Position numbers and translations under genes: made by a program. The notes below the pieces were generated by a model. It was given only the letters and a program-made list of their open reading frames with translations. It did no database searches and had not been told where the DNA came from. Positions 1 through 64,000 of a stretch of 64,000 nt of DNA are shown here, in pieces; position 1 is the first letter of the stretch, and every line of letters begins with the position of its first letter. Source of the DNA: Lachnospiraceae bacterium. Its GTDB lineage: Bacteria; Bacillota; Clostridia; Lachnospirales; Lachnospiraceae. The DNA lies in contig JAFUVF010000007.1 in assembly GCA_017483735.1 (NCBI GenBank), positions 1 through 64,000 of the forward strand, read 5' to 3'.

Positions 1-1887
1 CATCAGGCTGTAATACATCAATATGCGAGGGAGATGCTTGCCGGAGGAGGCAAGATGATTCTGGGCTCCGACTCACATACCAGATATGGCGCATTGGGAA
101 CAATGGCTGTGGGAGAGGGCGGCCCTGAACTGGTAAAGCAGCTTTTGAACCAGACCTATGACATAAATATGCCGCAGGTTGTGTGTATATATCTGACGGG
201 AGAGCCCGTAAAGGGAGTGGGACCTCAGGATGTGGCGCTGGCAATAATCGGCGCAGTATTCAAAAACGGATATGTGAAGAATAAGGTAATGGAGTTCGTG
301 GGCCCGGGAGTATCTGCTCTCTCGGCGGATTTCAGAATCGGCGTGGACGTAATGACTACTGAGACCACATGCCTGTCCTCCATATGGAGAACTGACGATA
401 ATATAAAGGAGTTCTATGATATTCACGGAAGAGTATCAGAATATGAGGAGCTTAATCCGGAGGATATCGCATATTATGACGGTGTTGTCGAGGTCAATCT
501 TTCAAAAATACGTCCCATGATAGCAATGCCCTTCCATCCAAGCAACACCTATACGATAGAGGAGCTTAACGAGAATCTTCTTGATATATTGGAGGATACG
601 GAGAAGAAGGCGAAGGTAAGTCTCGACAATGCGGTGGAATATCATCTTAGGGACAAGGTAAGGAACGGAAAGCTTGTCGTTGATCAGGGAATCATCGCAG
701 GCTGTGCGGGAGGCGGATTTGAGAATATTTGCGCCGCAGCGGACATACTCAGGGGCAGATTTATCGGCTCCGACGGCTTCACACTCTCCGTATATCCCGC
801 ATCAATGCCAATATATATGGAAATCATCAAAAACGGTACTGCAGCTGATATCCTGCAGACAGGAGCTGTGTTAAAGACTGCATTCTGCGGCCCCTGCTTT
901 GGCGCAGGCGACACTCCGGCAAACAACGCCTTCAGTATCAGACATTCTACAAGAAACTTCCCGAACCGTGAGGGAAGTAAGCTCCAGAACGGACAGATTT
1001 CCTCCGTGGCGCTTATGGACGCACGTTCCATTGCGGCCACAGCGGCAAACAAGGGAGTGCTCACCCCTGCCACGGAATTTGACGGGGACTTCGGAAAATA
1101 CAAGTATCATTATGATGCGGAAATATACAAAAACAGAGTCTTTGATTCAAAGGGCGTCGCAGATGAATCCGTGGAAATACAGTTCGGCCCCAACATAAAG
1201 GACTGGCCCGAGATGGGAGCACTTCCGGAGAATCTTGTACTGCGTGTGGTTTCGGAGATACATGACCCCGTTACCACGACGGATGAGCTGATCCCCTCCG
1301 GAGAGACCTCATCATACCGCTCGAATCCTTTGGGACTTGCGGAGTTTGCATTGTCGAGAAAGGATCCTTTGTATGTCGGCAGGGCTAAAGAGGTGCAGAA
1401 GGCGGAAACTGCACGAATGAAGGGAGAGCATCCCTGCCAGGAGAATCCGTGGGTTAAGGATGTGATGAGCGCAGTACACACGAGGTTTGAGGGCGCAAAT
1501 CATTCGAATACAGGCTTCGGCTCCACGATATTTGCGGTAAAGCCGGGAGACGGCTCCGCAAGGGAGCAGGCGGCATCCTGCCAGAAGGTACTGGGCGGCT
1601 GGGCGAATATCGCCAATGAGTACGCTACGAAGCGCTACCGCTCCAACCTTATAAACTGGGGAATGCTTCCATTTATAATAAAGGAAGGGGAGCTGCCCTT
1701 CAAAAATCTCGACTATCTCTTCATACCGGATATAAGAAAAGCAGTGGAGGAGAAGTGGGATGTCATAAAGGCGTACAAGGTTTCCGAGGGGGCGCTTGAT
1801 GAGTTTGAGCTTACGCTTGGGGAGCTTACGGATGATGAGAGGCAGATAATACTTGACGGGTGCCTGATAAACTACAATAGAGTATAG
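1..1887 (+). CDS. Aconitase-family hydratase, 5'-truncated by window edge
   Basis: The frame is open from base 1, so the N-terminus lies outside the window; the first in-window Met is at 34. Aconitase-family enzymes interconvert hydroxy-acids through a [4Fe-4S] cluster in the cytosol. The early motif [12 protein letters not shown] matches the substrate-binding region of the aconitase fold, and the three cluster Cys are visible: one in TTETTCLSS (residue 113 counted from base 34) and two in [10 protein letters not shown] (285 and 288). A swivelling C-terminal domain follows ([15 protein letters not shown]). About 628 residues are visible, so the full protein is probably near 750, like the YbhJ-type hydratases. 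It could be a true aconitate hydratase or a paralogue with another substrate; the upstream genes are not visible. Ends with TAG. Confidence 0.88.
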
Positions 1888-1899
1888 AATAATTATAAT

Positions 1900-2067
1900 A
1901 AGTCGGGATTTATATATGTTTGCTTGCTTTGTTTCACTACCCTCATTTTGCTTCAGTTGCATTACCTCGCTCTGACGACCCGCAGTTCATGTCGTCGCCG
2001 CTTCGGTAGCAATTCGCAAAATTCAGTCGTTCAACATGCTGCGCAATCCATATATAAATCCCGACTT
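1900..2067. repeat. Long inverted-repeat element, 19-bp perfect arms
   Basis: The arms AAGTCGGGATTTATATATG (1900-1918) and its exact reverse complement (2049-2067) flank about 130 bases that hold no plausible gene. The element sits directly behind the hydratase stop and ahead of the sigma-D promoter of the next gene. It could be a small non-autonomous repeat (MITE/REP-like) or a large structured 3' end. No second copy was seen in this window, so its nature is open. Confidence 0.55.
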
Positions 2068-2114
2068 TAAAGTTTTCTATATTTTATCGGCAGGAGCCCC
2101 TTAAAAATTTAGCC

Positions 2115-2141
2115 TAAATTTAAACTGTTATACTCCGATAT
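2115..2141 (+). promoter_or_regulatory. Sigma-D (SigD/FliA-type) promoter
   Basis: TAAA at 2115-2118, a 15-base spacer and TCCGATAT at 2134-2141 match the motility sigma factor consensus TAAA-N15-GCCGATAT at nearly every position. It lies about 90 bases upstream of the calcium-loop gene at 2232, which puts that gene in the motility regulon. It resembles the flgM promoter at 8361. Confidence 0.7.
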
Positions 2142-2151
2142 ATTAAGTACA

Positions 2152-2216
2152 GGGCGAATGCGCAGCGCCCAAGTAAATATAGGCGTCCACGCCAGACAGG
2201 GATGTGGCGGAGGACG
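2152..2216 (+). promoter_or_regulatory. Structured 5' leader with two hairpins
   Basis: Hairpin one pairs GGGCG (2152-2156) with CGCCC (2166-2170). Hairpin two stacks CGTCC/GGACG (2184-2188 with 2212-2216) on CGCCA/TGGCG (2190-2194 with 2205-2209). The second ends three bases before the Shine-Dalgarno AAGGAG at 2221 and encloses the apparent ATG at 2202, which argues against that start. I could not match the fold to a known riboswitch class. Confidence 0.4.
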
Positions 2217-2231
2217 GGAAAAGGAGTATTA

Positions 2232-3395
2232 TTGAGGATAGATTCCAGTAAGGTAGGAATGGAATCCGAAAGGACTTACGAGTCCACAAAGACATCCTCG
2301 AAACGATTTTTGCTATCTGACTATGCGGGAGGCAATGCTTCAAAAGACGGACTGAATGCATTTGTTTCCTACGGAAACGGTGAAAATGCCGGAAAACAAA
2401 CTGAATATGAATCCGACAGTATTATTGCCGTTTCTTCGGACTGGCAGGAACGCTTTGAGGGAAGGTACAACGCTTCATTTTTGAAGATAAGCGTTACAAG
2501 CAATGAGTCTTTGTCAGCCACAAGGAATGTGGGAGTAACACAAACGGGAGAATCCGGTAACGGAGAAAACTCCATTCAGGCTGTGAAACGGCAGGCGCTT
2601 CTCTACATTTTCGAGATACTTTTCGGGAAAAAGAGAGACAAATTAAAAGACCTGTTGGACAGATACGGATTTGAGACAGCCCAGGCAGGTACGGGAATGA
2701 CGGCACAAGGTCCTGTTACCCTTACCTACGAAAACGAGCAGTACTTTAACGAGAAGGAGAACACCTCCTTTTCCTCGAAAGGGACGGTAAAGACTGCGGA
2801 CGGAAGGACGATTGATTTTGATATCAATGTCGGCATGAGCAGGGAGTTTGAGGAATATTTCAAGGAGAATATGCAGATACAAAAGCTTAATCTCTGCGAC
2901 CCCCTCGTAATAAACCTAAACGACAATGTGGCAGGTCTTTCCGACCAGACCTTTTTCTTCGACATCGATGCGGACGGAGTGAAGGATGAGATATCAGAGC
3001 TCTCCAAGGGAAGCGGATATCTTGCCCTCGACAAAAACGGAGACGGCATCATAAACGACGGAAGCGAGCTTTTCGGAACCAAATCAGGGAACGGTTTCAA
3101 GGAGCTTTCCGCCTATGATGACGACGGCGACGGCTGGATTGACGAAGATGATGAGGTGTGGAGTAAGCTCAAAATCTGGACGAAGGATGAAGCCGGGAAG
3201 GACATTCTTCTGACCTTGAAGGAGGCCGGTGTGGGTGCCATAAATCTTCAGAGCGCCAAGACGAATTTTTCTCTGAATGATGATAAGAACAACACCAGAG
3301 GCGTCATCAGAAACACGGGCATATTCCTCTATGAAAACGGTAATGTGGGAACCGTGCAGCATCTGGATGTCAACAGGTATTCTAAGTTGGCGTAG
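2232..3395 (+). CDS. Calcium-loop protein of the motility regulon, function unknown
   Basis: The start is set at TTG 2232 because AAAAGGAG lies five bases before it; an ATG at 2202 is buried in a leader hairpin. The protein would begin MRIDSSKVGMESERTYES and has no signal peptide or membrane segment. Residues about 244-308 hold a run of Asp-rich loops (DIDADGVKDEISEL, DKNGDGIINDGSELF, DDDGDGWIDEDDE) like the EF-hand/dockerin-type calcium loops seen in exported bacterial proteins. The middle is not recognised. The sigma-D promoter links expression to flagellar genes. A role in surface or secreted calcium-dependent adhesion is possible but unproven. A terminator follows at 3437. Confidence 0.7.
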   Translation: MRIDSSKVGMESERTYESTKTSSKRFLLSDYAGGNASKDGLNAFVSYGNGENAGKQTEYESDSIIAVSSDWQERFEGRYNASFLKISVTSNESLSATRNVGVTQTGESGNGENSIQAVKRQALLYIFEILFGKKRDKLKDLLDRYGFETAQAGTGMTAQGPVTLTYENEQYFNEKENTSFSSKGTVKTADGRTIDFDINVGMSREFEEYFKENMQIQKLNLCDPLVINLNDNVAGLSDQTFFFDIDADGVKDEISELSKGSGYLALDKNGDGIINDGSELFGTKSGNGFKELSAYDDDGDGWIDEDDEVWSKLKIWTKDEAGKDILLTLKEAGVGAINLQSAKTNFSLNDDKNNTRGVIRNTGIFLYENGNVGTVQHLDVNRYSKLA

Positions 3396-3436
3396 TCCGC
3401 CAAAAAGACAGTTATAGTTTCGAAATGTATAAAAGT

Positions 3437-3478
3437 AATAAGGGTACGCACTTAAAGTGGCGCACCCTTATTCTTTTT
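3437..3478 (+). terminator. Rho-independent terminator
   Basis: AATAAGGGT (3437-3445) pairs with ACCCTTATT (3464-3472), with further inner pairing, and is followed by TCTTTTTG. It closes the calcium-loop gene. Confidence 0.7.
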
Positions 3479-3519
3479 GTTGAAAAATAAAGGGATACGC
3501 TGTAAAATTAGAAAAGTAT

Positions 3520-4797
3520 ATGTGTAAAAAAAATTTTTTGAAAAATATCATAGGAAGAGCGCTTGCTTTTGCAGCAGGTATAGCGCTCATTATAAATATC
3601 TGCGGCTGTGGTATGACAAAGAGCGCCGTGGAGACGGTGTCCGTAATACCAATGGAGAGTGTTGCGGTGCTTGACTATACCCTTCCAAAGAATACGCCGG
3701 GGGTAATAATCGACAAAAACGGGTATCATCCGGAAAGCCTCAAACGTGCGGTGCTTGCAGGGAAAAAGCTTCCGGAGAGCTTTGATATTATAGATGCCGA
3801 AACTGGGGAGACAGTTTTTTCGGGAGAAGTGAAAAACATCACGTATTCCGAGAATGACGGCAAATATGTGGGGTATGCGGAGTTTGACGACCTCGACAGA
3901 GAGGGAGAGTATTACATACGTTGTGAACATATAGGCTTTTCCTACACCTTCAGAATATCGGAAGCAATTTATGCCGAATTGTATAATGAGCTTTATGCGG
4001 AATTTGTCGACAGCATAAAAAACAAAACGGCGGATGAGGAGAATATACTTGCACTGCTTCTGTCATATGAATATCATCCCGGCATATACGGGGATGAAAA
4101 TTCAAACGACATTCCGGATGTTTTGGAATACATAAAGGAGTGGGTAAGAAATATTGATTACACCGGAATAGAAGCCTCTAAAAGCTCCGGCTATGTGGCG
4201 GTGCTGGCAAAGTATTCATACCTCTATCAGGATTTTGACAGGGCTTATGCCACAGAGTGCATACAGAGAGCCTCATCCCTATTTAACCAGTCGAAGGATG
4301 AGGTAAATAATGACGGCGGGCTGTTTTTTGCGCTGACGGAAATGTACAGAGCCACCGGCAGAGCCTCCTATGGGGACAGGATTATTGAGTACAAGGAATA
4401 CCTAAGCGCCAATACGGCTTTTACTACGGACAGAGGCTATCTCTACGGCGCAATGACCTATATGCTGACGAGACAGCGCATAGATACGGAATTGTGCCAG
4501 CTTTTTATGGACAGGGTAACGGACAGGGGAGTAAGCATAATGGATACCTATAGGGAGCTGATCAAGCCTACGGGAGCCAGAAACTCCGGCGCAGATGATG
4601 TGCTTTCCAGAGCGGTGGAGCTCTCCTGCTCGAACGTCATATTCAAAAGCTATCAGTACGACTGCATAGAGGAGGATTTCTTGCATTATCTTCTGGGCTG
4701 CAATATGTCGTCGGAGGAGCTGTACCCCGGAAGCGGAAGCAGAAATGATTATCTTATTCTGCTCGGGCTGGTATCGGATGTATATAATGAGGAATAG
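3520..4797 (+). CDS. Lipoprotein with cellulase-N-terminal Ig-like domain
   Basis: The N-terminus has a basic stretch, a hydrophobic core and Cys28/Cys30 (INICGCG), so it is probably a lipoprotein on the outer face of the membrane. Residues about 58-145 (VIIDKNGYHPESLKRAVLAG ... GEYYIRCEHIGFSYTFRI) look like the Ig-like domain that precedes GH9 endoglucanases. The remaining 280 residues are helical and could be a degenerate alpha/alpha barrel, but the GH9 catalytic Asp pair and Glu were not seen, so enzyme activity is doubtful. The ribosome site before ATG 3520 is weak. The stop is two bases before the alpha/beta hydrolase start, so it is probably the first gene of an operon with MurF and Ddl. 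It may bind wall or glycan material. Confidence 0.6.
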   Translation: MCKKNFLKNIIGRALAFAAGIALIINICGCGMTKSAVETVSVIPMESVAVLDYTLPKNTPGVIIDKNGYHPESLKRAVLAGKKLPESFDIIDAETGETVFSGEVKNITYSENDGKYVGYAEFDDLDREGEYYIRCEHIGFSYTFRISEAIYAELYNELYAEFVDSIKNKTADEENILALLLSYEYHPGIYGDENSNDIPDVLEYIKEWVRNIDYTGIEASKSSGYVAVLAKYSYLYQDFDRAYATECIQRASSLFNQSKDEVNNDGGLFFALTEMYRATGRASYGDRIIEYKEYLSANTAFTTDRGYLYGAMTYMLTRQRIDTELCQLFMDRVTDRGVSIMDTYRELIKPTGARNSGADDVLSRAVELSCSNVIFKSYQYDCIEEDFLHYLLGCNMSSEELYPGSGSRNDYLILLGLVSDVYNEE

Positions 4798-4799
4798 AG

Positions 4800-5573
4800 A
4801 TGTATATAAAGGTCGACGGATATAATATTGAATACAAGGTTACCGGAGAAGGAGATAATATTGCCGTCATAATTCAGGGGTGGGGCACGAAGCTTGCGGT
4901 GTATGATTCCATTGCAAAGCTTCTCTCCGAAAAATTCAAGGTTATAACCTTTGATCTGCCGGGCTTTGGCGGGAGCGAGGAGCCAAAGGAGCCGTGGAAT
5001 ATAGACCGTTATGGGGAGTTTTTCTGTCACTTTATGCAGGCGTTTTCCGTAAAAAGGGCGGTGCTTATCGGACATTCCTACGGCGGAAGGATAATAATAA
5101 AGCTTGCAGGCAAAAATGATCTGCCCTTTGAGGTAGACAGAATAGTACTTATAGACAGTGCGGGCATTATGCCTAAGCGCTCCCTTAAGCAGCGCTTCAA
5201 TATAAGAAAATACAAAATATTAAAGCATATATACGGAGCAAGGCTTGTGGAATTTCTATTCCCGGAGCTTGTGGAGGACTGGAGAATGAGGCAGGGCTCC
5301 GCCGATTACAGAAACGCATCCCCCATAATGAGGCAGTGCATGGTAATGGCGGTAAATGAAGATTTAACCGGTCTGCTTCCGGGAATCAGTAAGGAAACGC
5401 TTCTCATATGGGGAGATAAGGATACGGCAACGCCACTTTCGGACGGAAGGCTTATGGAAAGCAAAATCAAAAATTCAGGGCTTGCCGTGATAGAGGGGGC
5501 GGGGCATTTTTCCTTTCTGGACAAGCCGGCAGTATTTAACAGTATTTTGAAATCATATTTTGGAATGGAATAA
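4800..5573 (+). CDS. Alpha/beta hydrolase
   Basis: A 257-residue cytosolic alpha/beta-hydrolase fold with the expected order: oxyanion region IQGWGTKLAVYD, DLPGFGGSE, nucleophile elbow GHSYGGR (Ser about 94), acid in WGDKDTATP, and catalytic His in GAGHFSFLDKP. The substrate is not evident; it could be an esterase, lipase or C-C hydrolase. Its position, three bases from the MurF start and after the lipoprotein, suggests co-transcription with peptidoglycan precursor genes, but a wall function is only an inference. Confidence 0.85.
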   Translation: MYIKVDGYNIEYKVTGEGDNIAVIIQGWGTKLAVYDSIAKLLSEKFKVITFDLPGFGGSEEPKEPWNIDRYGEFFCHFMQAFSVKRAVLIGHSYGGRIIIKLAGKNDLPFEVDRIVLIDSAGIMPKRSLKQRFNIRKYKILKHIYGARLVEFLFPELVEDWRMRQGSADYRNASPIMRQCMVMAVNEDLTGLLPGISKETLLIWGDKDTATPLSDGRLMESKIKNSGLAVIEGAGHFSFLDKPAVFNSILKSYFGME

Positions 5574-5576
5574 ATA

Positions 5577-7136
5577 ATGGAAATAAGGACTATAATAGCG
5601 GCACTTCTTTTCGTATATGCATTTTATATAGCAATGCGGCACAATCTTCATATGTTCCAGCTAAACGGCTACAAGAACGGCGAGCATTTTAACCGCATGA
5701 AGAAAAATCTAAGGCAGCAGTGGCTTCTTATGGCGGGCATGCTTCTGGGAGTTATAAGAATATTTATAAGCTCCGTATTTTTGGACATACCCATATTTTT
5801 CGTGCTGATAATGACCATCCTTGTGTACAGGGCGTTGAGAAGGCTTAACAACAAAAAGAAGCTGGTCTACACCGCCAGAGTAAAGAGACTCATTGCGACA
5901 GATCTATGCTTGGCCGCAATTTGCATAGCGGCAGCGTTCTTCATTGCGGGAATAAAGCCTCTGACCGGTATTTTTGCACTGCTAACAGGGCTCCAGATAT
6001 TCATGCTTATAATATGCAATATAATAAATCATCCCATTGAGTCGGCGATAAACAGACACTACATAAATGATGCGAAGAAGCGGCTTAAGGAGGCGGAGGG
6101 GCTGAAAATCCTCGGGGTTACCGGAAGCTATGGAAAGACCAGCGTGAAATTTTATTTAAAAACGCTGCTTGAAGAGCATTACAGGGTGCTTGTGACGCCC
6201 GAAAGCTACAATACGCCCATGGGTATCGTAAAGACTATACGTGGAAGCCTTAAGCCCACGGATGAAATATTTGTCTGTGAGATGGGGGCAAGGCATGTGG
6301 GAGATATAAAGGAAATCTGCGATATAGTGCATCCGGATCATGGACTGATTACCTCCATAGGCCCACAGCATTTAGAGACCTTTTTCAATATGGAAAATAT
6401 CAAGAATACCAAATTTGAGCTTGCGGATGCGCTGCCAAAGGACGGCATCCTTTTCCTGAACGGGGATAATGCATACATAAACGATAAAGAGGAAAAATAT
6501 GATAACAAGGTATTCTACAGAACAGGAGAGGGAGAGGGATATACAGCAAAGGACATAAGGGTTTCGCAGACAGGAACGGAGTTTACGGTGCTTGCGCCCT
6601 CCGGTGCAAGCGAAAAATTCAGCACAAGACTTGTGGGAGAGCACAATGTCATAAATATTTTGGGTGCCATAGCCGTGGCAAATACCTTTAATATCCCCCT
6701 GAAGGATTTAAAGGTTCCGGTAAGACGCCTTGCTCCTGTGCCTCACAGAATGGAATTGAAGGAGCATGGGGATGTGACCATTATTGATGATGCCTACAAT
6801 TCAAATCCCATAGGCTCAAAGGCTGCGGTGGAGACCTTAAAGCTCTTCCCGGGAGTGAGAATCCTCATAACTCCCGGCATGGTGGAGCTCGGAGATGAAG
6901 AGGAAAAATATAATTATGAATTCGGAGGATATGCGGCAGGGTGCTGCGATCATATCCTGCTTGTGGGTAAAAAGCGCACAGAGCCCATAAGGAAGGGCGC
7001 TCTTGATGCGGGCTTTGATGAAGCGAAGATAAGAAGCTATGACAATGTTCAGGATGCGATAAATTATGCCTATAATATAGGTGCAGCAGGTCACAAATAC
7101 ATTCTTTTGGAAAATGATCTGCCGGATAATTATTAG
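5577..7136 (+). CDS. murF: Membrane-anchored MurF-type ligase
   Basis: UDP-MurNAc-tripeptide:D-Ala-D-Ala ligase family, which adds D-Ala-D-Ala to the peptidoglycan precursor with ATP. An N-terminal membrane region of about 150 residues (several hydrophobic segments) precedes the Mur ligase core. The P-loop GVTGSYGKTS is near residues 180-189, the central domain has FVCEMGARHVGDI, and the C-terminal domain has DDAYNSNPIGSKAA and PGMVELG. At 519 residues it is longer than the usual 450 because of the membrane part, a form common in Lachnospiraceae. Ddl, which makes its D-Ala-D-Ala substrate, is next, 19 bases downstream. The specificity assignment rests on this pairing. Confidence 0.85.
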   Translation: MEIRTIIAALLFVYAFYIAMRHNLHMFQLNGYKNGEHFNRMKKNLRQQWLLMAGMLLGVIRIFISSVFLDIPIFFVLIMTILVYRALRRLNNKKKLVYTARVKRLIATDLCLAAICIAAAFFIAGIKPLTGIFALLTGLQIFMLIICNIINHPIESAINRHYINDAKKRLKEAEGLKILGVTGSYGKTSVKFYLKTLLEEHYRVLVTPESYNTPMGIVKTIRGSLKPTDEIFVCEMGARHVGDIKEICDIVHPDHGLITSIGPQHLETFFNMENIKNTKFELADALPKDGILFLNGDNAYINDKEEKYDNKVFYRTGEGEGYTAKDIRVSQTGTEFTVLAPSGASEKFSTRLVGEHNVINILGAIAVANTFNIPLKDLKVPVRRLAPVPHRMELKEHGDVTIIDDAYNSNPIGSKAAVETLKLFPGVRILITPGMVELGDEEEKYNYEFGGYAAGCCDHILLVGKKRTEPIRKGALDAGFDEAKIRSYDNVQDAINYAYNIGAAGHKYILLENDLPDNY

Positions 7137-7155
7137 GCAGGCATGGGAGGTAAAG

Positions 7156-8349
7156 ATGAAAACAAGGGTTGCGGTGCTGTTTGGAGGAAAGAGCGTAGAG
7201 CATGAGGTGTCCGTCATCTCCGGAATACAGGCGATAATGAGCATGGACACGGAAAAATACGATATAACTCCGGTGTACCTCACAAAGAAAAATGAAATGT
7301 ATGTGGGGGAGGAGATCGGAAATATCGAAAGCTACAAGGATATACCGAAGCTTTTGTCATCCTCAAAGCGAGTGATCATGGTAAATGAGGAGGGAAGGAT
7401 AAAATTAACCGCTTTCCCTCAAAGAAAATTCGCAAAAGGCTTTTCTGTCGAAATAGATGTGGCGTTTCCCATTGTCCATGGAACCAATGTGGAGGACGGA
7501 GCGCTTCAGGGGTATTTAAAAACCATCGGCATTCCCTTTGTGGGCTGTGATGTCACGGCATCGGCAGTGGGTATGGACAAATACATAATGAAGGCAATAC
7601 TTAAGGAAAATGATGTGCCGGTGCTTCCGGCGAAGCTCTATACTGCCTCCGATTATGCGGATATGAACAGACTAATCTCGGATATAGAGATATCCTTCGG
7701 GTACCCTGTCATTATAAAGCCGGTAAATTTGGGCTCCAGCGTAGGGATAAGCGTTGCAAAATCAAGGACGGAGCTTACCGCCTCCTTGGATGACGCATTC
7801 AGATATTCATCAAATGTCCTTGCGGAGCATGCAATATCAAAGCTCCGTGAGATAAACTGTGCAGTCATAGGGGACGAGAATGAAGCCGAGGCTTCGGAGT
7901 GCGAGGAGCCCATGCACAGTAAGGATATTTTAAGCTACGCCGATAAGTATGAGAGCGGTGGCAAGAGCGGCGGCTCAAAGGGAATGGCAGGAGTATCCAG
8001 AAAAATTCCTGCAGAGCTCTCCGACAAGGAGAGGAAGAATATCCGTGATATGGCGGTAAAGGCTTTTAAGGCGCTTCGCTGTGCCGGAGTGGCGAGAATA
8101 GATTTTATGATAGACGAGGACAACGGAAAGCTGTACTTTAATGAGATAAACACAATTCCCGGCTCCCTTGCCTTCTATCTCTTTGAACCCATAGGGATTC
8201 CCTATAAGGAGCTTCTCACAAGGCTCATTGAGTCGGCGCTTATGAGAAGCAGGAGAGAGGAAGCCATAACCTACACCTTCGACACAAATATATTAAACGG
8301 CGCAGGTTTCGGAGGAAATAAGGGCGGAAAGCTCAAAAAAAATAAATAA
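7156..8349 (+). CDS. ddl: D-alanine--D-alanine ligase
   Basis: An ATP-grasp ligase joining two D-Ala for MurF. The start is ATG 7156 after GGGAGGTAAAG; upstream in-frame codons lie inside murF. The N-terminus RVAVLFGGKSVEHEVSVISG is the family signature. The ATP-grasp part shows PVIIKPVNLGSSVGISVAKS and the metal-binding end shows ARIDFMIDEDNGKLYFNEINTIPGS. At 397 residues it is somewhat longer than the usual 300-370, with an insert near residue 250 (EAEASECEEPMHSK). The wall-related run ends here and a sigma-D promoter for the flagellar genes follows. Confidence 0.93.
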   Translation: MKTRVAVLFGGKSVEHEVSVISGIQAIMSMDTEKYDITPVYLTKKNEMYVGEEIGNIESYKDIPKLLSSSKRVIMVNEEGRIKLTAFPQRKFAKGFSVEIDVAFPIVHGTNVEDGALQGYLKTIGIPFVGCDVTASAVGMDKYIMKAILKENDVPVLPAKLYTASDYADMNRLISDIEISFGYPVIIKPVNLGSSVGISVAKSRTELTASLDDAFRYSSNVLAEHAISKLREINCAVIGDENEAEASECEEPMHSKDILSYADKYESGGKSGGSKGMAGVSRKIPAELSDKERKNIRDMAVKAFKALRCAGVARIDFMIDEDNGKLYFNEINTIPGSLAFYLFEPIGIPYKELLTRLIESALMRSRREEAITYTFDTNILNGAGFGGNKGGKLKKNK

Positions 8350-8360
8350 AAATTTTCCGC

Positions 8361-8387
8361 TAAAGATTTTCAGATTGCTGTCGATAA
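8361..8387 (+). promoter_or_regulatory. Sigma-D promoter of the flgM operon
   Basis: TAAA (8361-8364), 15 bases, then GTCGATAA (8380-8387) matches the motility sigma factor consensus. It lies 45 bases ahead of flgM, where such a promoter is expected because FlgM is the anti-sigma factor of the same sigma factor. Confidence 0.75.
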
Positions 8388-8432
8388 ATATTACAACAGG
8401 ATGTGAAATCTTTTCGGAAAGGAGGAAATGAT

Positions 8433-8711
8433 ATGCGTATAGAAGCTTATAATCAGGTAAGTTCGCTCTATCAGGCAAAGAGCATCAAAAGACCCGCTTC
8501 CGCTGCGAATACAGCGTATGTAAGCGACAGGGTTCAGATAAGCAGCCTCGGCAAGGATTTCCAGACAGCCAAAGCCGCAGTGGCACAGGCTTCTGATATC
8601 AGAGAGGATATAACGGCTCCCATAAAGGAGAAGATAAACAACGGAACCTATTCTGTAGACACGGGAAGCTTTGCAGAGAAGCTCCTTGCCAAATATGAAG
8701 AGTTGAGGTAA
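8433..8711 (+). CDS. flgM: Anti-sigma-D factor FlgM
   Basis: A 92-residue FlgM-type protein that holds the motility sigma factor inactive until the hook is complete. The start is ATG 8433 behind GGAAAGGAGGAAATG; the in-frame ATG at 8403 lacks a ribosome site. The N-terminus (MRIEAYNQVSSLYQ) and C-terminal helices with ISSLGKDFQTAKAAV and YSVDTGSFAEKLLAKYEEL are typical. It is the first gene of flgM-flgN-flgK-flgK and has its own sigma-D promoter. Confidence 0.9.
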   Translation: MRIEAYNQVSSLYQAKSIKRPASAANTAYVSDRVQISSLGKDFQTAKAAVAQASDIREDITAPIKEKINNGTYSVDTGSFAEKLLAKYEELR

Positions 8712-8716
8712 TTCAA

Positions 8717-9235
8717 GTGGCCAGCTTAATGGAAAACCTTATAGAAGTATTGAACAGGGAAAGCAGCGAGTATGACAGGCTGCTTGAATTATCCTCCAAA
8801 AAGACAGGTATTATCGCAAAGAATAATATCGATGAACTGCAGAAGATCATGGATGATGAGCAGGAGGTTATCTCCCGGATAGGCAATCTCGAAAAGAAGA
8901 GGGAGGAGACGACCAAGGATATAGCGAATGTGCTGAACAAGGATGTCAATGCACTGAAGCTCACGGATCTGATACAAATACTTTCCGCCCGTCCCGAGGA
9001 ACAGAGGGCGCTTTCGAATGCAAGGGACAAGATACAGACAGTTACCGCAGCAGTGAGGAGAGTGAACGAGCAGAACGCAGAGCTTTTGAAGAACGCCATG
9101 GAAATGGTGGAATTTGAGATAAATCTGCTGACGGCGATGAAGGCGGCCCCTGAAACCGCAAACTATAACAGGGGAGCCTACAGCTCGGGAATGGAGCTTG
9201 GAACCGCAAGAAGCGGATTTGACGCAAAGCAATAA
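8717..9235 (+). CDS. flgN: FlgN-family flagellar chaperone
   Basis: A 172-residue, mostly alpha-helical and coiled-coil protein of the FlgN family, which delivers the hook-filament proteins FlgK and FlgL to the export gate. GTG 8717 is preferred because TTGAGG lies about eight bases before it; ATG 8729 is too far from that site. It lies between flgM and flgK as in other Firmicutes. No enzymatic motif is present. Confidence 0.85.
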   Translation: MASLMENLIEVLNRESSEYDRLLELSSKKTGIIAKNNIDELQKIMDDEQEVISRIGNLEKKREETTKDIANVLNKDVNALKLTDLIQILSARPEEQRALSNARDKIQTVTAAVRRVNEQNAELLKNAMEMVEFEINLLTAMKAAPETANYNRGAYSSGMELGTARSGFDAKQ

Positions 9236-9249
9236 CGGGGTAAAAATCT

Positions 9250-11001
9250 ATGTCGTTGATGAGTGCATTATATACGGGAACATCCGGGCTGCAGACCAGC
9301 CAGAATGCTTTAAATACCACAGGTCATAACCTTACGAATATTGATACTGTCGGTTATACCAGGCAGCAGGTTGAGCAGGCAGATAAATCCTATATAACCA
9401 TACAGAGAAATACATCCATAATCTCCAACAAGCAGTACGGTCTCGGCGTTGAGTACGCAGACGTAAAGCAGGTCAGGGATTATTTCCTCGACAAATCCTA
9501 CAGACAGGAATCGGGAAGACTGGCATTCTATGAGGTTTCAAGGGATGTTATGCTTGAAATCGAAAGCCAGCTCGGCGAGATGCAGGGAAAAGCCTTTCAG
9601 GAGGCAGTTACCGATCTTTGGACCTCCGTTGAGGAAATGTCAAAGGATCCCTGCAGCAGCGTAACACAGGCTCTCTTTGCCCAGAAGGCATCAGAGTTCA
9701 TAGAGAGAGCGGGAGCCGTATATGAGGGCTTCAGCGACTATCAGGACAATCTTAATGCTCAGATAAAGCAGCAGATAGAGAAGATAAATAAATACGGGAA
9801 CAGAATCCTCGAGCTCAATGAGAAAATCGGCGCCATTGAGGCGGGCGGCATTGAGCGTGCGAATGACCTTCGCGACGAGAGGAATTATATATTGGATCAG
9901 CTGGGAGACCTTGCAAAGATATCCTTCTCGGAGGATCAGTGGCATCATGTTTCGGTTCAGATCGAGGGAGTGGATTTCGTAAAGGGCAGCATGTGCTATG
10001 AGATCGCTCTGGACCAGGACAAGGAAACCGGCTTTTATACACCTTTCTGGCCGATGAACGCATCCTATACCATCAATAATGATGGCAACAAGGTATATGA
10101 CACGGACGGCGCAGAGGTTTTCAATCTTAAGATAGAGATATCTACGGATCACAATACAGATATAGGACGTATAAAGGGAATGCTTCTTGCAAGGGGAGAC
10201 CACAGAGCAGACTATACGGACGATCTTAATAATTATTCGGCTATAGAGCAGTCGGTGGTAATGAATGTGCAGGCGGAATTTGACCTTCTGATACACTCGG
10301 TTTCCACCAAGATAAACGAAGTTATCGGGGCGGCAGCAGGCGTAAAGACAAATACCGACGGACTTACCTTTACCTTAGAGGACGGAACTGAGCTCAAGGG
10401 AGAGAATATTAAATACGCAAAGGTGGACACCACCGATACAGGCGGGTATTTGAGGGACAATTCCGGAAGACCCATGCAGATATTTGTAAAGTCGGTGACC
10501 GACGGATATGTAAAGGCCACCGGCTCCGACAACGAGGAGTATTGGGTATATGTGGACGAGATTCCGGACAGAAAGGATTCTCTGTATTCTGTCAGGAACA
10601 TCCAGATAAATCAGGAGCTTATGCAGTCTCCGGGAGAGCTTGGTTTCAGGCTTATAGACGGCTCCGAGGACAATGACACCATGGCAAAGCTTAAGGAGGC
10701 ATACCGTTCGGAGGAATACTTCCTGAATCCAAGAGTCCGCAAGGCTTCTAATTTTGAAAGCTTTTATAACGATCTGGTGGCGCAGATAGGAAATTCCGGT
10801 TATGTATATAAGGGAATATATGATAATCAGGAGAATACAGTTGAGAGCATTACCAGCGCCAGGGAGCAGATTGTGGGCGTAAGCTCTGACGAGGAGCTGT
10901 CAAATATGATAAAGTTCCAGAACGCATACAACGCATCCAGCAGATACATCAATGTTATCTCGGAGATGCTGGAGCACATAATAACGACTTTGGGACGATG
11001 A
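9250..11001 (+). CDS. flgK: Flagellar hook-associated protein FlgK (copy 1)
   Basis: Hook-filament junction protein, exported by the flagellar type III system. The N-terminal rod-like motif (SALYTGTSGLQTSQNALNTT and GHNLTNIDTVGYTRQQV) and the C-terminal helix (MIKFQNAYNASSRYINVISE) are the conserved coiled-coil ends; the middle is the variable D2/D3 domain. It is 583 residues, within the family range. A second flgK follows 30 bases later. Confidence 0.93.
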   Translation: MSLMSALYTGTSGLQTSQNALNTTGHNLTNIDTVGYTRQQVEQADKSYITIQRNTSIISNKQYGLGVEYADVKQVRDYFLDKSYRQESGRLAFYEVSRDVMLEIESQLGEMQGKAFQEAVTDLWTSVEEMSKDPCSSVTQALFAQKASEFIERAGAVYEGFSDYQDNLNAQIKQQIEKINKYGNRILELNEKIGAIEAGGIERANDLRDERNYILDQLGDLAKISFSEDQWHHVSVQIEGVDFVKGSMCYEIALDQDKETGFYTPFWPMNASYTINNDGNKVYDTDGAEVFNLKIEISTDHNTDIGRIKGMLLARGDHRADYTDDLNNYSAIEQSVVMNVQAEFDLLIHSVSTKINEVIGAAAGVKTNTDGLTFTLEDGTELKGENIKYAKVDTTDTGGYLRDNSGRPMQIFVKSVTDGYVKATGSDNEEYWVYVDEIPDRKDSLYSVRNIQINQELMQSPGELGFRLIDGSEDNDTMAKLKEAYRSEEYFLNPRVRKASNFESFYNDLVAQIGNSGYVYKGIYDNQENTVESITSAREQIVGVSSDEELSNMIKFQNAYNASSRYINVISEMLEHIITTLGR

Positions 11002-11031
11002 TCTTTCAAGGAGTGACGAGGAGGAAAAAAT

Positions 11032-12993
11032 ATGACCTCACAATTTTTCGGATTAAATATCGCATATACAGGTCTTCTTGCCAGCAATGCGGCTATGAAC
11101 ACCACGGCAAACAACATAGCGAATGTCCAGACTGACGGATATTCCAGACAGCATGTGAACCAGCAGGCGGCAAATGCGCTCCGTGTGTTCCAGACCTACG
11201 GATGTGCAGGCGCCGGCGTGGAAACCCTTTCCATCGAGCGTATAAGGGATGAATTCTACGATGGAAAATACTGGGCGAACAATTCCCATGTGGGAGAGTA
11301 TACCCAGAAGGCATATTATATGCAGCAGATAGAGACATATTTCGAGGACAATGGAGAGAATGCGGGATTCAAGACAGTATTTGACAGATTTATGGTAAAT
11401 GCCCTTGAAGAGCTTATGAAAAATCCCTCCTCCGAATCAACAAAGGCACAGTTTGCAGGCGCTGCCGGAGACCTTACGGAATATTTCAACGGTCTTGTCG
11501 GAAATATGGAGGCGCTCCAGAAGGATGTAAACCAGGAGATAAAATTAAAGATTGACCAGATCAATTCAATAGCCTCTGAGATAGCCAGCCTCAACAAGCA
11601 GATAAATACGATTGAGCTCTCCTCGGCAGGGAAGGCAAACGAGCTCAGGGACAGGCGTACAAATCTTATTGACGAGCTCTCGGAGATCGTGGATGTGAAT
11701 GTGACCGAGATTCCTATAATAGATCCGGATCATCCGGACAGAGTGACGGGCGCCAACAGGTTTATGGTAAAGATTACAGGAGGCGGACTCCTTGTAGACG
11801 GAAATGATTACAACGGACTCATCTGTGTTGCGAGGGAGCCCTATGAGAAGCTCAACCAGACGGATATAGACGGCCTCTATGATGTGTATTGGGAGCAGAA
11901 GCTTTTAGGAAAGGTTGACGAGGAATTTAATTACAGGGAGAACGGACAGAAGTTCAATCTTTCAAGTGGAGCTCTGCAGGGAGCTTTGAAGGGGCTTGTG
12001 GATATGAGGGATGGAAATAACGGTGAGTATTTCCACGGCGATATCACAGGACTTTCAAAGGGAAGCGCAACCGACCCTGCGGACACCCGGCAGAGAGTAA
12101 CCATCACAGTGAATAAGGATACACCGTATCTGACGGATCTGAACAAGTGCAATCTCTCCGACCAGGGCGGCATAATACAGCTGGGCGATACATTATATTA
12201 TTATGACGAATGGACCTATAACAGGGATGCGTCGGGCAATGTGAGCTATGATTTCGTCATTTCCTCAGAAAGGAACGATTCCCTTGTGGGAAATGAAAAG
12301 CTTTTACAGGATGCAAAGATAGGCGTTGCTACCAACTATCAGGGTATTCCCTATTACCTAAAGCAGGTAAACGAGTGGGTAAGGACCTTCTCCGAAAAGT
12401 TCAATGACATATTGAAGGCAGGAGTAACCTCCGACAATATAAACGGTGTGAATATGTTTACCGGCGACCATGCAGTGGAAGGACAGTTCCTTCTGGAGGA
12501 TACCGTTGGCGGTGTGAACAAAAAATATTATGAGGACGGCGCAGTATCCGTTGCGGTAAATGATGACAGCTATTACAGGCTTACCGGAAAGAATTTTGCG
12601 ATATTCGGCACTATAGAGAATAATCCGCAGATGATGGCGACGAAGTATTCGACTGCGGATGGCGTGGAGAAGAATAATGACCTTTTGAGTGACCTTAAGG
12701 TAATGGCCTTCGACAAGACCAAGATATCCTTTAGGGGAGCCTCCGCATCGGAATTTTTGACAGGGGTATTGTCGGATGTGGCGCTTAACGCATCCAGAGC
12801 TAACAGCTTTAAGGATTGCTATTCGGATATATTGAATACGATAGACAACCAGAGAATATCAATCTCGGGAGTGGACGAGGACGAGGAAGCGGTAAATCTT
12901 GTAAAATATCAAAATGCATACAACCTTGCCTCTAAAATGATTCAGACTTTGACCGAAATATATGATAGATTGATACTGCAAACCGGAGTCTAA
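11032..12993 (+). CDS. flgK: Flagellar hook-associated protein FlgK (copy 2)
   Basis: A second FlgK-type protein of 653 residues with the same terminal signatures (NIAYTGLLASNAAMNTT, NNIANVQTDGYSRQHV; C-terminal LVKYQNAYNLASKMIQTLTE). The start is ATG 11032 behind GAGGAGGAAAAAAT. The central domain differs strongly from copy 1, so this is an old duplication rather than a recent one. The two proteins may form mixed or alternative junctions between hook and filament. Confidence 0.9.
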   Translation: MTSQFFGLNIAYTGLLASNAAMNTTANNIANVQTDGYSRQHVNQQAANALRVFQTYGCAGAGVETLSIERIRDEFYDGKYWANNSHVGEYTQKAYYMQQIETYFEDNGENAGFKTVFDRFMVNALEELMKNPSSESTKAQFAGAAGDLTEYFNGLVGNMEALQKDVNQEIKLKIDQINSIASEIASLNKQINTIELSSAGKANELRDRRTNLIDELSEIVDVNVTEIPIIDPDHPDRVTGANRFMVKITGGGLLVDGNDYNGLICVAREPYEKLNQTDIDGLYDVYWEQKLLGKVDEEFNYRENGQKFNLSSGALQGALKGLVDMRDGNNGEYFHGDITGLSKGSATDPADTRQRVTITVNKDTPYLTDLNKCNLSDQGGIIQLGDTLYYYDEWTYNRDASGNVSYDFVISSERNDSLVGNEKLLQDAKIGVATNYQGIPYYLKQVNEWVRTFSEKFNDILKAGVTSDNINGVNMFTGDHAVEGQFLLEDTVGGVNKKYYEDGAVSVAVNDDSYYRLTGKNFAIFGTIENNPQMMATKYSTADGVEKNNDLLSDLKVMAFDKTKISFRGASASEFLTGVLSDVALNASRANSFKDCYSDILNTIDNQRISISGVDEDEEAVNLVKYQNAYNLASKMIQTLTEIYDRLILQTGV

Positions 12994-12995
12994 AC

Positions 12996-13116
12996 ATTAT
13001 AAGATTTTCTAATTGCTCGAAGCAAGGGCTTCTTCGCAAAGAAAATCTAATAACGTCAACTTTCGCAAGGGCAGCGAAAGAATGATTATAAGATTTTCTA
13101 ATTGCCCGTAGCAAGG
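12996..13116. repeat. Two 32-base direct repeats with an internal inverted repeat
   Basis: Bases 12996-13027 and 13085-13116 are the same 32-base sequence with two differences, both containing AGATTTTCTAATTGC. Within the first unit AGATTTTCT (13002-13010) can pair with AGAAAATCT (13040-13048). They fill the gap between flgK copy 2 and flgL. They may act as a weak terminator or leader structure. Confidence 0.5.
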
Positions 13117-13142
13117 TTTTGGCATAGAAAGGATAGTAGTGT

Positions 13143-14762
13143 ATGAGAATTACAAATAAGATAATGCAGAATAACAACCTGAGCAACATCAATACCAACA
13201 AGGTATATCAGGATAAGTTAAGCACACAGATGTCCACTCAGAAAAAGATTAACCGCCCATCGGACGACCCTGTGGTTGCGATAAGAGCGCTCCGCTTAAG
13301 AAGCAGCGTTACTGAGATTTCACAGTATTATACGAAGAACATTCCCGATGCCAATAGCTGGCTCAATGTGACTGAGGACGGATTAAACAACCTGACCTCG
13401 ATATTGACAAATATGCGCACTCAGGCGGTAAAGGGCGCTAATGGAGATCTGACAACCACCGACAGAAAGATAATTTTAGAGCAGCTTAGGGCGCTTTCTG
13501 ATGAGGTGTACTCCACGGCAAATGCGGACTATGCCGGAAGATATGTCTTTGCCGGATACAGAACCGATACGCCCATAGCCTTTACCGAGTCAACAACAAA
13601 GAGAAAATATGATATAACGGAGCAGATAGACAATAAAGTCATAGATGACATAGTGAATATAGATATGGCAAACAGCGCCGGGGACAAGGTAATCGATCTC
13701 AATGCAGGTACCTATAACAGCATCAATATCAACGAGACTGATATACAGACCAACACAGTTCACAGACTGCGTCTTTCATATGGTAACTGCGATCCCTCGG
13801 AAACGCCTGTCATTCAGACTATGAAGCTCAAAGCCGACGGTACGCCGGATTATGATGACGGAAAGGTTCAGTGGGTGGATATTCCTGCGAATGAGGTTAC
13901 CAATTCCTATGACAAGATAGGCTCCGATACGCCCTATGAGTATATTTCCCAAAATCCGGATAAGGTCGTTTTCTTGGCGGATACCGGAGAGCTGCTTTTG
14001 GGAGATAAAGTATATACCAAGCTTATGGCGATAAAGGATGCACCGGGTACCGGAAATGTAGATGAATCCGAGATAAGGGTAAAGTACACAAAGACTGACT
14101 GGAATAAGGGAGATTTGAGACCCGAGCACTTCTTTGCCTGCACTGCCACAAATTATGATGTTGCGGGAAATCTTGATCCCAAAACAACGATAAATTATAA
14201 TGACGCATACCTTGACTGGACTGCCGAGGAGCAGGTAATTGAGTATGACGTGGGTTTCAACCAGACCATCCGTGTGAATGCAACGGCGAAGGAGAATTTC
14301 CAGCCGGGAATCAAGAGAGATACAGAGGATCTGATCGCCGCAATGCAGGAGGTTCAGAATATCGAGGATGCTATAGGAAGGCTCGAAAAGCTGAAGGAGG
14401 AAACCAGCGATGCGACGGAGCTTGCAACGCTTGAGACCCAGCTGGATGCGGCAAACAAGGCGTTTGCCTTTGCAAAGGACAATGCGCAGAAGCTGTATGA
14501 GCACGCCATAACCAAGTATGATAAATATCTCGATACTGCAAACCTTGCCGTGACGGAGACCGGTACACGCTCCAAGAAGCTGGAGCTCATAGAGAACAGA
14601 ATGCAGAACCAGAAGACCACCTTCGAGACCTTAAAGAGCGAGAACGAGGACATTGACATCACAGAGGTGGCGATTAACCTGAATTCCGCCGAGCTTACCT
14701 ACGAGGCTGCTCTTATGGCGACAGGTAAGGTAATGCAGTCGACGCTTTTGAATTACATCTAA
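13143..14762 (+). CDS. flgL: Flagellar hook-associated protein FlgL, enlarged
   Basis: Second hook-filament junction protein. The N-terminus (MRITNKIMQNNNLSNINTNK, KKINRPSDDPVVAIRAL) and C-terminus (EVAINLNSAELTYEAALMATGKVMQ) are the flagellin-like coiled-coil ends. At 539 residues it is clearly longer than the usual 300 or so; the extra sequence is a large central insert, roughly residues 150-380, likely surface exposed. A ribosome site GAAAGGAT precedes ATG 13143. It lies after the repeat pair at 12996 and before fliW. Confidence 0.9.
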   Translation: MRITNKIMQNNNLSNINTNKVYQDKLSTQMSTQKKINRPSDDPVVAIRALRLRSSVTEISQYYTKNIPDANSWLNVTEDGLNNLTSILTNMRTQAVKGANGDLTTTDRKIILEQLRALSDEVYSTANADYAGRYVFAGYRTDTPIAFTESTTKRKYDITEQIDNKVIDDIVNIDMANSAGDKVIDLNAGTYNSININETDIQTNTVHRLRLSYGNCDPSETPVIQTMKLKADGTPDYDDGKVQWVDIPANEVTNSYDKIGSDTPYEYISQNPDKVVFLADTGELLLGDKVYTKLMAIKDAPGTGNVDESEIRVKYTKTDWNKGDLRPEHFFACTATNYDVAGNLDPKTTINYNDAYLDWTAEEQVIEYDVGFNQTIRVNATAKENFQPGIKRDTEDLIAAMQEVQNIEDAIGRLEKLKEETSDATELATLETQLDAANKAFAFAKDNAQKLYEHAITKYDKYLDTANLAVTETGTRSKKLELIENRMQNQKTTFETLKSENEDIDITEVAINLNSAELTYEAALMATGKVMQSTLLNYI

Positions 14763-14783
14763 GCGAAATTGTCAGACATTTTG

Positions 14784-14813
14784 TTGCAAAGTATCGGACT
14801 TTTATGATATAAT
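14784..14813 (+). promoter_or_regulatory. Sigma-A-type promoter for fliW-csrA
   Basis: TTGCAA (14784-14789), 18 bases, TATAAT (14808-14813), about 50 bases ahead of fliW. It would allow fliW-csrA expression independently of the flgM operon. Confidence 0.55.
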
Positions 14814-14864
14814 ATTTTTGCTGTGAAAACAAAATAAGCACTTCGGGTGCGGAATAGGAGTCAT

Positions 14865-15326
14865 ATGAAGATAAATACCAGAGTATTTGGCGAAGTGGAA
14901 GTATCCGACGACAAGATAATAGTTTTTGAGAACGGAATCATAGGATTTCCTGATATGAAGAAGTTTACCATGCTGCATGATGAGGAGAAGGGTGCTGACG
15001 CAGGAATAAGATTCCTTCAGTCATTGGATGAGCCTTCCTTCGCAATGCCCGTTATGGATCCTCTGGTTGTAAGGGAGGACTACAATCCTCAGGTGGATGA
15101 GGATCTGATCAAAGGGATAGGAGATCTCAATGAGGAGAATCTTCTGATACTTGTCACAGTGACGGTTCCTCAGGATCTTACCAAAATGACGGTCAATCTT
15201 CAGGGACCCATCATCATAAACGTAGATACAATGAAGGCTGCACAGGTTATCATAGAGGGCGATAATTATTCCGTCAGATTCCCTGTATATGATATACTGA
15301 AGTCAGGACAGGAAGTTAAGGAGTAA
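14865..15326 (+). CDS. fliW: Flagellar assembly factor FliW
   Basis: A 153-residue FliW protein, which binds flagellin and CsrA in a partner switch that tunes flagellin translation. The start is ATG 14865 after AATAGGAGTC; the first in-frame codon 18 bases upstream has no ribosome site. Family motifs: [52 protein letters not shown]. csrA follows four bases downstream, the standard pair in Firmicutes. Confidence 0.95.
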
Positions 15327-15330
15327 AGAT

Positions 15331-15549
15331 ATGCTTGCTTTATCAAGAAAAAAGAACGAGGCAATAGTAATCAACAATAATATCGAGGTTACGATCCTAG
15401 AAGTCAAGGGAGATCAGGTAAAGATCGGTATCTCCGCCCCCAAGGAGGTGCCTGTGTACCGTAAGGAGGTATATCTCCAGATTCAGGAGGCTAATAAATC
15501 CGCAGGCGAGGGTATCACGGGACTTGCGGAGCTCAAAAAGTTTATCTGA
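15331..15549 (+). CDS. csrA: Carbon storage regulator CsrA
   Basis: A 72-residue RNA-binding translational repressor. [23 protein letters not shown] and [19 protein letters not shown] are the complete CsrA signature, including the conserved Arg near residue 44 that contacts RNA. It is coupled to fliW, which antagonises it, and a terminator follows at 15581. Confidence 0.96.
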
Positions 15550-15580
15550 GCGTTGCTGCCTGACGGGCTATGTGCTTTCA

Positions 15581-15611
15581 AGGTATCCGGAAGTATCCGG
15601 GTACCTTTTTT
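15581..15611 (+). terminator. Rho-independent terminator after csrA
   Basis: AGGTATCCGGA (15581-15591) pairs with TCCGGGTACCT (15595-15605), one G-T pair, followed by a T run to 15611. It ends the flagellar block. Confidence 0.85.
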
Positions 15612-15613
15612 CG

Positions 15614-15642
15614 TTGAAAAAAATGCGCCAGTCTGATATTAT
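15614..15642 (+). promoter_or_regulatory. Sigma-A promoter for the ispE operon
   Basis: TTGAAA (15614-15619), 17 bases, TATTAT (15637-15642). It lies directly behind the csrA terminator and 53 bases before ispE. Confidence 0.65.
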
Positions 15643-15656
15643 ATAGATACAGTATA

Positions 15657-15666
15657 TTGTATACAA
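15657..15666. promoter_or_regulatory. Putative GntR operator
   Basis: TTGTATACAA is a perfect 10-base palindrome starting 15 bases after the -10 box of the ispE promoter. FCD-type GntR regulators commonly bind short palindromes of TNGTNNNACNA form, and an FCD-type GntR gene is the second gene of this operon, so autoregulation is likely but inferred. Confidence 0.45.
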
Positions 15667-15694
15667 AATACATCGTGAAATTTTGGGAGTATTT

Positions 15695-16561
15695 ATGGAA
15701 AAGACAGAGTTAAAGGCATATGCGAAGATAAATCTCGCTTTGGATGTGACAGGAAGAAGGGATGACGGATACCATCTCGTGAAGATGGTTATGCAGACTG
15801 TGGATATCGCAGACGATATAAGCTTTGAAAAAACAGACGACGGGGAAATCACGATAACCACTGATTCAGGGGAGCTTGCCACCGACAAGAGCAATCTCAT
15901 CTATAAGGCCTGTGAGCTTTTGATGTCCGATTTTTCCGTAAAGGGCGGAATAAGGGTAAAGCTTTCCAAGCACATCCCCATTGCGGCGGGAATGGCAGGG
16001 GGCAGTACCGATGCGGCGGCGGCTCTTAAGGCTGTAAATATGCTGTATGAGCTTAAGCTTGATGATGAGAGGCTTAAGGAATACGGCTTAAGGATAGGCG
16101 CTGATGTGCCGTATTGCATCATGGGAGGCACGGTGCTGGCGGAGGGCATAGGAGAAAAGCTCACAAAGCAAAAAAATGTGCCGGAAGCCGTGGTTCTGGT
16201 GGCAAAGCCCGACATAAACGTGTCCACGAAATATGTATACGAACACCTTGATGCGCTTTCCGATTATCCTCATCCGGATGTGGAGGCTGTCATAAATGCG
16301 ATAAATGAAGGAAGCCTTGAGGGAATTGCCCTTAATATGGGAAATGTTCTGGAGCAGGTAACAATTCCCAGACATCCGGTAGTTCAGGACATAAAGGATA
16401 TTATGAAGGGGGACGGAGCAATAGGAAGCATGATGAGCGGCAGCGGTCCGTCGGTATTCGGGCTTTTTGAGGATGCGGATGCCGCAAAAGCCGCCGCAGA
16501 AAAAATCAGAAATGAAAATCTGGCAAAGCAGGTATTTGTTACCGGCTTTGTAAATATGTAA
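15695..16561 (+). CDS. ispE: 4-diphosphocytidyl-2-C-methyl-D-erythritol kinase
   Basis: GHMP kinase of the non-mevalonate (MEP) isoprenoid pathway. The start is ATG 15695 after GGGAG; an in-frame TTG at 15683 overlaps that site. Motifs: AYAKINLALDV at the N-terminus, the GHMP glycine loop PIAAGMAGGSTDAAAAL (about residues 91-107) and MMSGSGPSVFGLF near the end. It is 288 residues, normal for the family. It leads an operon with a GntR regulator and DUF1934, an arrangement seen in related Clostridia. Confidence 0.94.
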   Translation: MEKTELKAYAKINLALDVTGRRDDGYHLVKMVMQTVDIADDISFEKTDDGEITITTDSGELATDKSNLIYKACELLMSDFSVKGGIRVKLSKHIPIAAGMAGGSTDAAAALKAVNMLYELKLDDERLKEYGLRIGADVPYCIMGGTVLAEGIGEKLTKQKNVPEAVVLVAKPDINVSTKYVYEHLDALSDYPHPDVEAVINAINEGSLEGIALNMGNVLEQVTIPRHPVVQDIKDIMKGDGAIGSMMSGSGPSVFGLFEDADAAKAAAEKIRNENLAKQVFVTGFVNM

Positions 16562-16575
16562 AGCGGGGAAAAGAT

Positions 16576-17259
16576 ATGCTGGATAATCTGCAGATAACAA
16601 CGGATGAATACCTGCCGCTCAGGGATGTGGTATTCAACACATTAAGAAAAGCCATACTCACAGGGGACCTAAAGCCGGGAGAGAGGCTGATGGAGATACA
16701 TCTTGCGGACAAGCTGGGAGTCAGCCGCACCCCCATCAGGGAGGCGATAAGAAAGCTTGAGCTCGAAGGGCTTGTGGTAATGATACCCAGACGGGGAGCG
16801 CAGGTTGCGGAGATTACGGAGAAGAGCATGAGTGATGTCCTCGAGATAAGGAGGGCGGTGGATGCTCTCTGTGCGGAGCTTGCCTGTGAGAGGATAACGG
16901 ACGAGGAGTTAAAGCGGTTGAACAGTGCAAGGCTGGATTTCGAGAAGGCGGTGGAAGGAAAGGATGTGACTGTGATCGCACAGGCGGATGTAAGCTTCCA
17001 CAATATAATCGTGCAGGCCACCGGAAATCAGAGACTTGTGCAGCTGGTCGAGAATCTTTCGGAGCAGATGTACCGCTACAGATTTGAATATATAAAGGAT
17101 TTCTCTGGACACCCCGCCATAATAAAGGAGCATGCGGCCATATGCGAGGCGCTGAAAAAGAGAGATAAGCTTGCCGCTGCGGAAAGCTGCAGAGTTCATA
17201 TAGACAATCAGAAGAAGTCCATAATAGCAAGGATAAGAAAGGATAGTGCAAAGCATTAG
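16576..17259 (+). CDS. GntR-family regulator, FCD (FadR) subfamily
   Basis: A 227-residue DNA-binding regulator. Residues about 15-75 form the winged helix (LREVVFNTL-like start, AILTGDLKPGERLMEIHLAD, LGVSRTPIREAIRKLELEG). Residues about 85-220 form the all-helical FCD ligand domain; the expected metal-binding Asp and His residues appear in DVSFHNIIV and in the region of SGHPAIIKEHAAI. The ligand cannot be deduced. It lies 14 bases after ispE; the palindrome at 15657 may be its own operator. Confidence 0.88.
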   Translation: MLDNLQITTDEYLPLRDVVFNTLRKAILTGDLKPGERLMEIHLADKLGVSRTPIREAIRKLELEGLVVMIPRRGAQVAEITEKSMSDVLEIRRAVDALCAELACERITDEELKRLNSARLDFEKAVEGKDVTVIAQADVSFHNIIVQATGNQRLVQLVENLSEQMYRYRFEYIKDFSGHPAIIKEHAAICEALKKRDKLAAAESCRVHIDNQKKSIIARIRKDSAKH

Positions 17260-17262
17260 CCC

Positions 17263-17691
17263 ATGGGACAGAAGGTAAGACTTACAATAAAAGGAATACA
17301 TAACGGGGACAGCCCTGAGGATGAGCATAAGGTTGATACGGAATGTGACGGAGAGCTGTTTGAAAGTCCCGGAAGCACCTATGTAATGTATCAGGAAAAG
17401 CATCCGGATTTTCCCATGCCCATAAAGGGCAGGATCAAATTCAGAGAAGGAAGTATAGAGATACACAGGACAGGGCCTGTGGTTTCCCATATGCTCTTCG
17501 AGGAGAGAAAGAAGCACCTTTCAATGTACCAGACCCCCTATGGGGATATCAGCATAGGAATAGATACCAAAAAGGTCACCTGCGAAAAAACAGATGACCT
17601 GATAAAGCTTAATGCGGAATATGTGCTGGAATTTGACGGCGAACCCCACGCCGACAGCAGCATAGAGATATGTCTTTACCTGACTACTTGA
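17263..17691 (+). CDS. DUF1934 (YwiB-like) protein
   Basis: A 142-residue calycin-like beta-barrel protein of family DUF1934. It shows the family pattern: an N-terminal strand VRLTIKGIHNG, YVMYQEK, RIKFREGSIEIHRTGPVVSHMLFEERKKHLSMY and a C-terminal strand LNAEYVLEFDGE. The function is unknown. Start ATG 17263 is three bases after gntR. Its last eight bases overlap the end of the convergent gene at 17684. Confidence 0.8.
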   Translation: MGQKVRLTIKGIHNGDSPEDEHKVDTECDGELFESPGSTYVMYQEKHPDFPMPIKGRIKFREGSIEIHRTGPVVSHMLFEERKKHLSMYQTPYGDISIGIDTKKVTCEKTDDLIKLNAEYVLEFDGEPHADSSIEICLYLTT

Positions 17692-18160
17692 CGGGCTTGG
17701 CGCCTGCTTTCTCCTGAACCTTTTCGACAAACTGCTTGAAGCGGCTCTTTTTCTTTTGAGGAACCGCCTCACTCTTGCCTCTGAGACTCTTCACGCCGAT
17801 TATATATATACCGCTTACGACCGCCTTAACTTCCTTTTTGACCGGAATATCGTCAAAAATCTTTTCATCCGCTATCAGTGACATTACCTGCGGCCCCACC
17901 TTTGCCTTTACAATGGGAAGTTTGCTGCGGCGCATAAGCTTCGGAACCTGATCCATAACTATCTGTGGCAGTCCGGATTCATTGATGCGCATACGCTTCT
18001 TGTCGATTATGAGCATTGAGACGGTCTGCTTGTTTGCCTGCATCATCTCGTCCTGCTCCGCCTGCTTTTTCTGCATTTTCCTGCCGAAAATGGTAAGCGC
18101 CACAACTGCGGCTATGAGTATCACGAGAATGATTATTAGAACGATCTGCCAGGTTGCCAT
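17684..18160 (-). CDS. Small membrane-anchored protein, unknown function
   Basis: A 158-residue protein with one N-terminal membrane segment (QIVLIIILVILIAAVVAL), a charged coiled stretch, then a basic domain (MLIIDKKRMRINESGLP, QVPKLMRRSKLPIVKAKVG, FDDIPVKKEVKAVVSGIYI) and a Lys-rich tail. The topology suggests a cytosolic domain held to the membrane. ATG follows AAGGAG with good spacing. I do not recognise a family. It is convergent with DUF1934 and divergent from the FKBP lipoprotein. Confidence 0.7.
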   Translation of the reverse strand: MATWQIVLIIILVILIAAVVALTIFGRKMQKKQAEQDEMMQANKQTVSMLIIDKKRMRINESGLPQIVMDQVPKLMRRSKLPIVKAKVGPQVMSLIADEKIFDDIPVKKEVKAVVSGIYIIGVKSLRGKSEAVPQKKKSRFKQFVEKVQEKAGAKPVK

Positions 18161-18268
18161 ATCAAAAAATCTCCTTGTAATTACAATAAATACGCATTAG
18201 TGCGAAAACTATTCTAACATAAAATCAGACAATGTACCACATTTTTTTCATAAAAAGACAGGGCAATA

Positions 18269-18298
18269 TTGCGAAAACCCGTTTGATTGTGATATAGT
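18269..18298 (+). promoter_or_regulatory. Sigma-A-type promoter for the FKBP lipoprotein
   Basis: TTGCGA (18269-18274), 18 bases, TATAGT (18293-18298), about 40 bases before the start codon. Confidence 0.5.
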
Positions 18299-18337
18299 AT
18301 AATGAATATGTTCAAAAGTACAAGAACGGAGGAGATT

Positions 18338-19471
18338 ATGAAAAGAATAATAAGGGGAATCGTTTGCATGGCTTCTGCGGCACTTCTTTTGTGTGCATGC
18401 GGCAAAACGGAGGACTCAGCCGGCGAGACTGCAGGTACAGCGGCAGAGTCCGCACGCAGGGCAATAAGGGATTTAAACCCGGAGGACTATGTTACCGTAG
18501 GCGAATACAAGGGGCTGGAGGTAACCATCGACCCTGCCGAGAAGGTGCAGGATGAGATGATAGAGCAGGAGATAGAATCGTCCTTTGCGGATGCGATAGA
18601 GTATGGGGACGGAATAGAGGTTTCCAACGGTATCAAGGACAGAGCCGTCAAGGAAGGCGATATCGTATATATTGACTATGAAGGAAAGCTTAACGGCGAA
18701 GCTTTTGAGGGAGGCACCGCAAAGGGACATTACCTCGAAATCGGAGGAGGACGCTTCATAGAGGGCTTTGAAGAGGGGCTCATAGGAGTGATGCCGGGCG
18801 AAACGGTGGAGCTTCCCCTTACCTTCCCGGATAATTATTACGAAGACCTTGCGGGAAAGGACGTGATATTTACCGTTACGGTGCATTATATTCTGCCGGA
18901 GGAGCTTCCCGACGAGCTTTTGATCAATTTCTGCAAAAACTATATGGGCCTGGAGGAGGTCGAGAGCCGTGAGGATTTTGAAAAGGTAATAAGGAAATAT
19001 TACGAGAGCGAATATGAGAACGCCTACGAGACAGAGTTAGAGCAGCTGGTAATGGATGCCTTTATGGAGAATGTCACGGTAAACAATGTGCCGGAGGACA
19101 TTTTGGGAGATTATCTTGCCAAGGCGAAGGCGTCCATAGACAATGTGTCCAGCGCATACGGAATGGAGCCGGATGAGTTTCTGCAGTCCCTTCTCGGCAT
19201 GGGCATGGACGAATATCTGGACAGCTACAGGGATGTGGTTTCAGAATATATTGCCTGCCAGTATGTGGCAAACAAGGAGGGGATAAATCCTACGGACGAG
19301 GAGCTGAATGAGAAAATTCTGGAGGAAGCTGCGGAATACGGCTATGCCTCTGTGGAGGAATATTTAAACAGCGAAAATTCCCTTTCAAATATGGAGGATT
19401 ACAGGGAATTCTATATGTATCAGAATGTGGTACAGCTTATCAAGGACAATGCTGTGATTCATAATAATTAG
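18338..19471 (+). CDS. Extracytoplasmic trigger-factor-like FKBP peptidyl-prolyl isomerase, lipoprotein
   Basis: A 377-residue predicted lipoprotein (lipobox ALLLCAC) that combines an FKBP domain (GDIVYIDYEGKLNGEAFEGG to KDVIFTVTVHYI, residues about 105-185) with a helical C-terminal region resembling that of trigger factor. It probably speeds folding of secreted proteins at the outer membrane face. The start is ATG 18338 behind ACGGAGGAGATT; upstream in-frame Met codons lie inside the promoter region. This class differs from the cytosolic trigger factor by lacking the ribosome-binding N-domain. Confidence 0.85.
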   Translation: MKRIIRGIVCMASAALLLCACGKTEDSAGETAGTAAESARRAIRDLNPEDYVTVGEYKGLEVTIDPAEKVQDEMIEQEIESSFADAIEYGDGIEVSNGIKDRAVKEGDIVYIDYEGKLNGEAFEGGTAKGHYLEIGGGRFIEGFEEGLIGVMPGETVELPLTFPDNYYEDLAGKDVIFTVTVHYILPEELPDELLINFCKNYMGLEEVESREDFEKVIRKYYESEYENAYETELEQLVMDAFMENVTVNNVPEDILGDYLAKAKASIDNVSSAYGMEPDEFLQSLLGMGMDEYLDSYRDVVSEYIACQYVANKEGINPTDEELNEKILEEAAEYGYASVEEYLNSENSLSNMEDYREFYMYQNVVQLIKDNAVIHNN

Positions 19472-19504
19472 TGCAGCTGCGCTTATTAAGGCAAGGAGGA
19501 AAAA

Positions 19505-20899
19505 ATGGAACAGCTTACGGATATAAGAGAATTATACAGGGAGAAGGAAAAATTCGAGGGAAAAGAAGTTACGGTAGGGGGCTGGGTGCGCTCCAACAGA
19601 GACCAGAAGAGCTTCGGCTTCCTCGTGGTAAACGACGGGACCTTTTTCGAGACGCTGCAGGTCGTGTACGGAGAAGGACTTTCAAATTTTGCGGATATAT
19701 GTAAGATAGGTGTAGGTGCAGCAGTTATCGCAAGGGGTACAATCGTTGCAACACCCGATGCGAAGCAGCCCTTTGAGATGCAGGCAAATGAGATAATCGT
19801 TGAGGGAGATTCAGAACCCTCATATCCTCTCCAGAAGAAACGCCATACCTTTGAGTATCTGAGAACAATATCACATCTGCGTCCCAGGACGAACACATTT
19901 CAGGCGGTGTTCAGGGTGCGTTCCCTCATAGCCTACGCAATCCATTCCTTTTTTCAGGAGAGGGGTTTTGTGTATGTGCATACGCCTCTCATAACAGGAA
20001 GTGACTGCGAGGGTGCAGGAGAGATGTTTCAGGTAACTACGTTAGATTTGAACAATGTGCCCAAGGATGAGGATGGAAATGTGGACTTTAAGCAGGACTT
20101 CTTTACAAAGCCTACGAATCTTACCGTTTCGGGACAGCTTAACGGCGAGACCTACGCAATGGCCTTCAAGAACATATACACCTTTGGTCCCACCTTCAGG
20201 GCGGAGAAATCCAACACCACTAGGCATGCTGCAGAGTTCTGGATGATTGAGCCGGAGATGGCGTTTGCAGACTTGAAGGACGATATGATAATCGCAGAGA
20301 GCATGCTCAAATATATCATCAGATATGTGCTGGAGAATGCTCCCGAGGAGATGAATTTCTTTAATCAGTTCGTTGATAAGGGACTTCTCGACAGGCTTAA
20401 CCATGTGCTTACATCCGACTTTGCGCATGTCACATATACAGAGGCTGTTGAGATACTGGAAAAGCACAACGATCAGTTTGATTACAAGGTATTCTGGGGC
20501 TGCGACCTGCAGACGGAGCATGAGAGATTCCTTACCGAGCAGGAATTTAAGCGTCCCGTGTTCGTGACGGATTACCCGAAGGAGATAAAGGCCTTCTATA
20601 TGAAGCTCAATCCCGACGGAAAGACCGTTGCCGCAATGGATTGTCTAGTACCCGGTATCGGTGAGATAATCGGAGGAAGCCAGAGGGAGGATTCCTATGA
20701 ACTTCTCGTTCAGAGGATGGAGGAGCTTGGACTTGACAGGAAGGACTATGAGTTCTATCTTGACCTGAGAAAATACGGCTCTGCAAGGCATGCGGGCTTC
20801 GGACTGGGCTTTGAGAGATGCGTGATGTACCTCACGGGAATGGGTAATATAAGAGACGTGATCCCGTTCCCCAGAACGGTAAACAACTGCGAATTATAA
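19505..20899 (+). CDS. asnS: Asparaginyl-tRNA synthetase
   Basis: A class IIb aminoacyl-tRNA synthetase charging tRNA-Asn. An N-terminal OB-fold for the anticodon ([20 protein letters not shown]) precedes the catalytic core: [14 protein letters not shown], motif 2 [19 protein letters not shown] and motif 3 [15 protein letters not shown]. It is 464 residues, the usual length. AAGGAGGAAAAA precedes ATG 19505. Confidence 0.97.
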
Positions 20900-20920
20900 T
20901 CCCTCGGGTAAGCGTTTTAT

Positions 20921-22129
20921 ATGACTATACATTTAAACGGTGTAAAAAAAATAATTGTGATAGCTGCCGTAGCTTGCGCATTCTGGGGACTTGTGATTTC
21001 GGTGCGGGCCACCTCCATATCCGAAGTGCAGGATAAGATCAACAAGACCCAGAACCAGATAAACGAGATAAATTCAAAGATCGGAAGTCTGGAGGACGAG
21101 CAGGATATCGTCGAGGAGAAGATTGCCGACCTGAATGCAGAGATATTGAACGCCATGACAGAGATTGGCGTTATGGAGGATGCCATCGCCGAAAAGGAGA
21201 CGGAGATCGCCGGCAAGGAGGTTGAAATCGGAAAGACGGAGGATGAATACCTCGTTGCACAGGATACGGAGGCTAAGCAGTATGCGGATATGACGGCGAG
21301 ACTTCGCCTTATGTACGAGAACGGCGATTTCTCCCTGCTTGCAGGGCTTATGACGGGAGACGGTATTGCGGATGCCATGAATCAGGCGGACTATATGGAG
21401 GGCATCCACGATTACGACAGAAAAAAGCTTGAAGAATTCAAGGAGACCAGACAGCTTGTGCTTGACCTGTGGAATTCTCTGGAGTTTGAGAGAAATAACC
21501 TCAAAGACCAGAAGGAGCAGCTTGAAAGCGACAAGGCGGAGTTAGAGAGCCTGAAGGCAAAGCTGGATTCCGACCTTGAAGTAAAGAAAAAGCAGTCGGC
21601 TAATTTCGAGGCGGAGATAAAGAAGGCAAGACAGGAGGCAGCTGTGGCAAAGAAGCAGCTGCAGACGGAACAGCAGCAGCTAAAGGCGCTGCAGGCGGCG
21701 CAGAATCAGGGGAAAACCGCAGCAGCTACAGGCTCCTACACCACTACGAACTATACATCCGTAATAGATAACGCCGGAGGAAGTGATATGGGCAAGCGTG
21801 TGGCGAAGTATGCGTGTCAGTTTATCGGGAACCCTTATGTGTCGGGCGGTACAAGCCTCACTAACGGTGCGGACTGCTCCGGCTTTACCTACAGGGTTTA
21901 TTCAGACTTCGGCTACAGCATTCCCAGAACCTCCACACAGCAGAGGAGCGCAGGCACCGGAGTGTCCTATGCGGAAGCGCAGCCCGGAGATATACTTTGC
22001 TATGAAGGGCATGTGGCGCTGTATATAGGCGGAGGGTTGATAGTCCATGCAAGCACACAGAAGACAGGGATAAAGATAACCAATGCACAGTACAGACCGA
22101 TAATCACTGTGCGGCGTATAGTTAATTGA
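20921..22129 (+). CDS. Secreted coiled-coil NlpC/P60 peptidoglycan hydrolase
   Basis: A 402-residue secreted endopeptidase that likely cuts peptide stems in the wall. It has an N-terminal signal segment (IIVIAAVACAFWGLVISV), a long coiled coil over residues about 30-260 (the CwlO/PcsB type), a short linker rich in Thr, and a C-terminal NlpC/P60 domain with catalytic Cys in NGADCSGFTYRVY, His in EGHVALYIG and a second His in LIVHAST. This architecture fits a hydrolase controlled by FtsEX-type partners, although none is nearby. The ribosome site is poor. Confidence 0.88.
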   Translation: MTIHLNGVKKIIVIAAVACAFWGLVISVRATSISEVQDKINKTQNQINEINSKIGSLEDEQDIVEEKIADLNAEILNAMTEIGVMEDAIAEKETEIAGKEVEIGKTEDEYLVAQDTEAKQYADMTARLRLMYENGDFSLLAGLMTGDGIADAMNQADYMEGIHDYDRKKLEEFKETRQLVLDLWNSLEFERNNLKDQKEQLESDKAELESLKAKLDSDLEVKKKQSANFEAEIKKARQEAAVAKKQLQTEQQQLKALQAAQNQGKTAAATGSYTTTNYTSVIDNAGGSDMGKRVAKYACQFIGNPYVSGGTSLTNGADCSGFTYRVYSDFGYSIPRTSTQQRSAGTGVSYAEAQPGDILCYEGHVALYIGGGLIVHASTQKTGIKITNAQYRPIITVRRIVN

Positions 22130-22170
22130 TATAGGGGATAAATAAAAAAATCAGGGGGCGTCGATGAGGG

Positions 22171-22200
22171 ACGGATAGCTCGTGCAAACGGGCTGTCCGT
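22171..22200 (+). other. Hairpin upstream of the MMPL remnant
   Basis: ACGGATAGC (22171-22179) pairs with GCTGTCCGT (22192-22200) with one G-T pair. No T run follows on the + strand, so it is not a standard terminator; it may be a leader structure of the decaying transporter locus. Confidence 0.3.
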
Positions 22201-22228
22201 TTGTGCTTAAAAAAAGGAGGAAGCAGGT

Positions 22229-23053
22229 GTGAAATATTTTGGCAGAGCGATAGTAAAGCTGAGATTTATCATACTGATTGTGGCAGGAGTTCTTCTGATC
22301 CCGGCGGCGGGAGGTTTTTTTGCCACAAGGATCAATTACGATATTCTCTACTATCTGCCGGGGGATATCGACACCATGATAGGTCAGGATATCCTTCTCG
22401 ATGATTTCGGCAAGGGGGCGTATGCGCTGGTGCTGGTGCAGAATATGAAGCCGAAGCAGGTAAACAATTTGGAAAATACCCTGAAGGATGTTGAGCATGT
22501 AGAGCAGATAATATCCTACAACAGCCTGGTGGGACCCACAGTTCCAATGGAGATGATACCGGAGAAATATGTAAAGGAATTTTACAATTCCGATACGGAC
22601 ACTACAATGTTTGTGGTTTTCTTCGACGATACCACATCAAGCGATGAAACCATGGACGCCATCACAGAAATCCGTGAGATAACCGACTATCAGGTATATA
22701 TAAGCGGCATGAGCGCTGTGGTAACGGATACGAAAAAGATTGTAATGAGCGAGATGGCACGTTACATAATCGTTGCGGCGGTGTTTGTGATAATAATCGT
22801 GGCGCTGCAATCCATATCACTGCCATTTATATTGGTTGCCACCATAGAATTTGCGATATTCATAAATATGGCAGTGCCCTATTATATGGGAACCGAGATA
22901 CCCTTTATTTCGAGCGTTGTCATTGGCACGATACAGCTGGGTGCCACGGTGGATTATGCGATACTTATGAGCACGAGATACAAAAAGGAAAGATTTGAAG
23001 GAAAGGGTAAGCACGATTCCATATATTATGGAATGCGGGTGGCAATTCCATAA
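22229..23053 (+). pseudogene. MMPL/RND-family transporter, N-terminal remnant
   Basis: GTG 22229 follows a strong AAAGGAGG. The first 265 residues read as the start of an MMPL-type exporter: one membrane helix (FIILIVAGVLLIPAAGGFF), an extracellular domain, then the first helices of the membrane block (YIIVAAVFVIIIVALQSISL, LGATVDYAILMSTRY). The protein ends abruptly just after this motif, whereas the family has another 400-800 residues. At about 23030 the DNA switches to an unrelated gene in another frame, so the rest has been deleted. Confidence 0.8.
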
Positions 23054-23266
23054 CCTATCAGGGAACCACGGATGAGACCGTGCCGATAACAATGAGTATT
23101 TCCTACGAGCTGGACGGGAAGAAGATAGAGCCTGCAGAGCTTGCGGGAAAAAGCGGGCATGTAAAAATACACTTCGATTATAAGAACAATACCAGCGTAA
23201 GCATAACTGTAAATGACAAGGAAAAGACAGTGAAGGTACCCTTTACCGCAGTGACAGGGCTTATCC
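23032..23266 (+). pseudogene. Fragment of a heptad-repeat surface protein, part 1
   Basis: In frame 1 the DNA reads NAGGNSITYQGTTDETVPIT followed by ISYELDGKKIEPAELAGKSG and VKIHFDYKNNTSVSITVND, a beta-rich domain found in YhgE/Pip-like and X-X-X-Leu-X-X-Gly heptad-repeat proteins that often sit beside MMPL transporters. It has no start of its own. The frame breaks at about 23264, where the following fragment begins one frame off. Confidence 0.65.
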
Positions 23267-23860
23267 AAGGTGGCACAGGCGGCAGCAGGAGCGGAGAGCC
23301 TGAAGACAGGTGTGGATGCAATGGCGGCAATATTGTCCTCTGATCAGGGGAAGCTGTTGATAAAGGGTGCAATGGTGCAGAAAGTGGCCGATGCGACCGG
23401 AATGGATACCGCAGCAATAGGGAACGAAACCACCACAAAGGCCATAGTCGATGCCGATCCCGACAATGATAATGAGGATGCAAATACCATCGCCTCGGCG
23501 CTCTACCGTCTTTCTGACGGAACCGGAGACGTACACAGCGGTGTATGCGCCGTAAGAGAAGGGGTATTCAAGCTGAGAGAGGGAACCATAGAAATGAAGG
23601 ACGGAGTCATAGACCTTGTAAACGGTGCAGAGGAGCTGAACGACGGAACGCAGGAGCTTCTGGACGGCGTCAATGAATATGATGAGGAAGGAATACAGAA
23701 GCTGAAAGGCATAATAAAGGATGATCTGTCGGAGGCGTCGGATACCTTAAAGGCGGTAACGGATCTTGGCAAAAACTATACCTCCTTCGGCGGCAAGCGT
23801 GAGGATATGGAAGGAACCTGTGTATTTATCATCAAGGCGGATGGGATAACGATGGACTAA
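23264..23860 (+). pseudogene. Fragment of a heptad-repeat surface protein, part 2
   Basis: In frame 2 the sequence VAQAAAGAESLKTGVDAMAA leads into Leu-x-x-Gly heptads (LREGTIEMKDGVIDLVNGAE, LNDGTQELLDGVN), typical of the coiled section of YhgE/Pip-like proteins, then VTDLGKNYTSFGGKREDMEG and a stop. It continues the preceding fragment after a second deletion or frame loss. The whole 22229-23860 stretch is a fused relic of two neighbouring genes. Confidence 0.65.
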
Positions 23861-23873
23861 GGAGTCCATACTA

Positions 23874-24191
23874 TCATAATTTTTTCAAAAAGCGCAACAG
23901 CTCCTCCTGGGTTTCCAGGGGGAGCTTTCTAATTTCTTTTATCAGCTCAATCTCCAGAGAAGTCAGTCGTAGTGCGGCTTTGTCGCTGTTTTCGTTTTGT
24001 GGGGGGGTATAACTTAAGAGGAAATCAATGGATACGTTGAAGAATTTCGCAAAATTCTTAAGCATCTCAATATCCGGCTCTGCAAGTCCATTTTCGTATT
24101 TGTAGATTGCCTGCTGTGATACATTAAATCTGTCGCCCAAAGCCTGTTGGCTTATACCTGCTTCCGTGCGGAGCATGCGTAAATTCTTCAT
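23874..24191 (-). CDS. XRE-family regulator, divergent from the Tad operon
   Basis: A 105-residue helix-turn-helix protein. The start is ATG at 24191, behind AGGAGG on the minus strand. Residues 1-60 form the Cro/C1 domain (LRMLRTEAGISQQALGDRFN, VSQQAIYKYENG), and residues about 75-105 a Leu-rich helical tail that could dimerise. It is closely related to the regulator at 61164 and both are transcribed away from an ACAAC/GTTGT inverted repeat. I infer that it represses the Tad operon, and perhaps the TPR cassettes, through that motif. Which of the two regulators binds which site cannot be told. Confidence 0.88.
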   Translation of the reverse strand: MKNLRMLRTEAGISQQALGDRFNVSQQAIYKYENGLAEPDIEMLKNFAKFFNVSIDFLLSYTPPQNENSDKAALRLTSLEIELIKEIRKLPLETQEELLRFLKKL

Positions 24192-24230
24192 AAAAACCTC
24201 CTGATATAAGGGTATGACAAAACTAATAAC

Positions 24231-24260
24231 ATAATATAAGCTGTGTCGAAAAAATAACAA
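24231..24260 (-). promoter_or_regulatory. Promoter of the first XRE gene
   Basis: On the minus strand TTGTTA (24260-24255), 18 bases, TATTAT (24236-24231), about 40 bases before the start codon. Confidence 0.5.
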
Positions 24261-24277
24261 GAGCGTAAAGGTGTTAC

Positions 24278-24306
24278 TTTACAACGTCTAAAAGTTGTGA
24301 TATTAT
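24278..24306 (+). promoter_or_regulatory. Tad operon promoter with operator in the spacer
   Basis: TTTACA (24278-24283), 17 bases, TATTAT (24301-24306). The inverted repeat ACAAC-N8-GTTGT (24281-24298) overlaps the -35 box and fills the spacer, so a bound repressor would block polymerase. The same motif occurs at six other promoters in the window. Confidence 0.6.
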
Positions 24307-24359
24307 AATACAGATTTTGTTCCATATATGAAATATAAAAATATTTGAGGGCGGATACT

Positions 24360-25442
24360 ATGATAATACGGCTTGGACTTTTGGATAGTGATGAAAGGTA
24401 TTTGAAGCTCTTATCCGGATATTTCAATGAGCATCCAGATGAGAATTTTCAGATTGAGTCATATCTTTTTTTCGATACCGACAGCTATGAGAGCTTTAAA
24501 CAGAGTGGAACCAGAATAGATATTCTGCTTGCATCGCCGGATGAATTAAAGAATTCAGATGCCGTGCCGGACAGGACAGTTCTCGCATATCTTACGGAAG
24601 ACAAAACTATACAGAGCTGGGATGGATATCCCGTCATATGCAAGTTCCAGAAGGCATCCGACATTTTAAGGAGCATACAGGGGCTGGCTGCAAAGCTTTC
24701 TGCAGGCGCTGGAAATTTCTCGCTGGGTAAGGCAGGAGGAATAATTTCCTTCATAGGTGCTGCAGGAGGAGTTGGAACCACTACTGCGGCAATGGGCTGT
24801 GCAGTACGTATGGCAAATATTGGAAAGAGTGTACTCTATTTCAATATGCAGCAGACCGCAAGACCGGAAGCGGTATTCCAATCGGGAGCTTCCATATCCG
24901 AGGTTTATTATGCATACAGAGAGTGGAAGAGTATGAGCGGCAATGCAAATGAAGGCAGCCTGCAGCTTCGGCTGAAGAGCCTTGTGTCTAAGGATCAGGA
25001 GTTTGGTGTGGACAGCTTTGCCGGCTTTACCCTTCCCTTGGACGCATTGGAGATACAAGCAGCAGAGATAGCAGAGTTAGCAAAGGTGCTATCGGGGTTG
25101 TATGACATAGTGGTGGTTGACTTGGAGAGCAGAATTGATGAAGTGCTTATGGAGTTTTTGAAAATTGCAAATTGGACGGTACTTGTGAGCGATGGTATCG
25201 AAGACTCAAATTATTGTCTGGAACGGCTCTCAAAGTCCATAGACGAGTTAAATAAAGCTGATGGTATTTTGAAGGGAGAGGTAGGCGTGCTGTACTCGAA
25301 ATTCGGCAGTGCCTCCAGACACACAGGGCTTGATAACTATGTGAGAAATGTGGGCGATATTCCCAAGGTCGGCAATGCAACAAAGAAGGAAATAGTAAGG
25401 ACTTTGAGGAATAGTACTGCGTTCGCACTCTTGGAGAAATAG
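24360..25442 (+). CDS. tadZ: TadZ/CpaE-like pilus localisation ATPase
   Basis: A 360-residue MinD/ParA-type protein that in Tad systems positions the pilus machine at the membrane. The start is ATG 24360 after TGAGGGCGG; a TTG 15 bases upstream overlaps that site. Residues about 1-110 form an atypical receiver-like domain (IRLGLLDSDERYLKLLSGYF). The ATPase part begins at IISFIGAAGGVGTTTAAM (about 129-146); as in other CpaE proteins the signature Lys residues of the deviant Walker A box are lost. YDIVVVDLES resembles the Walker B strand. It is the first gene of the Tad operon. Confidence 0.82.
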   Translation: MIIRLGLLDSDERYLKLLSGYFNEHPDENFQIESYLFFDTDSYESFKQSGTRIDILLASPDELKNSDAVPDRTVLAYLTEDKTIQSWDGYPVICKFQKASDILRSIQGLAAKLSAGAGNFSLGKAGGIISFIGAAGGVGTTTAAMGCAVRMANIGKSVLYFNMQQTARPEAVFQSGASISEVYYAYREWKSMSGNANEGSLQLRLKSLVSKDQEFGVDSFAGFTLPLDALEIQAAEIAELAKVLSGLYDIVVVDLESRIDEVLMEFLKIANWTVLVSDGIEDSNYCLERLSKSIDELNKADGILKGEVGVLYSKFGSASRHTGLDNYVRNVGDIPKVGNATKKEIVRTLRNSTAFALLEK

Positions 25443-25452
25443 GGAGAAACAG

Positions 25453-26766
25453 ATGACAGCGGAAGGTTTGGAGGAGCTTCGGGAGAAGGTCGCCACAGCG
25501 GTAGAACGGGAATTACAGCCAAGCAGACTGGATGATGATGACTTAAGGAGCGGTATAGAAAAGCTGGTCGGCGATTTGAGCTGTGGCGAATATATGACCC
25601 CGTCACAAAAACTGGATGTCGTAAACCGGATATATAAGTCTTACAGGGGATTGGGAGGACTTCTGGATGAGATATTGCAGGATGAAAATATTACCGAGGT
25701 TATGATAAACGGACCGAAGAATATATTTGTCGAAAGAAGAGGACGCCTCGAGAGGCTGAATAAGGAGTTTGAGAGTGAGGAGGAGCTTCGAAAGGTTGTT
25801 GAGCGAATTGCTTCCCGCATACATAGAGAGATAAGTGAGGCGGATCCAATATTGGATGCAAGGCTGGAGGACGGAAGCCGTGTGAACGTGGTTTTGAACG
25901 GAGTATCCCTGGACGGCTCCACGGTCACTATCCGTAAATTTACTAAGGATCCGATGACGATGCAGAAGCTTTTGCAGTACGGCTCCATCAATCCCGAGGT
26001 AGACCAATTCCTGCATAAGCTGGTTCAGTCGAGGTATAACATCTTCATCGCAGGCGGTACGGGAAGCGGAAAGACCACATTCCTGAATGCGCTTTCCAAT
26101 TATATTCCCGCTGACGAGAGAATAATAACCATAGAGGATTCGGCGGAGTTGCAGATAAGAGAGGTTCCGAATCTGGTGCGGTTGGAGACCAGAAACGCCA
26201 CCGCATCCTCGGATGCAAGCAAGGCGATAACTATTAAGGATTTGATAAAGTCGAGCCTGCGTATGCGCCCCGACAGAATCGTGGTCGGAGAGGTCAGAGG
26301 CGCAGAGGCGCTTGATATGCTTCAGGCGATGAATACCGGACATGACGGCAGTCTATCCACGGGACACGCAAACTCCGCAGAGGATATGATAAGCAGACTT
26401 GAAACTATGGTGCTGCAGGGAACATCGGATTTGCCGCTAAAGGCAGTACGCTCGCAGATATCCAGTGCGGTAGACATCATAATACATCTGTCGAGACTTA
26501 GGGATCACAGCAGAAAGACTATGAGCATTTCAGAAGTGCTGGGGTTAGATGAAAACGACAATGTGATACTCAATCCACTATACAAGTTTTACGAGGATGA
26601 GAATACTTCCTTAAGAAAAGTTTCAGGAAAGCTTCTTCGAACCAACAACAAAATGGTACAGGTGGATAAGCTTCTACACGCCGGCTTTGGCAAGGAGGAT
26701 ATTCCAAGGCCCAATCCGGAGGCGGACAGATACGAGAGAATGTTACGGGAAATTACGGAGATATAG
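25453..26766 (+). CDS. cpaF: Tad pilus assembly ATPase CpaF/TadA
   Basis: A 437-residue secretion ATPase of the GspE/VirB11 superfamily that powers pilin polymerisation from the cytosolic face. Walker A is GGTGSGKTT near residues 200-208, the Asp box is IITIEDSAEL, and the Walker B/His region is RPDRIVVGEVRGAEALDML followed by TGHDGSLSTGHANS. It lies 10 bases after tadZ and ahead of the TadB/TadC platform. Confidence 0.96.
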   Translation: MTAEGLEELREKVATAVERELQPSRLDDDDLRSGIEKLVGDLSCGEYMTPSQKLDVVNRIYKSYRGLGGLLDEILQDENITEVMINGPKNIFVERRGRLERLNKEFESEEELRKVVERIASRIHREISEADPILDARLEDGSRVNVVLNGVSLDGSTVTIRKFTKDPMTMQKLLQYGSINPEVDQFLHKLVQSRYNIFIAGGTGSGKTTFLNALSNYIPADERIITIEDSAELQIREVPNLVRLETRNATASSDASKAITIKDLIKSSLRMRPDRIVVGEVRGAEALDMLQAMNTGHDGSLSTGHANSAEDMISRLETMVLQGTSDLPLKAVRSQISSAVDIIIHLSRLRDHSRKTMSISEVLGLDENDNVILNPLYKFYEDENTSLRKVSGKLLRTNNKMVQVDKLLHAGFGKEDIPRPNPEADRYERMLREITEI

Positions 26767-26776
26767 AGGAACAATT

Positions 26777-27631
26777 ATGGCAAAGAAAGAAAAAAAGGAA
26801 AAGCTTAGTCAGTGGACAAAGAACCCGCTAAATGAAACCGTAATGGATTACCGTGTATACGAGATGAGCGGATTTGAGAGAGCGATATACGGGCTTCTGG
26901 CGTTTATAGTTGGAGGAGCGTGCGGACTTCTGTTCTTCAGCGGAATGTTCAAAAGAGACGGGATGGCTACAGTATATACATATATTGCGGATATTGTGAT
27001 ATTCGTTGTGGTGGGCATTGCAGCGGCAGCCTTTTTCATCCCGATACGCAGGAAACAGCTTCTCGAAAAACGGCGCAACGATTTGAGGGCACAGTTCAGG
27101 GATATGCTTGAGTCCATTTCCGCATCCCTTGCAGCTAACGGAACCATACAGGATGCCTTTATATCCGCATATTCAGATATGAAGATGCAGTATTCCGAGG
27201 AGGCGTACATAACGAATGAGCTGGAGCAGTTCCAGAACGCTGTCAGAAATAATGTAGCGTTAGAGGATATGATAGATGACCTTGGGAGAAGAAGCGGAAT
27301 AGAGGATATAGTGGATTTTGCGGATGTGTTCAGGGTAAGCAGAGGTCCGGGCGGTAATATGGCAAATGTTATGCGGCAGACCCATGATATTCTCGGAGAC
27401 AAAATGACCATTGAGGACGAGATAGACAGCAAGATGAACTCCAACAAGCTGGAGTTAAATGTCATTATGGTTGCCCCCTTTGCTATAGTTGCGATGCTCA
27501 AATATACCAATCCCACCTTTGGCGACAGCTTTGTTACCCTCAGAGGGATAGGGGTGTCCATAGTAGCGATAATAATGTTTGCGGTGGCATATGTGCTTGG
27601 ACAGAAAATAGTAGAGGGAGCAAGAAAATAG
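26777..27631 (+). CDS. tadB: Tad platform protein TadB
   Basis: A 284-residue inner-membrane platform subunit with a type II secretion F domain. The start is ATG 26777 behind AGAGGAACAATT; upstream in-frame codons lie inside cpaF. Two membrane segments occur near residues 35-85 and two near the C-terminus; between them is a helical domain (FRDMLESISASLAANGTIQD, LGRRSGIEDIVDFADVFR). Order after CpaF and before TadC is the standard Tad layout. Confidence 0.9.
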   Translation: MAKKEKKEKLSQWTKNPLNETVMDYRVYEMSGFERAIYGLLAFIVGGACGLLFFSGMFKRDGMATVYTYIADIVIFVVVGIAAAAFFIPIRRKQLLEKRRNDLRAQFRDMLESISASLAANGTIQDAFISAYSDMKMQYSEEAYITNELEQFQNAVRNNVALEDMIDDLGRRSGIEDIVDFADVFRVSRGPGGNMANVMRQTHDILGDKMTIEDEIDSKMNSNKLELNVIMVAPFAIVAMLKYTNPTFGDSFVTLRGIGVSIVAIIMFAVAYVLGQKIVEGARK

Positions 27632-27632
27632 T

Positions 27633-28520
27633 ATGACTATAATAAAGATAGTGCTTTTGACAATCGCAGCAGCATTGATAGCAATGTACATAGTACTCAA
27701 CCTGAGAGGTCAGAAATACGATTCCCTGCTAAACGGACTTCCAAAGGAGGGGTTTTCCGATAAGGCTTTTTTTGCGGCGGGATATGCATTACAGGATATT
27801 AAACCCTTCAGTATGACTGGCCGTATAGGAAAAAAACTACTTTCACAATCCAAAATACTTTATCCGGAAAACGAAGGCAGATATGCGGAGTACTGGGCGA
27901 GGCTCTATTGGGCGAGAACTCTGGGACTGTCGGTTTTGGTAATAACCTTTGTGTTCATCATCACTCCGTTGTTAGATGGAATGTATATGCTTTTGGCGTT
28001 GTTTTTCGGCATAGCCTCGGTGTATGCAATATACACTCAGGGTGCAAAGGATATGGAGAACAAGCTTAAGGAGCGTGCAGAGAAATGCCTTTTGGAATTT
28101 CCCAATGTGGTGTCCAAGCTTGCCCTACTTATGAACTGCGGACTCATTATGAAGGATGCGTGGTTTCAGGTGGCAAAGGACAAAGAGGGAGATATATATG
28201 ATCTGATGCGTGAGGCCTGCAGTGAGATGAACAGCGGGAAGAGCGCCGCAGAGGCGATATATAATTTCGGCGTATATTCATATTCTCCGGAAATCAGAAA
28301 GTTCTCCAGCATTATAATCCAGAACGTGGAGAAAGGCGGTTCTGACGTAACAATGTATATGCGGCAGCAGTCCAGCGAGCTGTGGGCACACAAAAGACAG
28401 CTGATGCTGCAGAGGGGAGATGCCGCAGCGGCTAAGCTTCTGATTCCCACGATGATAGTTCTAGTCGGGGTATTGGCAATAATTATATCTGCGGCAATGG
28501 GTAATATCAGCATGCTCTAA
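27633..28520 (+). CDS. tadC: Tad platform protein TadC
   Basis: A 295-residue second platform subunit with an F domain. Membrane segments are near the N-terminus, about residues 95-135, and at the C-terminus (LIPTMIVLVGVLAIIISAAM). The cytosolic part reads LLEFPNVVSKLALLMNCGLI and AAEAIYNFGVYSYSPEIRKF. ATG 27633 is one base after the TadB stop. TadB and TadC probably form a heteromeric platform. Confidence 0.9.
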   Translation: MTIIKIVLLTIAAALIAMYIVLNLRGQKYDSLLNGLPKEGFSDKAFFAAGYALQDIKPFSMTGRIGKKLLSQSKILYPENEGRYAEYWARLYWARTLGLSVLVITFVFIITPLLDGMYMLLALFFGIASVYAIYTQGAKDMENKLKERAEKCLLEFPNVVSKLALLMNCGLIMKDAWFQVAKDKEGDIYDLMREACSEMNSGKSAAEAIYNFGVYSYSPEIRKFSSIIIQNVEKGGSDVTMYMRQQSSELWAHKRQLMLQRGDAAAAKLLIPTMIVLVGVLAIIISAAMGNISML

Positions 28521-28580
28521 ATTGATATTTTGCTGCATAAAGCGGCGGGATATAGATATAAACAACAGGAGGAAAAAATA

Positions 28581-28844
28581 ATGAATGCAGTAACTAAGAA
28601 AATGGATTTGCTCTATTTGAGAGCAGTAAGCGGTATCCGCAATTTCTTTGATGATTTGAAGAATGATGAGAGCGGTATGGAGGTAATACAGGTTATTATC
28701 CTTCTTGCAGTAGGTATTGCGGTACTCGCAGTAGTTGTCACTACTGTGAACAATCTTCTTGCGGATTCAACACAGACAATAAATGATAATACTGCGGATG
28801 TTTTTAGCGGCGTTACAGCAGAAGCAGCTGGTAGATCTAAGTAG
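28581..28844 (+). CDS. Flp1-like type IVb pilin
   Basis: An 87-residue prepilin with a basic leader, a processing site after Gly in NDESG|MEVIQ, and a hydrophobic assembly helix (VIQVIILLAVGIAVLAVVVT). It is the probable major pilin. The Glu is at mature position 2, not at position 5 as in classical Flp. ATG 28581 has an excellent GGAGGAAAAAATA site. A strong hairpin follows the gene, which would favour stable, abundant mRNA. Confidence 0.85.
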   Translation: MNAVTKKMDLLYLRAVSGIRNFFDDLKNDESGMEVIQVIILLAVGIAVLAVVVTTVNNLLADSTQTINDNTADVFSGVTAEAAGRSK

Positions 28845-28876
28845 TAAGGGTAGTAACTAATATAAAAAACGGCGTT

Positions 28877-28910
28877 ACGGAACTGTCACATACAAATTGT
28901 GCGGTTCCGT
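28877..28910 (+). other. Stable hairpin after the pilin gene
   Basis: ACGGAACTGTCACA pairs with TGTGCGGTTCCGT across a seven-base loop. There is no T run after it, so it is more likely an mRNA stabiliser or partial attenuator between pilin and the downstream genes than a full terminator. Confidence 0.5.
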
Positions 28911-28936
28911 ACAGAGTCGTATAAGACAAAGTTTTC

Positions 28937-29572
28937 ATGAAGATTTTATATGCAATAATAGCAGCAATATGCGTGCTATTATCCTTTGCGCTCACATATA
29001 TAAAATTTATGACAGAGCATAAAAGGGATAAAAAATTATATTGCTTTTGTGCAGCCGGAACATTGACAGCGCTCGTATCCGGGTTCTTTGTCTATGCGGA
29101 TGTGGGGACGGAAGCTGCAAGTCTCTTTAAGCTCTTTACGGTATACTTTGTGCTGGCGGGGGCGGGGTTGTGCGATTTGTACGAAAAGCGCATTCCCAAT
29201 ATTTTTTTTGTGATACTTTTGGTCGCTTTTCTTATAAGCGAGATAATAATTCTTATTAAGGACAGAACGGTGGCGCTCGATTATCTGTCCGCCGGCTTTA
29301 TTAGCGGAATAATCGCATTTGCGCTTCTGATGGTATTGCGTGTGGTATCAAAAGGGGGCTTAGGCTACGGCGATATAAAGCTTTTTACCACATTGTCAGT
29401 AATAATGGGTTTGTATGGCGCTTTCAGCATTCTGTTCTTCGGACAGATAGCTGCGCTTTTGGTGGTTGTTGCAGGTCTTATAGCACATCGCCTTACTTTA
29501 AAGGGAAATATTCCACTAGCTCCGTTTTTTTATCTGGGCTATGTGGTTACTATAATAACCGGAACATTCTGA
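28937..29572 (+). CDS. Prepilin peptidase, A24 family (TadV/CpaA-like)
   Basis: A 211-residue polytopic membrane aspartyl protease that removes the pilin leader. The two catalytic Asp are visible: in LCDLYEKRIPN (about residue 79) and in the GxGD motif GLGYGDIKLF (about 145). It lacks the N-methylation domain of bifunctional PilD, as usual for Tad peptidases. It sits directly after the pilin. Confidence 0.9.
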   Translation: MKILYAIIAAICVLLSFALTYIKFMTEHKRDKKLYCFCAAGTLTALVSGFFVYADVGTEAASLFKLFTVYFVLAGAGLCDLYEKRIPNIFFVILLVAFLISEIIILIKDRTVALDYLSAGFISGIIAFALLMVLRVVSKGGLGYGDIKLFTTLSVIMGLYGAFSILFFGQIAALLVVVAGLIAHRLTLKGNIPLAPFFYLGYVVTIITGTF

Positions 29573-29590
29573 AACGGGAGATTGGTACGT

Positions 29591-30931
29591 ATGAAATTTA
29601 CAAGGCTTCTTACAATTATAGCAATGATTGTGCTCTGTGCGGCAGGATGGCTGAAGGTATCCGTGTCGACGGCACAGACAATAGGCAGCATCAGGCAATA
29701 CATAAGTGCCGGAGATACATACTACGAGAAACAGCTTTATGAGCTTGCAATCAGAAATTATAATTCGGCTCTTTCCATAAAGAAGAGTCAGGATACCTAT
29801 GACAGGATACTGAATGCATACAGGGAGTGGTATGCAGAGGAGCCGAGAGCGACAGTAAAGCGTAGCTTCATAAACACCTATGAGGAGGGTTTGCGACTGT
29901 ACCCGAAGCGTACGGATTATTGGGAAGGCTATGCGCAGGTTTATTATGATTCGGCAAGCTATACTGATGTGGCAGACATCTATGCAAGGGCTGCGGAGCA
30001 GAATATAAGGTCGGAAAAGCTGACGGCTATGTACAAGGATATATACTATAGGACAAAGCTTATGTACGGCAGCTACCCCATAATAAATATGGGAACCTAC
30101 AGCGGCTTGTATACTTATTCGGACGGCGGTGCGGTATACGGAACTTTGACTGCGGACGGCGGGGATGATTTGTCCCCGGATCTTTCATACATAAATACTG
30201 CAGGCGACGGAGGGACACTGCTCACAAAGAATGCTGACGGAGAGTGTTTCGTGCTCAATGCAGCAGGCACCACATTGGGAAGATTTAAGAAGGATGTAAA
30301 AGAGGCAGGCGCCATTTATAACGGACTGATACCGGTGCTTATCGAGGGAAGAAATGACTGGTGCTATATTGATTACAACGGAGAGGAGCTGTTCGGGGGT
30401 TATCAGTATGCAGGAAGCTTCCGTGGAGGAAATGCGGCGGTACAGACCGCCGACGGACAATGGACTGTCATAAATACGGATGGTTCCTTAGCTACAAGTG
30501 AAACCTATGATGAAATCCTTGTAGATGAAGGCGGAAGCTTTTTGATGAACGGATATATGATGTATAGGAGTGGGGACAGCTGGAGGCTCAAGGATCTTAC
30601 AAAAGCTGAGGCAGAGGAATTCGTATGCGACGGTCTGGATATATCCAGAGGCGAAGCCATTGCCTTCAGGCGGGGAGAGTTTTGGGGATTTGTAGGTACT
30701 GACGGAAATATACTCATAGAGCCCGCCTACGAAAATGCGAGGAGCTTTTCGGGCGGAGTTGCGGCAGTATGCAAAGACGGACTCTGGGGCTTTATAGACA
30801 GAAACGGAGAGTATGTCATAGAACCGGAATATCTGGATGCCGGCTATTTTGATACAAGTGCCGGAACCTGCCCTGTTATAGTGCAGGAAACAAATGTGTA
30901 CAGAATTCTTAAATGGGCAGTGGAGCGATAA
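29591..30931 (+). CDS. Membrane-anchored TPR and WG-repeat protein
   Basis: A 446-residue protein with an N-terminal membrane anchor (LLTIIAMIVLCAAGWLKV). A helical TPR-like section (SAGDTYYEKQLYELAIRNYN) resembles the cassette TPR proteins further on. WG repeats follow (WCYIDYNGEELFGGYQYAGS, WGFVGTDGNILIEPAYENAR, WGFIDRNGEYVIEPEYLDAG). Most of it should lie outside the cell. WG repeats occur in secreted and surface proteins, but their ligand is mostly unknown. The start is ATG 29591; TTG 29582 is too close to the GGGAG site. It lies between the peptidase and a TadE-like gene, so it is likely an accessory pilus protein. Confidence 0.8.
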   Translation: MKFTRLLTIIAMIVLCAAGWLKVSVSTAQTIGSIRQYISAGDTYYEKQLYELAIRNYNSALSIKKSQDTYDRILNAYREWYAEEPRATVKRSFINTYEEGLRLYPKRTDYWEGYAQVYYDSASYTDVADIYARAAEQNIRSEKLTAMYKDIYYRTKLMYGSYPIINMGTYSGLYTYSDGGAVYGTLTADGGDDLSPDLSYINTAGDGGTLLTKNADGECFVLNAAGTTLGRFKKDVKEAGAIYNGLIPVLIEGRNDWCYIDYNGEELFGGYQYAGSFRGGNAAVQTADGQWTVINTDGSLATSETYDEILVDEGGSFLMNGYMMYRSGDSWRLKDLTKAEAEEFVCDGLDISRGEAIAFRRGEFWGFVGTDGNILIEPAYENARSFSGGVAAVCKDGLWGFIDRNGEYVIEPEYLDAGYFDTSAGTCPVIVQETNVYRILKWAVER

Positions 30932-30932
30932 G

Positions 30933-31679
30933 ATGAAGCACAGACATCCCAAAATCCGAAGATATCTTGAGGCCATGCAGGATGGAATGGCGGCGGTTGA
31001 AGCGCTGTTTCTATTTACACTGATGATTTTTATTTTTATGTTCTTTATTGCACTGGGATATCTGTACTATCAGGAATGGCTGGTTCATGAGGTCGCTGCG
31101 GATACCGCAACGAGAGTAGCCTATGGATATGTATACCCACAGACAGACCCCATGCTCAGCTGGTATAACAGGGATATGAAGCTTGCGGTTAGTCCCTATC
31201 GTTATCTTTTCAAAAAAAGTGAATATGAGGAGGAGAATCAGGAGAAGGGCGTAGCCTATGCAAAGTGGAGGCTGGATATGACAAGCTTCACAAAGCGTGA
31301 AGGAGAGCCGGAGGTGGAGATAAAAATGGTTCATGATTCCTTCGCACAGAGGCACATAGAGGTCACAGTAACGGTGTCCTATGTTATACCTCTAGGGGGA
31401 TTTTTGGAATTTTTTGGGCTCACGAACGGCAAGATAAGAACCTATTCTGCAAATGGATATGCTATGATCATGGATCCGAGTGACTATATGTACAGTGTAA
31501 AAACTGTGGAGGGCATCGCAGCTGACCTGACCGGAAATATGGAGAATACCGGAAAGCTCTTTAATGCGGGAAGGGACTTTGTGGCAGAGCTTAAGGGCAT
31601 TGTGGACGATATCAAAGAAAAAGTGGATGCAATCAAGAACTTTATAAAAGGCAAAGAAGATACGGAAGATGCAGGCTAA
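30933..31679 (+). CDS. TadE-like minor pseudopilin
   Basis: A 248-residue TadE-type protein: a short basic N-terminus, then MAAVEALFLFTLMIFIFMFF, a membrane helix with a Glu close to its start as in TadE/TadF pseudopilins, and a large extracytoplasmic domain with a coiled C-terminus. Start ATG 30933 is one base after the previous stop. It probably needs the A24 peptidase or inserts unprocessed. Confidence 0.78.
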   Translation: MKHRHPKIRRYLEAMQDGMAAVEALFLFTLMIFIFMFFIALGYLYYQEWLVHEVAADTATRVAYGYVYPQTDPMLSWYNRDMKLAVSPYRYLFKKSEYEEENQEKGVAYAKWRLDMTSFTKREGEPEVEIKMVHDSFAQRHIEVTVTVSYVIPLGGFLEFFGLTNGKIRTYSANGYAMIMDPSDYMYSVKTVEGIAADLTGNMENTGKLFNAGRDFVAELKGIVDDIKEKVDAIKNFIKGKEDTEDAG

Positions 31680-31712
31680 GCTTTATACTGCAATGGAATC
31701 GGGAGAGGCCGG

Positions 31713-34370
31713 ATGACAGGAATAGTGAATTTTTCAAATTTTTTGGGAAGAAGATCGAGAGGAATAATATCGGTGCTTTTGGCAGTGGTATTTCTTCCTT
31801 TCTATTTTCTTGGCACAACGCTTGTGGAACTCGTCAGATACCAGAGCTCTGCGAATGCAATGGATCAGGCGATTTCAAACAGTGAATATTCTACTCTTGC
31901 GGGATATGATGAATTCCTTTTTGACAGATTCGGTTTTCTGACAATAGACCAGAATGGAAATATTGTGGATCTAAGCTCCAATGTGCAGCTCTATTTGGGG
32001 AGAAATCTCACTGTGAGCGTAAAAGGTGCATCGGTGGATTCTGTCACTGCCATGGGTCTGAATCCTCTTTCAGACAAGGGCATAATGAAGCAGCAGATAC
32101 TTACATACTCGGGGACTATAGTGCCCTATGATCTGGTAATGAATGGATTGGAGATAGACGAGTTTATAAAAAAATTTGATGAGGTTCTCGGAGAAAAAGG
32201 AATGAATGATGTGACCGAGAAGCTGAAAAAAGCTACTGAAACACTTAAGGCGACCAGAGAAATGATGAAGGAGGCGGAGGGACTTTGGGATGAACTGAAG
32301 GTGGTCTATACCAAGGGAAAGGAATATAATGACAAATTTACTGCGTGGGCTGATGCTGTTAAAGAGGTGGAGGACAGCTATAACAGTAAGCCTGAAAAAT
32401 ATTTAACCGAGGAGAGCACAGATGAGATAACAGGAGAGACCTCCACCGAGGAGGTAATAAATCCTGAATACGAAGAATGGGAAAGCAGTCATACAGAGCT
32501 TATTGAGGCGGCAGTGGAAAAAGGCAGCGAATATGTAGAAGTTATAGTAGAACTGACAGAAGCCCTGAAAACCCTTAAAGAAAAGAAGGAGTCCACACAG
32601 GCGGCACTGGGAAGGCTTAAGGGGGATATGGATGCGTTGAACGGCGAGGCAGGAGCGGATGAAGAAAGTGCTTCTGACATGTTTGACGAGGCGTTTGAAC
32701 GTTTAAGTAATGTGGAGGAGCTTAAGGAGGCGATTGACGGAGAGGGAGAGCTGGTCGGTAATCATAATTACGGTGACACAGAGAGTGCACCGGAGCCTGC
32801 CGCTGAAATGGTATACCATGCGAAACAGAAGGAAGTGGATGGACTGAATCCTGATGAGGTTTTGGGGAAGCTTAAGGAGAAGGCGAAGGATTGCGTAAAG
32901 AGTAAGCTCCTTGATTTCATTGAACAGCTTCAGAATCTGATAAATTCCCTGTCTAATCCGGAAATTCTGTATGACAGGGATCTGCAGAACGATATAAGCG
33001 GTTCGTCCTTCAGTACGCTGTCCAAGAAGCTGGATGACCCGCCGGAGGTCAAGAGTGATTTTGAACGTGCGCAGGCATATAACATGGCGATTGGTCACGG
33101 GAATCTTGATGCGGCAAAAAAGGGAACCGCCCTCTCTGCGGCGGAGGCTGCGCTTGATAATCTTTCGGATGCGATAGATAAGCTCAAAGAAAGAGCAAAA
33201 GAATGGAAAGAGGCAAAGGATGAGATAGCGAAGGGAGGATTGCTTAAGGCTATTGGAGATCTTATCAATCCATTCGGAGATTTGTATAAGCTCATAGACC
33301 GCACGGTCAAGGTAGTGGAGGCTCTGGGAGAGGTTCTCGTATGTATAGGAAAGTTCACTATGGCTGTGTTGGGCGTAATGGCTGAGCTTGGTACTATGTT
33401 AGCCCAGAGGATAAAGATGATGTATTACCTTGCGTATACTCTGCCAAACCGCACCACATACGAGGATGGCTCGAACCTTACGGGATATGAATTTAGTGAG
33501 ATAGGGCTGGAGAGGGGTTCTAATAAGGCGTTTGCAGGGGCGGAGCTGGAATATCTGCTAAGCGGAAAGAGCAGCGAGAAGACGAACCAGTTATTGGCGT
33601 TCTGGAAGCTGTATGGATTCAGATTTTTGTTGGACGTTGTTTTTGTATATCAAAATACAGAGGTAAAGGCATTGTCAGATCTGATAGCGCTGATACCCTT
33701 TGTGGGACCTGCGCTAAAATATATATACATCGGTCTCACGATGCTGCTGGAGCCATTTTTGGATATGATGCTTTTGGTAAATAAGGGGGATGTAAAGCTC
33801 ATAAAGGAAAAGAGTGATATTATGGCAACACCCACAGGAGTATTTAATTTCCTTATGAAGTGGCAGGGACTCATAGATAAGGAGATAATGAGTGAAGAAG
33901 CAGCGGGGAAGGCAAAGGGTAAGGTTCAGGATGAAATAAATTCCGCAGCGGGCATTATATGGAATATGAATGCAGCCTATAATTCGGGTGTAGAGGAGGC
34001 TGAAAATGTAGGTAAGAATGTCGAAAGCAAGGTCTTTACCCCTCCCTACAGCAAGGACAATATCCCTTCAAAGGATGATGAGCCCGGCGCTTTAAAGAAA
34101 AAGCTTGAGGAAATAAATGAGATAGACTATACACAGCATTGGTTTATACTGATGTGCGTTTTAGGCTCCGGCGATACATATATGAGCAGACTCGGAGATT
34201 TGGTTCAAATGGAGAAGAGGCAGAGGGGAAATGATGATTTTAATATAGATCAGGCATATACCGGCATACGTGCGGAGGTTACAGGCTCCATGATACAGGT
34301 ACTTCCGATTCCCACCATGTCCGCAAGGAGTGCCTTGAGATACGACAGGATAGTGTACAGAGGCTATTGA
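31713..34370 (+). CDS. Large TadG-like membrane protein
   Basis: An 885-residue protein with an N-terminal membrane helix (GIISVLLAVVFLPFYFLGTT) and a very large, mostly helical extracellular region with long coiled coils at about residues 150-340 and 390-560. Hydrophobic stretches occur near 540-575 and 645-690. It resembles the large Tad-locus proteins of Lachnospiraceae (TadG-like, DUF5702-type), an assignment made from position and layout, not detailed motifs. It is flanked by two TadE-like genes and may form part of the pilus base or tip. Confidence 0.62.
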   Translation: MTGIVNFSNFLGRRSRGIISVLLAVVFLPFYFLGTTLVELVRYQSSANAMDQAISNSEYSTLAGYDEFLFDRFGFLTIDQNGNIVDLSSNVQLYLGRNLTVSVKGASVDSVTAMGLNPLSDKGIMKQQILTYSGTIVPYDLVMNGLEIDEFIKKFDEVLGEKGMNDVTEKLKKATETLKATREMMKEAEGLWDELKVVYTKGKEYNDKFTAWADAVKEVEDSYNSKPEKYLTEESTDEITGETSTEEVINPEYEEWESSHTELIEAAVEKGSEYVEVIVELTEALKTLKEKKESTQAALGRLKGDMDALNGEAGADEESASDMFDEAFERLSNVEELKEAIDGEGELVGNHNYGDTESAPEPAAEMVYHAKQKEVDGLNPDEVLGKLKEKAKDCVKSKLLDFIEQLQNLINSLSNPEILYDRDLQNDISGSSFSTLSKKLDDPPEVKSDFERAQAYNMAIGHGNLDAAKKGTALSAAEAALDNLSDAIDKLKERAKEWKEAKDEIAKGGLLKAIGDLINPFGDLYKLIDRTVKVVEALGEVLVCIGKFTMAVLGVMAELGTMLAQRIKMMYYLAYTLPNRTTYEDGSNLTGYEFSEIGLERGSNKAFAGAELEYLLSGKSSEKTNQLLAFWKLYGFRFLLDVVFVYQNTEVKALSDLIALIPFVGPALKYIYIGLTMLLEPFLDMMLLVNKGDVKLIKEKSDIMATPTGVFNFLMKWQGLIDKEIMSEEAAGKAKGKVQDEINSAAGIIWNMNAAYNSGVEEAENVGKNVESKVFTPPYSKDNIPSKDDEPGALKKKLEEINEIDYTQHWFILMCVLGSGDTYMSRLGDLVQMEKRQRGNDDFNIDQAYTGIRAEVTGSMIQVLPIPTMSARSALRYDRIVYRGY

Positions 34371-34371
34371 T

Positions 34372-34962
34372 ATGATTGATTTTTTGAAAAAAAAGAAAAG
34401 CTGCTTCAGGAGTCATGACGAGGGCATGATGGGCGTTGAGGCGCTTATAGGATTTAGTTTGTTTATCTTTGCAATGTTTGTGATAATGAGCTGGATATGG
34501 CTGTTCTTTGCGCACGACAAGATAGGTCATGCTCTGGGGGAGGCGTGTCAGAGTATGGCATTGGAATCCTACAGAAACAGCGTACTAGGCTTTTCACTTA
34601 CTGAAGAAGATGCCAATGAGTTAGATGATGCCCTGACGGCGCTTTTTGTGGGAGCGATGACAAAAAGCGATAGCAGGAATAATTTTGTTTCAAACAAATA
34701 TTGGTCTGCAGGCGATGATGTGGAGAGTGTGGCAGAGCAGAGATTTTATGCGTATCTTGGAGGGAGTACAGAGAGTGGAAAGTCAATAATGACGGCACTT
34801 GGCGTACTGGAGGATGCAAGCTTTGAAGGCTCGGGAATAGACGGGGAGGATATCACGATACAGATAACCTACAGGATAAGACCACTGCTTGCCTTTGAGA
34901 TTTTTGGAAAAACTGACAGGAAAGTTACCCAATCCGTTACCTGTCGTATGTGGAAGAAATGA
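34372..34962 (+). CDS. TadE-like minor pseudopilin
   Basis: A 196-residue protein with a charged leader ending in DEGMMGVEALIG, then a membrane helix (FSLFIFAMFVIMSWIWLFFA) and an extracytoplasmic domain, the same layout as the gene at 30933. It starts one base after the large membrane protein, so it is translated with it. The two TadE-like proteins probably form a minor-pilin pair. Confidence 0.78.
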   Translation: MIDFLKKKKSCFRSHDEGMMGVEALIGFSLFIFAMFVIMSWIWLFFAHDKIGHALGEACQSMALESYRNSVLGFSLTEEDANELDDALTALFVGAMTKSDSRNNFVSNKYWSAGDDVESVAEQRFYAYLGGSTESGKSIMTALGVLEDASFEGSGIDGEDITIQITYRIRPLLAFEIFGKTDRKVTQSVTCRMWKK

Positions 34963-34995
34963 TTTTAAATATAAATTTTGAAATGAGGGTAAGCT

Positions 34996-36453
34996 ATGTA
35001 CAAATTTGAGAATGTTACGCAGGGAATGTCGAGCTATCTGTCGCTTAAGCTGGAGGCAAAGGATAAGCCGGACAGCCTCTATGTGGGGATGATGGGAAAC
35101 AATCATATCAAGGGACTTCTCCCCATGTCAAAGCAATGGGAAAATCAAGGTTTTGTGCTGATGTACCAGATTACGGGATTGAGTCCGTTGAGCGTATCCA
35201 TACAGAACCTTGTGGACGAAAGGAGATTTGTAAATTTCCTTAAGGGAATCTGCGACGCTTCCATGGAATGCGGGGAATATCTTCTGAATCCGGGGAAGCT
35301 TCTTTTGGACGAGAAGTATGTATATATAAAGCCTGGAACGGGAGAGGTGGAATTTGCTTATATTCCTTTGGAGGATTTTGAAAATGAAGTGACTGTTCAG
35401 ATGTTTATCAAGCAGGTAATTCACAAGCTGATACATTCACTTGCGCCGGACAGCAGATTAAAGCCCATCCTCTATGAGTATACCTTTGAGGAGAATTTCG
35501 ATATAAAGAGGTTTCGTGCGAGTCTGGATACCATAAAGAGCGATGCGGAGAAAGCAAATGCAGACGCAATAAATTCTGCACCAGATACTCGTGCTTCTAT
35601 GGCTGCTCCTGCAGCAGCGGCTCCAATACAGCAGGCTGCGCAGGCGGTTCAGGCGGTTTTACAGAATGTCAGTGCACAGGTTCCTGTTTCAGCACCGGAC
35701 TTAAGCTCTCCTTTTGGAGACAAAGTGACAGAGGCTCCCACAGAGAAGAAGAAGGGCGGTCTGTTCGGAAAAAGGGAAAAGGAGCCCAAAGAAAAGAAGG
35801 AAAAAGAGAAAAAGAAGGATAAAAAGAAGAAGGGTGCAGCTGAGGCGGCAGATTTTGCCGTGCCTGGAATAGACAATCCTTTTGCAGCAAAATCTGTTTA
35901 TGAGGCACCGAAGGCTGCAGCGCCTGCCCCTGCACCGGCAGCTGAGGCGTTTGCTCCTAAAATACCCGATAATACACCGAAGAACTATGATACTTCAGGT
36001 GGTCACACGGTAATTCTGCAGCAGGAGAGCGATGTAATCTCTCAGGTTATCAGCGGCGGAACGGGGAGTTCGTCAGGGGAGGATGCGACCCAGATAGACG
36101 GGATGGACATAGGTCTGTCCGGTGCCTATCTGGAGCTTATTGAATCTGCGGTTCCGGGAGCTATGGGACGTATAGATATAGATATGGGCAAGTCCTCTCT
36201 GCTTATAGGGAGAATATCCTCTGACGAAAACAAGCCGGATATCGCATTCCCCAGAGAATTTACCCGCATAGGCAGACAGCACGCCCGTATGGAGAACAGG
36301 GGAGGGGAATTATATCTGACTGATTTGGGGAGCGTGAATCATACGCTTTTGAACGGACAGACTATGAGTCCCAATCAAGCCTACAAGCTGACTGACGGAG
36401 CGGAGATTTCCTTTACGATATCGCATCCCGTAAGATACAGAGTGCATATGTAA
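34996..36453 (+). CDS. DUF6382-FHA phosphothreonine-binding protein
   Basis: A 485-residue cytosolic adaptor. The N-terminal 180 residues match DUF6382 (YKFENVTQGMSSYLSLKLEA, GLSPLSVSIQNLVDERRF). A low-complexity Ala/Lys/Pro linker follows (about 195-340), then an FHA domain (LLIGRISSDENKPDIAFPRE, RIGRQHARMENRGGELYLTD, SVNHTLLNG). FHA domains bind phosphothreonine, so it likely reads the activity of the kinases at 37950 and 44634. It sits at the end of the pilus genes and the start of the signalling genes. Confidence 0.85.
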   Translation: MYKFENVTQGMSSYLSLKLEAKDKPDSLYVGMMGNNHIKGLLPMSKQWENQGFVLMYQITGLSPLSVSIQNLVDERRFVNFLKGICDASMECGEYLLNPGKLLLDEKYVYIKPGTGEVEFAYIPLEDFENEVTVQMFIKQVIHKLIHSLAPDSRLKPILYEYTFEENFDIKRFRASLDTIKSDAEKANADAINSAPDTRASMAAPAAAAPIQQAAQAVQAVLQNVSAQVPVSAPDLSSPFGDKVTEAPTEKKKGGLFGKREKEPKEKKEKEKKKDKKKKGAAEAADFAVPGIDNPFAAKSVYEAPKAAAPAPAPAAEAFAPKIPDNTPKNYDTSGGHTVILQQESDVISQVISGGTGSSSGEDATQIDGMDIGLSGAYLELIESAVPGAMGRIDIDMGKSSLLIGRISSDENKPDIAFPREFTRIGRQHARMENRGGELYLTDLGSVNHTLLNGQTMSPNQAYKLTDGAEISFTISHPVRYRVHM

Positions 36454-36456
36454 GCG

Positions 36457-37194
36457 GTGTCCGGAATGAAATATATCGGAGGTTATGCCACCAACATCGG
36501 AAATGTAAGAAAGGTAAATCAGGATGCGGTGGTACTCAAAAAAAATATACATGACGGTGTGGGTTTTGCGGTATTGGCAGTATGCGACGGCATAGGAGGA
36601 CTCGAACACGGGGAAATTACCTCAAATATAGTAAAGAGCGGGATAGTCGAGTGGTACGAGAATGTGCTTGAATGGCTGGACGTGGAGGCGGCGGAGCCGG
36701 AAACTATCTTTTCACATTTGAAGGATGCTGCGGATGAGTGGAACAGAAGAGTGGTGGATTTTGCCATGGATATGCGTACCGCCACCGGCACGACAATGTC
36801 ACTTCTGATGTGCATAAGGGACAAATATTTTACGCTGCAGGTAGGAGACAGCCGCATATACAGGCTTGATGGCGCAAAGCTCGTACAGCTTACAACGGAT
36901 GATAGTGTGGAAAAATACAGAGGGGGAAAGCTTAGAAGCTATCTTGATAATTTTGTCGGGAAATCTTATGAACTCTCTTTTGCCACCGGCACAGGTACTC
37001 TAAAGAATAGTGACCTTTTTTTAGTCTGTTCTGACGGATTCTACCATCATCTTAAGGAGGAGGATCTGGAACGCCTGAACACAGCGGATTCGGACGAAGA
37101 AATAAGAAGTGAGTGTGAGACGCTGATATTTGAGATGATGGAGAGGGGCGAGAGGGACAATATCTCCGTAGGAGTATTAAGGCTTACAGACTGA
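36457..37194 (+). CDS. PP2C-family Ser/Thr protein phosphatase
   Basis: A 245-residue metal-dependent phosphatase that should reverse the neighbouring kinases. All metal-site motifs are present: KVNQDAV, VCDGIGGLEHGE, TGTTMSLLM, QVGDSRIYRL, LVCSDGFYHHL and GERDNISV. The start may be GTG 36457 or ATG 36466 (MKYIGGYATNIG); neither has a good ribosome site. It is three bases after the FHA gene. Confidence 0.92.
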   Translation: MSGMKYIGGYATNIGNVRKVNQDAVVLKKNIHDGVGFAVLAVCDGIGGLEHGEITSNIVKSGIVEWYENVLEWLDVEAAEPETIFSHLKDAADEWNRRVVDFAMDMRTATGTTMSLLMCIRDKYFTLQVGDSRIYRLDGAKLVQLTTDDSVEKYRGGKLRSYLDNFVGKSYELSFATGTGTLKNSDLFLVCSDGFYHHLKEEDLERLNTADSDEEIRSECETLIFEMMERGERDNISVGVLRLTD

Positions 37195-37216
37195 CAGATA
37201 TGGAGAATCAACACAA

Positions 37217-37669
37217 ATGAGCAGACATAATAAAGATAAAAGAGTAAACCGCCTGCTCCCGGTAAAGATAATGATTGCTGTGGTTGCATTGACTTTTTTG
37301 TTTTCTGCGGGAAGTGTGGTTTTCGGAAAAAAGGCGGATACATCTCTTGAAAGTGTGTCTCTGGGAGAAAATTATATTTCGGAGCTTAAATATAAGCAGG
37401 CAATAGCGGAGTATAAGGCAGAGCTCAGTATAGATCCGAAGAATGAAACTGCAAAGGAAGGCTTGTTAAATTCCTATGTGGAATGGGCGGATGTGGCTGT
37501 GGATACGGGAAACATTACCCTCGCAACAGAGATACTCCGTGCAGGATTTTCAGAAACTCATTCTACGGATATTATGTGGAGAATATTGGAGTTATCCTTT
37601 AACGGAATGGGAATGTCGGATATGTATGAGCAGGCCAGGGAAGGTTTTAGAATGTTCGGAGGTTTTTAA
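37217..37669 (+). CDS. Small membrane-anchored TPR protein
   Basis: A 150-residue protein with one membrane helix (IMIAVVALTFLFSAGSVVFG) and two helical repeats (SLGENYISELKYKQAIAEYK). This is the pattern DLGNRYLSEMEYEKAIAEYE found in the cassette TPR proteins at 47855-55528 and at 61666. It may be the ancestral, short form of that family. It lies between the phosphatase and the kinase operon promoter at 37677. A role as sensor or adaptor for the kinases is a guess. Confidence 0.7.
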   Translation: MSRHNKDKRVNRLLPVKIMIAVVALTFLFSAGSVVFGKKADTSLESVSLGENYISELKYKQAIAEYKAELSIDPKNETAKEGLLNSYVEWADVAVDTGNITLATEILRAGFSETHSTDIMWRILELSFNGMGMSDMYEQAREGFRMFGGF

Positions 37670-37676
37670 ACAGCAC

Positions 37677-37705
37677 TTGACAACAACGAAAAGTTGTAGG
37701 AAAAT
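37677..37705 (+). promoter_or_regulatory. Kinase-operon promoter with operator
   Basis: TTGACA (37677-37682) is a perfect -35 box; 17 bases later is GAAAAT (37700-37705), a weak -10. The repeat ACAAC-N5-GTTGT (37683-37697), also readable as ACAAC-N8-GTTGT from 37680, fills the spacer. It lies just after the short TPR gene and before the small membrane protein and kinase. Confidence 0.5.
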
Positions 37706-37739
37706 TACAACGAAACAATGATAGGCAGGAGAACAGGGG

Positions 37740-37946
37740 ATGAAGCTGCCACTTGCCGAAAATATCGGTGAAATTGAAAAGTTTATATATGGCGGTATAT
37801 CACTCATGGTGCTGGCAATAGTTTTGGCAGTGCTGTGTATTATTGTATTTTCAATTACCGGAAAAAGGATAAAAAAACGGCTCACAAAGGAATATGGAGA
37901 ACCGGAAAAATACGGTCTGCAAACACTGAAAAAGGGGGATAGATAA
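37740..37946 (+). CDS. Small membrane protein, partner of kinase 1
   Basis: A 68-residue protein with one membrane helix (LMVLAIVLAVLCIIVFSITG) and a short basic tail. ATG 37740 follows AGGAGAACAGGGG and the stop is three bases before the kinase. Its pattern FIYGGI ... IVFSITGKRIKKRLTKEY is repeated in the 44-residue protein after kinase 2 (46867), so the two are paralogues. It may regulate or anchor the kinase; no family is known to me. Confidence 0.65.
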   Translation: MKLPLAENIGEIEKFIYGGISLMVLAIVLAVLCIIVFSITGKRIKKRLTKEYGEPEKYGLQTLKKGDR

Positions 37947-37949
37947 GCT

Positions 37950-40880
37950 ATGTCCCAGATTATTGCAGGCTTATATGAAATAGAACAAAAGATAGGTGCC
38001 GGCGGAGGAGGAATAGTATATCTCGGCAGGCATATCAGACTGAACAAAAAGGTTGTTTTAAAGGCTGACAAAAGACAGCTCTCTGTAGGAGAGGAAAAGC
38101 TGCGCAGAGAGGTGGATCTTTTAAAGGGTCTAAGCCAGACATATATTCCGCAGGTATATGATTTCGTCGAAGAAAACGGCGTGGTCTATACAGTAATGGA
38201 TTTCATAGACGGAGAGAGTGTAGATAAGCTCATCGCAAGAAAGCAGATTCCCTCACAGGCGGATGTGATAAAGTGGGCGTGCCAGCTTTTGGAGGCACTT
38301 AATTATCTTCACTCTCAGCCCCCTTACGGGATTCTGCATGGAGACATTAAGCCTGCCAATATAATGTTAAAGCCCGACGGAGATATATGCCTTATTGATT
38401 ACAATATCGCACTTGCGCTTGGGGAGAACGGTGCGGTAAAGGTGGGCTACAGCATAGGGTATGCCTCGCCGGAGCACTATGGAGCAGAGTACATTAGCGA
38501 GCACAGAGCGGCAGCGGGAGTTGTAAAGAAAACACAGTCAATCCCCAAGGTTGATGTAACCGATACTGACGACAAAACTCTTACAGATACAGATCGCACG
38601 GTAACCGATGACAGTACAGTATATGATGCACCCATAAACAATCTGAAGGTGGGAACTGCATCCGTCGGCACCGGAAGCACTACAAACGGAAAGACATCCC
38701 TTATGCTGGATGTGCGCTCCGATATATACAGTCTGGGGGCAACGCTTTATCATATTATATCGGGCATGCGCCCCGCAAAGGAGGCTAAGGAGGTAGTACC
38801 CCTATCCTCCGATATATGCAGTCCTGCAGTTTCTTTAATACTGCAGAAGGCTATGGCGCCTCTTCCGGAGGACAGATATCAGTCTGCGGAGGAAATGTTA
38901 AATGCGTTCCTGTCACTGCACAAAAACGACAGACGTATCAGAAAGCATAAACGCAGGATATGGGAAGCAGCAGGCATCATTGCAATAATGTTCGTAGCGG
39001 GAGGCAGTTTGACCTTTACAGGCTTAAAGAAGCAGGAGCAGAGAAGCAATGCCCTTGCTCTGGCGGAGTATTCCTCAAGTGCTCTTCTGGAGGGGAATGT
39101 TTCGCAGGCTGTGGAGTATGCTTTAGAAGCTATTCCGGACGGAAGCAGTATATTTGATGCGCCAGTTACAGCTCAGGCGCAGAAGGCACTCACGGATGCA
39201 CTGGGAGTATATGACCTTTCAGACAGCTTTCAGGCAGTAGATACAATAAAGCTTGACGGGGCTCCCTTTGACATAGTCACATCGCCGCAGGGAACACTCT
39301 TTGCAGCGGTATATGCATATAAGGTGTCCGTATATGATGCGGAAAGTCTGGATTTGATAACAACGCTCCCGGTGGAGATGTCCGCATTCTCGGATGTGTG
39401 CTTTGTGGATGAGGACAGGATTGTATATGCGGGAGAAGGAGGCGTCAGAGCATACGATTTATCCTCCAAGACAGAGCTTTGGAAGGGGGACGTGGCGACA
39501 ATCCTAAGCCTTTCTGCGGATGGAAAGAAAGTGGCGGCTGTAAATCGTGATGCAGAAAGCTTTAAGCTATACAACACAGCAGATGGCACGGTTATACATG
39601 AGGGAAGCTTTGGAGGAAAGCATCTTTCTGTTCCTGCAAATGACATATTTGCAGACTCGGCTGACAGCGTATTTGCGCTTAATGATGACGGGACAATGCT
39701 GGCGGCAAGCTTTTCAAACGGAGGACTTTTGATATTTGACCTTGGAAATTCCGAGGAGGATATGATTATTTATGATGATTCAGAATATACACACTTTGAG
39801 GGAGGATTTTGCGGAGATTATTTCGCATTTTCCGCAAGTGCGTCAGGAAAAACTCAGGTCGGTATAATAGATTGCAGAAATGGTGTATATGCCGGAGGAT
39901 TTGATGCCTCCGACAGGGTGCTTATACAGACGGATAATGAATATATCTATATGGCAAATGGGGGACTTTTGTCAGCAGTAAGTCCTCAGAACGTAACAGA
40001 AACAGAACTTGCATACACCGAAACGGCAGTAATAACAGATTTTTCCGTGGGTAAGGATTATATAGTGGCAGCTGCAGACGATGGAAGCATGACGTTCTAT
40101 GACAGCGGCGCAAATCCTTCTTCAAGCATTATCGGAAAGCAGAATTTTGATTTTGTGAGACTTTGCGATGATACGGCTATAGGCGCAAACCGTGATGAGC
40201 CTGAGCTCAGGATACTTATGCTTGAACAGCACAAAGCAGCGGAAATTTTAAAATATGATGCAAGATATGTACATGATGAAGCCAGACTCAACGAGGACGG
40301 GAGCCGGGCAATGCTTTTTGATATAAACGGATTCCGCATTTATTCAAGAGACGGGGAGCTTTTAAAGGAGTGCAGCATACCGGATTCAGCGCATATTTAT
40401 GACCAGCAGTTCAGACGAGAGGAAGGCGCTTCATATCTGGAGGTAATATGGTATGACGGCACAGTCAAGAAATACAGCGCAGAGGACGGAAGTCTTATTG
40501 CGGAGGAGAAAAAAGATGCTCCCAATAGAGACCTTTATGAGGAATTTTATACCGGAAAATACCGGATTGCATCAGAACTTCATTCGGCGCCTGTAGTCTA
40601 TGATGCTTCCAGCGGAGAGGAGCTTGCTACTCTTGAAGAGGATGCATATCTGACGTATGTTACGGAGCTGGGAGATATGCTTGTGACGGAATATGTGGGA
40701 GCTGACGGGGAGAGATTCGGGATACTTCTGGATGAAAATTTAGAAAAGCTGGCGGTACTTCCGAAGCTGTGCGATGTTTGGAACGGAAGCTTCATATTTG
40801 ACTATGAATCGGGGAATCTGCGGCAGAGCCGCATTTATTCCCTCCCGGAGCTTGTGGCTCTGGGGGAGAGCTATAGATAA
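37950..40880 (+). CDS. Ser/Thr protein kinase with extracellular beta-propeller
   Basis: A 976-residue membrane kinase. The N-terminal Hanks-type domain shows the glycine loop IGAGGGGIVYLG, Lys in KKVVLKADK, catalytic loop LHGDIKPANIML and metal site LIDYNIAL. These are HGD instead of HRD and DYN instead of DFG, so it is a non-RD kinase with an altered magnesium loop. A Thr/Asp-rich insert lies near 205-240. One membrane helix is near 336-356 (AAGIIAIMFVAGGSLTFTGL). The outer 600 residues form beta-propeller-like repeats that could sense a ligand. It begins the kinase operon with the small protein before it. Confidence 0.85.
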   Translation: MSQIIAGLYEIEQKIGAGGGGIVYLGRHIRLNKKVVLKADKRQLSVGEEKLRREVDLLKGLSQTYIPQVYDFVEENGVVYTVMDFIDGESVDKLIARKQIPSQADVIKWACQLLEALNYLHSQPPYGILHGDIKPANIMLKPDGDICLIDYNIALALGENGAVKVGYSIGYASPEHYGAEYISEHRAAAGVVKKTQSIPKVDVTDTDDKTLTDTDRTVTDDSTVYDAPINNLKVGTASVGTGSTTNGKTSLMLDVRSDIYSLGATLYHIISGMRPAKEAKEVVPLSSDICSPAVSLILQKAMAPLPEDRYQSAEEMLNAFLSLHKNDRRIRKHKRRIWEAAGIIAIMFVAGGSLTFTGLKKQEQRSNALALAEYSSSALLEGNVSQAVEYALEAIPDGSSIFDAPVTAQAQKALTDALGVYDLSDSFQAVDTIKLDGAPFDIVTSPQGTLFAAVYAYKVSVYDAESLDLITTLPVEMSAFSDVCFVDEDRIVYAGEGGVRAYDLSSKTELWKGDVATILSLSADGKKVAAVNRDAESFKLYNTADGTVIHEGSFGGKHLSVPANDIFADSADSVFALNDDGTMLAASFSNGGLLIFDLGNSEEDMIIYDDSEYTHFEGGFCGDYFAFSASASGKTQVGIIDCRNGVYAGGFDASDRVLIQTDNEYIYMANGGLLSAVSPQNVTETELAYTETAVITDFSVGKDYIVAAADDGSMTFYDSGANPSSSIIGKQNFDFVRLCDDTAIGANRDEPELRILMLEQHKAAEILKYDARYVHDEARLNEDGSRAMLFDINGFRIYSRDGELLKECSIPDSAHIYDQQFRREEGASYLEVIWYDGTVKKYSAEDGSLIAEEKKDAPNRDLYEEFYTGKYRIASELHSAPVVYDASSGEELATLEEDAYLTYVTELGDMLVTEYVGADGERFGILLDENLEKLAVLPKLCDVWNGSFIFDYESGNLRQSRIYSLPELVALGESYR

Positions 40881-40913
40881 AACATTTAATTTCAAAGAAG
40901 GAGGAATGAAAAA

Positions 40914-43900
40914 ATGAAGTTTGGAAAAAAGGGTATTGCCATATTGCTTGCAGTACTTATGGCATTGCCTTCCATGACTGCATTTGCGGCAGAGCCTTCC
41001 GTTTCCGGTGGGGATACGGATACGGTTTCTGACGGGGATGCAGGAGCGGGTTCCGGCACTCAGACGCCGAATGAGGTTAGTTTTAATGTCGGTGCAAGTG
41101 TCGCCGTTGGCAGTAACAAATATTTCCTGGACGATGGCAGTTATACAATAAATTTGTCTGCTGCTGTAGATGATGAAGGAAATAAGGCAGTATTTACATT
41201 CCCATATGAAGTTCAGTTCAAGGTGGGAGATGAGATTACGACCAAATGGTTTGATAATCCCGACAGTACGGTTGAAGTGGGCGGACATCAGTTTGCGCTT
41301 AGTATTCCCAAAGATGACGAAGGAAATGATTTATATAATAAATTTGTATTCAATATCGGCGGGGACAAGGTAACTCTTTATCCGGAGGAAAAGTCCTTTC
41401 CGGAGGAGGCCTGGACCAAGATAACAGTACAGCCCTCCACAAGAGTGCGTCTTATGATGGCAAGAAGCAATACATCCCTTATACTTCCTGTTACGCAGAC
41501 CTTGAGTGTGAATTTGTCAGGGTATGCCCCGGTGGAGCTGTCAATGGTGTCTATTGATGCGGTATTAGGCGGACATGTAACAGCCGGGGACAAGGTTGCA
41601 TGGTCAGCATCAAGTTATTATTCGGATATAAACAGGGAAGTGACTATAAGCGGCTCGGGAAGCAGCATTGACCTCGTTAATGTATCTACTCTCGATATGG
41701 TAGTAGGTAATGAGGCGGATCAGTTAAATTCCACAAACGCTAGATATATTGTCAATATTAGTACAGGAGGAAGTCAAACTCATTGGCTTGTTCCTACGCT
41801 CAAAAGTACAGGTGGTGCCGCTATAAATGTGAATAACTACAATTATTCCAAAAGCGCCGGCACTTCCTCAGGTGTGCCATACAAGGGATATGAGCGTATA
41901 TATGTAAATGAAAACGACATGCCCAAATCCAGCACGGAGGCGTATGTGACACTCACAGTAGACAGTGCACATAATTACAGTACTATAAAGGCGTTTGAGG
42001 GCGGATATACCGACCCCACAGCAATCAGTGGAACGGATATAACCGCACAGCTCTTTGGAAGCGGATATCGGATGAAGCGGAATGGTACTGTAGTCACTCT
42101 GGTATGCTATGATGCGACAAGCAAAGTGACAGGGTGCCTGCCCATAAAAATTTACATAAGCACAGATACTGATGGAGTCCAAACAGGCAGTCTGTACGAT
42201 GAAAACGGGCTAATAGTTTATAATTCATCATCCAGTTCAACAAGCGATGGCTTAACAACACGTACTTATGAGCTGTATAAGGGATATGCAGTAAACGGAA
42301 CATACTATCTTAAAATGAGATATGAAACGAACGGTACTACAAATAACGGCGCAGTTACGGCGGCGTATGCAGGAAATTATGCCTCTGCAGCAGCGGCGCA
42401 ATCCGCCGGGGCATCGGATATAAAGGCTGCACTTTTTGGCGGTACAGGATATGCGGCGGATTATAGCAATGGTGTTTACTTTACAATAATAGCAGGCACC
42501 AGTGTGGAAAAGTTTTTGATAAAGACGACTGCGGGCCTGATTCCGGAAATCGTATCCTTCAATAGAATAGATACTGATCCGGTAATTGATTTTACGGGGC
42601 TCAAAGATGCGGCGGGAAATACTATCGCAGGTGTGTATTCTGCGCCATACAATCTTGATAACTACGGGGAGTACAATTTCCGTACCCTCATTGTTCCGGC
42701 AGGTACTGATTTGACCAATGTGGCGCCTGTATTTACGACATCCGATGCGAATACCGTCGTAAAGGTAGAAGGATCTAGTACCGCAGAGGTGTCAGGAGAG
42801 ACAAAGCACGACTTGAGTAGTGGGCTTTTGCAGTACAGTGTCCTAAATGGCGATTACAATCGCTCATACTGGTTGCAGATAATAAAAGCGGATACAGGGG
42901 CATACAGGCTCTATGTGAACAGCTTAAAGGATGTTGCATCAAATACTACGGTATCCAATGGGGTAGTGACATCCACCAGAGAGATTATGCTGGATGGTTC
43001 CCATAATTCCAGGCACGATATAATGGTAGTGAATACCGGTTCGACAGTAGTGCCCTCCTTAAAGGTAGAGCTTAGCTCGGACAGTCTGGAGCTTGATGAG
43101 TACTGGACCCTTTCGGGAAATCATGATCTTGCTGCGCTTACAACTACGGTTCCCGGCAGTGATTATCAGGAGCTTCCGAATATTGCGATGATTCGGTTGA
43201 AAGCAAAAAGCGGAGTTACAAGCGGAACAGAGGTGGAAGGTACGCTTACTTTCAAATCCGGTACGGATACACTCATGGTGTTAAATCTTACCGGTCTGAT
43301 TGGAGACCCCATAATAACCACGACATCGATACCTGAAGCCGTGAAATATGTACCATATGGTCCGGTATTACAGAATAACAATAAGTACAGAAAAAATGTA
43401 CCTATATATGAGTTATACAGCGGTACCTTGCCTGAAGGTCTCGAGGTGCGTCCGAACGGAGAGATATACGGTGTGCCAAAGGAGACGGGAAGCTTTACCT
43501 TCAAAGTAAGGATGAGAAACACTTATCCCAGAAGCTCCACTGATACCAAGGAGTATACTCTTGTGGTAAAGGAAAATACTGACGCCAATGTTGACGGCGC
43601 AACCGATACCAGCTATACCCTCCTTGACAGAATAGGGAATGTGGACGGTTCGGCTGCGACCTATATGCTTCGCTCGCAGGGTGCGCTTGGAGAATTTAAG
43701 TATGTGTTCTACGACGGCGTGAAGCTTACGGAGGGTACGGATTTCACAAAGTCAGAGGGAAGCACAAGGATTACAATTCAGTCACAGACCTTGCAGAATG
43801 CTGGGAACGGAACACACACAATAGGTATAGAGTTCCGTGATTCCGGAGACAATCTGAAGCGTGCGGCACAGAATATAAAGGTTACCGGAAGTTCGGGAAG

Positions 43901-44561
43901 CAGCTCTTCGTCATCAAGTGATGACAGTTCGGATTCATCATCTGGCGATAGTGGCAGTACAGGAGACAGTGCAGATGGCATTGCAACTGCGGGTTCGCCT
44001 GCACTTACTGTGAGCAGCTTCACGCCCGCAGGCGGTGCGGCAGCAAAGAGACTGAATGCGACAGCAATACCTGCAACGCAGGGACCAAAGGCTCTTGCAG
44101 CATTCAGGCTGGCAAAGCCCGCAGGATTTTCAGAGCAGGGAACGTATGACCTTGCAGTTGACGGCGAGGTGGGACATACCCTGAAGTCGGGAACGCTGGT
44201 GCTTAATCTGCCTCCGGCGCTTGTACAGAAGGGACGTACCTTTGCGGTTATATTTGTGGACAATACCGGTGTGCCTCATTACTATGTGGATACTGACAGC
44301 AATGACAACACATTTACCGCAAATATCAACCTGACCGGATATGCATTTATGCTTGTATTTTCGGATGCAAGGAATGCGCTGAATGCACGCTCGGCATTTG
44401 TGGGAAGGGCATTTGGTCAGTCCGGATCATATATTGTGCAGAGGGGCGACGCTCTGAGCATTCTTGCAAGAAGATTCGGTGTTCAGCTAAGGCATCTTGT
44501 ACAGCTTAACAGAATAACTGATCCCAACCTTATCTACACAGGGCAGACAATAAATTATTAA
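40914..44561 (+). CDS. Large LysM-anchored surface protein with Ig-like domain
   Basis: A 1215-residue exported protein with signal peptide (GIAILLAVLMALPSMTAFAA), several beta-rich domains of unknown kind, a putative Ig-like domain near residues 805-885 (GTLPEGLEVRPNGEIYGVPK), a Ser/Asp-rich linker near 990-1020, a further beta domain, and a C-terminal LysM (IVQRGDALSILARRFGVQL to LIYTGQTINY). LysM binds peptidoglycan, so it should be held at the wall with its beta domains outward. It lies between the two kinases and may be an adhesin. The AAGGAGGAATGAAAAA site is strong. Confidence 0.75.
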   Translation: MKFGKKGIAILLAVLMALPSMTAFAAEPSVSGGDTDTVSDGDAGAGSGTQTPNEVSFNVGASVAVGSNKYFLDDGSYTINLSAAVDDEGNKAVFTFPYEVQFKVGDEITTKWFDNPDSTVEVGGHQFALSIPKDDEGNDLYNKFVFNIGGDKVTLYPEEKSFPEEAWTKITVQPSTRVRLMMARSNTSLILPVTQTLSVNLSGYAPVELSMVSIDAVLGGHVTAGDKVAWSASSYYSDINREVTISGSGSSIDLVNVSTLDMVVGNEADQLNSTNARYIVNISTGGSQTHWLVPTLKSTGGAAINVNNYNYSKSAGTSSGVPYKGYERIYVNENDMPKSSTEAYVTLTVDSAHNYSTIKAFEGGYTDPTAISGTDITAQLFGSGYRMKRNGTVVTLVCYDATSKVTGCLPIKIYISTDTDGVQTGSLYDENGLIVYNSSSSSTSDGLTTRTYELYKGYAVNGTYYLKMRYETNGTTNNGAVTAAYAGNYASAAAAQSAGASDIKAALFGGTGYAADYSNGVYFTIIAGTSVEKFLIKTTAGLIPEIVSFNRIDTDPVIDFTGLKDAAGNTIAGVYSAPYNLDNYGEYNFRTLIVPAGTDLTNVAPVFTTSDANTVVKVEGSSTAEVSGETKHDLSSGLLQYSVLNGDYNRSYWLQIIKADTGAYRLYVNSLKDVASNTTVSNGVVTSTREIMLDGSHNSRHDIMVVNTGSTVVPSLKVELSSDSLELDEYWTLSGNHDLAALTTTVPGSDYQELPNIAMIRLKAKSGVTSGTEVEGTLTFKSGTDTLMVLNLTGLIGDPIITTTSIPEAVKYVPYGPVLQNNNKYRKNVPIYELYSGTLPEGLEVRPNGEIYGVPKETGSFTFKVRMRNTYPRSSTDTKEYTLVVKENTDANVDGATDTSYTLLDRIGNVDGSAATYMLRSQGALGEFKYVFYDGVKLTEGTDFTKSEGSTRITIQSQTLQNAGNGTHTIGIEFRDSGDNLKRAAQNIKVTGSSGSSSSSSSDDSSDSSSGDSGSTGDSADGIATAGSPALTVSSFTPAGGAAAKRLNATAIPATQGPKALAAFRLAKPAGFSEQGTYDLAVDGEVGHTLKSGTLVLNLPPALVQKGRTFAVIFVDNTGVPHYYVDTDSNDNTFTANINLTGYAFMLVFSDARNALNARSAFVGRAFGQSGSYIVQRGDALSILARRFGVQLRHLVQLNRITDPNLIYTGQTINY

Positions 44562-44581
44562 AGCAGACATATCAAAAAAGG

Positions 44582-44610
44582 CGGGCGGTTCGGTAATGAA
44601 CCGCCCGTTT
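44582..44610 (+). terminator. Strong hairpin after the surface protein
   Basis: CGGGCGGTTC (44582-44591) pairs with GAACCGCCCG (44598-44607), a perfect 10-base stem with a six-base loop. Only three T follow, so termination may be partial and kinase 2 may still be read. Confidence 0.6.
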
Positions 44611-44633
44611 AAAATCACAGGGATAACAAATTT

Positions 44634-46853
44634 ATGGATTATGAGAATTTACTTAGAGAAACCTTTGATAATGTAGTGCAAATCGGTGCAGGCGGAGGGG
44701 GTACTGTCTTTCGTGCAAGGCACAAGCGTCTTGACAAGGATGTAGTGCTAAAGCGGATACATACTTCACATTTGAGGAGTATAGACCACAGGGCGGAGCT
44801 TGATATCCTGAAAAATCTGAAAAGCAGTTATCTCCCGCAGATAATTGACTTCATCGAGTTCGGAGATGCAGTTTTTACCGTTATGGAATACATTCCGGGA
44901 AAATCTTTTGCGGAGCTTTTGGAGGAGGGATATAAATTCTCCAAAAAGGATATTGCCAGGTGGCTCAGACAGATTGCGGAGGTGGTGGATTATCTGCATT
45001 CCCAGAAGCCTCCGATAATACATTGTGATATAAAGCCGGCGAATATAATGCTTACGCCGGATAATAATATATGCCTGATAGATTTCAATATCTCCGGTGT
45101 CAAAACAGAGGAGGGCATCGCAGCTATAGGCTACAGCAACGGATATGCTCCTGCGGAGCAGTTTGCAATGGTGGCGGAAAGGCTTAAAAAAAGATTTTCC
45201 ACAGCCCCTGTGCCTGTGCAGGCTGCGTATGCACAGAATGATTTTTCAACGGGAGTGCGTACAGAAACAGACGAGGCGACCCAGATAGATACGCAGCTGG
45301 AGCCTGCCTTTATATCAGCATCGGGTGTGAATGGGCGTACTCTTATGAAGGCGCTTTCCGATAGTGAATGGATGCTTGCGAATAAGACGGTAGAGGAGCT
45401 TAATATAAGCGCCAGAGTGGACGAAAGAAGCGATATATACAGTATTGGCGCAACCTTTTATCATATAGCGGCGGGCGTCAGAACAAAGCCTTTTTTTGAA
45501 AAGAATATACCCATTGAGGAGCTTCGTCCCGACCTTGGGGATGGTATAGCCTATGTCATTAACAAGTCTATGGAAATAAGGCCGCAGGACAGGTTTAAGG
45601 ATGGTGCTCAGCTCTTAAAGGTTGTAGGAAATCTTGGGAAAAACGACAGAAGATATCGGAGTATAAACAGAAGGGAGACGCTATGCATGGTTCTCTGTAT
45701 GGCGCTTCTCATAGCATCGGTATTGTCGATGGTGTTTGGAAGAAGCTCCATGCGGGCAGATAAGGATAATGAGTATTCGGCATATATGGAGGCTCTGGCG
45801 GATGCCAGAGAGGGGAAGGATACAGCAAGTTTTGAAGAAATATACAATAGGGCAATAAGCTTAAAACCGCAGGAGGCGGAGGCGTATTATCAGAAGGCGC
45901 TTATGCTTTATGAGCTTAAGGATTACAACGGATGTATAGAATACATAGATAAAGATGTGTATCAAAATGCGGCTATTCCGGCAGGCAGCTCGCTTTCTGC
46001 GTTTGACTATGTAACGGGCAATTGCTTGTTTGAAACAGGGGATTACACACAGGCGGTATCATATTTCGAAAGAGCGCTCAAAAATAATCCGGACGAGATA
46101 AACGTATACAGGGATTATGTAGTGTCTCTTGCAAGAAAGGGAGATATCGACAAGGCAAAGGAGGTTTTGGAGACTGCAAGGAAAAAGGAGATTTCCGGCG
46201 ATATCATATCACTTCTTGAAGGAGAGATTGCTTTGCAGACGGGGGACTATTATTCAGGAGAGGCTGCATTTATAAGATGTATAGAGGCGACAGAGGATGA
46301 TTATATGAAGCTCAGAGCATATACGCAGCTTGACGAGGTGTACGAGAAGCAGAGCACAGGAAAAGAAGGTCTTGAAAAGAGGATAGATGTATTGAGTGGA
46401 GGCGTTGAAGCCCTGCCTGCAGAGTACAGGGCAACGCTTATGGAGAGGCTTGCGCAGGCGTATATAGATTACAGCGACATAGAAGACACGGCGGAGAATT
46501 GTCTGAAGGCGATAGATGTGTTTAATGAGATGGATAAACTGGGATATGGCACATTTACGTCGAGATACAACGTGGCGGTGCTCTATGACAAGGCAGGAAT
46601 GCTTTCTGAGGCGATAGATTGGCTTAATAACATGCTGTTGCAGTATCCTGACAACTATGTGATATACAAGCGCCTTGCCTTCGTAGAGGCGGAGGTGCAG
46701 CTTGGAAAGAGCGGCGCACAGAGGAATTTTGCTGCATTCAGGGAATATTACGATGCAGCGCAGAAGCTCTATGCGGAGAATGCGAAGGGACAGGATATGG
46801 AGATGCTCTCTTTGCAGGAGTTGTATGAGGATGTGGTAAGCAACGGGTGGTAA
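44634..46853 (+). CDS. Ser/Thr protein kinase with extracellular TPR domain
   Basis: A 739-residue membrane kinase and paralogue of the one at 37950. Glycine loop IGAGGGGTVFRA, Lys in KDVVLKRIHTS, catalytic loop IHCDIKPANIML (HCD for HRD), metal site LIDFNISG (DFN for DFG). A variable insert lies near 185-240. A membrane helix near 349-368 (MVLCMALLIASVLSMVFG) leads to a C-terminal section of TPR repeats (YQKALMLYELKDYNGCIEYI, NCLFETGDYTQAVSYFERAL). The kinase core is conserved while the outer domain differs from kinase 1, suggesting two sensors feeding the same FHA/PP2C pathway. Confidence 0.87.
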   Translation: MDYENLLRETFDNVVQIGAGGGGTVFRARHKRLDKDVVLKRIHTSHLRSIDHRAELDILKNLKSSYLPQIIDFIEFGDAVFTVMEYIPGKSFAELLEEGYKFSKKDIARWLRQIAEVVDYLHSQKPPIIHCDIKPANIMLTPDNNICLIDFNISGVKTEEGIAAIGYSNGYAPAEQFAMVAERLKKRFSTAPVPVQAAYAQNDFSTGVRTETDEATQIDTQLEPAFISASGVNGRTLMKALSDSEWMLANKTVEELNISARVDERSDIYSIGATFYHIAAGVRTKPFFEKNIPIEELRPDLGDGIAYVINKSMEIRPQDRFKDGAQLLKVVGNLGKNDRRYRSINRRETLCMVLCMALLIASVLSMVFGRSSMRADKDNEYSAYMEALADAREGKDTASFEEIYNRAISLKPQEAEAYYQKALMLYELKDYNGCIEYIDKDVYQNAAIPAGSSLSAFDYVTGNCLFETGDYTQAVSYFERALKNNPDEINVYRDYVVSLARKGDIDKAKEVLETARKKEISGDIISLLEGEIALQTGDYYSGEAAFIRCIEATEDDYMKLRAYTQLDEVYEKQSTGKEGLEKRIDVLSGGVEALPAEYRATLMERLAQAYIDYSDIEDTAENCLKAIDVFNEMDKLGYGTFTSRYNVAVLYDKAGMLSEAIDWLNNMLLQYPDNYVIYKRLAFVEAEVQLGKSGAQRNFAAFREYYDAAQKLYAENAKGQDMEMLSLQELYEDVVSNGW

Positions 46854-46866
46854 GGAGGAAAATAGA

Positions 46867-47001
46867 ATGACTACAGGACAGTTACTTTTCTATGGCGGGA
46901 TAGCAGGAATAATTATTTCGATAATTTTGTTCGTTGTGACTATTGCGGTGTTTGAAAACAAGAAGCGCAGATTTTTAAGTGATATGGAGAAGGAATATTG
47001 A
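46867..47001 (+). CDS. Tiny membrane protein, partner of kinase 2
   Basis: A 44-residue ORF: ATG 46867 after AAGGAGGAAAATAG, ending TGA 46999-47001. It reads MTTGQLLFYGGIAG, a membrane helix to FVVTIAVFE, then NKKRRFLSDMEKEY. The pattern F-YGGI, helix, VF, K/R cluster, EY is shared with the protein at 37740. It is 13 bases after kinase 2. A good ribosome site and a conserved paralogue support a real gene despite its size. Confidence 0.6.
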   Translation: MTTGQLLFYGGIAGIIISIILFVVTIAVFENKKRRFLSDMEKEY

Positions 47002-47101
47002 TGAAAAGAAGAATAAAGAAAAAGATTGAAGTGAGGAGGTCATATTGTCTAATGAGAGAGAGGTAAAAGCAAATGATTGTGGTAAAATGGGTATTCAATA
47101 A
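47001..47101 (+). other. Junction zone with two very short ORFs
   Basis: ATG 47001 overlaps the stop of the tiny membrane gene (TGATG) and opens a 21-codon Lys/Arg-rich ORF. A TTG at 47045 behind GAGGAGGT opens an 18-codon ORF starting MSNEREVKAN, whose first three residues equal those of the cassette TPR proteins. Neither is convincing as a gene; the second may be the cut-off start of one. From here the DNA becomes AT-rich, so this is the probable left edge of the accessory region. Confidence 0.35.
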
Positions 47102-47131
47102 TGAAGACGAAAGTGAGTAGGAAGCTTTTTA

Positions 47132-47160
47132 TTGTAATAATAGAATAATTGTGATATCCT
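47132..47160 (+). promoter_or_regulatory. Possible promoter of the DUF4258/YgiT pair
   Basis: TTGTAA (47132-47137), 17 bases, TATCCT (47155-47160), about 35 bases ahead of the GTG start. Confidence 0.4.
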
Positions 47161-47195
47161 AAAGTTGTATTTATCTTAGCAAAGGGACTGTAAAA

Positions 47196-47510
47196 GTGGA
47201 TATAAGCGCAATTAAGAAATTATGTAATGAGAAGAGGTTACGTTGGACTAATCACATTTTTGTTCGTCTAATTCAGAGAGGAATTAAAATACAGGATATC
47301 ATAGATGCTATAAATGTTGGAGAAGTAATTGAAGATTATCCAGAGGATAATCCATACCCAAGTTGTTTGGTAATGGGAAAAGTTGGTAATAAATATTTGC
47401 ATATAGTATGTGGAATAAATGAAAAAACAAATGAATTGTGGTTTGTAACGGCGTATTATCCTGACACAGAGCGATGGGATGAAGGGTTTAGGTATCGAAA
47501 GGAAAAATAA
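47196..47510 (+). CDS. DUF4258 putative toxin
   Basis: A 104-residue protein of the DUF4258 family, related to RelE/MqsR-like ribonuclease toxins. The family signs are RWTNHIFVRLIQRGI near the N-terminus, EVIEDYPEDNPYPSCLVMG, and a C-terminal strand pair (LWFVTAYYPDTERWDEGF). The start is GTG 47196. Together with the zinc-finger gene two bases later it forms a likely type II toxin-antitoxin pair. Lower GC than the neighbouring core genes suggests acquisition. Confidence 0.75.
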   Translation: MDISAIKKLCNEKRLRWTNHIFVRLIQRGIKIQDIIDAINVGEVIEDYPEDNPYPSCLVMGKVGNKYLHIVCGINEKTNELWFVTAYYPDTERWDEGFRYRKEK

Positions 47511-47512
47511 TT

Positions 47513-47749
47513 ATGGAATGTTTTTATTGCAAGGGGAAATTAGAAGATAAGCTTACCAATTTTACTGTTGATTTGGGAACAAGCGTAATAATTGTAAAAG
47601 GTGTTCCATCACAGGTTTGTATGCAGTGCGGAGAGGTTTCATACTCGGATGAAGTGGCGCAGAAACTTGAAAAAATTGTTGAAAAAATGAAAGAGGTTAT
47701 GACGGAGATTGCAGTTGTACAATATGAGGATGCGCTGAAGGTAGCATAA
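47513..47749 (+). CDS. YgiT-type zinc-finger putative antitoxin
   Basis: A 78-residue protein with two CxxC pairs (MECFYCKGK and VCMQCGEVSY) binding one zinc, the N-terminal fold of MqsA/YgiT antitoxins, followed by a helical tail (VAQKLEKIVEKMKEVM). The usual HTH domain of MqsA is missing, as in many short YgiT-type proteins. A degraded copy of its 3' end with downstream sequence lies at 50436-50493. Confidence 0.75.
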   Translation: MECFYCKGKLEDKLTNFTVDLGTSVIIVKGVPSQVCMQCGEVSYSDEVAQKLEKIVEKMKEVMTEIAVVQYEDALKVA

Positions 47750-47787
47750 TATAAGAACAGATACGAGATAGGTGCTGAAATTATAAT

Positions 47788-47817
47788 AATATCCCGAAAA
47801 ATTCGGGGTATTATTTT
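47788..47817 (+). terminator. Module terminator, copy 1
   Basis: AATATCCCGAA (47788-47798) pairs with TTCGGGGTATT (47802-47812), followed by ATTTT. It should end transcription of the YgiT gene. Confidence 0.6.
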
Positions 47818-47824
47818 GATGATA

Positions 47825-47853
47825 TCAACAACGGAAGGTTGTTAAAATACAAT
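47825..47853 (+). promoter_or_regulatory. Operator and promoter of TPR cassette 1
   Basis: AACAAC-GGAAG-GTTGTT (47827-47843) contains the shared motif (A/T)CAAC-N8-GTTGT. Possible -10 boxes are TAAAAT (47843-47848), giving a leaderless mRNA, or TACAAT (47848-47853), which is too near the ATG. The -35 box is unclear (TTGATG at 47816 has a 21-base spacer; TCAACA at 47825 is weak). Confidence 0.5.
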
Positions 47854-47854
47854 T

Positions 47855-48817
47855 ATGAGTAACATAGAAATAATCACAAACAAGGCTTCAAAGAAGAAAA
47901 TCTGCGTATTTACAGGCATCGCACTAGTTATTATTCTGCTCGCAGTAATCGGAATTGTCGCATATTCCAATGCCCCGGCGGTGCGCTTACAGAAGCGGCT
48001 TGACTTGGGAAACAGATATCTATCTGAAATGGAATATGAGAAGGCAATTGCAGAATATGAAGCGGTAATCGAAATTGACCCGAAGAATGCGGAGGCGTAT
48101 CTTGGGCTTTCGGACGCATATATAGCAATGGGAGAATATGAAAAAGCGTCAGCAATTCTGGAGGAAGGTTACACCATTACAGGGGTCGAAATTATTCAAA
48201 GAAAGCTGGAAGAAGTAAATACACTTCTTGTATCCACTACGGAGAATATACCAGAAGAGCCAGCAGAAGTGGATTTGGACGGTGTAATTGAAGAAGTTAG
48301 AGCACAATTACCTAATGTATCTATCGCATTTACGATGGATTCAGTGGTGCTTGGAGAGACAGATATGAGTGGGGTAAAGGCGGAGTATATAGGGAAACCC
48401 TACGCCAAGTCAAATTTGATGAATAATGATACATTGGATACGGTGTATGTCTGCTATGGGCATGATACGCCGATTCCTGAAGGCAATGAGGAGGATGAGT
48501 TCGGTTTCTTTTTTGCGTCATTAGCCGAGGGCGGAAATATAGTAAGTATGAATTGCCATGATAAAGATATATTATGCTCCCAATTATTTTATGTAGGAGA
48601 TCCGGAGGAGGAGCTTTTCCATGCTCTGGGTATAACAAGCGATATAGTGGGCAGAAAAGGTTCTATTACGAATGATGACAGGGAATTAACCATATATTCC
48701 TGGAAAGAAGGGTATTTCTTGAAATATGTTGAAGGCGACAGGCAAATGACTGCAGGAGTGCGAAATGGGAAAATATATACGGTCGGTTATTCGTATACGG
48801 AGTATTCAGGGGAATAA
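47855..48817 (+). CDS. Membrane-anchored TPR protein, cassette 1
   Basis: A 320-residue protein. The constant part is MSNIEIITNKASKKK, a membrane helix (GIALVIILLAVIGIVAYS) and TPR repeats (RLDLGNRYLSEMEYEKAIAE, AYLGLSDAYIAMGEYEKASA). From about residue 140 the sequence is unique: a beta-rich domain (VSIAFTMDSVVLGETDMSGV, FGFFFASLAEGGNIVSMNCH) with no family I know. The C-terminus should be outside the cell. No Shine-Dalgarno lies at a normal distance from ATG 47855. It is followed by an MNT/HEPN pair. Confidence 0.75.
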   Translation: MSNIEIITNKASKKKICVFTGIALVIILLAVIGIVAYSNAPAVRLQKRLDLGNRYLSEMEYEKAIAEYEAVIEIDPKNAEAYLGLSDAYIAMGEYEKASAILEEGYTITGVEIIQRKLEEVNTLLVSTTENIPEEPAEVDLDGVIEEVRAQLPNVSIAFTMDSVVLGETDMSGVKAEYIGKPYAKSNLMNNDTLDTVYVCYGHDTPIPEGNEEDEFGFFFASLAEGGNIVSMNCHDKDILCSQLFYVGDPEEELFHALGITSDIVGRKGSITNDDRELTIYSWKEGYFLKYVEGDRQMTAGVRNGKIYTVGYSYTEYSGE

Positions 48818-48866
48818 CCCCTTGGAGAAATGGAGAGAGACATAAAACAAAACTGTATGTGTATCC

Positions 48867-48895
48867 TTGCACTGTAAATGCTGCAATGCTATAAT
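48867..48895 (+). promoter_or_regulatory. Promoter of the MNT/HEPN pair
   Basis: TTGCAC (48867-48872), 17 bases, TATAAT (48890-48895), 35 bases before the MNT start. The cargo therefore has its own promoter. Confidence 0.65.
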
Positions 48896-48929
48896 CAAAA
48901 ATATAAACGGGAGTTTTGAGGGCCTGGAT

Positions 48930-49283
48930 ATGCAAAGTATCGTTTTTAACAATTCAATATTGGAAGATGTAAAAACTACTTCTGTTAATAGTTTAGTGAA
49001 AGCAATGGGAGACGATTTGGTCAAAATTGTCCTTTTTGGTTCATGTGCAAGAGGAAATTTTGATAATGATTCAGATGTTGATATTGCAATATTGACAAAA
49101 AGTGACAGAGTTGAGGCAAAGAGATATACTGATGAACTTGCGCAGATTTCGACAGAGATAGCTATGAAAAATATGGCAGTAGTTAATTTTATCTGTATTC
49201 CATATAAAGAGTATTATGAAAAAAAAGATTGGTATCTTTTTTTCAAAAATATAGAGAAAGAAGGAATTACTTTATATGGATAA
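48930..49283 (+). CDS. Minimal nucleotidyltransferase (MNT/MntA-like antitoxin)
   Basis: A 117-residue polymerase-beta-type nucleotidyltransferase with the signature GSCARGNFDNDSDVDIAIL (about residues 35-53), i.e. GS-x10-DxD, and a third acidic strand near VVNFI. In MntA-HepT pairs such proteins AMPylate the HEPN toxin and neutralise it. The start is ATG 48930 after GAGGG; an ORF extending to 48867 would begin within the -35 box. The last eight bases overlap the HEPN gene. Confidence 0.82.
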   Translation: MQSIVFNNSILEDVKTTSVNSLVKAMGDDLVKIVLFGSCARGNFDNDSDVDIAILTKSDRVEAKRYTDELAQISTEIAMKNMAVVNFICIPYKEYYEKKDWYLFFKNIEKEGITLYG

Positions 49284-49683
49284 GAATAATAGAAATGCAT
49301 TGGCTAAAGTTCGGATGGATGATGCATACATTCTTATCTCCGATGCAAAGCAACTGCTAAAAATAGATTCATACAAATCGGCAAATAATCGGGCGTATTA
49401 TGCAATCGAAAAATCGTTAAAGGCTTTGCTGGCATTGGCAGGAGTGGATTCTGAGACACATAAGGGTGTATTGTATCTTTTCAATGAGAGATATATACGA
49501 ATGGGTGCTCATGAATTTGATAGCGATGATTATAAGCTTGTTCAGAAAGCGGCGCAAATAAGAAGTGCTTCCGATTATGATGATTTCTATATTGCCAATA
49601 AGGAAGAATGCGTACTGCAGGTACAAAATGCAGAAAAATTCTTTGAGAAGGTAAAAAAGTATATTGAAGACCGTGGCTTATAA
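49276..49683 (+). CDS. HEPN-domain protein, putative toxin partner of MNT
   Basis: A 135-residue all-helical HEPN protein (RMDDAYILISDAKQLL, NNRAYYAIEKSLKALLALAG, RSASDYDDFYI). Classical HepT toxins carry R-x4-6-H; here the site reads RSASDYDDF, the pattern of the UPF0332-like branch, so RNase activity is uncertain. The overlap with MNT implies translational coupling. The cassette-2 terminator begins three bases after its stop. Confidence 0.8.
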   Translation: MDKNNRNALAKVRMDDAYILISDAKQLLKIDSYKSANNRAYYAIEKSLKALLALAGVDSETHKGVLYLFNERYIRMGAHEFDSDDYKLVQKAAQIRSASDYDDFYIANKEECVLQVQNAEKFFEKVKKYIEDRGL

Positions 49684-49685
49684 AT

Positions 49686-49714
49686 AATATCCCGAAAATT
49701 CGGGGTATTATTTT
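49686..49714 (+). terminator. Module terminator, copy 2
   Basis: AATATCCCGAA pairs with TTCGGGGTATT across a two-base loop, followed by ATTTT; it ends the MNT/HEPN pair. Confidence 0.6.
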
Positions 49715-49721
49715 GATGATA

Positions 49722-49750
49722 TCAACAACGGAAAGTTGTTAAAATACAAT
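49722..49750 (+). promoter_or_regulatory. Operator and promoter of TPR cassette 2
   Basis: ACAAC (49725-49729)-GGAAA-GTTGT (49735-49739), with TAAAAT (49740-49745) ending six bases before the ATG at 49752. Confidence 0.5.
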
Positions 49751-49751
49751 T

Positions 49752-50312
49752 ATGAGTAACATAGAAATAATCACAAACAAGGCTTCAAAGAAGAAAATCT
49801 GCGTATTTACAGGCATCGCACTAGTTATTATTCTGCTCGCAGTAATCGGAATTGTCGCATATTCCAATTTTCCAGCGGTGCGATTACAGAAGCGGCTTGA
49901 CTTGGGAAACAGATATCTATCCGAAATGGAGTACGATAAGGCGCTTGCGGAATATCGTGCTGCAATAGAGATAGGCTCGAAGAATGCGAAAGCATATCTT
50001 GGCGTCGTAGAGGTATATATCCGTACAAACGATTTCGAGCAGGCTCTCGCAGAGGCACAGACAGGCTATGAAGCTACCAATGATGAGAGGCTCAAGGAAA
50101 AGATTGATATGATAGAGAGCGGAAATATATTTGCGTCAAATGGATGGGTTATGCGTCAGACAGGGTATGATGAAAATGGAGAAATAATAAAAGAAACCGG
50201 TTATAAGGAGGATGGCGACATAGAAAAATATTATCTCTATTTTTATAATGATTTCGGTAATAGAGAAAAGCAAGAGTTTTATATGGGTAGTGGCGAAAAA
50301 ATTTGGAGATAA
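49752..50312 (+). CDS. Membrane-anchored TPR protein, cassette 2 (short)
   Basis: A 186-residue protein. The constant start and membrane helix are the same as in cassette 1, then TPR repeats (AAIEIGSKNAKAYLGVVEVY) and a short tail with a YD-like pattern (RQTGYDENGEIIKETGYKED). It is far shorter than the others, so its variable domain may be a truncated remnant; the tail resembles the start of the RHS/YD-like strands in cassettes 3 and 4. It is followed by a zeta-like pair. Confidence 0.68.
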   Translation: MSNIEIITNKASKKKICVFTGIALVIILLAVIGIVAYSNFPAVRLQKRLDLGNRYLSEMEYDKALAEYRAAIEIGSKNAKAYLGVVEVYIRTNDFEQALAEAQTGYEATNDERLKEKIDMIESGNIFASNGWVMRQTGYDENGEIIKETGYKEDGDIEKYYLYFYNDFGNREKQEFYMGSGEKIWR

Positions 50313-50360
50313 ATATTCTGTGGAGGAGAGTGGAAAGTTATGGAAATTCTATGAAATCTA

Positions 50361-50389
50361 TTGAAAACCCCTGCCCATTCTTGTATAGT
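50361..50389 (+). promoter_or_regulatory. Promoter of the zeta-like pair
   Basis: TTGAAA (50361-50366), 17 bases, TATAGT (50384-50389), about 100 bases upstream of the small gene at 50492. Confidence 0.6.
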
Positions 50390-50435
50390 ATAACTGAATA
50401 AGGCGAGCGTTTTCACAAATCTGTTTGCAGACACA

Positions 50436-50493
50436 AGGATGTGCTGAAGCTAGCATAATAAAAGAACAGATAAGAGATTGGGGATGAAATTAT
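50436..50493 (+). repeat. Remnant of the YgiT 3' end
   Basis: These 58 bases align without gaps to 47727-47784, the last codons of the YgiT gene plus its downstream sequence, with about seven mismatches. The former stop (GCATAA) is still visible. A second DUF4258/YgiT pair, or the same junction, must once have been here. Confidence 0.6.
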
Positions 50494-50683
50494 GGATATA
50501 AATGAGGAAGTTCATAAACTATACATTCAGTGCGAGGAATTAGATAAAAAGTATAATGGGTTTAATGATAAGCGCTTCGCAGACATAGAGAGTTCTGTGG
50601 AAAGAGATTTTATTGTTAATATTTCAAACTTTTTCTTGAAAGAAAGACAGGCAGAAGTTATTAAAAAAGGATTTACATTCTAA
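50492..50683 (+). CDS. Small protein, putative antitoxin to the zeta-like kinase
   Basis: A 63-residue acidic helical protein (MDINEEVHKLYIQCEELDKK, DIESSVERDFIVNISNFFL) two bases before a zeta-type toxin. Its size, acidity and position fit an antitoxin, although it does not clearly resemble epsilon. The function is inferred from the neighbour only. Confidence 0.6.
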   Translation: MDINEEVHKLYIQCEELDKKYNGFNDKRFADIESSVERDFIVNISNFFLKERQAEVIKKGFTF

Positions 50684-50685
50684 AA

Positions 50686-51264
50686 ATGCAAGAGTATATT
50701 TTGATTGCCGGAGTAAACGGTTCAGGTAAATCGACTTTTTATAGTTCTACATTCGCTTCGTATCCCCTTATAAATTCGGATGTGATATTGGCAGAGTTGG
50801 GGTTGGATTGGAAAAGTAGGACGAATCAATTTTATGCGATGGAAGAAGCTCTCCATCGAATATATCACAATTTTGAAAATGGAGTTTCATTTTATCAGGA
50901 AACTACGCTTGCAGGAAACGGATGCTTTAGACTTATAGAAAAAGCGCATGAAAAACATTTTTTTATAAAGATGTGTTATATTGGCGTGGATAATCCTCAA
51001 ATAGCTATAGCAAGAGTAAAAAAAAGGGTCTTAAATGGAGGGCACGGAGTTGATGAAGACACTATAATGAGAAGGTATACAGCTTCATTGAGAAATTTGC
51101 TGAAAATAATACCGTTATGTGATGAAGTTATAATATATGATAATTCGTTAAAATGTGAAAAACGGGTATTTTTAAAAGGCGGAAATTTGATATATTATGA
51201 TGAGGGAGTAAAGTGGATTGATGAAATGATGCCACGCATAAATGCAATATTATCTACAGTATAA
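50686..51264 (+). CDS. Zeta-toxin-family P-loop kinase
   Basis: A 192-residue zeta-type protein. Zeta toxins phosphorylate UDP-sugars and poison wall synthesis, though some members have other substrates. Walker A is GVNGSGKST (residues 8-16); SDVILAEL holds the usual catalytic Asp, ETTLAGNG the substrate region, and RVKKRVLNGGHGVDEDTIMR the nucleotide-binding Arg segment. The stop TAA overlaps the first base pairs of the cassette-3 hairpin. Confidence 0.8.
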   Translation: MQEYILIAGVNGSGKSTFYSSTFASYPLINSDVILAELGLDWKSRTNQFYAMEEALHRIYHNFENGVSFYQETTLAGNGCFRLIEKAHEKHFFIKMCYIGVDNPQIAIARVKKRVLNGGHGVDEDTIMRRYTASLRNLLKIIPLCDEVIIYDNSLKCEKRVFLKGGNLIYYDEGVKWIDEMMPRINAILSTV

Positions 51265-51292
51265 TATCCCGAAAGCTTCGGGGTATTATTTT
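51263..51292 (+). terminator. Module terminator, copy 3
   Basis: AATATCCCGAA (51263-51273) pairs with TTCGGGGTATT (51277-51287), followed by ATTTT; it ends the zeta-like gene. Confidence 0.6.
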
Positions 51293-51323
51293 GACGATAT
51301 CAACAACGGGAGGTTGTTAAAAC
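51292..51323 (+). promoter_or_regulatory. Operator and promoter of TPR cassette 3
   Basis: TTGACG (-35, 51291-51296) lies ahead of ACAAC (51303-51307)-GGGAG-GTTGT (51313-51317), and TAAAAC (51318-51323) ends six bases before ATG 51330. The GGGAG in the centre could also serve as a distant Shine-Dalgarno held in a hairpin loop. Confidence 0.45.
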
Positions 51324-51329
51324 GTAAAT

Positions 51330-52571
51330 ATGAGTAATACAGAAATAATCACAAACAAAGCTTCAAAGAAGAAAATCTACATATTTGCGGGCATAGCACT
51401 AGCTATTATTCTGCTTACAGTAATCGGTATTATCGCATACTCCAATGCGCCAGCAGTGCGTTTGCAGAAGAGGCTTGATTTGGGAAACAGATATCTATCC
51501 GAAATGGAATATGAGAAGGCAATCGCAGAATATGGAGCGGTAATCGAGATAGACCCGAAGAACGCAGATGCATATATAGGGCTTGCGGATGCGTATATAG
51601 GCTTGGGCGAATATGATAAGGCAATGGAGGCGTTAAAACGTGGTTATGAGGAAACGGGAAATGAGGAATTGCTTGACAGGAGCTATGCACTTTCGGATGT
51701 AACTGACAGTGCTAATGGACAAAAAGTAGACATCGTTTCATCGGGAGAGGAAAGCTTGGAGGGGTTTGCCGGTCTTGCAGAAGAAATTGGGAATGAATCC
51801 AGATATGCGGAAAGTAGTACGGTAGCTTCTGCGGCGGGAGAAGAAGGAGGTGCCTTCGCAGCATATGAAGTCAGGAGAGAAAGGCACAGCGACATTATCC
51901 GTAGATTGGAAGAATATGTAAGCCTTTTGGACAGGACATATGTTCCAGAATTGTGTGAAAGCAGGGATTATGCCACGTATCAAGTAAAACTTGATGGATA
52001 CGAGGAATATTTTATTACGAAGTACTGGGCATATGAATTGTTAAACAGATATTATCTTGAAGAGGATAGATTGGATAAATGCATAGAGATAAGAGGAAAA
52101 TGGGCAGAGTTTATTGGTGCACCGGAGATGCTTGAGGATGAAAATGATTACGGAGAGCAATTTCGTCAAGGTGCAGACAAAGTAAAATATGATAAATATG
52201 GAAGATTGACATATTACAAAATGACAACGACAGACAGTAGCAGCGGCTCAACACATATTGATGAGTTAAATTTGTATTATGATGACAATAATCGCATTAC
52301 ACGGGAAGTGACAAACTCTCAGATTATATATCCAAATGCAGGAACCCACACAGGAACCACAACAAGGGAGTATATTTGGAGAGAGGATGGACGTTTAGAC
52401 AGCTATATAAGCACAGCTGAATTTGATAATGGCGGCGGATATAGTAATTATGTAGAATTTGAATACCTTGACGAAACTTGCATCATAGGAAAAACTACAC
52501 ATTCTGAAAGCGGTGACACTTCGACAACCCGCTATATTCTTGATGAAAAGGGATATGCGCATGGGGAATAA
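51330..52571 (+). CDS. Membrane-anchored TPR protein, cassette 3
   Basis: A 413-residue protein: constant membrane anchor, TPR repeats (IDPKNADAYIGLADAYIGLG), a unique helical middle (about 125-275) and a C-terminal run of YD-like beta strands (YDKYGRLTYYKMTTTDSSS, YYDDNNRITREVTNSQII, YLDETCIIGKTTHSESG). YD repeats are known from surface and polymorphic toxin shells, but no toxin domain is seen here. It is followed by an AAA/PD-(D/E)XK gene. Confidence 0.75.
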   Translation: MSNTEIITNKASKKKIYIFAGIALAIILLTVIGIIAYSNAPAVRLQKRLDLGNRYLSEMEYEKAIAEYGAVIEIDPKNADAYIGLADAYIGLGEYDKAMEALKRGYEETGNEELLDRSYALSDVTDSANGQKVDIVSSGEESLEGFAGLAEEIGNESRYAESSTVASAAGEEGGAFAAYEVRRERHSDIIRRLEEYVSLLDRTYVPELCESRDYATYQVKLDGYEEYFITKYWAYELLNRYYLEEDRLDKCIEIRGKWAEFIGAPEMLEDENDYGEQFRQGADKVKYDKYGRLTYYKMTTTDSSSGSTHIDELNLYYDDNNRITREVTNSQIIYPNAGTHTGTTTREYIWREDGRLDSYISTAEFDNGGGYSNYVEFEYLDETCIIGKTTHSESGDTSTTRYILDEKGYAHGE

Positions 52572-52643
52572 AAGCCATAAATACTGTATTGGAGATAGAT
52601 ACTTCCAGGGAGTATGGTATGGTGCGCAGTAAAAAGTGTGCTG

Positions 52644-52672
52644 TTGACTTTTAAGCGGACTGGGCATAAACT
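52644..52672 (+). promoter_or_regulatory. Promoter of the first AAA/PD-(D/E)XK gene
   Basis: TTGACT (52644-52649), 17 bases, TAAACT (52667-52672). The same promoter, with the same spacing and similar surroundings, precedes the related gene at 63408. Confidence 0.65.
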
Positions 52673-52713
52673 TTAATAAAGTATTAGTATAGTATGCCAC
52701 AAAAGGAGTACCT

Positions 52714-54303
52714 ATGGGAATTTATTTAAATCCGGGGAACAGTGGGTTTTCATTGGTATTGAATGATGAATATATTGATAAGACAGGTTTGATTGGTCTG
52801 GTTAATGAAACAATCAATACGCCGAGGCGGCTGTCCTGTATCAGCAGGCCACGGCGTTTCGGGAAATCCTTTGCGGCACAGATGCTTTGTGCTTATTATG
52901 ATTGCTCCTGTGATTCGCATGAGTTGTTTGACGATAAGGATATTGCGAAAACGGATGGATACCGCAAACACTTAAATCAATATCATGTGATTAATCTTGA
53001 TATTACAACATTTGTTTCAACCGCACAGGTTGAGGGGATATTGTTAAAGGACGTTCCTCTTATGATAAGTGATAAAATTTTGGCTGATGTGCGTGAAATA
53101 TACCCGGAGATTGCCGGTGAAAGTGATCTTACGGAAAGCTTGGTTCGATGTGTAGAAAAGACAGGAAAAAAGTTTGTGTTTGTCATCGATGAGTGGGATG
53201 CCTTGATCCGTGAGGCTAAAAATGACGCAGAAACTCAAAAGCGATACTTAAATCTTTTAAGGAAATGGTTTAAGAGTAATAATTTTACTTCAAAAATGGT
53301 GGCTGCTGCATATATGACGGGGATTCTGCCAATCAAGAAGGACGGGTCACAGTCGGCCATTTCAGATTTCACTGAATATTCGATTCTTGATCCGGGCAAA
53401 TTTGCAGAATATACCGGCTTTACCGAAGAGGAAGTACGCAAGATATGTGATAAGCACGGATTAAGCTTTGAAGAGGCAAAAAATTGGTATGACGGATATG
53501 ATTTTCCTGAGATTGGTGCAATCTATAATCCGTATTCCGTTATGATGGCGGTAAGAAAGAAAAAATTCAGCTCCTATTGGAAAAAGACATCAGCAGCGGA
53601 ATCCCTTATGGCATACATCAATATGGATTTTGCGGGGTTGCAGGAGATTATCTCCAGGCTGATTGCGGGAGAGAAGATTGAAGTTGACACGGAAGGGTTT
53701 GAAAATGATTTCGAGACATTCCGGAGCAGGGATGATGTGCTGACGCTGCTGATTCATTTGGGATACCTCACATGGGATGAACTAGAGGGATGTGCACGCA
53801 TTCCAAACGAGGAAATCCGGACTGAATTCAGGAAGATATTGAAAGACAGGAATGTGAATCAGGGATGGCTTAAGCTGCTTTCTCACTCCCAAAAGCTTTT
53901 GGAGGATACCATCGCCGGCAAGTCCAGGGAAGTGGCAGAGGCTATAGATTTGGTAAGGCAGACACAGTATGCACCGACATTCTACAATGACGAGCAGGCA
54001 TTGCGTTATGTCATCAAATTTGCATACATCGTAGCGATAGATCAGTACCTGAAGGTGGAAGAACTCCCAAGCGGCAGAGGAATAGCGGATGTAGTTTATC
54101 TGCCAAAGAAAAAAACGCTGCTTCCCGCATTGATTGTGGAACTGAAATGGGACAAGACAGCAGGGGGAGCATTAGAGCAGATTAAAAATCGGAATTATCC
54201 GGCAATATTGCAGGATTATGGCGGAGAGATTGTGATGGTCGGGAACAATTATGATTCCAAGGCGAAAATTCATACCTGTGAAATAGAGTATCTGTACGGT
54301 TAA
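52714..54303 (+). CDS. AAA-ATPase-like / PD-(D/E)XK nuclease-like protein
   Basis: A 529-residue protein of the AAA-ATPase-like plus PD-(D/E)XK superfamily type common in Clostridia and Bacteroidetes. Walker A is RPRRFGKS (about residues 45-52) and Walker B is FVFVIDEWDAL (about 153-163). The C-terminal region shows RGIADVVYLPKKK and ALIVELKWD (about 455-485), fitting the D ... E-x-K nuclease site. It is often found in mobile or accessory DNA; a defence role is possible but unproven. AAGGAG precedes ATG 52714. Confidence 0.85.
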   Translation: MGIYLNPGNSGFSLVLNDEYIDKTGLIGLVNETINTPRRLSCISRPRRFGKSFAAQMLCAYYDCSCDSHELFDDKDIAKTDGYRKHLNQYHVINLDITTFVSTAQVEGILLKDVPLMISDKILADVREIYPEIAGESDLTESLVRCVEKTGKKFVFVIDEWDALIREAKNDAETQKRYLNLLRKWFKSNNFTSKMVAAAYMTGILPIKKDGSQSAISDFTEYSILDPGKFAEYTGFTEEEVRKICDKHGLSFEEAKNWYDGYDFPEIGAIYNPYSVMMAVRKKKFSSYWKKTSAAESLMAYINMDFAGLQEIISRLIAGEKIEVDTEGFENDFETFRSRDDVLTLLIHLGYLTWDELEGCARIPNEEIRTEFRKILKDRNVNQGWLKLLSHSQKLLEDTIAGKSREVAEAIDLVRQTQYAPTFYNDEQALRYVIKFAYIVAIDQYLKVEELPSGRGIADVVYLPKKKTLLPALIVELKWDKTAGGALEQIKNRNYPAILQDYGGEIVMVGNNYDSKAKIHTCEIEYLYG

Positions 54304-54327
54304 TTAATCAGCGTTTTCTTAATAAAC

Positions 54328-54357
54328 AATATCCCGAAAGCTTCGGGGTATTATTTT
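54328..54357 (+). terminator. Module terminator, copy 4
   Basis: AATATCCCGAA (54328-54338) pairs with TTCGGGGTATT (54342-54352), followed by ATTTT; it lies 25 bases after the AAA gene stop. Confidence 0.6.
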
Positions 54358-54388
54358 GACGATATCAACAACGGGAGGTTGTTAAAAC
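54357..54388 (+). promoter_or_regulatory. Operator and promoter of TPR cassette 4
   Basis: TTGACG, then ACAAC (54368-54372)-GGGAG-GTTGT (54378-54382), and TAAAAC (54383-54388) six bases before ATG 54395, as in cassette 3. Confidence 0.45.
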
Positions 54389-54394
54389 GTAATT

Positions 54395-55528
54395 ATGAGT
54401 AACACGGAAATAATCACAAACAAAGCTTCAAAGAAGAAAATCTACATATTTGCGGGCATTGCATTAGCAGTCATTCTGCTCGCAGTAATCGGTATTATCG
54501 CATACTCCAATGCGCCGGCGATGCGTATGCAAAAGAGCCTTGATTTGGGAAACAAATATCTATCCGAAATGGAATATGAGAAGGCAATCGCAGAATATGA
54601 GGCGGTAATCGAGATAGACCCGAAGAACGTGGATGCATATATAGGGCTTGCAGATGCGTATATCGGCTTGGGACAGAGCGACAAGGCTATAGAAGTTTTG
54701 GAAAAGGGATATGATATCACTAATGACGAAAGACTTAAAGCGAGGCTGGATGAACTAAGGAAAAGCGCATCCTCCGATGCCTCGGCAAATGCGCAGGAGA
54801 ATAATGCCGGTTCGGATGATTGGAAGGAACAGTTTTCGGATCTTAGAGACCTCTATCAAGAGTATCTGGATGAGATACATAACGGTTACAGCTACCGTGG
54901 CAGCGGAGACTGGGCGGCGGTATTTCGCACGGTCGATGAGATAAAGGAGGCATATGCGCCCCTGATTGCCCGGACGGAGAGCTTTGTTGAATATCTGAAA
55001 ACCCACGATATTTCGTATCAGGAGATTTCGGAATACGGTCTGCCGACAGAGTATGACTTGAGACGTTTCTATATATTTACCCATCAGTTTGACAAATCTG
55101 CCGCCTTGCAGATTTTCAGCGGCGAAAGTGCTGACGGATATATCACGGAATTTGATGAGTACAACCGTGAGATTTATTTCAAATTGCCAAGCGGAGACAC
55201 TCATACCTATACATGGGGAGATGACGGCTGTGTATCTTCATATACTGCTGTATATATGGACGGAGAGGTTTATAATGTCGGCACAACGGAGGAATACAGC
55301 TTTACTTACGATAACGGCAGGATAATGTCGGAGCGTGTCATACAGACGATACCCGAAGGGGACAGGGGAGGAATCCCCGGCACATATACAACAGATACCA
55401 CATATGAATATGACGGAAATGTTGTGACGTGGACCTATTATTCAGGAGGACAGGTCGGTTCGATATGTAAATATGAAATAAACAAATACGGACAGGGAAA
55501 AGAAATATCAAGGGAATTTCCCAACTAA
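54395..55528 (+). CDS. Membrane-anchored TPR protein, cassette 4
   Basis: A 377-residue protein with the constant anchor and TPR part (SLDLGNKYLSEMEYEKAIAE, AYIGLADAYIGLGQSDKAIE), a unique helical middle (about 140-240) and a YD-like C-terminus (FDEYNREIYFKLPSGDTHTY, YDGNVVTWTYYSGGQVGSIC). The middle differs fully from cassette 3 although the C-terminal strands are of the same kind. No toxin or enzyme motif is visible. Confidence 0.75.
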   Translation: MSNTEIITNKASKKKIYIFAGIALAVILLAVIGIIAYSNAPAMRMQKSLDLGNKYLSEMEYEKAIAEYEAVIEIDPKNVDAYIGLADAYIGLGQSDKAIEVLEKGYDITNDERLKARLDELRKSASSDASANAQENNAGSDDWKEQFSDLRDLYQEYLDEIHNGYSYRGSGDWAAVFRTVDEIKEAYAPLIARTESFVEYLKTHDISYQEISEYGLPTEYDLRRFYIFTHQFDKSAALQIFSGESADGYITEFDEYNREIYFKLPSGDTHTYTWGDDGCVSSYTAVYMDGEVYNVGTTEEYSFTYDNGRIMSERVIQTIPEGDRGGIPGTYTTDTTYEYDGNVVTWTYYSGGQVGSICKYEINKYGQGKEISREFPN

Positions 55529-55554
55529 AAACAAAGGGCTGAAAAGCAAACATC

Positions 55555-55583
55555 TTGCATTCACAGATAAACCTTGCTACAAT
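55555..55583 (+). promoter_or_regulatory. Promoter of the diacylglycerol kinase gene, leaderless layout
   Basis: TTGCAT (55555-55560), 17 bases, TACAAT (55578-55583), then six bases to ATG 55590. The expected transcription start coincides with the start codon, and no Shine-Dalgarno is present. Confidence 0.6.
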
Positions 55584-55589
55584 ATCACT

Positions 55590-56522
55590 ATGAAAACAGC
55601 CCTGTTTCTTCTAAACGCTGCCTCCGGGAAGGCACAGCTAAAAAAATATGCGTACCAGATAAGCGAAAGCCTCACATTGGGAGGCTTTCTTGTGACAATT
55701 TTCCCTATAAATGCGGAAAAAGGGCTGACCTCGGAGCTTTTGGAGAAGGAATTGGAGCTATCCAAATACAATCTTGTAGTATGCGGCGGAGGGGACGGCT
55801 CCCTGAATCATGTGGTAAATCTTTTGATGAAGCTTGATAAACGTCCGCAGCTTGGATATATTCCCTCCGGCAGTACCAATGATTTCGCAAGGAGCATAGG
55901 CATTCCTACGAGCATTGAAGCCATCTGCAAAGCCATAACGGGAGGCAGAAGCTTTACCTATGACCTTGGCAGATTTAACGACCGATACTTTAATTATGTG
56001 GCGGCATTTGGAGCATTTTCGGAGATAAGCTATTCTACGGATCAGAATTTCAAGAATGCCTTCGGACATGCGGCATATATACTGAACGCCATAAGCAAGC
56101 TTCCGGAGAATATCAATTACAAATGCCATATGAGGATAGAGGCGGACGGCATTACGGAGGAGGATGATTATATATTCGGAGCCATATGCAATTCCACCTC
56201 TGTCGGAGGCTTCAATGTGCCGGAGAGCGGTGCGGTGGAGTTTGATGATGGAAAATTTGAGCTTTTTCTTATAAAGGCGCCGGTAAATGTGGGAGATATA
56301 GCGCAGATGCTGCCTTTGGGCGCCGACAATGCATATATTTCATTCAGACAGGTAAAAAGTGTACATATCGAGTCAGACAAGCCGGTGGGCTGGTCTCTTG
56401 ACGGAGAAAACGGGGGCGAGTGGACGGACATAGATTTTTCGGTAGTGCCGAGAGCGATAGACATAATGACGGCAAAGACTAAGAGGGCTGCGAAAAATAA
56501 GCATATAGATATAAAGGGTTAA
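55590..56522 (+). CDS. Diacylglycerol kinase / lipid kinase (YegS/BmrU family)
   Basis: A 310-residue lipid kinase. The catalytic motifs are VVCGGGDGSLNHVV (about residues 64-77) and GYIPSGSTNDFARS (about 90-103), and the C-terminal beta domain ends with SLDGENGGEW. It likely returns diacylglycerol to phosphatidate during membrane and lipoteichoic acid metabolism. ATG 55590 seems leaderless. It marks the return of core-type DNA after the cassettes. Confidence 0.9.
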   Translation: MKTALFLLNAASGKAQLKKYAYQISESLTLGGFLVTIFPINAEKGLTSELLEKELELSKYNLVVCGGGDGSLNHVVNLLMKLDKRPQLGYIPSGSTNDFARSIGIPTSIEAICKAITGGRSFTYDLGRFNDRYFNYVAAFGAFSEISYSTDQNFKNAFGHAAYILNAISKLPENINYKCHMRIEADGITEEDDYIFGAICNSTSVGGFNVPESGAVEFDDGKFELFLIKAPVNVGDIAQMLPLGADNAYISFRQVKSVHIESDKPVGWSLDGENGGEWTDIDFSVVPRAIDIMTAKTKRAAKNKHIDIKG

Positions 56523-56539
56523 TTTAAGAGGATTTGGGT

Positions 56540-57649
56540 ATGGAAAACAGAGAAGGTATCATTGTAAGGACGAGTATCATTGGTATTATCGCCAATGTTT
56601 TTCTTGCGTCCTTCAAAGCCGTGATAGGAGCATTGTCGGGAAGTATTGCGATAGTCCTTGATGCGGTAAACAATTTAAGCGATGCTTTGAGCTCGGTCAT
56701 TACGATAATAGGAGCCAAGTACGCACACAAAAAGCCTGACAGGGAGCATCCTCTGGGGCATGGCAGGGCAGAATACCTAAGCTCCGCAATCATCTCGGTG
56801 ATCATTCTCTACGCCGGAGTCACGGCGGCTGTGGAGTCCGTTAAAAAGATAATGGAACCGACAGAAGTGTCATACACTATGCCCTCCATAATTATTCTTA
56901 TAGTTGCGGTATTTGTAAAGATAATCTTGGGCACATATGTAAAGAAGACAGGAGAAAAGGTCAATTCCGACAGCCTCATAGGCTCGGGGAAGGATGCGCT
57001 TTTGGATGCTGTAATCTCCACATCCACCGTAATTGCGGCAGTGATATTTATAACCACGGGCTTTAGTGTGGAGGCGTATCTTGCCTTCGTGATTGCCTTG
57101 TATATCATCAAATCGGGCTATGACCTTTTGTCGGACACCTTTGCGGACATATTGGGGAAACGTCCGGAGGGAGAGATGACCCGCACCATCAAAAATATAA
57201 TCTCCGAATATCCGCAGGTACACGGTGTATATGACCTTATTCTGCACAACTACGGACCCGAGGACTATATGGGAAGTGTCCACATAGAGGTGGACGATAC
57301 GCTTACAGCTACGGATATCGATGACCTTGCGAGGGATATCACGCACACGATATATGAGAGATACGGCGTGATCTTGGAGGCGGTCGGCATTTATTCCAGG
57401 TGTACCACGAACGAAGAGATTGCCAATATGCGAAAAAACATAGCGGATATCGTGTATAGTCACGACCATGTGCTCCAAATGCACGGCTTCAGGGCGGATG
57501 AGAGCAAAAAGATAATAAACGCCGACATCATAATAGGCTTTGATGCTCCGGACAGGGAGGCTCTCTACACGCATATAGTAAACGACATAAAAGAGGAATA
57601 CCCTGATTGGCAGATAAAGCTTGTCATGGATATAGATGCCAGCGATTGA
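56540..57649 (+). CDS. Cation diffusion facilitator transporter
   Basis: A 369-residue divalent-metal exporter of the CDF family. Six membrane helices are expected; the metal site is in DAVNNLSDALSS and the second pair in GSGKDALLDAV, with the signature REHPLGHGRAEYLSS after helix 2. The C-terminal cytosolic ferredoxin-like domain has VHGVYDLILHNYGPEDYMGS and IEVDDTLTATDID. ATG 56540 has AAGAGG eight bases upstream; TTG 56534 is too close to it. Metal specificity (Zn, Mn, Fe) cannot be told. Confidence 0.93.
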   Translation: MENREGIIVRTSIIGIIANVFLASFKAVIGALSGSIAIVLDAVNNLSDALSSVITIIGAKYAHKKPDREHPLGHGRAEYLSSAIISVIILYAGVTAAVESVKKIMEPTEVSYTMPSIIILIVAVFVKIILGTYVKKTGEKVNSDSLIGSGKDALLDAVISTSTVIAAVIFITTGFSVEAYLAFVIALYIIKSGYDLLSDTFADILGKRPEGEMTRTIKNIISEYPQVHGVYDLILHNYGPEDYMGSVHIEVDDTLTATDIDDLARDITHTIYERYGVILEAVGIYSRCTTNEEIANMRKNIADIVYSHDHVLQMHGFRADESKKIINADIIIGFDAPDREALYTHIVNDIKEEYPDWQIKLVMDIDASD

Positions 57650-57697
57650 ACGTATCACGGGGTTCGGGGATAGCAAGAATTTGAGAGGGATAATGCA

Positions 57698-59746
57698 ATG
57701 GGAGAAACGGAATTTATCGACAAACTCGTAAACGAGCTTACGCTTGACGAAAAGCTTTCAATGATTCACGGCGCAGCTATGTTCCACACCGAAGCCGTGG
57801 AAAGATTGGGGATACCGGAGCTTGTGATGTCCGACGGACCTATGGGGGTACGCAATGATTTTGAAGATGACAAATGGATTCCCATAGGCAACAGTGACGA
57901 CTATGTAAGCTATATGCCCAGCAATTCAGCACTTGCGGCTACATGGAACAGGGAGCTTGCGCACTCTGCCGGAAATGTCCTCGGAAGCGAGGCGAGGGGC
58001 AGGGGCAAGGATGTCATTCTCGCTCCGGGGGTAAATCTGAAAAGAAGCCCGTTATGCGGCAGAAATTTTGAATATTTTTCGGAGGACGGGTTCCTTACAT
58101 CGGAGCTTGCCATACCCTTTATAAAGGGTGTGCAGGAAAATGACGTTGCGGCATGCGTGAAGCATTTTGCCCTAAACCATCAGGAAACAGAGAGACTCTG
58201 GGTGGATGAGGAGATTGATGAGGAGGTTTTACGGGATACATATCTCTATGTATTCGAGGAAATATTGAAGCGCTCCGGCTCCTATTCCATAATGAGCGCA
58301 TACAATAAGCTCTACGGAGAGCAATGCTGCGAAAGCAAATTTTTGTTAAACAAGGTGCTTCGTGAGGAATGGAATTATGACGGGTGTGTCATATCTGACT
58401 GGGGCGGAGTACACAATACAAAGAATGCGGCGGAGGCTTCCCTCGATATAGAGATGTCCGTGACAAACAATTTTGACGAATATTTTCTTGCGAAGCCTTT
58501 AAAGAAAGCCATAGAGGCAGGCGAGGTTGACGAGAAGCTTATAGATGAAAAGGTGCGCCATATACTCCTTTTGATGCTAAGATTAAAAATGATAGGCGCA
58601 GGGGAGGAGAAGCCCTCCAGAAAGAAGGGCGCATACAATACCGAAAAAAACAGACAGAGCATATATGATGTTGCGTCGGAATCAATAATATTGTTGAAGA
58701 ATGATAAAAAGCTCCTTCCCCTTGATGAATCGAAGCTTAAACGCATCCTTGTAATCGGCGAGAATGCGGAGAGGCTTCATTCAAACGGAGGAGGCAGCGC
58801 AGAGATAAAGGCGCTCTATGAGATTTCTCCCCTTATGGGAATCAGGAAAAAGCTCGGCGGAAACGTAAAGGTGGACTACGTGAAGGGCTATGCGTCCCCG
58901 CCGGAGGAGAACACCAACAACGGCACCAACTGGCAGGAGAAGAGCCTTGAAAGTATGATAATGGCGCCGGAAATGGACGGAGTAGGCGACGACAAGTATG
59001 CGATGGAGCTTGCCGTGTTAAAATCGGAGGCAAAGAAGGCTGCAGCTGACGGAAAATATGATGCGGTCATATTTGTAGGCGGACTCAATCATGAATATGA
59101 TATTGAGGGCAGGGACAGAAAGAGCATGAAGCTCCCCTACAGTCAGGATATTCTGATAAAGGAGCTGTTATCCGTAAGACAGGATATGATAGTCGTAATG
59201 ATGGCAGGGAGCGCCGTGGAAATGGGAACATGGAAGGACGACGCAGATACCCTTATCTGGGAGTATTACAACGGAATGGAGGGCGGAACGGCTCTTTCCG
59301 ATGTGATATTCGGAGATGTGAATCCTTCGGGCAGGCTCCCGGAAACTCTGTATTATAAGGTGGAGGACTGCTCCGCATTTGCACTTGGAGATTTCGGCGG
59401 GAAGGAAAAGGTGCATTACAGAGAGGGAAGGCTCATAGGCTACCGTTATACGGAAAAGGAAAATGTGCCCGTGCAGTTTAAATTCGGATACGGACTTTCA
59501 TATACCGAATTTGAGACGAAGGATGCAGAGGTTTCAAAGGACAATTCCAAGGTCACATTGAAGGTAAAAAATATCGGGAAATATGACGGCAAGGAAACCG
59601 TGCAGGTCTATGCGGACAACGGAGAATACAAGACTCTCTGCGGCTTTGAGAAGGTGTTCTTGAAATCGGGAGAGGAGAAAAGCGTAAGCATCGAGATTCC
59701 CGAAAGATACAGAAGCGCAAAGACAATTTCAGTAGGAAATTTATAA
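57698..59746 (+). CDS. Glycoside hydrolase family 3 protein
   Basis: A 682-residue GH3 enzyme without signal peptide, so probably an intracellular beta-glucosidase or related hydrolase. The N-terminal barrel has MSDGPMGVRN, HFALNHQETER and the nucleophile Asp in GCVISDWGGVHNT (about residue 233). The second domain contains LVIGENAERLHSNGGGSAE and AVIFVGGLNHEYDIEGRDR, and the C-terminus is fibronectin-III-like (KVKNIGKYDGKETVQVY). The substrate cannot be set from sequence alone. Confidence 0.92.
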   Translation: MGETEFIDKLVNELTLDEKLSMIHGAAMFHTEAVERLGIPELVMSDGPMGVRNDFEDDKWIPIGNSDDYVSYMPSNSALAATWNRELAHSAGNVLGSEARGRGKDVILAPGVNLKRSPLCGRNFEYFSEDGFLTSELAIPFIKGVQENDVAACVKHFALNHQETERLWVDEEIDEEVLRDTYLYVFEEILKRSGSYSIMSAYNKLYGEQCCESKFLLNKVLREEWNYDGCVISDWGGVHNTKNAAEASLDIEMSVTNNFDEYFLAKPLKKAIEAGEVDEKLIDEKVRHILLLMLRLKMIGAGEEKPSRKKGAYNTEKNRQSIYDVASESIILLKNDKKLLPLDESKLKRILVIGENAERLHSNGGGSAEIKALYEISPLMGIRKKLGGNVKVDYVKGYASPPEENTNNGTNWQEKSLESMIMAPEMDGVGDDKYAMELAVLKSEAKKAAADGKYDAVIFVGGLNHEYDIEGRDRKSMKLPYSQDILIKELLSVRQDMIVVMMAGSAVEMGTWKDDADTLIWEYYNGMEGGTALSDVIFGDVNPSGRLPETLYYKVEDCSAFALGDFGGKEKVHYREGRLIGYRYTEKENVPVQFKFGYGLSYTEFETKDAEVSKDNSKVTLKVKNIGKYDGKETVQVYADNGEYKTLCGFEKVFLKSGEEKSVSIEIPERYRSAKTISVGNL

Positions 59747-59779
59747 TAAGCAAATTTATACAGGAGGTCGGGCGGCATT

Positions 59780-61075
59780 ATGGAAAAGAAGATTTTGCAC
59801 ATAGATGTCAACTCGGCCTTTTTGTCATGGTCTGCTTTAAAGCTTTTAAAGGAGGATCCGACGGCGGTGGATCTTCGCACGATCCCTTCGGCGGTGGGAG
59901 GAGATGTAAAGACAAGACACGGCATAATAACCGCCCGCTCGCTCCCTGCGAAGGAATACGGCATAAAGACTGCGGAGCCCGTGGTAAAGGCGCTGCAAAA
60001 ATGCCCGGGGCTTGTCCTGGTACAGGGGGATTTTGCGACCTATCACGAATACTCGTCAAAATTTATCGAAATTCTTTTTAATTATTCGGAGCTTGTGGAG
60101 CAAGTGTCCATAGATGAAGCCTTTGTTGATATCTCGGATTTCTGTATGGATGATATGGAGGCGCATCTTACCACACCTGTAGACGGAACGACAGATATTT
60201 CCACGCTTAAAGAAAATGACAGAGCGCTTGCGACTGCCGCAATGATAAAGGATGAAATAAGGGATACTCTGGGCTTTACCGTGAATGTGGGCATATCCAG
60301 CAATAAGCTCCTTGCAAAGATGGCAAGCGATTTCAGAAAGCCCGACAGGCTTCATACGCTGTATCCGGAGGAAATAAAAGTCAAGATGTGGGGGCACCCG
60401 ATAGGGGATTTATTCGGGTGTGGGAAAAATACAGCGGAAAAGCTTAAAAGCCTCGGTATAATGACAATAGGAGATGCGGCAAATACTGACCTGCAGGTGC
60501 TCATCGGGTATCTGGGAAGCAATGCGGGGGAATACATCTATGCCGCCGCAAACGGTATCGGGGGCGACGAAGTACATTCGGAGCATGAGGCGGCAAAGAG
60601 CTACTCTAATGAAACTACTACGTCGGAGGACATAACCGGAGAAAAATTTGCAGAGCTTGCATATCCTCTTATTAAGCACTTGTCTGAGAAGGTTTCCAAG
60701 AGAATGAAGCGTGATGATATAAAGGGCTATACCGTGAGAGTGATGGTAAAGACTAATACCTTCGGCAGGCACTCACGACAGACCAAGCTTATATCTCCCA
60801 CGAATGATGCGAGGGTAATAGAGCGCACCGCAAGAGAGCTATTGGAGAAGCTGTCCTTCGGGGACGAGGGAATACTAAACGAGGAGGGGCTCGGCTACAG
60901 GCTTATTGGCGTCGGCGTTGCAGACCTTGATTATGAAAGCGAATATGAGCAAATGGATATATTCGGCTTTATGGAGGACAAAAAAAGCGACGAAAAGCAG
61001 GCGAAGCTGGACGCTATGATGAAGAGCATAAATGACAGGTTCGGAAAAGGGAAGGTTAAGAGGGGGAAGGAGTGA
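59780..61075 (+). CDS. dinB: Y-family DNA polymerase (DinB / Pol IV type)
   Basis: A 431-residue translesion polymerase. The first metal site is in ILHIDVNSAFLSWSAL; the second is in VEQVSIDEAFVDISDF. The thumb helix-hairpin-helix reads LFGCGKNTAEKLKSLGIMTI, and the little-finger domain follows. The segment between first and second site carries the usual RSLPAKEYGIKTAEP. AGGAGG lies 13 bases before ATG 59780. No LexA box was recognised. Confidence 0.92.
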   Translation: MEKKILHIDVNSAFLSWSALKLLKEDPTAVDLRTIPSAVGGDVKTRHGIITARSLPAKEYGIKTAEPVVKALQKCPGLVLVQGDFATYHEYSSKFIEILFNYSELVEQVSIDEAFVDISDFCMDDMEAHLTTPVDGTTDISTLKENDRALATAAMIKDEIRDTLGFTVNVGISSNKLLAKMASDFRKPDRLHTLYPEEIKVKMWGHPIGDLFGCGKNTAEKLKSLGIMTIGDAANTDLQVLIGYLGSNAGEYIYAAANGIGGDEVHSEHEAAKSYSNETTTSEDITGEKFAELAYPLIKHLSEKVSKRMKRDDIKGYTVRVMVKTNTFGRHSRQTKLISPTNDARVIERTARELLEKLSFGDEGILNEEGLGYRLIGVGVADLDYESEYEQMDIFGFMEDKKSDEKQAKLDAMMKSINDRFGKGKVKRGKE

Positions 61076-61163
61076 GGCTGCTTTTTCGTGCAACGGATGT
61101 CTGTATAAGGCTGTTTTTTTGACAAGATTGATGTAAATGAAGGCATAAAAAGCAGAGATAGAG

Positions 61164-61463
61164 CTATTTCATGTGCTTAATGAGTTCAATAAGATAAGGT
61201 CTAACGTCGGCGTCTATATTGCGGATTCCCTGCACAACCTCCAGCTCCAGAGGCGAAAGTGCGGTGTTGTCCTCGTCTTTAAAATCTATAAGGTAATCTA
61301 CAGAAACATTAAAATAATTTGCAAAGCTTTTCAAGGTATCCAGATTAGGGTCGGAAATTCCGCATTCATACTTTTGTATTGACTGCTGGGAAAGATGAAA
61401 TTTATCTGCAAGAGCCTGTTGACTGAGACCGGCTTCCAAACGTAATTTCTTTAAATTTTTCAA
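61164..61463 (-). CDS. XRE-family regulator, divergent from the last TPR gene
   Basis: A 99-residue Cro/C1-type repressor and close paralogue of the one at 23874 (LKKLRLEAGLSQQALADKFH, LSQQSIQKYECG versus VSQQAIYKYENG). The start is TTG 61463 with AGGAG nine bases upstream on the minus strand. A short Leu-rich tail may dimerise. The neighbouring gene at 61666 carries the shared operator, so this regulator is a strong candidate for its repressor. Confidence 0.87.
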   Translation of the reverse strand: MKNLKKLRLEAGLSQQALADKFHLSQQSIQKYECGISDPNLDTLKSFANYFNVSVDYLIDFKDEDNTALSPLELEVVQGIRNIDADVRPYLIELIKHMK

Positions 61464-61482
61464 TGTAAATCACTCCTATCGT

Positions 61483-61511
61483 AATATATGAACATTCTAT
61501 AAGGTAAACAA
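61483..61511 (-). promoter_or_regulatory. Possible promoter of the second XRE gene
   Basis: On the minus strand TTGTTT (61511-61506), 17 bases, TATATT (61488-61483), about 20 bases before the TTG start. Confidence 0.4.
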
Positions 61512-61592
61512 ACAAAATAAAAACGCATAATAGTTGTAAATGAAAATGCGGAAAACAATCAGAATTTAGAGAGACAATCAGATTTTTTTGTG

Positions 61593-61621
61593 TTGAAAAC
61601 AACTTTTAGTTGTGATACAAT
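61593..61621 (+). promoter_or_regulatory. Promoter of the last TPR gene with operator in the spacer
   Basis: TTGAAA (61593-61598), 17 bases, TACAAT (61616-61621). ACAAC-TTTTA-GTTGT (61599-61613) fills the spacer exactly, starting the base after the -35 box. This is the clearest operator placement of the seven. Confidence 0.7.
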
Positions 61622-61665
61622 TGCGTTGCGTCAAAATTATATACAACTTATCGAAAGGATAAAAG

Positions 61666-63276
61666 ATGAAGAAAAGTATAGAAGAAAATGAAATAATAAA
61701 ATATACAGGTAGCGGAAAAATTAAATGGATTATAGCCTTAATTGTAGGTCTTATAATTGCTATTGGAACTGTTGCGACAGCTACAAATATTTCTGTAAAG
61801 TCTGATAATCGAATACAGGAATTTGTAGATTTAGGTAACAGGTATATGGATGAATTGGAATATGAATTGGCAATTGCGGAATATAAGAGCGCATTTGAAC
61901 TATCGCCTAATGATATAAGATTTTTGGAGGCGATAGATAATGCATATCATGCATGGAGCAATTCATATTTAGACTCTGACATGAATCGTGCTGCAGAAAT
62001 TTTGGAGGAGTTAGTAGAATATTATGATTCAATGGCATCAAAATCTAATTTGGCTGAACTAAAGATTTTTAGGGAAAGAGCTGCATCAGAAGCAGCAGAT
62101 ATTCGTGCTAGAATTGTAGAAAAAAATGCATTAATAGCGCAAGCAGTTCCGACACAGAGGCCAACAGTAGAAACTATACAGACAGCAGAGCCAGAAAGTA
62201 CGCCAATTCCTACAACTGCACCTTCTCCGATTGCAACATTAGTGCCCACGTTTGAACCTATATTGGAACCGACACCGGCTTCTGCAAATATAACGGAGAT
62301 AGAAAGTGAAGAAAGTGATGAAGAGGACGAGGGGGATGATGAAACTGAAGAAAGTAGCAGCAATGATGATGGCGATGATGAGGACAATGGAAACGAGGCT
62401 TCTTCACAACCTATTTCTACGTCGACAGCAGTAAATGAAAATGATGTACCAGAAAGTAAAGCAGATAATAAAACACCGGAGCAACAAGAGGAAAATATTG
62501 TTATAAAGACGAGCAGAGATGCGCTGATTTCTAACGAAGAGGCTCTTGCAAAAGTTTATTCAAAGGGGGAAATAATCAAGTTTGGTCAATATTATACAAA
62601 TTTAAAAAGTGTATCAGATAGTGTTAGCGAAGCCCTTAAGAGCAAAGAGCAAGGATATTATTTTGTAAATGATGAAATGATTTATTGGACTGAGGCAGGA
62701 AATGTGTATGATACAAAGCCTGTTACTTGGATTGTGCTTGAAGATATGGGAGATAGTGTTCTGGTTTTATCTGAATACGTATTGGAAGGCAGATATTATT
62801 CAAGTGATACAACCGCCTATATAATGTCATATGGAGATAGTCAAGTAAGAGCTTATATAAACAGTAATACATTTTGGAAAAAATATTTTACTGATGATGA
62901 GTGTACCCAAATGTTGACTACGTCATTAAATATGGAAGGAAATACATATTCGGATAAAATGTTTTTGCCCTCTGTGGATGAGCTGAATGATTACTTTTCC
63001 AGTGATGCAGACAGAATAGCACATTATCATGCGGATTGGGCGGTGCCAAACGTGACAACACCTATTACAACAGGTAATAGTATAGCCTATAATAAGCCTG
63101 AATTATCATGTGCATATTGGACGAGAATATGTGATCATACGCATTATGGAATGTCTCAACCTACATATGTTGGATGTGATGGAATAATCAGAACCGGAGG
63201 GCGAGTGTATTACACATGGAGTAGTGGAGTGCGACCAATGCTAAAAATAAATAAAACATTTGCAATGTATGAATAA
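61666..63276 (+). CDS. Membrane-anchored TPR protein with DUF6273-like C-terminus
   Basis: A 536-residue protein: membrane helix near 20-42 (WIIALIVGLIIAIGTVATA), TPR part similar to the cassettes (FVDLGNRYMDELEYELAIAE), then a long low-complexity linker rich in Pro, Thr, Glu and Asp (about 160-285). The C-terminal domain (about 290-536) resembles DUF6273 (VTWIVLEDMGDSVLVLSEYV, SQVRAYINSNTFWKKYF, DKMFLPSVDELNDYFSS, SSGVRPMLKI), found in surface proteins of gut Firmicutes. GAAAGGAT precedes ATG 61666. It is AT-rich and followed by an AAA/PD-(D/E)XK gene, as is cassette 3. Confidence 0.78.
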   Translation: MKKSIEENEIIKYTGSGKIKWIIALIVGLIIAIGTVATATNISVKSDNRIQEFVDLGNRYMDELEYELAIAEYKSAFELSPNDIRFLEAIDNAYHAWSNSYLDSDMNRAAEILEELVEYYDSMASKSNLAELKIFRERAASEAADIRARIVEKNALIAQAVPTQRPTVETIQTAEPESTPIPTTAPSPIATLVPTFEPILEPTPASANITEIESEESDEEDEGDDETEESSSNDDGDDEDNGNEASSQPISTSTAVNENDVPESKADNKTPEQQEENIVIKTSRDALISNEEALAKVYSKGEIIKFGQYYTNLKSVSDSVSEALKSKEQGYYFVNDEMIYWTEAGNVYDTKPVTWIVLEDMGDSVLVLSEYVLEGRYYSSDTTAYIMSYGDSQVRAYINSNTFWKKYFTDDECTQMLTTSLNMEGNTYSDKMFLPSVDELNDYFSSDADRIAHYHADWAVPNVTTPITTGNSIAYNKPELSCAYWTRICDHTHYGMSQPTYVGCDGIIRTGGRVYYTWSSGVRPMLKINKTFAMYE

Positions 63277-63335
63277 TATGTTTGAAATAGTCACGGAGTT
63301 CAATAAGAAAATGACAATTTTAAAAGTGTAAATTA

Positions 63336-63364
63336 TTGACTTTTTAAGGATTTAAGCATAAACT
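63336..63364 (+). promoter_or_regulatory. Promoter of the second AAA/PD-(D/E)XK gene
   Basis: TTGACT (63336-63341), 17 bases, TAAACT (63359-63364), the same boxes and spacing as at 52644. Confidence 0.65.
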
Positions 63365-63407
63365 TTAAGGGATTGAAGCAGGACAATTCAAAATGATGTA
63401 AAGACTT

Positions 63408-64000
63408 ATGGGTATATACTTAAATCCGGGAAATGTTGAATTTCAAAAAATAATAAATGGGGAGTATATTGACAAAACAGGGATAATTGCGTTAATCAAT
63501 AGCACTATCGGAACGACGAGAAAATTGTTCTGTATAAGCAGACCAAGGGCTTTTGGAAAGTCGGTTACTGCAAATATGCTATGTGCATATTACGATTGTT
63601 CCTGTGATTCGCATAAGCTTTTTGACGGTAAAGAAATAGCAAGTTCGGATAAATATTTAAAGCACCTAAATAGCTATAATGTAATTAGTCTAGATATTAC
63701 AAAATTTATTTCTAAGGTAAAAAGTAACGGTGTGTCACTTGAAACTGTTACAAATGAAATTGTAAAGGCGGTTCATGATGATATAAAAGTAGCATTCCCG
63801 GAATATGCGACAGGAGACAGCCTTAATGAGGATTTAATTCATTTCGCAGAGGGTACAGGCAGAAAATTTGTATTTATTATTGATGAGTGGGATGCTTTGA
63901 TAAGAGAAGCAAAAGGTAAAAGAAATATTTATAGCAATTATCTTAATCTTCTTAGAAGCTGGTTTAAGAATAACAACTTCACATCAAGAGTAGTTGCAGC
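63408..64000 (+). CDS. AAA-ATPase-like / PD-(D/E)XK protein, cut by window end
   Basis: Open from ATG 63408 to the last base, so the C-terminus is not visible. The 197 visible residues align with the protein at 52714 throughout (MGIYLNPGN, EYIDKTG, CISRPRAFGKSVTANMLCAY, CSCDSHKLFDG, KFVFIIDEWDALIREAK, NNNFTSRVVA). Walker A reads RPRAFGKS, with Ala in place of the second Arg. The ribosome site is weak compared with the first copy. Confidence 0.85.
   Translation, partial: MGIYLNPGNVEFQKIINGEYIDKTGIIALINSTIGTTRKLFCISRPRAFGKSVTANMLCAYYDCSCDSHKLFDGKEIASSDKYLKHLNSYNVISLDITKFISKVKSNGVSLETVTNEIVKAVHDDIKVAFPEYATGDSLNEDLIHFAEGTGRKFVFIIDEWDALIREAKGKRNIYSNYLNLLRSWFKNNNFTSRVVA

Follow-up and report, generated by a model that had tools for sequence, protein, structure and literature searches.

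The self-processing module (SPM) of FrpC, a secreted protein of 1829 amino acids from Neisseria meningitidis (PMC3034196), is the closest described relative of the protein reported here. Calcium folds this module, the Asp414–Pro415 bond breaks, and the resulting anhydride of Asp414 can form a bond with a lysine (PMC7078468). According to the same source, the FrpC SPM is unfolded without calcium, a P415A variant retains folding, cleavage is strongly reduced in D478A, and D579A is inactive while D579N is active (PMC7078468). Work on the FrpC SPM uses 1–10 mM calcium. RTX proteins with SPM-like regions have been described, among them FtxA of the Gram-positive bacterium Filifactor alocis (PMC7692872), and the clip-and-link chemistry has so far been studied in large RTX proteins. 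The physiological role of the module is only beginning to emerge; a pig pathogen is weakened when its ApxIVA is devoid of the SPM (PMC7078468). Our literature searches, in part at the level of titles and the openings of abstracts, brought up no account of an SPM family that stands alone, lacks RTX repeats and belongs to the flagellar regulon, nor of a link between SPMs and flagella, and the SPM passages of PMC3034196 do not treat such a family. Here we characterize by computation a protein, designated as P0001, which we consider rather likely to be an SPM protein without RTX repeats that belongs to the flagellar (sigma-D) regulon and splits itself in calcium.

The P0001 gene occupies positions 2232–3395 of the plus strand of the window, i.e., the whole 64,000-nucleotide stretch of Lachnospiraceae DNA that was analysed; it begins with TTG, ends with TAG and codes for 387 amino acids. 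We assigned the start to TTG 2232 because the homologues line up from the first residue, with the motif (L/M/V)RIDSSxxGMES, behind a Shine-Dalgarno sequence, which in the window is AAAAGGAG (2219–2226, plus strand). ATG 2202 was rejected as the start; it sits within a leader hairpin, and the homologues begin at TTG 2232. The product has a mass of 42.7 kDa and a pI of 4.6, and the gene is present in a single copy in its own genome. A search of Pfam and NCBIfam found no family (Pfam E ≤1), and PHROGs gave two insignificant matches (E 0.1). Hydropathy, used here in place of a dedicated predictor, indicated neither a signal peptide nor a membrane segment, the highest 15-residue Kyte-Doolittle mean near the N-terminus being −0.23. 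Both results agree with the sequence-only reading, in which the gene was described as not a known flagellar gene and its product as lacking a signal peptide. Pfam also detected no flagellin domain and, at E ≤1, no RTX nonapeptide repeats, whereas three long RTX-repeat proteins (L074, L075 and L076) do match PF00353. The latter carry an SPM-like domain with Asp-Pro and are encoded by flagellated members of the same family. Among viral contigs, none of eight pattern matches was a relative, and none of 21 matches in plasmid records spanned 80% of the protein.

The C-terminal residues 224–387 (2901–3392, plus strand) were recognized as an SPM-like domain by phmmer, profile search, Foldseek and structure comparison. 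With P0001 as the query, phmmer matched the FrpC SPM at E 8.6e-8, followed by lanmodulin and another EF-hand protein at E 0.7–0.9; a profile of 42 sequences, in which 41 aligned homologues are 34–51% identical to the window protein, matched it at E 5.9e-12 and aligned the Pro224 of the family with Pro415, the first residue of 6SJW. The AlphaFold model, built from the homologue alignment, had a mean pLDDT of 83–97 per ten residues over positions 221–380. Residues 221–386 of this model gave Z 17.0 against 6SJX (155 residues aligned, rmsd 2.5), and the same model gave Z 16.9 against 6SJW, while the next best structure reached only Z 3.5. Foldseek likewise paired the model with the FrpC-type SPM at E 3.8e-9. 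As modelled, residues 224–386 of P0001 form an FrpC-type SPM.

Three Asp-rich loops lie in this region and are nearly invariant among the 42 aligned sequences: DIDADG at residues 244–249 (2961–2978), and two EF-hand-like loops at residues 267–279 (3030–3068) and 296–307 (3117–3152), all on the plus strand. The latter two are the counterparts of FrpC residues 462–474 and 499–511, so that two of the four FrpC calcium sites are clearly kept, and DIDADG aligns with an FrpC segment outside the four listed sites. The counterpart of the first FrpC site (N228, N230 and N232; 2913–2927, plus strand) starts with Asn in 40 of the 42 sequences, and the last site (FrpC 521–532) is shortened. The three loops had been noticed beforehand and taken as the mark of a calcium-responsive protein; the loops are real, but they belong to an FrpC-like SPM with an invariant Asp-Pro, which had been overlooked.

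The predicted scissile bond, Asp223–Pro224 (codons at 2898–2903, plus strand), falls at the FrpC D414–P415 boundary. Asp-Pro was found here in all 60 loci that contain the place, including the window, and in every one of 24 additional loci, giving 84/84; these loci hold five near-duplicate pairs, the truncated L059 was dropped, and L066 and L067 are duplicates of L002 and the window. As a control, we inspected nine SPM-like domains of other proteins, namely five of the 21 plasmid matches, chosen for spread, and L074–L077. Six had Asp-Pro and three had Thr-Pro or Ser-Pro, and the SPM fold therefore seems not to demand Asp. Given that Asp223 is invariant in a fold that seems not to need it, the scissile bond is apparently used. 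Other residues important in FrpC were less well matched in the 42 sequences. D478 has no Asp counterpart and falls in an insertion, the residue after the invariant G282 being Thr in 31, Ala in 10 and Ser in 1. The counterpart of D579 is uncertain, being either H/Q377 or the invariant D379. As for the Trp pair, W316 is the residue aligned with FrpC W519 and recurs in 40 of 42 sequences; no Trp of P0001 aligns with W451. Since the differences at D478, W451, D579 and the calcium sites stand against the invariant Asp-Pro, we rate self-cleavage of P0001, by analogy with FrpC, as probable only.

The same differences are what would be expected if the module were degenerate, i.e., if it still bound calcium and adopted the SPM-like fold but no longer cut, and had instead a structural or binding role in which calcium stabilises it. 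The missing Asp counterpart of D478, the missing Trp for W451 and the alteration of two of the four calcium sites all speak for this explanation, which, although unlikely in our judgment, is the strongest of the alternatives. The retention of Asp before Pro in 84/84 loci speaks against it. Folding alone does not explain an invariant Asp, because the P415A variant of FrpC still folds (PMC7078468) and other SPM-like domains have Ser-Pro or Thr-Pro. We accordingly favor a module that has kept its cleavage activity.

The N-terminal part, residues 1–223 (2232–2900, plus strand), consists of a conserved first strand, a variable middle and a long beta hairpin at about residues 162–211, and is the piece that cleavage would release. 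Its N-terminus is modelled by AlphaFold as a beta strand and not as a disordered signal. The model of this part (mean pLDDT 67) gave Z values of up to 5.6 against membrane-attack-complex/perforin chains; we dropped the idea of a pore former because a Z under 8 may reflect merely a common arrangement and because the model is weak.

Flagellar genes occur close to the P0001 gene in the window, starting with flgM (anti-sigma-28; 8403–8711, plus strand; PF04316). At 9250–12993 the window holds two consecutive flgK-type genes, an arrangement also found in Eubacterium and Roseburia (PMC3720852). We did not adopt the neighborhood as proof of a flagellar role, as the flagellar genes of the window had no homologue in 48 locus stretches. 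Among 15 further stretches, L134 has homologues of flgM, flgN and flgK, and L148 has flagellin-like frames; flagellar neighbors were thus recognized only at the window, L134 and L148, other neighbors being read by eye. Downstream of the P0001 gene, positions 3520–4797 match CelD_N and glycosyl hydrolase 9, and a homologue of this frame is present in 38 of 49 stretches with an SPM gene, window included.

This scarcity of recognized flagellar neighbors, together with the hydropathy result and the N-terminus modelled as a strand, speaks for a calcium-responsive protein that stays in the cytoplasm and modulates motility with no export at all. The calcium requirement argues against such a role: the FrpC SPM is studied at 1–10 mM calcium, and the usual cytoplasmic level is far below this range. 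FrpC itself is, in addition, a secreted protein (PMC3034196). We judge a purely cytoplasmic function to be improbable and place it after the degenerate module.

Upstream of the gene lies a sigma-D (sigma-28) type promoter, TAAA-N15-TCCGATAT, at 2115–2141 of the plus strand (TAAA at 2115–2118, TCCGATAT at 2134–2141), as the sequence-only reading had proposed. The strict pattern TAAA-N14-16-NCCGATAT occurs twice in the 64 kb against 0.04 expected from shuffles, and 20 times genome-wide against 9 for a reversed-pattern control; owing to the latter ratio, a single strict match is not proof, and the recurrence of the site ahead of homologues carries more weight. The second match in the window is at 41353–41380 on the minus strand. 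A relaxed pattern (TAAN or TTAA, N14-16, NCCGATAT) was found within 400 bases upstream of the gene in 39 of 60 loci, or 38 of 59 without the window, whereas shuffles over the 60 loci gave a mean of 0.07 and a maximum of 1. When TCGATA was also allowed, 51 of 60 loci had a match within 350 bases (shuffle mean 1.22, maximum 4), and L019 had a promoter-type match at −464. Loci from other families (L083–L096, of which L086 has a doubtful start) showed the promoter in only 4 of 14. Elsewhere in the same genome, the strict pattern also lies ahead of a flagellar gene of the rod/hook type. Three function-unassigned genes of this genome, L112, L123 (DUF4885) and L128 (DUF6033), likewise lie behind strict sigma-D-type sites. 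Between an aconitase-like gene and the P0001 promoter we noted a perfect 19-base inverted repeat (1900–1918 and 2049–2067), with its arms 130 bases apart.

The genomes that carry the family have flagellar genes. In a sample of 150 Lachnospiraceae genomes, 35 had a match (E 1e-10), and 35/35 were among the 78 genomes with FlhA (hypergeometric 1e-12); the two counts apparently refer to the same 150 genomes, and in G109 and G144 the match lies solely within long open frames. In a class-wide sample of 196 genomes, 29 had a match, those in G204, G216 and G269 being weak or partial, and 28 of the 29 were among the 84 genomes with FlhA; the remaining genome, G245, has flagellin. These co-occurrence counts are not independent of ancestry, although many families are represented in the class sample. 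L060, from a genome labelled Persephonella in which flagellin is present, is also a homologue and is arranged in the same way. Taken together, control of the P0001 gene by sigma-D, as predicted from these patterns, is well supported, because the promoter recurs at the homologues, the carriers have flagellar genes and the pattern precedes a rod/hook-type gene; sigma-D control had been proposed in the sequence-only reading. Although the genome-wide ratio of 20 to 9 leaves room for a chance match in front of an ordinary housekeeping gene, this explanation is very improbable in light of the recurrence of the site type at 38 of 59 other loci and of FlhA in all sampled carriers except G245, which has flagellin.

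The promoter is followed by a 5' leader RNA (2142–2231, plus strand) with two predicted hairpins (2152–2170 and 2184–2216). Its folding exceeded that of shuffled sequences, with z −2.67 for 2142–2235 and z −4.46 for 2174–2225, which covers the second hairpin. At a predicted hairpin tip lies a CsrA-like candidate site, AGACAGGGATGT (2194–2205, plus strand), that fits the CsrA SELEX consensus RUACARGGAUGU, whose GGA is mostly in a hairpin loop (PMC7652899), at 11 of 12 positions. The window also encodes fliW (14847–15326; PF02623) and csrA (15331–15549; PF02599), both on the plus strand. Of 71 loci, 33 carried CANGGAYG in the 350 bases upstream (shuffle mean 2.87, maximum 8); the set comprised the 60 loci and 11 of the 24 further ones, the 11 being chosen for having a promoter match. 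GGA-loop hairpins occurred in the upstream 250 bases of 27 of 59 loci (shuffle mean 4.9, maximum 10). In the genome of P0001, five of seven chosen leaders had a GGA-loop hairpin (shuffle mean 0.16, maximum 2). The seven were those of the P0001 gene, of L062 and L064 (two of four flagellin-family genes) and of four genes behind strict promoters; L064 has no identified promoter, and L063, L065 and other promoter matches, with apparently unrelated or absent downstream frames, were left out. The P0001 leader itself failed the strict test for a GGA hairpin with a six-base loop and four pairs, though AGACAGGGATGT is at a predicted hairpin tip. Translation of P0001 is perhaps tuned by CsrA-FliW, as judged from these sites. 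Among the other leaders, that of the flagellin gene L062 (G000:C9:6401 onward; an open frame of 1685 codons) contains a CCGATAT element and a GGA-loop hairpin, GCTC[ACGGAG]GAGC, directly before the start codon, and those of L112 and L128 contain GGA-loop hairpins.

In 24 loci, CNNGGAYGG in the leader leads directly into a long hairpin that often has AAGGAU in its loop and a T run behind it, which resembles an intrinsic terminator; L014, L061, L016 and L022 are among the loci with such a hairpin and GGA sites upstream of the SPM gene. An alignment of 20 of these leaders contained eight predicted pairs, two of which have changes on both sides. A model built from this alignment, R1, gave a single site in each of 10 genomes out of 14, with only 150 of about 1,900–4,100 first-look candidates per genome being scored, and no site in the genome of the window. 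All ten sites are upstream of the SPM gene by coordinates, and R1 therefore looks specific to this gene; we rejected it as a general flagellar leader RNA for the same reason. The arrangement suggests that the leader hairpin of the relatives is a candidate attenuator. Rfam gave no match on the window, and on seven loci its sole match, in L024, was a SAM riboswitch that has nothing to do with the SPM gene, with none in L014, L061, L016 and L017.

For a self-cleaving P0001, the computed fold and homology, invariant Asp-Pro, promoter type and co-occurrence with flagella can be combined with the calcium-triggered cleavage and linking that FrpC would lead us to expect. Sigma-D would transcribe the gene late in flagellar assembly, and in the calcium-poor cytoplasm the 42.7-kDa precursor would keep its module open. 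Once exposed to millimolar calcium, which would most likely happen outside the cell, the module would fold on calcium and strain Asp223–Pro224. The chain would then split into an N-terminal piece of about 25 kDa and the 18-kDa module, the former carrying a reactive Asp anhydride that would either undergo hydrolysis or form a bond with a lysine close by. How the protein would leave, and where it would act, we can only reason about. Flagellar export takes unfolded chains, and because the FrpC module is also unfolded without calcium, a flagellar exit is attractive. P0001 might accordingly be exported unfolded through the flagellar channel and fold outside, where calcium would fold it and its Asp anhydride would tie the N-terminal beta domain covalently to host material, flagellin or the cell surface. 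In flagellated Clostridia, and in at least one genome with the label Persephonella, the flagellum would then serve to deliver a protein cross-linker triggered by calcium. We regard this extended scheme as doubtful, and clearly less likely than self-cleavage as such.

The resemblance to the FrpC module hints that flagellated bacteria may use cut-and-glue chemistry. If this is true, a compact relative in the flagellar regulon would offer both a new setting and a small test system for the clip-and-link reaction, would add a covalent, calcium-timed reaction to the late products of motility, and could supply small natural modules for protein ligation.

The hag gene of Bacillus subtilis has a sigma-D promoter. 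Its control by CsrA-FliW (PMC7652899) resembles the setting of the P0001 gene in the combination of a sigma-D-type promoter with a CsrA-like leader site, fliW and csrA being present in the window; hag, however, codes for flagellin, whereas the P0001 product is not flagellin. Flagellinolysins, which are proteolytic flagellins (PMC7643111), share with P0001 the idea of an enzymatic activity tied to the flagellum, but they use other chemistry, and no flagellin domain was found in P0001. FtxA of F. alocis (PMC7692872) and L074–L076 are Gram-positive relatives that, like P0001, have an SPM-like region; they are large proteins with RTX repeats, while the P0001 family shows none. Compared with FrpC, P0001 is short (387 versus 1829 amino acids; PMC3034196), is devoid of RTX repeats and of clear counterparts of D478 and W451, and is encoded behind a sigma-D-type promoter. 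What it has in common with the N. meningitidis module (6SJW and 6SJX) is the fold, the Asp-Pro at the N-terminal boundary and two of the four calcium loops.
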